Source of the DNA: a virus
Strand: one strand, 5' to 3'
DNA length: 22,468 nt
IMG/VR virus record: IMGVR_UViG_3300042311_000626
Location: 64,001-86,468 of that record
In this document: positions 1-22,468 of the stretch, piece after piece
Numbering within the stretch: the stretch's first letter is position 1
Layout: each line of letters opens with the position of its first letter
Made by a program: the position numbers and the translations under genes
Notes under the pieces: generated by a model
What the model saw: the letters and a program-made list of their open reading frames with translations, nothing else
What the model was told of the DNA's origin: nothing
Databases searched by the model: none

Positions 1-1095
1 TACATTGGAACTTCATCAACTTTATACAGAGTAAGTATTTCTGATGCTCAATTAGCAACTTTAGATCTTCCTGATTTCTTAGCAGCTTCTGCTTTCATCA
101 TCAGTGGTTCAGGTGTTAACCCAGCAAACGTATTACAACAGTTTACTAACTACTCAAGTGGATCAGGTGCTACTGCATTAACATTCATTACTAACGCAGC
201 TCCATCAGTAGGTGCAGCAACTACAGTATTATTCTACAGCAAACAAACAACTCCTGCACAAAGAGGTGATTTCGAAGCAGATAGAACTAACACATCAGTA
301 CCTAACTCATTAGATGATAACCAAATTGTTATCCCAACAGTAAACATCCAAATGAAATCAGATGCTATTGTTGCTAAAACAAGAAAATTAAAAGCACAAT
401 GGACTCCTGAGTTAGCTCAAGATTTAAATGCTTACCAAAACATCGATGCTGAAGCTGAATTAACTGGATTATTATCTCAATACATCGCTATGGAGATTGA
501 CTTAGAAATCTTAGGTATGTTGACTGAAGAGGCAGCTACTACAGGATACTGGTCAGCAGAAAACAACAAAATCTGGAATGGTTCATCATTCGTTCAAACT
601 TCAACTACAACAGGTGGTTTCTATAACACACAAGGTGGTTGGTTCGCAACTTTAGGTACAGTATTACAATCAGTATCTAACAAAATCTTACAGAAAACTC
701 TTAGAGGTCAAGCTAACTTCTTAGTAATATCTCCAGCGGTTGCAACTATTATGCAATCAATTCCAGGATATGCTTCAGATGCAGGTGCTGAATTAGATAA
801 AGTATTCAACTTTGGTAGCCAAAAAATTGGTACTTTAAATTCTCGTTACAAAGTATATGTAAACCCTTACTTCAGTGATAACGTAATTTTAATGGGTTAT
901 AAAGGTGCTCAATTCTTAGAATCAGGTGCTGTTTATGCTCCATACGTTCCGTTATTAATGACTCCATTAGTATACGATCCAGAAACATTTACACCACGTA
1001 AAGGTATTATGACTCGTTACGCTAAGAAAATGGTACGTCCTGAATTCTACGGTAAAGTATTCGTTAACGGTTTAAATGCATTAGGTATTAACTAA
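1..1095 (+). CDS. 23: Major capsid protein, gp23-type (C-terminal part; start lies outside the window)
   Basis: The reading frame is open from base 1 to a TAA at 1093-1095, giving 364 residues, so the N-terminus is missing on the left. An internal ATG at 352 is not the real start, because coding sequence continues without a stop upstream of it. The stretch around 'TRKLKAQWTPELAQDLNA' followed by 'DAEAELTGLLSQYIAMEID' is the hallmark of T4 gp23 and its marine relatives. The end 'PLVYDPETFTPRKGIMTRYAKK' region also fits the family's C-terminus. gp23 forms the hexamers of the T4-like head and in T4 is trimmed at its N-terminus by the prohead protease. Codons here are richer in C-ending forms (aac, ttc, tac) than in the fibre genes, as is common for a very highly expressed gene. 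A strong terminator follows directly. Confidence is high for the family. Confidence 0.93.
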   Translation, partial: YIGTSSTLYRVSISDAQLATLDLPDFLAASAFIISGSGVNPANVLQQFTNYSSGSGATALTFITNAAPSVGAATTVLFYSKQTTPAQRGDFEADRTNTSVPNSLDDNQIVIPTVNIQMKSDAIVAKTRKLKAQWTPELAQDLNAYQNIDAEAELTGLLSQYIAMEIDLEILGMLTEEAATTGYWSAENNKIWNGSSFVQTSTTTGGFYNTQGGWFATLGTVLQSVSNKILQKTLRGQANFLVISPAVATIMQSIPGYASDAGAELDKVFNFGSQKIGTLNSRYKVYVNPYFSDNVILMGYKGAQFLESGAVYAPYVPLLMTPLVYDPETFTPRKGIMTRYAKKMVRPEFYGKVFVNGLNALGIN

Positions 1096-1118
1096 TAACT
1101 AATTACTTAGTAAAAATT

Positions 1119-1149
1119 AGAGTCGAGCGCAAGCTCGGCTCTTTTTTTT
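1119..1149 (+). terminator. Rho-independent terminator after the capsid gene
   Basis: A 10-bp stem pairs 1119-1128 (agagtcgagc) with 1133-1142 (gctcggctct), with one G-T wobble. The loop is GCAA, a GNRA-type tetraloop. A run of eight T follows at 1142-1149. The A-rich sequence on the left (1112-1116) could give weaker termination in the other direction. It is by far the clearest terminator in the window and isolates the capsid gene from the genes downstream. Confidence 0.93.
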
Positions 1150-1150
1150 C

Positions 1151-1159
1151 ATATTTATA
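1151..1159 (+). promoter_or_regulatory. ATATTTATA element, candidate phage promoter
   Basis: ATATTTATA lies just after the terminator and 21 nt before the ATG at 1181. The same element recurs at nearly the same distance from the starts at 2535, 3552 and 12500. A -10-like role with a short leader is inferred from this fixed spacing; no -35 element is obvious. Confidence 0.5.
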
Positions 1160-1180
1160 CGAAACTAAAACGTTATATAT

Positions 1181-1786
1181 ATGAGTTCAAACCATCACAC
1201 TGATGAGGTTTTTATTTACTTATTAGAATTAGAAGATAATAAAGTATATATAGGTAAAACTGTTAATCCTTCTCATAGATTTTATTCCCATAAAAAATCT
1301 AAAAATGTAATACAATTTACTATAATAGATAAAGTACCTAACTCTGAATGGAAATATTGGGAAAAATTTTATATAGAATTATTTAAAACTTGGGAATTTA
1401 AATTAGATAATAAAAATAATGGTGGAGGAGGACCTTCAAAAGGTCGATATTTAAGAAGCAAAGACCAAAATTGGAAAAATAATTTAAGTAAATCTCATAA
1501 AGGTAAAATTATTACTTCTGAAACACGTTTAAAAATGAGCAAATCTCATTTGAATAAACCATCACCATTTAAAGGTCAAACCCATACCTCTCAAACTTGT
1601 AAAATTATTAGTAAATCATTATCAAAATCTGTATTACAATATGATATTGATGGTAATTTACTTAATACTTTTACTAGCATAAAAGAAGCAGCTTTACAAA
1701 CCAAAACTAACAAAACCAGTATTTCGGGAGCATGCTCGGGAAAATATAAAAAAGTCGGAGGATATATCTGGAAGTATAATAACTAA
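1181..1786 (+). CDS. GIY-YIG homing endonuclease with NUMOD3 and NUMOD1 DNA-binding modules
   Basis: 201 residues. The N-terminal GIY-YIG nuclease domain shows 'IYL' at residues 12-14 and 'YIGKT' at 23-27, followed by Arg33 and a likely metal-binding Glu61. Residues 101-145 carry NUMOD3-type 'SKSHKGK...SETRLKMSKSH' repeats, and residues 150-199 form a NUMOD1 module ('QYDIDGNLLNTFTSIKEAA' then 'GYIWKY'). Proteins of this build cut a specific DNA site and copy their own gene into it. The gene is free-standing between the capsid terminator and phoH, with its own candidate promoter and no group I intron core that I can see. Its NUMOD1 module resembles the two in the endonuclease at 5210-5926. No Shine-Dalgarno site precedes the ATG. 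The family call is firm; the target site is unknown, but the neighbouring capsid or phoH sequence is the usual place to look. Confidence 0.92.
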   Translation: MSSNHHTDEVFIYLLELEDNKVYIGKTVNPSHRFYSHKKSKNVIQFTIIDKVPNSEWKYWEKFYIELFKTWEFKLDNKNNGGGGPSKGRYLRSKDQNWKNNLSKSHKGKIITSETRLKMSKSHLNKPSPFKGQTHTSQTCKIISKSLSKSVLQYDIDGNLLNTFTSIKEAALQTKTNKTSISGACSGKYKKVGGYIWKYNN

Positions 1787-1799
1787 TTTAAAATTAAGT

Positions 1800-2492
1800 A
1801 TGGATCATAATAGAACATTAGAGGCACAAAAAGTGTTTAAAGAAAAAAGAAAACCCAAATCTCCTATAAAATTTAATTTAGTATTAAATGAAGAACAAAA
1901 ATTAGCAAAAGCACTTATCATTGAAAACCCAGTTGTCGTTTTAAAAGGAATGGCAGGTTCAGGTAAAACCCTAGTTGCTGTTCAAGCGGCACTTGATATG
2001 TTGTTTAATAAAGAAGTAGACAAAATAGTAATTACTAGACCTACAGTTGCTAAAGAAGAATTAGGTTTCTTACCAGGCGATCTTAAAGAAAAAATGGACC
2101 CATGGTTAGCACCAATCTACCACAATCTATACATGTTATATGGTAAAGATAAAGTAGATAAAGAATTAGAACGTGGTAATATAGAAATTGTACCATTCGC
2201 GTTTATGAGAGGTAGAACATTTGTTGATTCATTTGTCATTGTAGATGAAGCACAAAACGTTACTCAAGATCAAATGGAAACTGTATTAGGACGACTTGGT
2301 AAAAATTCTAAAATGGTGATTTGTGGTGACTTAGCTCAAATTGATTTAAAAGTAAAAAAAGAAACTGGTTTCTCTTTCTTAACAAGAATTGAAGAACAAG
2401 TAGCTGGATTTAAAATATTTGCTTTAAAACAAAACCACAGACATGACATAGTAGCTCCAATATTGAAAGTATACCAAGAGTTCAGAGATTAA
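1800..2492 (+). CDS. phoH: PhoH-like P-loop ATPase
   Basis: 230 residues. Walker A is 'GMAGSGKT' at residues 50-57 and Walker B is 'FVIVDEAQN', with the acidic pair at 149-150. Between them 'TRPTVAKEELGFLPGDLKEK' is the characteristic PhoH signature, and 'ICGDLAQID' plus 'LKQNHRH' are the later helicase-like motifs. The length is typical of phage PhoH. PhoH proteins are cytoplasmic ATPases related to the N-terminal half of superfamily 1 helicases. They are frequent in marine and other environmental phages, where a link with RNA metabolism or phosphate stress has been proposed but not proven. The gene starts 13 nt after the endonuclease and probably shares its transcript. A new candidate promoter follows it. 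Confidence 0.95.
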   Translation: MDHNRTLEAQKVFKEKRKPKSPIKFNLVLNEEQKLAKALIIENPVVVLKGMAGSGKTLVAVQAALDMLFNKEVDKIVITRPTVAKEELGFLPGDLKEKMDPWLAPIYHNLYMLYGKDKVDKELERGNIEIVPFAFMRGRTFVDSFVIVDEAQNVTQDQMETVLGRLGKNSKMVICGDLAQIDLKVKKETGFSFLTRIEEQVAGFKIFALKQNHRHDIVAPILKVYQEFRD

Positions 2493-2505
2493 TTAGGGTT
2501 TTTTA

Positions 2506-2514
2506 ATATTTATA
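2506..2514 (+). promoter_or_regulatory. ATATTTATA element, candidate phage promoter
   Basis: ATATTTATA lies in the 42-nt gap after phoH, 20 nt before the ATG at 2535. It matches the elements at 1151, 3524 and 12472 in sequence and spacing. Confidence 0.5.
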
Positions 2515-2534
2515 GGTAGTAATTCTAACAATAA

Positions 2535-2912
2535 ATGGCAGCAGGTAAATATTCATTCACAATTGAACAAGGATCAACCGTAGACTTTGTAATAGTATAC
2601 AAAGATTCGTTTGGAGTCCCTGTCAATCTATCCACATATAATTCAAAAATGCAAATTAGGCTAACTTATGGTTCAGCACCTATTGTAACCTTAAGTAGTA
2701 GTCTTAATGCTGATGGTACTGGGTTAAATATGAGTAATGCTGCATCGGGAGCTATAGAAATATACATTGCATCTTGTACTTCTTCTATGTTTAATTTTGA
2801 CACAGCAATATATGACTTAGATATAATATCGGGAAGTGGAGATTGTCCTGTGGTTACTAGAATCCTTGAAGGTAAAGTTAAACTTAGTAAAGAAGTTACT
2901 GTAATTAGTTAA
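2535..2912 (+). CDS. Small virion (baseplate or fibre-associated) protein, candidate
   Basis: 125 residues, with no signal peptide or membrane segment. The opening 'YSFTIEQGSTVDFVIVYKD' followed by 'GVPVNLSTYNSKMQIRLTY' matches a short beta-rich protein pattern (F-x-I-x-QG...DLxxYxxxMQIR) often seen directly before tail fibre genes in tailed phages, similar to the N-terminal domain of baseplate upper proteins. The role is inferred from this resemblance and from position: the stop overlaps the start of the next fibre gene by one base (TAATG), implying translational coupling. The ATG at 2535 is preceded by 'aacaataa' with no Shine-Dalgarno site. I cannot name the exact family with certainty. 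Confidence 0.6.
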   Translation: MAAGKYSFTIEQGSTVDFVIVYKDSFGVPVNLSTYNSKMQIRLTYGSAPIVTLSSSLNADGTGLNMSNAASGAIEIYIASCTSSMFNFDTAIYDLDIISGSGDCPVVTRILEGKVKLSKEVTVIS

Positions 2913-3517
2913 TGAGTCAAATTGAAGTTAACAATACTTTTAATAGTGTTAATGTAGAAAACACGATAAATACCGTTGATGTTGATAACAGCAATGGTAA
3001 TATTGTTATTGTACCTCAAGAAATAGTAAAAATAATTGAGATCAATACTCCTGGCCCTCAGGGATCTCCAGGACCAGCAGGTGACCCTAGTATATTTACT
3101 AGCTCATTTGTTTCTACTTCATCATTTAATGCTTTTACTTCATCATATAACACAGGATCATTTACAGGTTCTTTTATAGGTGATGGTAGTGGATTAACTG
3201 GTTTACCTATATCAAAATGGACTGGATCTATTGATGGAAGTATTAGTAGAAACTCAGATGTATATGTAACAGGTTCATTTGGAGTAACAAATCAATCTAA
3301 TACATCATTATTTCTAATAAATGCTCAAGGAGCTGCAACAATAAAAAGCACAGCTGCTACTATATTTTTAATACAAAATCAAAATAACATAAATGTATTG
3401 ACTGTAAGTCAAAGTGGTGTTATAGTAGTAGCAACTCAATCTGTAGAATTATCAAATCCGGCACCAAATGGAGGAATGTATTTTACCTCTAATTCATTTT
3501 TTGTAGGGCTCGATTAA
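2912..3517 (+). CDS. Short tail fibre protein with collagen-like segment
   Basis: 201 residues. A short collagen-like Gly-X-Y run ('GPQGSPGPAGDP') sits at about residues 48-59. It is followed by a Ser/Thr/Phe-rich stretch with 'TGSFTGSFIGDGSGLTGL', the same TGSF repeat found in the large fibre at 5919-10502. The N-terminus is Asn/Val-rich ('VNNTFNSVNVENTINTVDV'), which would suit a beta-helical or trimeric rod. It lacks a recognisable receptor-binding tip and a chaperone domain. The ATG overlaps the previous stop by one base. A structural role in the fibre complex is a reasonable inference; the exact place in the virion is unknown. Confidence 0.75.
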   Translation: MSQIEVNNTFNSVNVENTINTVDVDNSNGNIVIVPQEIVKIIEINTPGPQGSPGPAGDPSIFTSSFVSTSSFNAFTSSYNTGSFTGSFIGDGSGLTGLPISKWTGSIDGSISRNSDVYVTGSFGVTNQSNTSLFLINAQGAATIKSTAATIFLIQNQNNINVLTVSQSGVIVVATQSVELSNPAPNGGMYFTSNSFFVGLD

Positions 3518-3523
3518 AAATAA

Positions 3524-3531
3524 ATATTTAT
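3524..3531 (+). promoter_or_regulatory. ATATTTAT element, candidate phage promoter
   Basis: ATATTTAT (followed by C rather than A) lies in the 34-nt gap, 20 nt before the ATG at 3552. It is the third copy of the element at this spacing. Confidence 0.45.
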
Positions 3532-3551
3532 CAACATAAAAACAATATAAA

Positions 3552-4580
3552 ATGGCAAATTGGAAAAAAGTCGTTGTATCCGGTAGTAACGTCTCTCAAC
3601 TAAACAATGATGCAAACTATTTAACGGCAGGTACATTAATAACCCCTAACGCTTTTAGTACAGCATCGTTTGACGGTACATTATTATTAGCAGATTCACC
3701 TTCAGGAAGTTTAAATTTTGCATCTTCGTCAGGACAAGGTTTAACTATTACAGCTAATGCTGGATCAGATACTTTAACATTTGGTTTATCCGCTATACCT
3801 AACAATAGTTTAGCCAATTCAGCTATCACAATAGCAGGTACATCAGTATCATTAGGTGGAAGTATTACACAAGCTACTATATTAGCAGGTTCAGGAGTAT
3901 TTTCAGGATCAGCTCAATTACCAGCAGGATTAGTATCAGGATCATCTCAAATTAACTATTCAGGAATAACAGGAGTACCAGCAAATATAATATCATCTTC
4001 TGTTTTATCTTCACCAGCTCAAGGTCAAGCTTTACTTACTACAAATGGTGTAGCAGGTTCTACAATTGATTTAGGATTAGAAACAGGAGATAGTCCATCA
4101 TTCGCAGGTGTAACAGCAGGTAATGTTACAGTAGGTGTTACAAATGATAATACAATTACTACAACAACTGGAGACTTAACAGTAACTTCAGCTGGAGGTA
4201 ACGTAACTATATCAAATAATTTAGTTGTAACTAATAACTTAACAGTACAAGGTACAGCATCTTTCCAAAATACAACTAACTTAGAAGTAGCTGATAGATT
4301 TATCTTAATGGCTTCTGGTTCGAATACAACTGGAGATGGTGGTATTGTAGTACAACAAGACACACAAAACATTGGTGAATTATTTGGATGGGATTCAGGA
4401 GCATCAAGATGGGCAGTAACAGGTTCATTTACAGCAAATAACTCTGCATTTACACCAGACGCTTATATGGCCGCCGTTGTAACAGCAGCAGGAACAACAC
4501 CAACACCAGCAACCAGATATAACGCAGTAGGTAATATTTACGTATCAAGTGGCGACGAAAGTATTTGGATATATTCATAA
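3552..4580 (+). CDS. Tail fibre protein, marine T4-like type
   Basis: 342 residues, Ser/Thr/Gly/Asn-rich, with no signal peptide. It begins 'MANWKKVVVSGSNVSQLN', matching the N-terminus of the large fibre that starts at 5919, so this is probably a shared virion-attachment segment. The middle 'TTTGDLTVTSAGGNVTISNN' followed by 'NLTVQGTASFQNTTNLEVAD' and 'RFILMASGSNTTGDGGI' is a pattern I recognise from fibre proteins of marine T4-like phages. The C-terminal part ('GWDSGASRWAVTGSF' to 'VGNIYVSSGDESIWIYS') is a compact tip also seen in that group. It lies downstream of a candidate promoter and heads a group with two small genes. The fibre assignment is firm; the receptor is unknown. Confidence 0.85.
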   Translation: MANWKKVVVSGSNVSQLNNDANYLTAGTLITPNAFSTASFDGTLLLADSPSGSLNFASSSGQGLTITANAGSDTLTFGLSAIPNNSLANSAITIAGTSVSLGGSITQATILAGSGVFSGSAQLPAGLVSGSSQINYSGITGVPANIISSSVLSSPAQGQALLTTNGVAGSTIDLGLETGDSPSFAGVTAGNVTVGVTNDNTITTTTGDLTVTSAGGNVTISNNLVVTNNLTVQGTASFQNTTNLEVADRFILMASGSNTTGDGGIVVQQDTQNIGELFGWDSGASRWAVTGSFTANNSAFTPDAYMAAVVTAAGTTPTPATRYNAVGNIYVSSGDESIWIYS

Positions 4581-4597
4581 AAAATAAAAAAATTGTT

Positions 4598-4804
4598 ATG
4601 AGCTTTAATGCACAAAACGTAGTTGTAAAAGACAAAACTACATCTAATATAGAAAATACTCTATCTCCTAATCAATTAAATGTGAAGGAGATAGAGATTT
4701 TACTTTCTTTAATAAGAAGATCAACTTTCCTTGGAGAAGACCTAGAACCTTTGTACAATATGGTTATTAAACTACAAAACCAATATTTAGAACAAACAAA
4801 ATAA
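4598..4804 (+). CDS. Small protein of unknown function
   Basis: 68 residues from the ATG at 4598. A TTG at 4565 is in frame, but it lies inside the end of the preceding fibre gene and is less likely. The sequence is charged and helical: 'LNVKEIEILLSLIRRSTFLG' then 'EDLEPLYNMVIKLQNQYLEQ'. Similar short helical proteins occur in T4-like marine phages, but I know of no function. It is followed after 8 nt by another small helical protein, so the pair is likely co-expressed with the fibre gene at 3552. Confidence 0.75.
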   Translation: MSFNAQNVVVKDKTTSNIENTLSPNQLNVKEIEILLSLIRRSTFLGEDLEPLYNMVIKLQNQYLEQTK

Positions 4805-4812
4805 CATAAGTT

Positions 4813-5049
4813 ATGGATTTATTTGAAATCAACCTTACTTTTAATGAATTGACCTTTTTAAGATCTGCTTTAGATCCTATTTCTATTCAAGGTAGAGATG
4901 CTCGTTTTGTAGCTTCACTACAAATGAAATTAGAGCAAGAAATTGAAGAAGTAAAACGTATGCTTCAAGACGCAGAAACTCAAAAAATGGAAAGTCTTCA
5001 AGACGCTATAAAAGAAGATCAAAAAATTAACAAAAGACCCACAAAATAA
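4813..5049 (+). CDS. Small coiled-coil protein of unknown function
   Basis: 78 residues. After a short N-terminal part ('LTFNELTFLRSALD'), residues about 34-70 form a highly charged helix with a heptad-like pattern ('MKLEQEIEEVKRMLQDAETQ'), probably a coiled coil. There is no signal peptide or membrane segment. It follows the 4598 gene by 8 nt. It may be a small virion or assembly protein, but nothing in the sequence decides this. Confidence 0.75.
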   Translation: MDLFEINLTFNELTFLRSALDPISIQGRDARFVASLQMKLEQEIEEVKRMLQDAETQKMESLQDAIKEDQKINKRPTK

Positions 5050-5132
5050 CATAAATAAAATGCATTACATCAATGGTATCAACATTGGTGCGAGGTAATA
5101 TACTTCTTATATTTTATTTGTTTAGATCGCAT

Positions 5133-5141
5133 ATATTTATA
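5133..5141 (+). promoter_or_regulatory. ATATTTATA element, candidate promoter (unusual spacing)
   Basis: ATATTTATA lies in the 160-nt gap before the endonuclease gene at 5210, but 68 nt upstream of its ATG rather than about 20. Surrounding sequence is very AT-rich, so chance is more likely here than at the other four sites. Confidence 0.3.
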
Positions 5142-5154
5142 TTATATATTATAG

Positions 5155-5190
5155 ATCCCTAATGGGAAGTGGGCAGGCAATCCTGTAACC
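5155..5190 (+). other. Two small hairpins and a group I intron-like motif upstream of the homing endonuclease
   Basis: The gap 5050-5209 has no substantial gene. Near its end lie TCCC-TAAT-GGGA (5157-5168) and CAGG-CAAT-CCTG (5174-5185), two 4-bp hairpins. The 11-mer AGGCAATCCTG (5175-5185) equals the P5'-J5/4-P4' core string of many group I introns. I could not find the matching upstream P4 strand, nor the downstream R and S elements, so an intact intron is not supported. A structured leader or a decayed intron half are both possible. A 12-codon ATG frame at 5060-5098 is also present, with no evidence that it is used. Confidence 0.3.
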
Positions 5191-5209
5191 AATCATAATA
5201 CTACTTAAT

Positions 5210-5926
5210 ATGAATAACTTTTACGTGTACAGTCACATTAAAAAAACTGATGGAAAATGTTTTTATATAGGTAAAGGAACAGGAAATAGAGCCTTTACTT
5301 CTTCTTCTCGAAATAGATACTGGAATGAAATAGTTAATAAACATGGGTTTGTATCTATTATTTTAATTAATAATATATCTGAAGAAAAAGCATTTGAAAT
5401 AGAATCCCAATTTTGTAACCAAATTGGTTATAAAAATCTTACTAATATAAGAAAAGAAACTGGTTGGGGAGGTCATTCACACCAACCTGAAACTATATTA
5501 AAATTATCAAAGCCTATTTTTCAATATGATTTACAAGGAAATCTTGTAAAAAGATGGGAAAGTGCTACTTTAGCTTCCCAATTTTTTGGAAAAAATTCAC
5601 CAGCAGCCATTACGGAATGTTGTAGAGGGATTAGAAAAAGTATATATGGGTTTAAATGGAGACATATAGATAATCCTATAAATGAGTCTCCTAAACATAT
5701 AGTTAAAAAATTTAAAAAAGAAAAAATACCTCCTTATTATAATCCTATAAATCAATATGATTTAAAAGGCAATTTTATAAAAACATGGACTAATATAAAA
5801 GAAGCATCTCATATGTTAAAAATTAAAACTAGTTCTATTTCACAATGTGTAAATGGAAAATATAAAACATCTGGAGGTTTTGTTTGGTCAAAACTATTAA
5901 ATAAGGAAGGAGGTCATTTTGCCTAG
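5210..5926 (+). CDS. GIY-YIG homing endonuclease with two NUMOD1 modules
   Basis: 238 residues. The nuclease domain shows 'YVYSHI' at residues 5-10 and 'FYIGKGTGNR' at 18-27, with catalytic Arg27 and a likely metal-binding Glu65. Two NUMOD1 DNA-binding modules follow at about 101-152 ('PIFQYDLQGNLVKRW...') and 178-228 ('PINQYDLKGNFIKTW...'), each ending in a Gly-Phe-x-Trp motif. The ATG at 5210 has no Shine-Dalgarno site. The last eight bases overlap the TTG start of the tail fibre gene, and the final codons 'KEGGHFA' also spell a perfect ribosome binding site for that gene. The gene is therefore fused tightly to its neighbour, a sign of insertion with re-use of its own end as the new start region. 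Codon use is A-rich and less selected than in the fibre genes. Confidence 0.92.
   Translation: MNNFYVYSHIKKTDGKCFYIGKGTGNRAFTSSSRNRYWNEIVNKHGFVSIILINNISEEKAFEIESQFCNQIGYKNLTNIRKETGWGGHSHQPETILKLSKPIFQYDLQGNLVKRWESATLASQFFGKNSPAAITECCRGIRKSIYGFKWRHIDNPINESPKHIVKKFKKEKIPPYYNPINQYDLKGNFIKTWTNIKEASHMLKIKTSSISQCVNGKYKTSGGFVWSKLLNKEGGHFA
5907..5914 (+). promoter_or_regulatory. Strong Shine-Dalgarno site for the TTG start at 5919
   Basis: AAGGAGGT is followed by a 4-nt spacer (CATT) and the TTG at 5919. It is the only clear Shine-Dalgarno site I see before a gene in this window; other starts follow A/T-rich sequence. It lies inside the last codons of the endonuclease gene. Confidence 0.75.
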
Positions 5927-8900
5927 TTGGAAAAAAGTCATAATTAGCGGCTCGAATGCTGCTTTAAATTCTCTTAATGTTTCAAACGGAATTACAGGTT
6001 CTTTATTTGGGACCGCTTCATTTGCCTCTAATGGAGGTGTAACTCAATTATTAGCAGGACCAAACATAACATTATCACCAACAAATGGTAAAGGTCAAGT
6101 TACAGTTTCATCAACTAGTGGTGGAGGTGGCTTTAATACAGCAACAGGATCTTACGGTAGTTTTTACGATACTACAACTCAAACTAATGTAGCAGGTACT
6201 GCTCGCTCAATGTCTTTCAATACGACAGATATTACAAATGGAGTATCAATATCAGGATCAACAAATCCTTTTAACACTTATATCAAGACTGAAAATGCAG
6301 GTGTATATGATATACAATTTTCTGCTCAAGTAGATAAAACAGATAGTGGTACAGATGAAATATGGATTTGGTTAAGAAAAAATGGAACAAATTTAACAGA
6401 TACTGCAACATCGATACAATTAGTTGGTAATGAAGCTCATTATGTAGCAGCATGGAATTTCTTTGTTAATTCAGCTGCAAATGATTATTATCAATTAATG
6501 TGGTATTCACCGGATGCTAACGTACGCTTACACGCAGAACCTGAATTTGGAGTAGTACCAGGTATTCCTTCAGTAATAGTAACAGCAAATAGAGTAGATC
6601 AATTCTTATCAAACACAGGTTCATTTACAGGCTCATTTACAGGAGTATTTACAGGTTCATTATTTGGAACATCTTCATTTGCTTCAACAGCACAAACAGC
6701 ATCATTTGTAACAGGATCAAACGTATTTGGGCCATTTGGTTCTAACAGTGTAATAAGTGCTTCTTTTGCTCAAACAGCATCATTCTTAAACAGTACAACA
6801 AATGCATTTATTCAAAACGGAAATTCATTTGGTACAACAGCATTATTAGGAACAAACGACAATCAACCACTTGCTTTAGAAACAAATGGAACAACTAGAA
6901 TGTTTATTTCTAGTAGTGGGGACGTAGGTATTGGAACGACAAGTCCAAATGGTAAGTTAGAAATTAGAGGAATTGAATCAAATACAAAAGATTTACTTTT
7001 AAATTTATCTAAATTTGCTTACGGAACAACACAATTTTATCAAAACTATTCAAATACATTTTACACTGCTGGAAAAAGTTTAGAAATTGAAGTTGAGGCT
7101 TTACCTTTATTACAATTAGCTGTTAACAATGCTGGTTCCCAAGGTAAAGTTATATTTCCAAACGGTAACGTAGGTATTGGAACAACAAGTCCTGGAGGTA
7201 AATTACATATTTCTGGTGCAGGTTCTGGCCTCGCATTAACTTTTGGTAATAGTGTTCCTAATAATCCTTTATTTATAAATACTTATGGGGATTGGAGTGG
7301 AATTGGTATGGATCAATCAAATGCTGGTCTTAGGCTTGTTGGAGATTATACTAGTGGAGCTTCATTAGTTGATATAGGATATTACTCATCAGGTACAGTA
7401 TCTCATGCTAATTGGGTTAGTAAGGTTAAAGTAATGCAGAGTGGTAACGTAGGTATTGGTACAACAAGTCCAACTTACAAATTTGAAGTAAGTGATGGTA
7501 CAAGAACAGGAGTAATAAACCCAAACTCAGGGTTAGACGCAATCTTTATAGGGGTTACTCAATCCAAACCATTAATTTTTGGAACTGGTGACACAGAAAG
7601 AATGCGTATTACTTCAGCAGGTAACGTACTAATAGGTACAACCACAGATGGTGGAAATAGGCTTGAAGTAGTTGGGACAGCAAATAATTGGGCAGGAAGC
7701 TTTACAGGAAATACAACAACTGGCCAATCTTATGGAGCAATTGTAAGAGGTGGAACAAATAGTTCAGATGTTGCTTTTAATGTAAATAACGCAGCAAATT
7801 CAACAACCTACCTTAACGTAAGAGGAGATGGTAACGTAGGAATTGGAACAACTTCGCCTGATGCTCCATTAGATATTGAGAATACAAATGCAACATCTAT
7901 AATTTACCAAAGAACAGGTGTATCTGCTAAGAAATGGGGTTTTGTTAGTGATAATAGTAATACTTATTGGAGCAATATAACTGATAACACATTACCGTTT
8001 ACATTAAGTAATAGCGGTAACGTAGGTATTGGAACAACAGGCCCTTCTCAAAAATTAGATGTAAGCGGAAGTGCTTATATTGCTGGTAATATTATTCTTC
8101 CTCAAAACCCTACAGGTACTACATATGGAAATGGTGTGTCTGCCTCTCCTCCATATATGATAAATCAAGGAGCAGGTGATAATGACGCTATACGATTCTA
8201 TGCAGAATCTGCTGCTACTAATCAGGTAAGTATGGTATTTGAGGTAAACGATGATATAGAAACTGCCGGTAGTGAATGGATATGGAGAAATAAAAAAACT
8301 TATGGAGGCTATGAAGCTACTACTCCTATGCGCCTTAGTGGGGCAGGTGAATTAGAGGTTTCAAAAATTGTAGCTACATCAATAACAGGTTCTTTATTAG
8401 GGACAGCATCATTTGCTCAAACAGCATCATTCTTAAACAGTACAACAAACGCCTTTATACAAAACGGAAATTCATTTGGAACAACAGCATTATTAGGAAC
8501 AAATGATAATCAACCACTTGCTTTAGAGACTAATGGAACAACTAGAATGTTTATTTCTAGTAGTGGTGACGTAGGTATTGGAACGACAAGTTCATTAGGG
8601 CCATTAGAGGTATATAGAGGAAATTCTGGCGGATTAGGTGGACATATTATTGTAAATAATAATGGATTAGCAATTGGTAGTTCAACCGCTTTAATGTTTG
8701 GAGATGGTCCTATAAACGGTATTCGTGGTGCAATTTCAACAACTACAGAAGACTCTCCGTACTATGGGCAGATGGACTTTAAGACAGGTGCTGATATTTA
8801 TAGTAATTTGTTTACAAGAATGACTATAAAAGGAAACGGTAACGTAGGTATTGGAACAACAAGTCCATCTTATAAATTAGATGTTTTAGGAGATATTGGA

Positions 8901-10502
8901 GCTTATGCAAATGGAGACAACAACGGATTTATTGGTACGGCAGGAGGTACGCATATACTTTCTCTAACAAGGTCTACAAATAATGCAAAATTAGCAGGAT
9001 ATGATGGAGTTATTTTTTATACAAATGCAACTACATTAGCAGGAGGTAGTGAAAGAATGCGAATCACTTCAGCAGGTGATGTAGGAATTGGAACAACAAG
9101 TCCTAACAGGCTATTAACAGTAGCTGGAACAACATCAGGATTAATAGCTCTAAATGCTTCAAGTTATAGAAATACAACAATAGGTTCGGATTCTGTAGGT
9201 AATTTTATTGTATATGATGATACTGCATCTTCATATAGAATGGTGATTAATTCATCAGGTAACGTAGGTATTGGAACGACAACACCGCAAAGAAAACTAG
9301 ACGTAATATCAGGAGCTAATAATTTTGTTTCTGTGGGGATAGATGCTGTAGCAGTTGGACAATGGGCTGGTCTTCATTTTGGATATGCAGAAGGTGCTAA
9401 TAACTTGTATAGAAAATCTGCAATAGTCTTTGAAAGAACAGATTTAACATCAAATAACGCTCAAGGAAAAGTACACATATTAAACGGGCCTCAAGGAAAT
9501 GCAGATAGTGCTACTTTAGCTGATTCTAAGTTAACAATTGCAGAAAACGGCAACGTTGGTATTGGAACAACAAATCCATTATATAAATTAGATGTTAATG
9601 GCACTGGAAGATTTTCAAGCGATCTATTAACAAATGCTAGATTTGGTGTTGGTAGTACAAATATAAACTCTAGAGTGTTTGCATCTGCTTTTTCAGGGGA
9701 ACTTGCAACCGCTATCTTTACAACATTTGATAGTGCTCAAGGTACACAAGAAGCGGCTAGATTTTCAACATCTGACCTTACTACTGGAGCTGTAAGAATT
9801 TACCCTCGTGTTGGGGTAGCAAATTTTAATGGAATAACTGTAGCAGATAGTGCAGTTATAGTTAATGCTACAACTAAACCAATACTTTTAGGAGTACAGG
9901 ATGGTTCAGCTGTTCAATTTACAGAAACAGATATTCGCATTGGAACTAATAATTCAGAAAAAATGCGTATCACTTCATCTGGAAATGTAGGTATTGGAAT
10001 ATCAACACCTACCTTAGGAACTTTACAAGTAAATGGAAATGTATTTGCAACTTCATTTACAGGTTCTTTACAAGTAACTAGTAGTCTTTCTTATAATAGC
10101 TCATTATCTACTTCTAACGTAAATGGAGAAATAGCATATTGGGGAGGAGGAACAGTAGCAGCAGGAACACTATACTATTATGATTCATCAGGAAACTGGA
10201 CAGCAGCAGATGCTGATGCTGAATCTACATCAACAGGAATGTTAGGAATAGCATTAGCAGCAGGAACAGCTTCAACAGTAGGAATACTATTAAGAGGACA
10301 TGCTAGATTTACAGGAGTATCAAGTTTTACAGGAACTACTACAGTAGGAGCAAAATTATATGTATCGACAACAGCCGGAGCATTTTCACAAACAGCACCA
10401 ACAGGTACAGGAGATGTCGTTAGAATAATAGGATATGTACAAAGTACAGCAAATGATCAAATTTATTTCTGCCCAGATACAACTTGGGTTACATTATTAT
10501 AA
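5919..10502 (+). CDS. Very long tail fibre protein with C1q-like domain and VGIGTTSP repeats
   Basis: 1527 residues. The TTG start is chosen because it aligns 'xPSWKKVIISGSNAALN' with the ATG start of the fibre at 3552 and follows AAGGAGGT; a stop at 5898 rules out an upstream ATG. Residues 77-228 form a C1q/TNF-like beta-sandwich ('GSYGSFYDTTTQT', 'GVYDIQFSAQVDKTDSG', 'IWIWLRKNGT'). Then comes a 'TGSFTGSFTGVFTGSLFG' segment and, from residue 334 to 1364, twelve copies of 'G(N/D)VGIGTTSP', each separated by variable beta-rich inserts. The C-terminus (about 1400-1527) is a compact module ending 'DQIYFCPDTTWVTLL'. A C-terminal S74 endosialidase-type chaperone, common in such fibres, is absent. 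No signal peptide is present. It is most likely a trimeric rod that reaches the host surface, with the C1q-like domain or the tip as binding candidates. Confidence 0.9.
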   Translation: MPSWKKVIISGSNAALNSLNVSNGITGSLFGTASFASNGGVTQLLAGPNITLSPTNGKGQVTVSSTSGGGGFNTATGSYGSFYDTTTQTNVAGTARSMSFNTTDITNGVSISGSTNPFNTYIKTENAGVYDIQFSAQVDKTDSGTDEIWIWLRKNGTNLTDTATSIQLVGNEAHYVAAWNFFVNSAANDYYQLMWYSPDANVRLHAEPEFGVVPGIPSVIVTANRVDQFLSNTGSFTGSFTGVFTGSLFGTSSFASTAQTASFVTGSNVFGPFGSNSVISASFAQTASFLNSTTNAFIQNGNSFGTTALLGTNDNQPLALETNGTTRMFISSSGDVGIGTTSPNGKLEIRGIESNTKDLLLNLSKFAYGTTQFYQNYSNTFYTAGKSLEIEVEALPLLQLAVNNAGSQGKVIFPNGNVGIGTTSPGGKLHISGAGSGLALTFGNSVPNNPLFINTYGDWSGIGMDQSNAGLRLVGDYTSGASLVDIGYYSSGTVSHANWVSKVKVMQSGNVGIGTTSPTYKFEVSDGTRTGVINPNSGLDAIFIGVTQSKPLIFGTGDTERMRITSAGNVLIGTTTDGGNRLEVVGTANNWAGSFTGNTTTGQSYGAIVRGGTNSSDVAFNVNNAANSTTYLNVRGDGNVGIGTTSPDAPLDIENTNATSIIYQRTGVSAKKWGFVSDNSNTYWSNITDNTLPFTLSNSGNVGIGTTGPSQKLDVSGSAYIAGNIILPQNPTGTTYGNGVSASPPYMINQGAGDNDAIRFYAESAATNQVSMVFEVNDDIETAGSEWIWRNKKTYGGYEATTPMRLSGAGELEVSKIVATSITGSLLGTASFAQTASFLNSTTNAFIQNGNSFGTTALLGTNDNQPLALETNGTTRMFISSSGDVGIGTTSSLGPLEVYRGNSGGLGGHIIVNNNGLAIGSSTALMFGDGPINGIRGAISTTTEDSPYYGQMDFKTGADIYSNLFTRMTIKGNGNVGIGTTSPSYKLDVLGDIGAYANGDNNGFIGTAGGTHILSLTRSTNNAKLAGYDGVIFYTNATTLAGGSERMRITSAGDVGIGTTSPNRLLTVAGTTSGLIALNASSYRNTTIGSDSVGNFIVYDDTASSYRMVINSSGNVGIGTTTPQRKLDVISGANNFVSVGIDAVAVGQWAGLHFGYAEGANNLYRKSAIVFERTDLTSNNAQGKVHILNGPQGNADSATLADSKLTIAENGNVGIGTTNPLYKLDVNGTGRFSSDLLTNARFGVGSTNINSRVFASAFSGELATAIFTTFDSAQGTQEAARFSTSDLTTGAVRIYPRVGVANFNGITVADSAVIVNATTKPILLGVQDGSAVQFTETDIRIGTNNSEKMRITSSGNVGIGISTPTLGTLQVNGNVFATSFTGSLQVTSSLSYNSSLSTSNVNGEIAYWGGGTVAAGTLYYYDSSGNWTAADADAESTSTGMLGIALAAGTASTVGILLRGHARFTGVSSFTGTTTVGAKLYVSTTAGAFSQTAPTGTGDVVRIIGYVQSTANDQIYFCPDTTWVTLL
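6765..6944 (+). repeat. 180-bp internal duplication, copy 1
   Basis: Encodes residues 283-342 of the large fibre ('FAQTASFLNSTTNAFIQNGN' onward to 'GDVGIGTTS'). It is identical at protein level to 8412-8591. I count nine base differences between the copies, all synonymous. Confidence 0.9.
6918..10010 (+). repeat. Array of twelve G(N/D)VGIGTTSP coding repeats
   Basis: Twelve copies of a DNA motif like 'ggtaacgtaggtattggaac' occur within the fibre gene, spaced irregularly. Ten encode VGIGTT; the fourth reads VLIGTT and the last reads VGIGIS. Each is followed within about 10 residues by 'KLDV' or a similar strand. This is a known fibre repeat, probably marking the start of each shaft subdomain. 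Confidence 0.88.
8412..8591 (+). repeat. 180-bp internal duplication, copy 2
   Basis: Encodes residues 832-891 of the large fibre, the same 60 residues as copy 1 at 6765-6944. Both copies are preceded by a Thr/Ser/Phe-rich segment. Confidence 0.9.
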
Positions 10503-10503
10503 T

Positions 10504-11100
10504 ATGGCATATATAGAAAAAGAATTAGTATTTCAAGAAAGTAAAATATACTTCGCAGACGCTACATCACCTACTGGAGAGAAAGCAGTAATGATGGATT
10601 GGGAAGATCCTATCATGTATGCTTCGGCACAGTACGTAGCAGAGAATGGAGGAAATATTCTAGAGATAGGATATGGTATGGGAATATCAGCAAATTACAT
10701 ACAATCATTCAGACCTACCTCTCATACAGTAGTTGAAATACATCCTGAAATAGCTAGTCAAGCAAGAAGATGGTCAAAGGGAGGAGAAGGAATAACAGTT
10801 TTAGAAGGAGATTGGTATAAGATAAAAAGTCAAATAGAAGAAAGAGGTCCTTATGATGGAATCTTTTACGATGCTTATGGAGATGACAATGAAAAAAAAA
10901 TAGTAGATTTTTGTATATCGATATTAAATAAAGGAGGAAGATTTACCTTATGGAATCCGCTACCTTACCCATTCACAGGTCAGAGGAAAGTTGAAAACGA
11001 ACAACTTACCTACGATATTATAGACCTATCAGGAATAAATGTACCAGATAACGATTACTTTAAACACGACGTTTACTACTTACCAAAAATACAGTTCTAA
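10504..11100 (+). CDS. SAM-dependent methyltransferase, guanidinoacetate/arginine (GAMT/RMT2-like) type
   Basis: 198 residues from the ATG at 10504, one base after the fibre stop. A longer in-frame form starting at 10435 would lie inside the fibre gene and lacks a family match there. Class I methyltransferase motifs are clear: motif I 'ILEIGYGMG' at residues 52-60, the acidic end of strand 2 in 'VVEIHPE' (Glu78), and 'YDGIFYDAYGDD' at 117-128. The preceding 'AVMMDWEDPIM' (28-38) together with 'GYGMG' and 'YDxY' is the pattern of guanidinoacetate N-methyltransferase and the arginine delta-methyltransferase RMT2. Glu34 and Asp123 sit in the regions that bind the guanidino group in that family. 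The substrate is unknown. Placement between fibre genes suggests a virion or host protein arginine, but a small guanidino compound cannot be excluded. Confidence 0.85.
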   Translation: MAYIEKELVFQESKIYFADATSPTGEKAVMMDWEDPIMYASAQYVAENGGNILEIGYGMGISANYIQSFRPTSHTVVEIHPEIASQARRWSKGGEGITVLEGDWYKIKSQIEERGPYDGIFYDAYGDDNEKKIVDFCISILNKGGRFTLWNPLPYPFTGQRKVENEQLTYDIIDLSGINVPDNDYFKHDVYYLPKIQF

Positions 11101-11786
11101 TGCCAACAATAAATACAGCAACAAGTCAAGGAGGATACCTTATTCTGAATGCCGCCGCTTCTTTTAACATATGGGAAGACCTTATTTTAAATACTACAAA
11201 TGCCGGTACTAATGTTACAAGTCCTTCTACTATATTTTCATTAACCGGATATACATCAGCTAGAGGAGGAACATGGTTTAGTAGGAGAGGGTATTTAACA
11301 TTTGACACATCTACAATCCCAGGAGCACTTACAGCTCTCTCGCTAAACATATATGTTGAAGCTGTATCAAATTTCCCAGATGCAATTATACAGTCCACAC
11401 CTTCTCCTAATACATCAACAGTTTTAGCTACTTCAGACTGGCAGTATGTAGACGAACAAGTTTTTTCAGATCCCTTTAGTCCTTCAGTAGGTTGGATGAA
11501 TATAGAGTTAAATGCAGCTGCAGTAACTACTGCTCAGGATGAAAATTATATCAATTTTGTGGTAAGAGACAATTACTACGACTACGACTATCTTAACAAC
11601 CTAACAGACCCAACTGTAGTAGTTTCTACAGAATATAGATATAACTACGCTAGTTTTATTCCATATCTAGATTATACAAGTTATGAATATGGACAAACAG
11701 TAAACGGAATAATTGCTGCCAATATGGCTAATGTAGACGGAGTACCAAAATTATATATAACTAGAGTATTAGGAGTATTCAATTAA
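11100..11786 (+). CDS. Beta-sandwich virion or adhesin protein, candidate
   Basis: 228 residues, with no signal peptide. 'SRRGYLTFDTSTIPGALTAL' followed by 'LSLNIYVEAV' is a motif typical of secreted or virion beta-sandwich domains ('R-x-x-L-x-F-D-T-S-x-I-P'). The C-terminal third is rich in Tyr and Asp ('RDNYYDYDYLNNL', 'YTSYEYG'), which could bind sugars or ions. The ATG overlaps the methyltransferase stop by one base (TAATG), so both are translated together. A receptor-binding or fibre accessory role is inferred from fold pattern and position only. Confidence 0.65.
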   Translation: MPTINTATSQGGYLILNAAASFNIWEDLILNTTNAGTNVTSPSTIFSLTGYTSARGGTWFSRRGYLTFDTSTIPGALTALSLNIYVEAVSNFPDAIIQSTPSPNTSTVLATSDWQYVDEQVFSDPFSPSVGWMNIELNAAAVTTAQDENYINFVVRDNYYDYDYLNNLTDPTVVVSTEYRYNYASFIPYLDYTSYEYGQTVNGIIAANMANVDGVPKLYITRVLGVFN

Positions 11787-11809
11787 AAATAAAATTAAAA
11801 CTAAATATT

Positions 11810-12130
11810 ATGATAAATTACACATGGACATTTCCCGCTTTCGATTGCGTAATCGATGAAGACGGACTACAAACAGTAGTAACAACAGTACATTGGATAC
11901 TAACAGGTACTGATGAAGACAACATATCAGCAACTATATATGGTGCTCAATCTGTTGGACAACCAAACCCAGAAGCATTTACACCATTTCCAGATATATC
12001 AGAAGAACAAGTAATAGGATGGATGGAAAGCAGTATGGATGTAGATGCTTTAGAAGTAAATATAGCAACTCAAATTGATTTAATTAAAAACCCAGTAACA
12101 GAAGTATTACCAGCTCCTTGGAGCAATTAA
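11810..12130 (+). CDS. Small acidic phage protein of unknown function
   Basis: 106 residues. It opens 'YTWTFPAFDCVIDEDGLQ' with 'TVVTTVHWILTGTDED', then 'ATIYGAQSVG', 'FTPFPDISEEQVIGWMESSM' and a closing 'KNPVTEVLPAPW'. This matches a short protein family that is widespread in tailed phages near tail genes and still lacks a function (I recall it as a DUF, but am not sure of the number). It is probably a beta-rich domain followed by a helix. The ATG at 11810 follows an A-rich 23-nt gap without a Shine-Dalgarno site. Confidence 0.72.
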   Translation: MINYTWTFPAFDCVIDEDGLQTVVTTVHWILTGTDEDNISATIYGAQSVGQPNPEAFTPFPDISEEQVIGWMESSMDVDALEVNIATQIDLIKNPVTEVLPAPWSN

Positions 12131-12141
12131 AATTAAATAAT

Positions 12142-12444
12142 ATGATACAAAAAATTCAACAAATACAACCTACCCAGGTAGGTAATAAAACAGCAGATCA
12201 GATTGTAGTAAATCTTAACACATCTGCTATGACTGAAACTCAATGTGAAATGTTTTGTTATTTAGTAGATACAACACAAACAACAAATTATGTATCTAAA
12301 AATAATACAAATGAAACTTTACCTTATACACTTTTAAAAGGTAATAAACATATACTTACAGGGAATGATCTTGATTTAGTAAAACAAGATGAAAACAATG
12401 CTTTAAACATAGCTGCCAATATATTAAATGCAACTTTAATTTAA
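12142..12444 (+). CDS. Small protein of unknown function
   Basis: 100 residues from the ATG at 12142. An upstream in-frame TTG at 12118 overlaps the previous gene and is less likely. The sequence is polar with 'QPTQVGNKTADQIVVNLNTS' at the N-terminus, then two Cys in 'TQCEMFCYLVD', and ends in a short helix 'NNALNIAANILNATL'. It looks like a compact alpha/beta protein, perhaps a virion component by neighbourhood. I do not recognise the family. It is the last gene before a promoter-like element at 12472. Confidence 0.68.
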   Translation: MIQKIQQIQPTQVGNKTADQIVVNLNTSAMTETQCEMFCYLVDTTQTTNYVSKNNTNETLPYTLLKGNKHILTGNDLDLVKQDENNALNIAANILNATLI

Positions 12445-12471
12445 TATACGCCTAGAAATAAGCATATTGTA

Positions 12472-12480
12472 ATATTTATA
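12472..12480 (+). promoter_or_regulatory. ATATTTATA element, candidate phage promoter
   Basis: ATATTTATA lies in the 55-nt gap before the neck protein gene, 19 nt before the ATG at 12500, matching the spacing of the elements at 1151, 2506 and 3524. It would start the transcript for the neck and adhesin genes. Confidence 0.5.
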
Positions 12481-12499
12481 CCCAACAATATGTAAAAAA

Positions 12500-13672
12500 A
12501 TGGCAGACATCCCAGTATATAATGGTTCATCTCAATTCTTTCCAGGAGATACAGCCTTTGGTTTCTACGATTATCAATATGATTTTCAAATAGATGCTGA
12601 TAAGATTGTAACTTTTGTTACTCAACGTTTAGGATGGCCTATAGAAGTAGTTGAATTACAACCAATTCAAATATATACTGCTTTTGAAGAAGCAGTTACT
12701 GTGTATGGAAATGAAGTTTATCAATTTCAAATTAGAGAAAACATGCTTTCTCTTGAAGGAAACCAAACAGGTTCAGTTCCTTACAACCAACTATTATTAA
12801 CTCCTTCATTAGGAGGTGCTATTCGTATAGCAGAAAATTATGCTGAAGAAGCAGGAGTAGGGGGTAATGTAACTTGGTATAGTGGTTCTATTCTATTAGA
12901 AGGAGGTGTCCAAGAATACGACTTAAATAAGTGGGCACGCGAATCAGCTTCGCTAGCTTCTGGCGATTACATTGAAGTTAAACGCGTATTCTTTGAAGCG
13001 CCGCCAGCTGCGTTAAGATACTTTGACCCGTACGTAGGTATCGGTTATAGTTACGAAGGATTGCTAAATAGTTTTGGTTTTGGAGCATATTCTCCTGCTA
13101 TTACATTCTTATTAATGCCGTTGTTTTTTGACTTACAACGTATTCAAGCTATTAAATTAAACGATCAAATTAGAAGAGCACAATTTTCATTTGAAATCCA
13201 CAATAACCAATTAAAAATATTCCCAGTCCCATTACAAAAATATCCACTTTGGTTCCAATATATTAAAGGATCTGAAAGAGATAGCGCTATAGGTGGACGA
13301 AACTCTGAAGGTGTTCCACAAACTAATTTAATTACTAATACATCTAATGTACCTTATACAAATCCTAACTACAATTATATAAATTCTGTAGGAAGAATGT
13401 GGGTTTATCAATATACTTTAGCACTTTGTAGAGAAGTTTTAGGATATGTTCGAGGAAAATATTCAACTGTACCTATTCCTGGTTCAGAAGTAACATTAAA
13501 TCAAAATGATTTATTGACAGATGCTAGAAGTCAAAAAGAATCATTACTAGCTCAATTAAGAGAAACATTAGATCAAACAGGAAGACAAAAACAATTAGAA
13601 AAACTAGCAGCTAATTCTGAGAATTTATTAAAAGTTTTAAACGACGTTCCTATGGGACTATATATATTTTAA
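12500..13672 (+). CDS. 13: Neck (head completion) protein, T4 gp13-like
   Basis: 390 residues, longer than T4 gp13 (about 309). The N-terminal part 'FVTQRLGWPIEVVELQPIQI' then 'YTAFEEAVTVYGNEVYQFQI' fits the gp13 pattern of a helix, 'LG-x-P-x-x-x-V-E-L', and a second helix with 'A-x-E-x-A-x-x-x-Y'. The middle has beta-rich segments ('YIEVKRVFFEAPPA', 'NNQLKIFPVPLQKYPLWFQY'). The C-terminus is a charged helix ('ESLLAQLRETLDQTGRQKQL') ending 'DVPMGLYIF'. gp13 and gp14 form the neck ring that closes the filled head for tail joining. The call rests on remembered family pattern and on the gp14- and gp15-like genes found further downstream. It follows a candidate promoter. Confidence 0.68.
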   Translation: MADIPVYNGSSQFFPGDTAFGFYDYQYDFQIDADKIVTFVTQRLGWPIEVVELQPIQIYTAFEEAVTVYGNEVYQFQIRENMLSLEGNQTGSVPYNQLLLTPSLGGAIRIAENYAEEAGVGGNVTWYSGSILLEGGVQEYDLNKWARESASLASGDYIEVKRVFFEAPPAALRYFDPYVGIGYSYEGLLNSFGFGAYSPAITFLLMPLFFDLQRIQAIKLNDQIRRAQFSFEIHNNQLKIFPVPLQKYPLWFQYIKGSERDSAIGGRNSEGVPQTNLITNTSNVPYTNPNYNYINSVGRMWVYQYTLALCREVLGYVRGKYSTVPIPGSEVTLNQNDLLTDARSQKESLLAQLRETLDQTGRQKQLEKLAANSENLLKVLNDVPMGLYIF

Positions 13673-13673
13673 C

Positions 13674-14006
13674 ATGGTATCTTTAGAAAAATTATTAAGT
13701 GAAGCAACATTTGAAACATTCTTCGTTCAAGTAATTATTAAAATGAAGAATGATTTTAATTTTACTGAAATTTATAATCAAGTTAGAGGTATAAGAGATG
13801 TAATTGTTGTTAAAGTAATCGATAATGAACAATTAAATGCCGCTTCTAATGATTTGTATAATTATTCTTTATTAGAAATAAAATACATTTCTGAAGGAAA
13901 TGCAGTTGAAACGGCAAAAGGCATCAAATCAGAAGCTCTTAAAATACCAGGATTGGTAAAATTTGAGGTTAGAACAAAAACAATATTAAAAATTAGAAAT
14001 TACTAA
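13674..14006 (+). CDS. Small alpha/beta (ferredoxin-like) protein of unknown function
   Basis: 110 residues. The order is beta 'FFVQVIIKMK', helix 'NFTEIYNQVRGI', beta 'DVIVVKVID', beta 'YSLLEIKYIS', helix 'AVETAKGIKSEALKI', beta 'VKFEVRTKTILKI'. This beta-alpha-beta-beta-alpha-beta layout suggests a ferredoxin-like or ACT-like fold. It starts 1 nt after the gp13-like gene and 5 nt before the giant adhesin. It may be a conserved partner of the neck gene, as similar small proteins occur near structural genes in T4-like marine phages, but the function is unknown. Confidence 0.7.
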   Translation: MVSLEKLLSEATFETFFVQVIIKMKNDFNFTEIYNQVRGIRDVIVVKVIDNEQLNAASNDLYNYSLLEIKYISEGNAVETAKGIKSEALKIPGLVKFEVRTKTILKIRNY

Positions 14007-14011
14007 CAACA

Positions 14012-17000
14012 ATGGCTTGTAAAAATTATAATATTAGAATTAGACAAGTAGATTTAGACAATGCTATAAACAATCCAGACCCAAATTTAGATGGAAAGGT
14101 ATTTGTTAGCTTTACAGATTGTAATGGAAATCCTGAAAGTATCGCTTATTCCATAGCAGGAACATATTCTAATGCTTTTTGTGCTGATGATTCTGAAATG
14201 ATTGTTATTACTTATTCGTTTGAAGACATAGAAGTTATCACAGCTAACAGTACAGTAAACGCTGATGGGGAGTGCATTGCACCAACACCAACACCAAGTG
14301 TAACTCCAACAGTATCTATATCTCCTACACCATCTACAACACCGTTGTATCCATGTAATTGTATTAGTTTTACTAATATGTCACTATCAGAAGAAGCATT
14401 TGTTTCATATACACGATGTGATAATGTATCATCAAATATTCTTGCTTTAGAACCTAGTGATTCTATAACATTATGTGGTAGTGATCCTGGAGTAGTAGAT
14501 GGTGATGTAGTTATTCAAATTTTAGGAAATTGTGTTGGTAGACGTTGTATTCCATTTACACCAACACCTACACCATCATTAAGTATTACTCCTAGTTTTA
14601 GTGTAACGCCAAGTAATACACCAAGTGTAACACCAAGTATTTCTATTACACCTAGTAGAACACCAAGTATTAGTATTACACCTACTATATCACCTAGTAA
14701 AACAATACCACCTACTATGACACCTACTCCAACGATTAGTGTGTCTAAAACTCCGTCTCTTACACCACTACCAAGTGTTAGTAAGACACCTAGTGTAACG
14801 CCAAGTATTAGTATTACACCATCAAACGGAACTAGCCCTTCTCCAACACCATCTACTTCATTACCAATAGCTATACCAACTATAGCTGGTTTATGTATGA
14901 ATGTTCAATTTGGAGCAGCACCATCTGTAACACCAAGTATAACACCAACTAGAACACCAAGTATAACACCAACTATTTCAGTTAGTGTAACACCAAGTAT
15001 TACTCCTTCTACTACTCCAAGTGTTACACCATCAATTACACCATCGATTACACCATCAGTTACACCAAGTAGTACTGATCCACCGCCTCCACCAAGTCTT
15101 ACTCCTAGTAATACACCTAGTATATCTGTTAGTAATACACCTAGTTTAACACCAAGTAGAACACCAAGTAAAACACCAAGTATATCACGTACACCTAGTG
15201 TAACACCTAGTGTAACGCCAAGTATTACTCCAAGCAGAACACCTAGTATTTCTATTACTCCAACTCCATCTACTTCGAGACCTTGTACACCATGTGCTTT
15301 ACCTGATGTTGTTATTGGAGCACAAACATGGACAGCATGTAATTTAGATGTTACTACTTATAGAAATGGTGACATAATTCCACAAGTAACTGATCTTACT
15401 CAATGGGAAAATCTTACAACAGGGGCATGGTGTTACTATGATAATAACTCTATAAATGGTTGTACCTATAATAAATTATATAACTGGTATGCGGTGACTG
15501 ATCCTCGTGGATTAGCTCCGGTTGGGTATCATGTACCAACAGAGGCTGAATTTAGAACATTAGCTAATTATTTAGGAGGTACAAATGTAGCAGGGGGTAA
15601 ATTAAAATCAACAGGAACCACACTTTGGAACAGTCCTAATGCAGGTGCAACAAATGAAACAGGTTGGACTGGATTACCAGGAGGGGGGAGATCAAATGGA
15701 CAATTTAATTCAAAAGGTATATCTGGTCCTTATTGGACTTCTACACCTGATCCAAATCCAAATCCTGGGTTTACTAATTTAGCAACCTATATCGACCTAT
15801 ATAGCTTCAATCAACTACTTGATTTTAAAGGCTTTAGTAAAACTAGTGGATATTATGTACGTTTAATTAAAGACGTTCCAAATCCACTTACATGTAATAC
15901 CATATTATATAAAACACAAGGAAATCAATATTATTTATATAATTTTTCAACTAATACATCTACATTATTAAATGTACCTGCTGCACCATTTGATAGTGTT
16001 GCAACTTCATTAGGTATTTCTATAGCACCACTAGCCCGTACTTCTAATAAATTATGGTCTTACACATGGAATGTTAACGGTGGAGGTTTAAATAATAATA
16101 GTATAGTAGAATACAATACAACAAGTAACCCATTCACCGCAACTATTAACAGATATATTGCTTTACCCCAAGCACCAGAATCTACTTTTCCAGGGGGAAC
16201 AGAGTTCTATCCAGGAACTGGTTTATTTGCTATTAGTAATACAAAATTAATAGGGACTGTAAATAGAATAGGTGGTCTCCAATTACGTTCTATAGCATCG
16301 CAACAAGATGTAGTAGATAGCCCTTCAGCTAAATATGTTAATGGTGTAATGGTAGTAGAATATGATATTACATCAAATGTAGCTACTTGGACTCTTAAAG
16401 TTAAGTTACCTCCACAAGAAGATCCAGCAGGAGATTTACTATTAACTTCAGATAATAAACTTATAGTACTTACTAAATACCAAAATTATCATTTTTTAAA
16501 TCAATATAATTACAATACAGGAGTATTAGAATTTAGAAAACAAATATCACCTACTATAACAACAGATTGTGGTTTAGCTCAAGTAAATAATGAAATATAT
16601 TTAATGGGGTATAATGTGTATAAGTTTAATCCTACAACATTTGCATTAACATTAGTTCAATCACCGCAAACACAATTAGTAGCGGCTTCGCAATTAGCAA
16701 GTTGTATTAATGTAAATTTACCTACATCAAGTTGTTCTGAATGTTTAACATTACCTTTAAAACTATCAACTCCTATGAATTATAATGGAATTAATATAAT
16801 TCCTACATACACAGGACCAGTAGCTTCTGATAATTTTTTCCCATTAAGTACCTTAGGAATGCCAGTTTGTGAAGGAACTAATGTTACAACATATCCATCA
16901 TATTCTGCTTTTCTAGGAAACCTTTCTGGAGATTATACATATTCTTTAAATTTTAGCCAACCAGTAAATAATATTAAAATATCATATGGTGGAACTAATA

Positions 17001-18244
17001 GTAATCCTAACCCAGGTGAATTATTTACTTGGAATACAAATGTAGGAGTTCCTAATATATCATTATGTAAAGGATGTTATCAAACAGTAAATGGAAATAC
17101 AGTAACCGGCTCTTCATCAGGGAATATTAATTTAGGTGAAATTCAACAAGCTGGTGGAGGAATAATAACAATATCAGCTCCATTAAATTACACAACATTA
17201 ACTTTAACATCACCTGGAGGTAATCAGGGTTCAGTATTTAGTATATGCTCAGGAAGTATAATACCACAACCATCTAATGCTTTAGGATGTGTTTATATGA
17301 GTAGTTTTACAACAGGATTAACTTACTTATATAATGTTAATAATAATACATCGTCATCTGTTACTCTTCCTGTAGATCAACAACCAAATCCTAGTATTCA
17401 AGCTATTACAGATACTCATACTTCTACTAAATATTGGAGAGGTAATAGATGGGGTACTATTAAGGAATGGAATACCACTTCTACACCTAATGTGTTAGCA
17501 TTAAATAGAACAATAACAATACAAGGATTCCCGTTTCCATTTGGTAATGATCAAAAACAATGGAATAAAATGCAGGCTATAGATGATAATACATTGTTAG
17601 TTTGTGCAAACTACACTATACCTAATACCCCAGAAAATATATATTTTGGTAATTGGATAAATACTATAACATTATTTGATATAAGCAGCACTACTAATAT
17701 AGTTGGTTCTGCTCAACAAACACCATTATTTAACGTTTATGCACCTGCAGGTAATGTAGATGCACTTTTATTAACTACTAATAATAAATTAATAATCATT
17801 GGAAGAAGAGGTAATGGAATTAATCCATTTAATTATAATAATTATTATTTATCTCAATATTCTTATCCTGATGGTGCTTTAGAATTAGAGGTAAGTTTAA
17901 ATAATTATCTTCCCTCTTCAGGAGATGGAGGTACTACATACCTAGTTGCTTTATTTGAATCAGGTAATGGAAAAATTTATGCAAAAGTAGCAGCACAAAC
18001 TATTGGCGCACCAAGTATAACATATGAAGTTAATTTAAATTCTCCATATATATTTACTCAAGTTTGGAGTGGTATAGATCAACGAAATTTTTATTTTAAT
18101 TCATCAATTAACTGTAATACAGTAGCATTAAATCCAGCACCACCACCACCATCATTATCACCAACACCAACACCTAGTTTAACACCACCAGTGTCACCTA
18201 ATGTAGGAGTTAATACAATTTACAAATATTTAGATATTTTATGA
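14012..18244 (+). CDS. Giant modular adhesin: Cys-rich modules, TPS stalks, FISUMP domain, two propeller-like domains
   Basis: 1410 residues, with no signal peptide, so it is probably virion-bound. Order: a small Cys module at 1-88 ('VFVSFTDCNGNPES... FCADD'); a first Thr-Pro-Ser linker; a second Cys module ('AFVSYTRCDNV... LCGSD'); long TPS linkers at about 183-283 and 303-421; a FISUMP domain at about 432-622 ('VVIGAQTWTACNLDVTTYRN', 'NWYAVTDPRGLAPVGYHVPT', 'SGYYVRLIKD'). It continues with a WD/Kelch-like beta region at about 630-908; a Cys-bounded beta domain at about 910-1085; a second, related beta region at about 1091-1371; and a final Pro-rich tail. FISUMP domains are known from Fibrobacter and Bacteroidota surface proteins. 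The gene lies between gp13-like and gp14-like genes and overlaps the protease start by four bases (ATGA). Host attachment is the likely role; the ligand is unknown. Confidence 0.85.
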   Translation: MACKNYNIRIRQVDLDNAINNPDPNLDGKVFVSFTDCNGNPESIAYSIAGTYSNAFCADDSEMIVITYSFEDIEVITANSTVNADGECIAPTPTPSVTPTVSISPTPSTTPLYPCNCISFTNMSLSEEAFVSYTRCDNVSSNILALEPSDSITLCGSDPGVVDGDVVIQILGNCVGRRCIPFTPTPTPSLSITPSFSVTPSNTPSVTPSISITPSRTPSISITPTISPSKTIPPTMTPTPTISVSKTPSLTPLPSVSKTPSVTPSISITPSNGTSPSPTPSTSLPIAIPTIAGLCMNVQFGAAPSVTPSITPTRTPSITPTISVSVTPSITPSTTPSVTPSITPSITPSVTPSSTDPPPPPSLTPSNTPSISVSNTPSLTPSRTPSKTPSISRTPSVTPSVTPSITPSRTPSISITPTPSTSRPCTPCALPDVVIGAQTWTACNLDVTTYRNGDIIPQVTDLTQWENLTTGAWCYYDNNSINGCTYNKLYNWYAVTDPRGLAPVGYHVPTEAEFRTLANYLGGTNVAGGKLKSTGTTLWNSPNAGATNETGWTGLPGGGRSNGQFNSKGISGPYWTSTPDPNPNPGFTNLATYIDLYSFNQLLDFKGFSKTSGYYVRLIKDVPNPLTCNTILYKTQGNQYYLYNFSTNTSTLLNVPAAPFDSVATSLGISIAPLARTSNKLWSYTWNVNGGGLNNNSIVEYNTTSNPFTATINRYIALPQAPESTFPGGTEFYPGTGLFAISNTKLIGTVNRIGGLQLRSIASQQDVVDSPSAKYVNGVMVVEYDITSNVATWTLKVKLPPQEDPAGDLLLTSDNKLIVLTKYQNYHFLNQYNYNTGVLEFRKQISPTITTDCGLAQVNNEIYLMGYNVYKFNPTTFALTLVQSPQTQLVAASQLASCINVNLPTSSCSECLTLPLKLSTPMNYNGINIIPTYTGPVASDNFFPLSTLGMPVCEGTNVTTYPSYSAFLGNLSGDYTYSLNFSQPVNNIKISYGGTNSNPNPGELFTWNTNVGVPNISLCKGCYQTVNGNTVTGSSSGNINLGEIQQAGGGIITISAPLNYTTLTLTSPGGNQGSVFSICSGSIIPQPSNALGCVYMSSFTTGLTYLYNVNNNTSSSVTLPVDQQPNPSIQAITDTHTSTKYWRGNRWGTIKEWNTTSTPNVLALNRTITIQGFPFPFGNDQKQWNKMQAIDDNTLLVCANYTIPNTPENIYFGNWINTITLFDISSTTNIVGSAQQTPLFNVYAPAGNVDALLLTTNNKLIIIGRRGNGINPFNYNNYYLSQYSYPDGALELEVSLNNYLPSSGDGGTTYLVALFESGNGKIYAKVAAQTIGAPSITYEVNLNSPYIFTQVWSGIDQRNFYFNSSINCNTVALNPAPPPPSLSPTPTPSLTPPVSPNVGVNTIYKYLDIL
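14282..14345 (+). repeat. Thr-Pro-Ser linker repeat, first block
   Basis: Short degenerate 'acaccaagt'-type repeats encode 'PTPTPSVTPTVSISPTPSTT'. The block separates the two N-terminal Cys modules of the giant adhesin. Confidence 0.85.
14558..14862 (+). repeat. Thr-Pro-Ser linker repeat, second block
   Basis: About 100 residues of 'TPS-(V/I)-TPS-ISI' units, built from 9- and 12-base variants of 'acaccaagtattagtatt'. Probably an extended, flexible or rod-like stalk. Confidence 0.9.
14919..15276 (+). repeat. Thr-Pro-Ser linker repeat, third block
   Basis: About 119 residues of the same repeat, directly before the FISUMP domain, interrupted once by a poly-Pro stretch ('DPPPPPS'). Confidence 0.9.
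18136..18200 (+). repeat. Pro/Thr/Ser-rich C-terminal tail of the giant adhesin
   Basis: Encodes 'PAPPPPSLSPTPTPSLTPPV', a short relative of the TPS linkers, ahead of the last 14 residues. Confidence 0.75.
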
Positions 18245-19518
18245 TAACAAATAAAAAAATAGAAGAATTATACGAATCTACCCCAAACTATGTTGGGGTA
18301 GGTTTCGGTTTTAGACTTAAAAATAGAGAATATACAGAAGAACATGCTATTATTTTTACTGTAGATAAAAAACGTCCTATTGAAGAAATACCTGAAGATG
18401 AATTATTACCTAAGGAAATTGAAATTGATGGTGTTATTTATAAAACCGATGTTGTTGAAATTGGAAAAATAGAATTAATGTCATGTAGTACTACTACTTT
18501 AAATACTTGCTATAATTGGAGAGCACCCTTTATATATGATGGAGTACAATATGGGTTAAATATACCACCAGGAAATAGAGGATACATTAGACCTTTAAAA
18601 GGAGGTATTTCTTCAATATCACAGAACCAATCAGGTTACATGGGTACATTAGGATTCATAGCAGTAGATAATACAAAGAATGCCTTAGTAGGAGTAACTA
18701 ATAACCACGTTGTAATAGGAAATGCATTTTACACAGCATTAAGAAACGCCTCACCTGTAAATGAATATCAAGATATAGTATGGCAGCCTTCACCTTGGGA
18801 AACTAACCCGCCAAACACAAACTCAGCATATGTAATAGGAGAAGTAGCAAGATATGTTCCTATACATGCTAATGCTTATAATCAAGTAGATGGAGCATTA
18901 GTTACTATAGCACCTTCAACCGTAACTAATGCTGAATCATTTAAACAATATGGTTTAGCTTATAGTACTCCAATGCCTTTTGCTACAGCAGCAGAAATTG
19001 ATCAATTGTTATACACTAATCCTCCTATATATAGTAGTGGAAGAACATCAGGAGTAAAATTTGGTGGGTTATGTGGGTTAACAACTTTTGCTTTAAATAT
19101 GACAGTACCTGTAGGATCATCAAGCCCACCACCACCATCTGGTTATAATTTAGATGGAACTAAGGTTCCTGTAACTTTTAGTAGAATTATAGGATTTACT
19201 AGAACTAGTGTACAATGCCCTTTTCCTGTAGTAGGTGGAGACTCAGGATCAGCTTTAATAGCTGATTTTAATGGAGTTTACAAAATCATAGGGTTAGTAT
19301 TTGCTGCAAGTGAATATTATGGATTTGCTTGTAGAATAGATGAAGTAGCATCTCAATTAAATATATCAGCTTGGGATGGAACTACTAAAAACTATTTTAA
19401 TACAGGTTCAAGACAATTTAGAACAACACCGGGTGGTAGCTATGATAAAACAATAAATTGTAATGATAATATTTATTGGCAGGTAGGAACAATCAGCAAT
19501 ACTAACCCTTGTAATTAA
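18241..19518 (+). CDS. Trypsin-like serine protease with Nal1-like N-terminal domain
   Basis: 425 residues, with no signal peptide. A complete chymotrypsin-fold triad can be read: His156 in 'VGVTNNHVV', Asp217 in 'NQVDGALV' and Ser335 in 'GGDSGSAL'. The N-terminal 75 residues ('NYVGVGFGFRLKNREYTEEH', 'IIFTVDKKRPIEEIP', 'YKTDVVEIG') match the domain that precedes the protease in bacterial and plant Nal1-like serine proteases. The C-terminal about 50 residues are an extra Asn/Thr-rich segment. This is not the T4 prohead protease gp21, which is a different family. The ATG overlaps the adhesin stop by four bases, and another adhesin gene follows after 9 nt, so it is co-expressed with both. It may process the adhesins or digest host surface protein. 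Family confidence is high, role uncertain. Confidence 0.9.
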   Translation: MITNKKIEELYESTPNYVGVGFGFRLKNREYTEEHAIIFTVDKKRPIEEIPEDELLPKEIEIDGVIYKTDVVEIGKIELMSCSTTTLNTCYNWRAPFIYDGVQYGLNIPPGNRGYIRPLKGGISSISQNQSGYMGTLGFIAVDNTKNALVGVTNNHVVIGNAFYTALRNASPVNEYQDIVWQPSPWETNPPNTNSAYVIGEVARYVPIHANAYNQVDGALVTIAPSTVTNAESFKQYGLAYSTPMPFATAAEIDQLLYTNPPIYSSGRTSGVKFGGLCGLTTFALNMTVPVGSSSPPPPSGYNLDGTKVPVTFSRIIGFTRTSVQCPFPVVGGDSGSALIADFNGVYKIIGLVFAASEYYGFACRIDEVASQLNISAWDGTTKNYFNTGSRQFRTTPGGSYDKTINCNDNIYWQVGTISNTNPCN

Positions 19519-19527
19519 AATATATAA

Positions 19528-20892
19528 ATGTTAAACATAAGCTTTACATTCACAGGATACTTAAATGGACGCCCATATTGGACATCAACTCAATATGGTA
19601 TGCAAATGATATGGACTGGACCTTATTGGGAAATTATAAATTGGCCATATGATGGGACACCTGTAAATTATACTGATACTGATATTCCATTAACAGGATG
19701 GCAACTTATAGATAATACAACTATGACTGCTAATTTTACTGTTAATTTAGGTGAATGTTGTTTTAACTATTCATTTGTTAATAATGTAGGACGATCATTT
19801 TTAGATATAAGTTATGTAGATTGTAATGGAAATCCTCAAGAAATAATAGCAGGATTCGGATTTTCAGGATCATTTTGTGCTAAATCTATATCTTATGTAT
19901 CCAACCCAGGATCATTGAATTTAACTGGAAATTCATGCCCATCTAATACAAATTGTTATAACTGGGAATTAATAGGACCTGTAACAGTATATTACACAGA
20001 TTGTAACGGAGTATCAGGAAATATGGCTACTGTACCTAACGGAGAGTTTGGTCCTAGTATTTGTGCTCTTAGTATAGATATATGGGATAATGCAGGTAAT
20101 TTCTATATTCAAGGATATTGCGATGACCCATCAGTATCAACAACACCAAGTGTTACACCATCAATAACACCATCAATAACACCAAGTACAACACCAAGTA
20201 GAACACCATCAACTTCTCCACCACTTCAAATACATTCAGTTTATAGTTGTTGTAATAGTAGAAAAGAAGGAATGTTAATATCAGATGCATTTATAGGTTT
20301 GACTGTAATATCAACAACAGGTGAATGTTTCTTTGTAAATAGTTCTATTGAACCAACAGCAACTGTAACATGGGATGGTAATTTAGGATATGTGAATTGT
20401 AATGAATGTACAGCTATAAATCTATGTCCGCCACCATCACCAACACCTAGTATTAGTGTCAGTAGAACACCAAGTGTAACACCAAGTACAACACCTAGTA
20501 TTAGTATAAGTAAAACACCTAGTGTAACGCCTAGTGTAACACCTTCAATTTCGATTAGTAAAACACCTAGTGTAACACCAAGTGTAACACCAAGTATCAC
20601 TCCAAGTACAACACCACCAGGTATATCATATTCATTTTATGCTAATGATTGGACTCCTTTTGGCCCATGTAACACTCCTGCTTATAATATATTTTCAGGT
20701 AGTGACGGTAAATATTATGCTTCAGATGATGGTGGAAATACCTTTACATTACTGTATTCTATAGCTGAGAACTGGTATCAACTTGTAGGTTACGATCCAT
20801 TCTTTATGGAAGATGTTTATCAACAATATGTAGTAAATTCAACTTCTACAACGATAACAATTGGTGGAACATTATTTTCTACATGTTTTTAA
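19528..20892 (+). CDS. Second modular adhesin with Cys modules and TPS linkers
   Basis: 454 residues, with no signal peptide. It starts with an aromatic-rich domain ('FTGYLNGRPYWTSTQYGMQM', 'WTGPYWEIINWPYDG'), a pattern that suits sugar or surface binding. Two modules of the type also found in the giant adhesin follow: 'LDISYVDCNGNPQE... FCAKS' and 'VTVYYTDCNGVSGN... ICALS'. A TPS linker comes next at about 201-231, then another Cys-rich domain ('VYSCCNSRKEG', 'LGYVNCNECTAINLC'), a second TPS linker at about 301-364, and a C-terminal Tyr/Trp-rich domain ('NDWTPFGPCNTPAYN', 'YQLVGYDPFF'). It closes the accessory block between gp13- and gp14-like genes. An adhesin or fibre tip is inferred from the modular build; no enzyme motif is visible. 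Confidence 0.78.
   Translation: MLNISFTFTGYLNGRPYWTSTQYGMQMIWTGPYWEIINWPYDGTPVNYTDTDIPLTGWQLIDNTTMTANFTVNLGECCFNYSFVNNVGRSFLDISYVDCNGNPQEIIAGFGFSGSFCAKSISYVSNPGSLNLTGNSCPSNTNCYNWELIGPVTVYYTDCNGVSGNMATVPNGEFGPSICALSIDIWDNAGNFYIQGYCDDPSVSTTPSVTPSITPSITPSTTPSRTPSTSPPLQIHSVYSCCNSRKEGMLISDAFIGLTVISTTGECFFVNSSIEPTATVTWDGNLGYVNCNECTAINLCPPPSPTPSISVSRTPSVTPSTTPSISISKTPSVTPSVTPSISISKTPSVTPSVTPSITPSTTPPGISYSFYANDWTPFGPCNTPAYNIFSGSDGKYYASDDGGNTFTLLYSIAENWYQLVGYDPFFMEDVYQQYVVNSTSTTITIGGTLFSTCF
20128..20223 (+). repeat. Thr-Pro-Ser linker repeat in the second adhesin, block 1
   Basis: Encodes 'TTPSVTPSITPSITPSTTPS' and a few more residues, the same repeat type as in the giant adhesin. Confidence 0.88.
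20428..20620 (+). repeat. Thr-Pro-Ser linker repeat in the second adhesin, block 2
   Basis: About 64 residues of 'ISISKTPSVTPSVTPS'-type units. Lys and Arg occur at regular points ('SKTPS', 'SRTPS'), as also seen in the giant adhesin. Confidence 0.88.
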
Positions 20893-20909
20893 AATATTAA
20901 ATAAACAAT

Positions 20910-21410
20910 ATGGCTTTATACGGTTCATCTAGAGATATTTCATTTTTTCATGTTATTAACAGAGAGTTAATTCATAACATCATTGAACAAAACATAGGAT
21001 ATTATCAAATATCACTAGATGAAACCTCTGTAAATGTATATGGTGAAGCAGCTAATGGTACTAAAATGTACTATCCGCCTGTTTTAATTCAATGTTTAAT
21101 TGACAGAGGTGATTATGAAGGTGATTATGATGCTCAAATCGGACCTGACTTTACTAGAAATTTTTCATTTAGATTTTTAAGAAGAGATTTAGTTGACCAA
21201 AACGTAGTACCTCAAATAGGTGATGTTGTTTTATGGAATAATGATTATTATGAAGTTAATTTAGTAAACGAAAACCAAGACATAGTAGGTAAAGTACCTC
21301 AATACAATTATGGAGGGGCTTACTTAGATGATTTTGGAGCAAGTTTTTCAATAATTTGTAATGCACATTATGTATCACCAGAATCATTAGGATTAACTCA
21401 AACTAGATAA
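20910..21410 (+). CDS. 14: Neck protein, T4 gp14-like
   Basis: 166 residues. 'LYGSSRDISFFHVINRELIH' at the N-terminus, 'YPPVLIQCLIDRGDY' in the middle and 'PQIGDVVLWNNDYYEVNLVN' near the end form a pattern I associate with neck proteins of T4-like marine phages. The last segment is comparable to 'GDLIYF...LFEINWV' in T4 gp14. It is shorter than T4 gp14 (256 residues). gp14 joins gp13 in the neck ring that binds the tail. The position immediately before a gp15-like gene, as in T4, supports the call. The start follows 'aataaacaat' without a Shine-Dalgarno site, and the stop overlaps the next ATG by one base. Confidence 0.65.
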   Translation: MALYGSSRDISFFHVINRELIHNIIEQNIGYYQISLDETSVNVYGEAANGTKMYYPPVLIQCLIDRGDYEGDYDAQIGPDFTRNFSFRFLRRDLVDQNVVPQIGDVVLWNNDYYEVNLVNENQDIVGKVPQYNYGGAYLDDFGASFSIICNAHYVSPESLGLTQTR

Positions 21411-22468
21411 TGGCAAATCAATTACCAATATTACCAAATACACCAGCTCGTGCTTTAAATGAATATATAGAACCGTACATACCAGGTACAAAACCTATAT
21501 TACCTGAAGATTTAATAACTAGAGCTAGTCAAATATCTGTTGATATTGAAAACGATGTTAAACCATTTTCAATTGGATTACAAGATATTGATGATGCTGT
21601 ATTCTTTTACTTTAATAATATTATAAAACCAACAATAGTTCAAAATGGTAATCAAATACCTGTACCTGTTTCTTATGCTTCTGCTGAAAGATGGGTATCT
21701 GTTCAAAAAGATGGGTATTTTAGAGATAAGAATGGAAAAGCAATGCATCCATACATTATTGTAAGAAGAACTGGATTTGAAAAAAATAGAACATTAGCAA
21801 ATAAATTAGATGGTAATAATGTAAATAACTTTGCTGTTGCTAGAGCTAGGTATAATTCTCAAAATCAATACACCAATTTTGATGTTTTAAATAACGTAAC
21901 ACCATCTGAGAAATTCTATTTAACTCCTGTACCAGATTATGTTAATATAACGTACGAATGCGCCATTATTACCAATTTTATTCAAGAAAACAACAAAATC
22001 GTCGAATCAGTAGAGTTTGCGTCAGATTCGTATTGGGGTGATAAAAATCGTTTTCAATTTAGAACATATATTGATAGATTTGACTCTACAAATGAATATG
22101 GTGTGAGTGATCAACGTATAGCCAAAACAAGTATGAATTTAACACTTTATGGTTATATTATTCCTGACACTATCAATAGAGATATGGCTACAAATGGTAA
22201 AAAACAATTCTTCTCTAAATCAATTGTTTCCATTACCGCCGAAACTTCAGTTAATGCTGATGGGAGAATAGCAGCTCCTACTGCCCCAAGAGTTAGTCAA
22301 CCTTTACCTAGTGTAATACCAAGTATATCAATTACACCAAGTATATCAATTACGCCTAGTGTAACACCAAGTATAAGTATATCACCTAGTATTACACCAA
22401 GTACATCAATTATACCTAGTATATCTGTAACACCAAGTATTACTCCAAGTATATCAATCACACCTAGT
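21410..22468 (+). CDS. 15: Tail completion/sheath terminator protein, T4 gp15-like, with TPS C-terminal extension (3' end outside the window)
   Basis: 353 codons are in the window, without a stop. The ATG at 21410 overlaps the previous stop (TAATG). 'IPVPVSYASAERW' resembles 'IRVPITYASKEHF' of T4 gp15. 'NITYECAIITNFIQENNKIV' resembles its 'MIYELSIFTRYEDDMFQIVE', and 'SMNLTLYGYIIPD' resembles its late strand region. gp15 is the hexameric ring that ends the tail tube and sheath and meets the neck. T4 gp15 ends at about 272 residues, and the matching core here ends at about 275. After 'SVNADGRIAAPTAPR' a Thr-Pro-Ser repeat begins near residue 298 and continues past the window edge. This extension is not part of T4 gp15 and matches the adhesin linkers upstream, so a further surface domain may follow. 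Confidence 0.72.
   Translation, partial: MANQLPILPNTPARALNEYIEPYIPGTKPILPEDLITRASQISVDIENDVKPFSIGLQDIDDAVFFYFNNIIKPTIVQNGNQIPVPVSYASAERWVSVQKDGYFRDKNGKAMHPYIIVRRTGFEKNRTLANKLDGNNVNNFAVARARYNSQNQYTNFDVLNNVTPSEKFYLTPVPDYVNITYECAIITNFIQENNKIVESVEFASDSYWGDKNRFQFRTYIDRFDSTNEYGVSDQRIAKTSMNLTLYGYIIPDTINRDMATNGKKQFFSKSIVSITAETSVNADGRIAAPTAPRVSQPLPSVIPSISITPSISITPSVTPSISISPSITPSTSIIPSISVTPSITPSISITPS
22301..22468 (+). repeat. Thr-Pro-Ser linker repeat on the gp15-like protein
   Basis: At least 56 residues of 'PSISITPSVTPSISISPS'-type units, cut by the window end. DNA units such as 'acaccaagtatatcaatt' are the same as in the two adhesin genes. Confidence 0.92.

Follow-up and report, generated by a model that had tools for sequence, protein, structure and literature searches.

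The DNA analysed here raises the question of how two adhesin genes and a protease gene came to lie within the gp13-gp14-gp15 series of a T4-like phage, and what their products may do together. The window, i.e., the whole stretch of 22,468 nucleotides, comprises bases 64001-86468 of virus record IMGVR_UViG_3300042311_000626, which totals 86,468 bases. It opens on the left with the last part of the major capsid gene; PhoH comes next, then a tail-fibre-like region containing a 1527-aa ORF and the gp13-like gene, followed by a 110-aa gene, adhesin A, the protease, adhesin B, the gp14-like gene and the start of the gp15-like gene. Judging from the PhoH gene, which matches that of Flavobacterium phage immuto at 89%, the host is probably a member of the Bacteroidota. 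The features considered below are as follows.

12500..13672, + strand: gp13-like head-tail adaptor gene, left flank (PHROG 211 and T4 gp13 matches)
13674..14006, + strand: 110-aa gene, left border of the insertion (67-96% identity in relatives)
14012..18244, + strand: adhesin A, 1410 aa (ORF; Pfam Fib_succ_major; domain exchange relative to L004/L005)
15308..15871, + strand: Fib_succ_major (FISUMP) domain, adhesin A residues 433-620 (Pfam)
18212..18241, + strand: C-terminal tag NTIYKYLDIL, adhesin A residues 1401-1410 (family statistics)
18241..19518, + strand: NAL1-type trypsin-like serine protease, 425 aa (invariant triad; NAL1 profile match)
19528..20892, + strand: adhesin B, 454 aa (ORF; third gene of the block in L004, L005, L009 and L057)
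20910..21410, + strand: gp14-like head-closure gene, right flank (position; weak fold matches to phage neck proteins)
21410..22468, + strand: gp15-like tail terminator gene, running past the window end (hhalign; Laminin_G_3 in the L003 copy)

The initial annotation had described 14012-20892 as filled by a 1410-aa adhesin, a trypsin-like protease and a 454-aa adhesin with overlapping or nearly touching ends, and all three ORFs are present as described: adhesin A and the protease share a 4-nt ATGA overlap and the protease is separated from adhesin B by 9 nt. Chance ORFs are ruled out, since the three are long, homologous and in order. Elsewhere in the window, a methyltransferase-like gene (10435-11100) overlaps the 3' end of the 1527-aa tail-fibre gene and is limited to the window's own lineage, except for a weak match in L020.

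Insertion of the three-gene block

Profile searches against T4 proteins supported two of the three neck assignments that had been proposed. The gp13-like gene matches PHROG 211 (5e-10), T4 gp13 (hhalign, E 8e-10) and the PDB entry of T4 gp13 (6e-8). For the gp15-like gene, the scores are modest but agree in direction and modestly support its identity (T4 gp15, hhalign 80%, E 1.4e-5; Pfam T4-gp15_tss 1e-4, below the Pfam cut-off). The gp14-like gene is left without sequence support, as no match to T4 gp14 was obtained; its position is conserved among relatives, and its structural model is poor (pLDDT 47) and was treated merely as a hint, the best eight fold matches of this model including head-tail connectors, lambda among them, with Pam3 neck ranking first and T4 gp14 second, all at weak E-values. 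The gp13-gp14-gp15 order is kept in Microcystis phage Mel-JY01, the uncultured phage LR756508 and the Flavobacterium immuto phages, whose gp14 gene is missing from the annotation. In phage immuto itself (L059, MW353176.1), the gp14 gene (about 21502-21985) is intact yet unannotated, and two short minus-strand ORFs are annotated at the site instead.

The flanks of the block are as the initial annotation gave them, except that it overlooked the 110-aa gene after gp13. This gene is 67-96% identical in relatives, keeps its place between gp13 and gp14 within the close clade and is missing from distant relatives; the insertion point is thus placed between the 110-aa gene and gp14. A clean empty site is found in L006, whose identity to the window is 91% across 12472-14006 and 90% across 20889-22233; nothing lies between, the 110-aa gene and the gp14 gene being one base apart. 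At the gp13-gp14 site, the block is absent from L006 and about 20 further close loci, and it is also absent from Mel-JY01, immuto, LR756508 and about 40 viral loci. It occupies the window site in four lineages (the window with its near copies L002 and L003, L004, L005 and L051), and the three genes are found in identical order upstream of gp13 in L009 and L012/L057 plus their copies. The proposed insertion into the gp13-gp14-gp15 series is therefore borne out by gene order in relatives, where most sites are empty, and the empty sites rule out an ancestral position of the block. Together with the copies upstream of gp13, which keep the gene order expected of a self-contained unit, the empty L006 site indicates an insertion able to sit elsewhere.

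In a gp13 tree, which excludes L051 as its contig carries no gp13, L006 with its empty site and the occupied lineages that have gp13 make up a single supported clade with four members. This suggests that the block entered a young clade or changed place inside it, unless it was acquired and then lost in L006. GIY-YIG endonuclease-like genes are found at window positions 1181-1786, adjoining the capsid gene, and 5210-5926, before the tail-fibre gene, the latter carrying NUMOD1 domains. L018 (3144-3265) retains 38 codons of a GIY-YIG homing endonuclease at the exact site of the window's block, and this remnant together with the two window genes makes homing-endonuclease traffic at the insertion site plausible. 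Taken together, the best explanation is that a freshwater T4-like phage acquired the block as a movable surface module.

Two adhesins and a NAL1-type protease

Adhesin A consists of Cys-rich N-terminal domains, SITPSVTP linkers, a lectin-like domain, repeated Cys-bounded domains that by appearance are all-beta, and a C-terminal tag. Its Fib_succ_major domain (Pfam 1.9e-35) is missing from adhesin A of L004, where other sequence takes its place, and such domain exchange in L004/L005 is what one would expect of receptor-binding proteins that swap domains. The same domain is present in a distant tagged adhesin in L088 (6.5e-70). Adhesin B shares the domain style of adhesin A, with Cys-bounded domains and SITPS linkers, and has no C-terminal tag. 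Proteins composed mostly of [ST]xTP repeats are also encoded in the structural regions of L007 (13200-18392, 202 copies) and L004 (7447-9393, 89 copies). The FISUMP/Fib_succ_major domain of adhesin A is named in a survey of diversity-generating retroelements (DGRs) (PMC4159848); unlike the FISUMP proteins linked to DGRs, those here have no reverse transcriptase in the contigs examined, and a DGR target was rejected on finding no RVT_1 in 11 records, several of them incomplete.

The protease was identified as trypsin-like in the initial annotation, and the intact catalytic triad, the NAL1 profile match and the fold of a family member all agree. Codons for H156 (18706-18708), D217 (18889-18891) and S335 (19243-19245) were checked, and the His-Asp-Ser triad is invariant in 24/24 aligned family members. 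The family profile matches plant NARROW LEAF 1 (NAL1) at 5e-7, and the structural model of the L075 protease matches NAL1 structures (1.6e-14) as well as chymotrypsin-like proteases. Similarity to plant NAL1 extends over the trypsin-like catalytic domain and, tentatively, a NAL1_N-type N-terminal region (E 0.01 for the window protein and 6e-4 to 1e-5 for other members, under the Pfam cut-off); the phage proteins differ in being only about 15% identical, in being encoded beside an adhesin and, for most family members, in carrying an extra conserved C-terminal YWQxG segment. This segment correlates with the tag described below, a suggestive association that is confounded by ancestry. We know of no adhesin partner or tag for NAL1.

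Relatives of the protease were found in viral contigs (54 in one scan and 180 in another), many of them from unrelated phages. Searching 50,697 annotated phages with three queries from the family returned none, and two scans of 84,980 bacterial and archaeal species gave one weak match; these scans were pattern-based and can miss distant relatives. In L087, L102, L108 and L111 the protease is fused to adhesin-type domains, and two to four proteases of the family occur in tandem in L218, L091 and L075.

The C-terminal tag upstream of the protease

The initial annotation missed a C-terminal tag that is more telling about mechanism than the insertion site. The ORF directly upstream of the protease usually ends in a linker (TPTP-, TTTT- or PPP-type) followed by a short tag. 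In a set of 51 protease relatives from phages, made non-redundant at an 85% cut, the motif T[IVL][YFW]xx[FYWLI], scored within the last 20 residues, is found in 33/49 upstream ORFs versus 2/559 other ORF ends (Fisher 5e-40); all 40 other linker-rich ORFs lack it. When this predefined motif was applied without change, held-out contigs gave 7 matches among 19 new non-redundant cases (p 4e-10) and several more near-matches (e.g., QSIFMFIPNL or NTIYVHVP). As the sequences are related, these p-values overstate independence. Once tag and linkers are removed, the tag-bearing ORFs fall into nine groups, one of them large, with no detectable mutual similarity. About a third of family members have no recognisable tag upstream; the proposal that tagless proteases are instead those fused to adhesins is not significant (p 0.19). 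One tagged adhesin, in L130, ends in two tag copies (NTVFAKYDVVPGPTQDEVKTVFVKYDVQ).

Codons of the tag vary synonymously and its spacing to the protease start ranges from overlap to +18 nt, demonstrating that the peptide is kept rather than the DNA and ruling out a ribosome-binding site or overlap artefact. In the tandem arrays of L075 and L218, a protease itself ends in a tag ahead of the next one. AlphaFold2 modelling of the 612-aa L075 protease (protease-domain-linker-tag) predicts tag residues 600-610 as a strand (pLDDT ~79) after a linker with pLDDT 30-45. This model shows a single chain rather than a complex, comes from a phage other than that of the window, and does not give the strand partner; since such a strand needs a partner, that partner must lie in the folded part of the L075 protease.

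Possible docking or cleavage, and relation to known systems

These observations suggest that the adhesin and the protease act together, whether the tag docks or is cut. With modest confidence, we favour a reading in which the movable module encodes a virion-borne binding and cutting unit. More specifically, a flexible linker at the C-terminus of the long multidomain adhesin leads into a short beta-strand tag, and the NAL1-type protease encoded directly after it would receive this tag by strand addition. The docked pair would then be carried by the virion as one unit that binds the host surface and then cuts a protein there, adhesin B serving as a second binding protein. A virion-borne unit fits the surroundings of the block, namely structural genes and lectin-like domains.

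The main rival to docking is cleavage at the tag: the protease would cut the adhesin near the tag during assembly, as with a removable C-terminal propeptide, and need not remain on the virion. Trypsin-like enzymes bind substrates as beta strands, and the strict gene neighbourhood, the conserved tag and the triad intact in all 24 aligned members count in favour of a maturation signal. However, the conserved stretch stops a few residues short of the C-terminus and is followed by varying residues, no common P1 residue is seen at the tag, and in some phages protease and adhesin-type domains are fused in cis; we consider cleavage unlikely, if still a serious contender.

That the adhesins assemble at the neck beside gp13/gp14/gp15, as the initial annotation suggested in proposing whisker-like fibres, is improbable. 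Besides the position of the block between neck genes, this placement draws on a protease gene one ORF before the sheath gene in L109 and on gp15 itself. The gp15-like gene, in a plain 291-aa form in many close relatives, is extended in the window (21410-22468), L003 (18911-20815), L008 (2291-4066) and L012 (12010-13788); gp15 of the window phage, L008 and L012 has an extra C-terminal region on a linker like those of the adhesins, and in the L003 copy the full-length 634-aa protein ends in a LamG-type lectin domain on a SITPS linker (Laminin_G_3 7.7e-9). These extensions make binding domains at the neck plausible, and the LamG-type domain is possibly one displayed there; this fusion is the best neck hint and is separate from the adhesin block. 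For the block, however, gene position does not give virion position, which leaves the whisker reading unsupported: in L009/L012/L057 the block precedes gp13, for most pairs elsewhere no neck gene was detected in the vicinity, and no similarity to T4 fibritin (wac) was found by phmmer in the protease loci, including the window-block copy L064. In T4, wac also adjoins gene 13 but precedes it, whereas the block follows the 110-aa gene after gp13.

We give little credence to the proposal that these are ordinary baseplate or tail-fibre adhesins next to a free soluble protease, the tag being a leftover of co-moved last codons, since, although the protease gene starts right after the codons of the tag and recombination could carry both, the tag is in frame in nine unrelated upstream protein groups, with synonymous codon changes, variable spacing and a positive held-out test.

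Fibres with a downstream-encoded partner, bacterial C-terminal sorting tags and plant NAL1-type proteases are all already known. In the gp37/gp38 pair of T-even phages and in Tfa-type systems, the fibre gene is followed by one whose product targets the fibre's C-terminus. The block resembles these in that a putative partner gene lies directly downstream of a fibre gene, and differs in that this partner is a protease and that the element recognised would be a ten-residue tag, predicted to follow a disordered linker and common to unrelated fibres. Sortase and exosortase systems pair a short C-terminal tag on diverse surface proteins with an associated enzyme. Diverse adhesins here likewise carry a short C-terminal tag and have an associated enzyme, but the tag has no hydrophobic membrane segment or basic tail, the proteins are those of phages, there is one enzyme gene per tagged protein and the enzyme is unrelated. 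In the open-access literature, we found nothing relevant on a phage NAL1-type protease or similar tail protease, and no description of a NAL1-type protease combined with a tag that unrelated phage adhesins share. The adhesin-protease pair forms the core of the block, and its recurrence in many unrelated uncultured phages suggests an undescribed way to mount a protease on a phage adhesin.

More generally, and tentatively, the pairs may constitute a phage display system in which one interchangeable beta-strand tag, borne by unrelated adhesins, fits into a NAL1-type serine protease dedicated to it. Such a system would yield protein-cutting receptor-binding fibres that can exchange the adhesin and retain the tag-protease socket. 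If true, docking would be an apparently new phage route to combine host binding with proteolysis, and the portable tag would predict the pairing of surface proteins and proteases in uncultured phages, providing a functional lead for a protease family found here almost solely in uncultured viruses.
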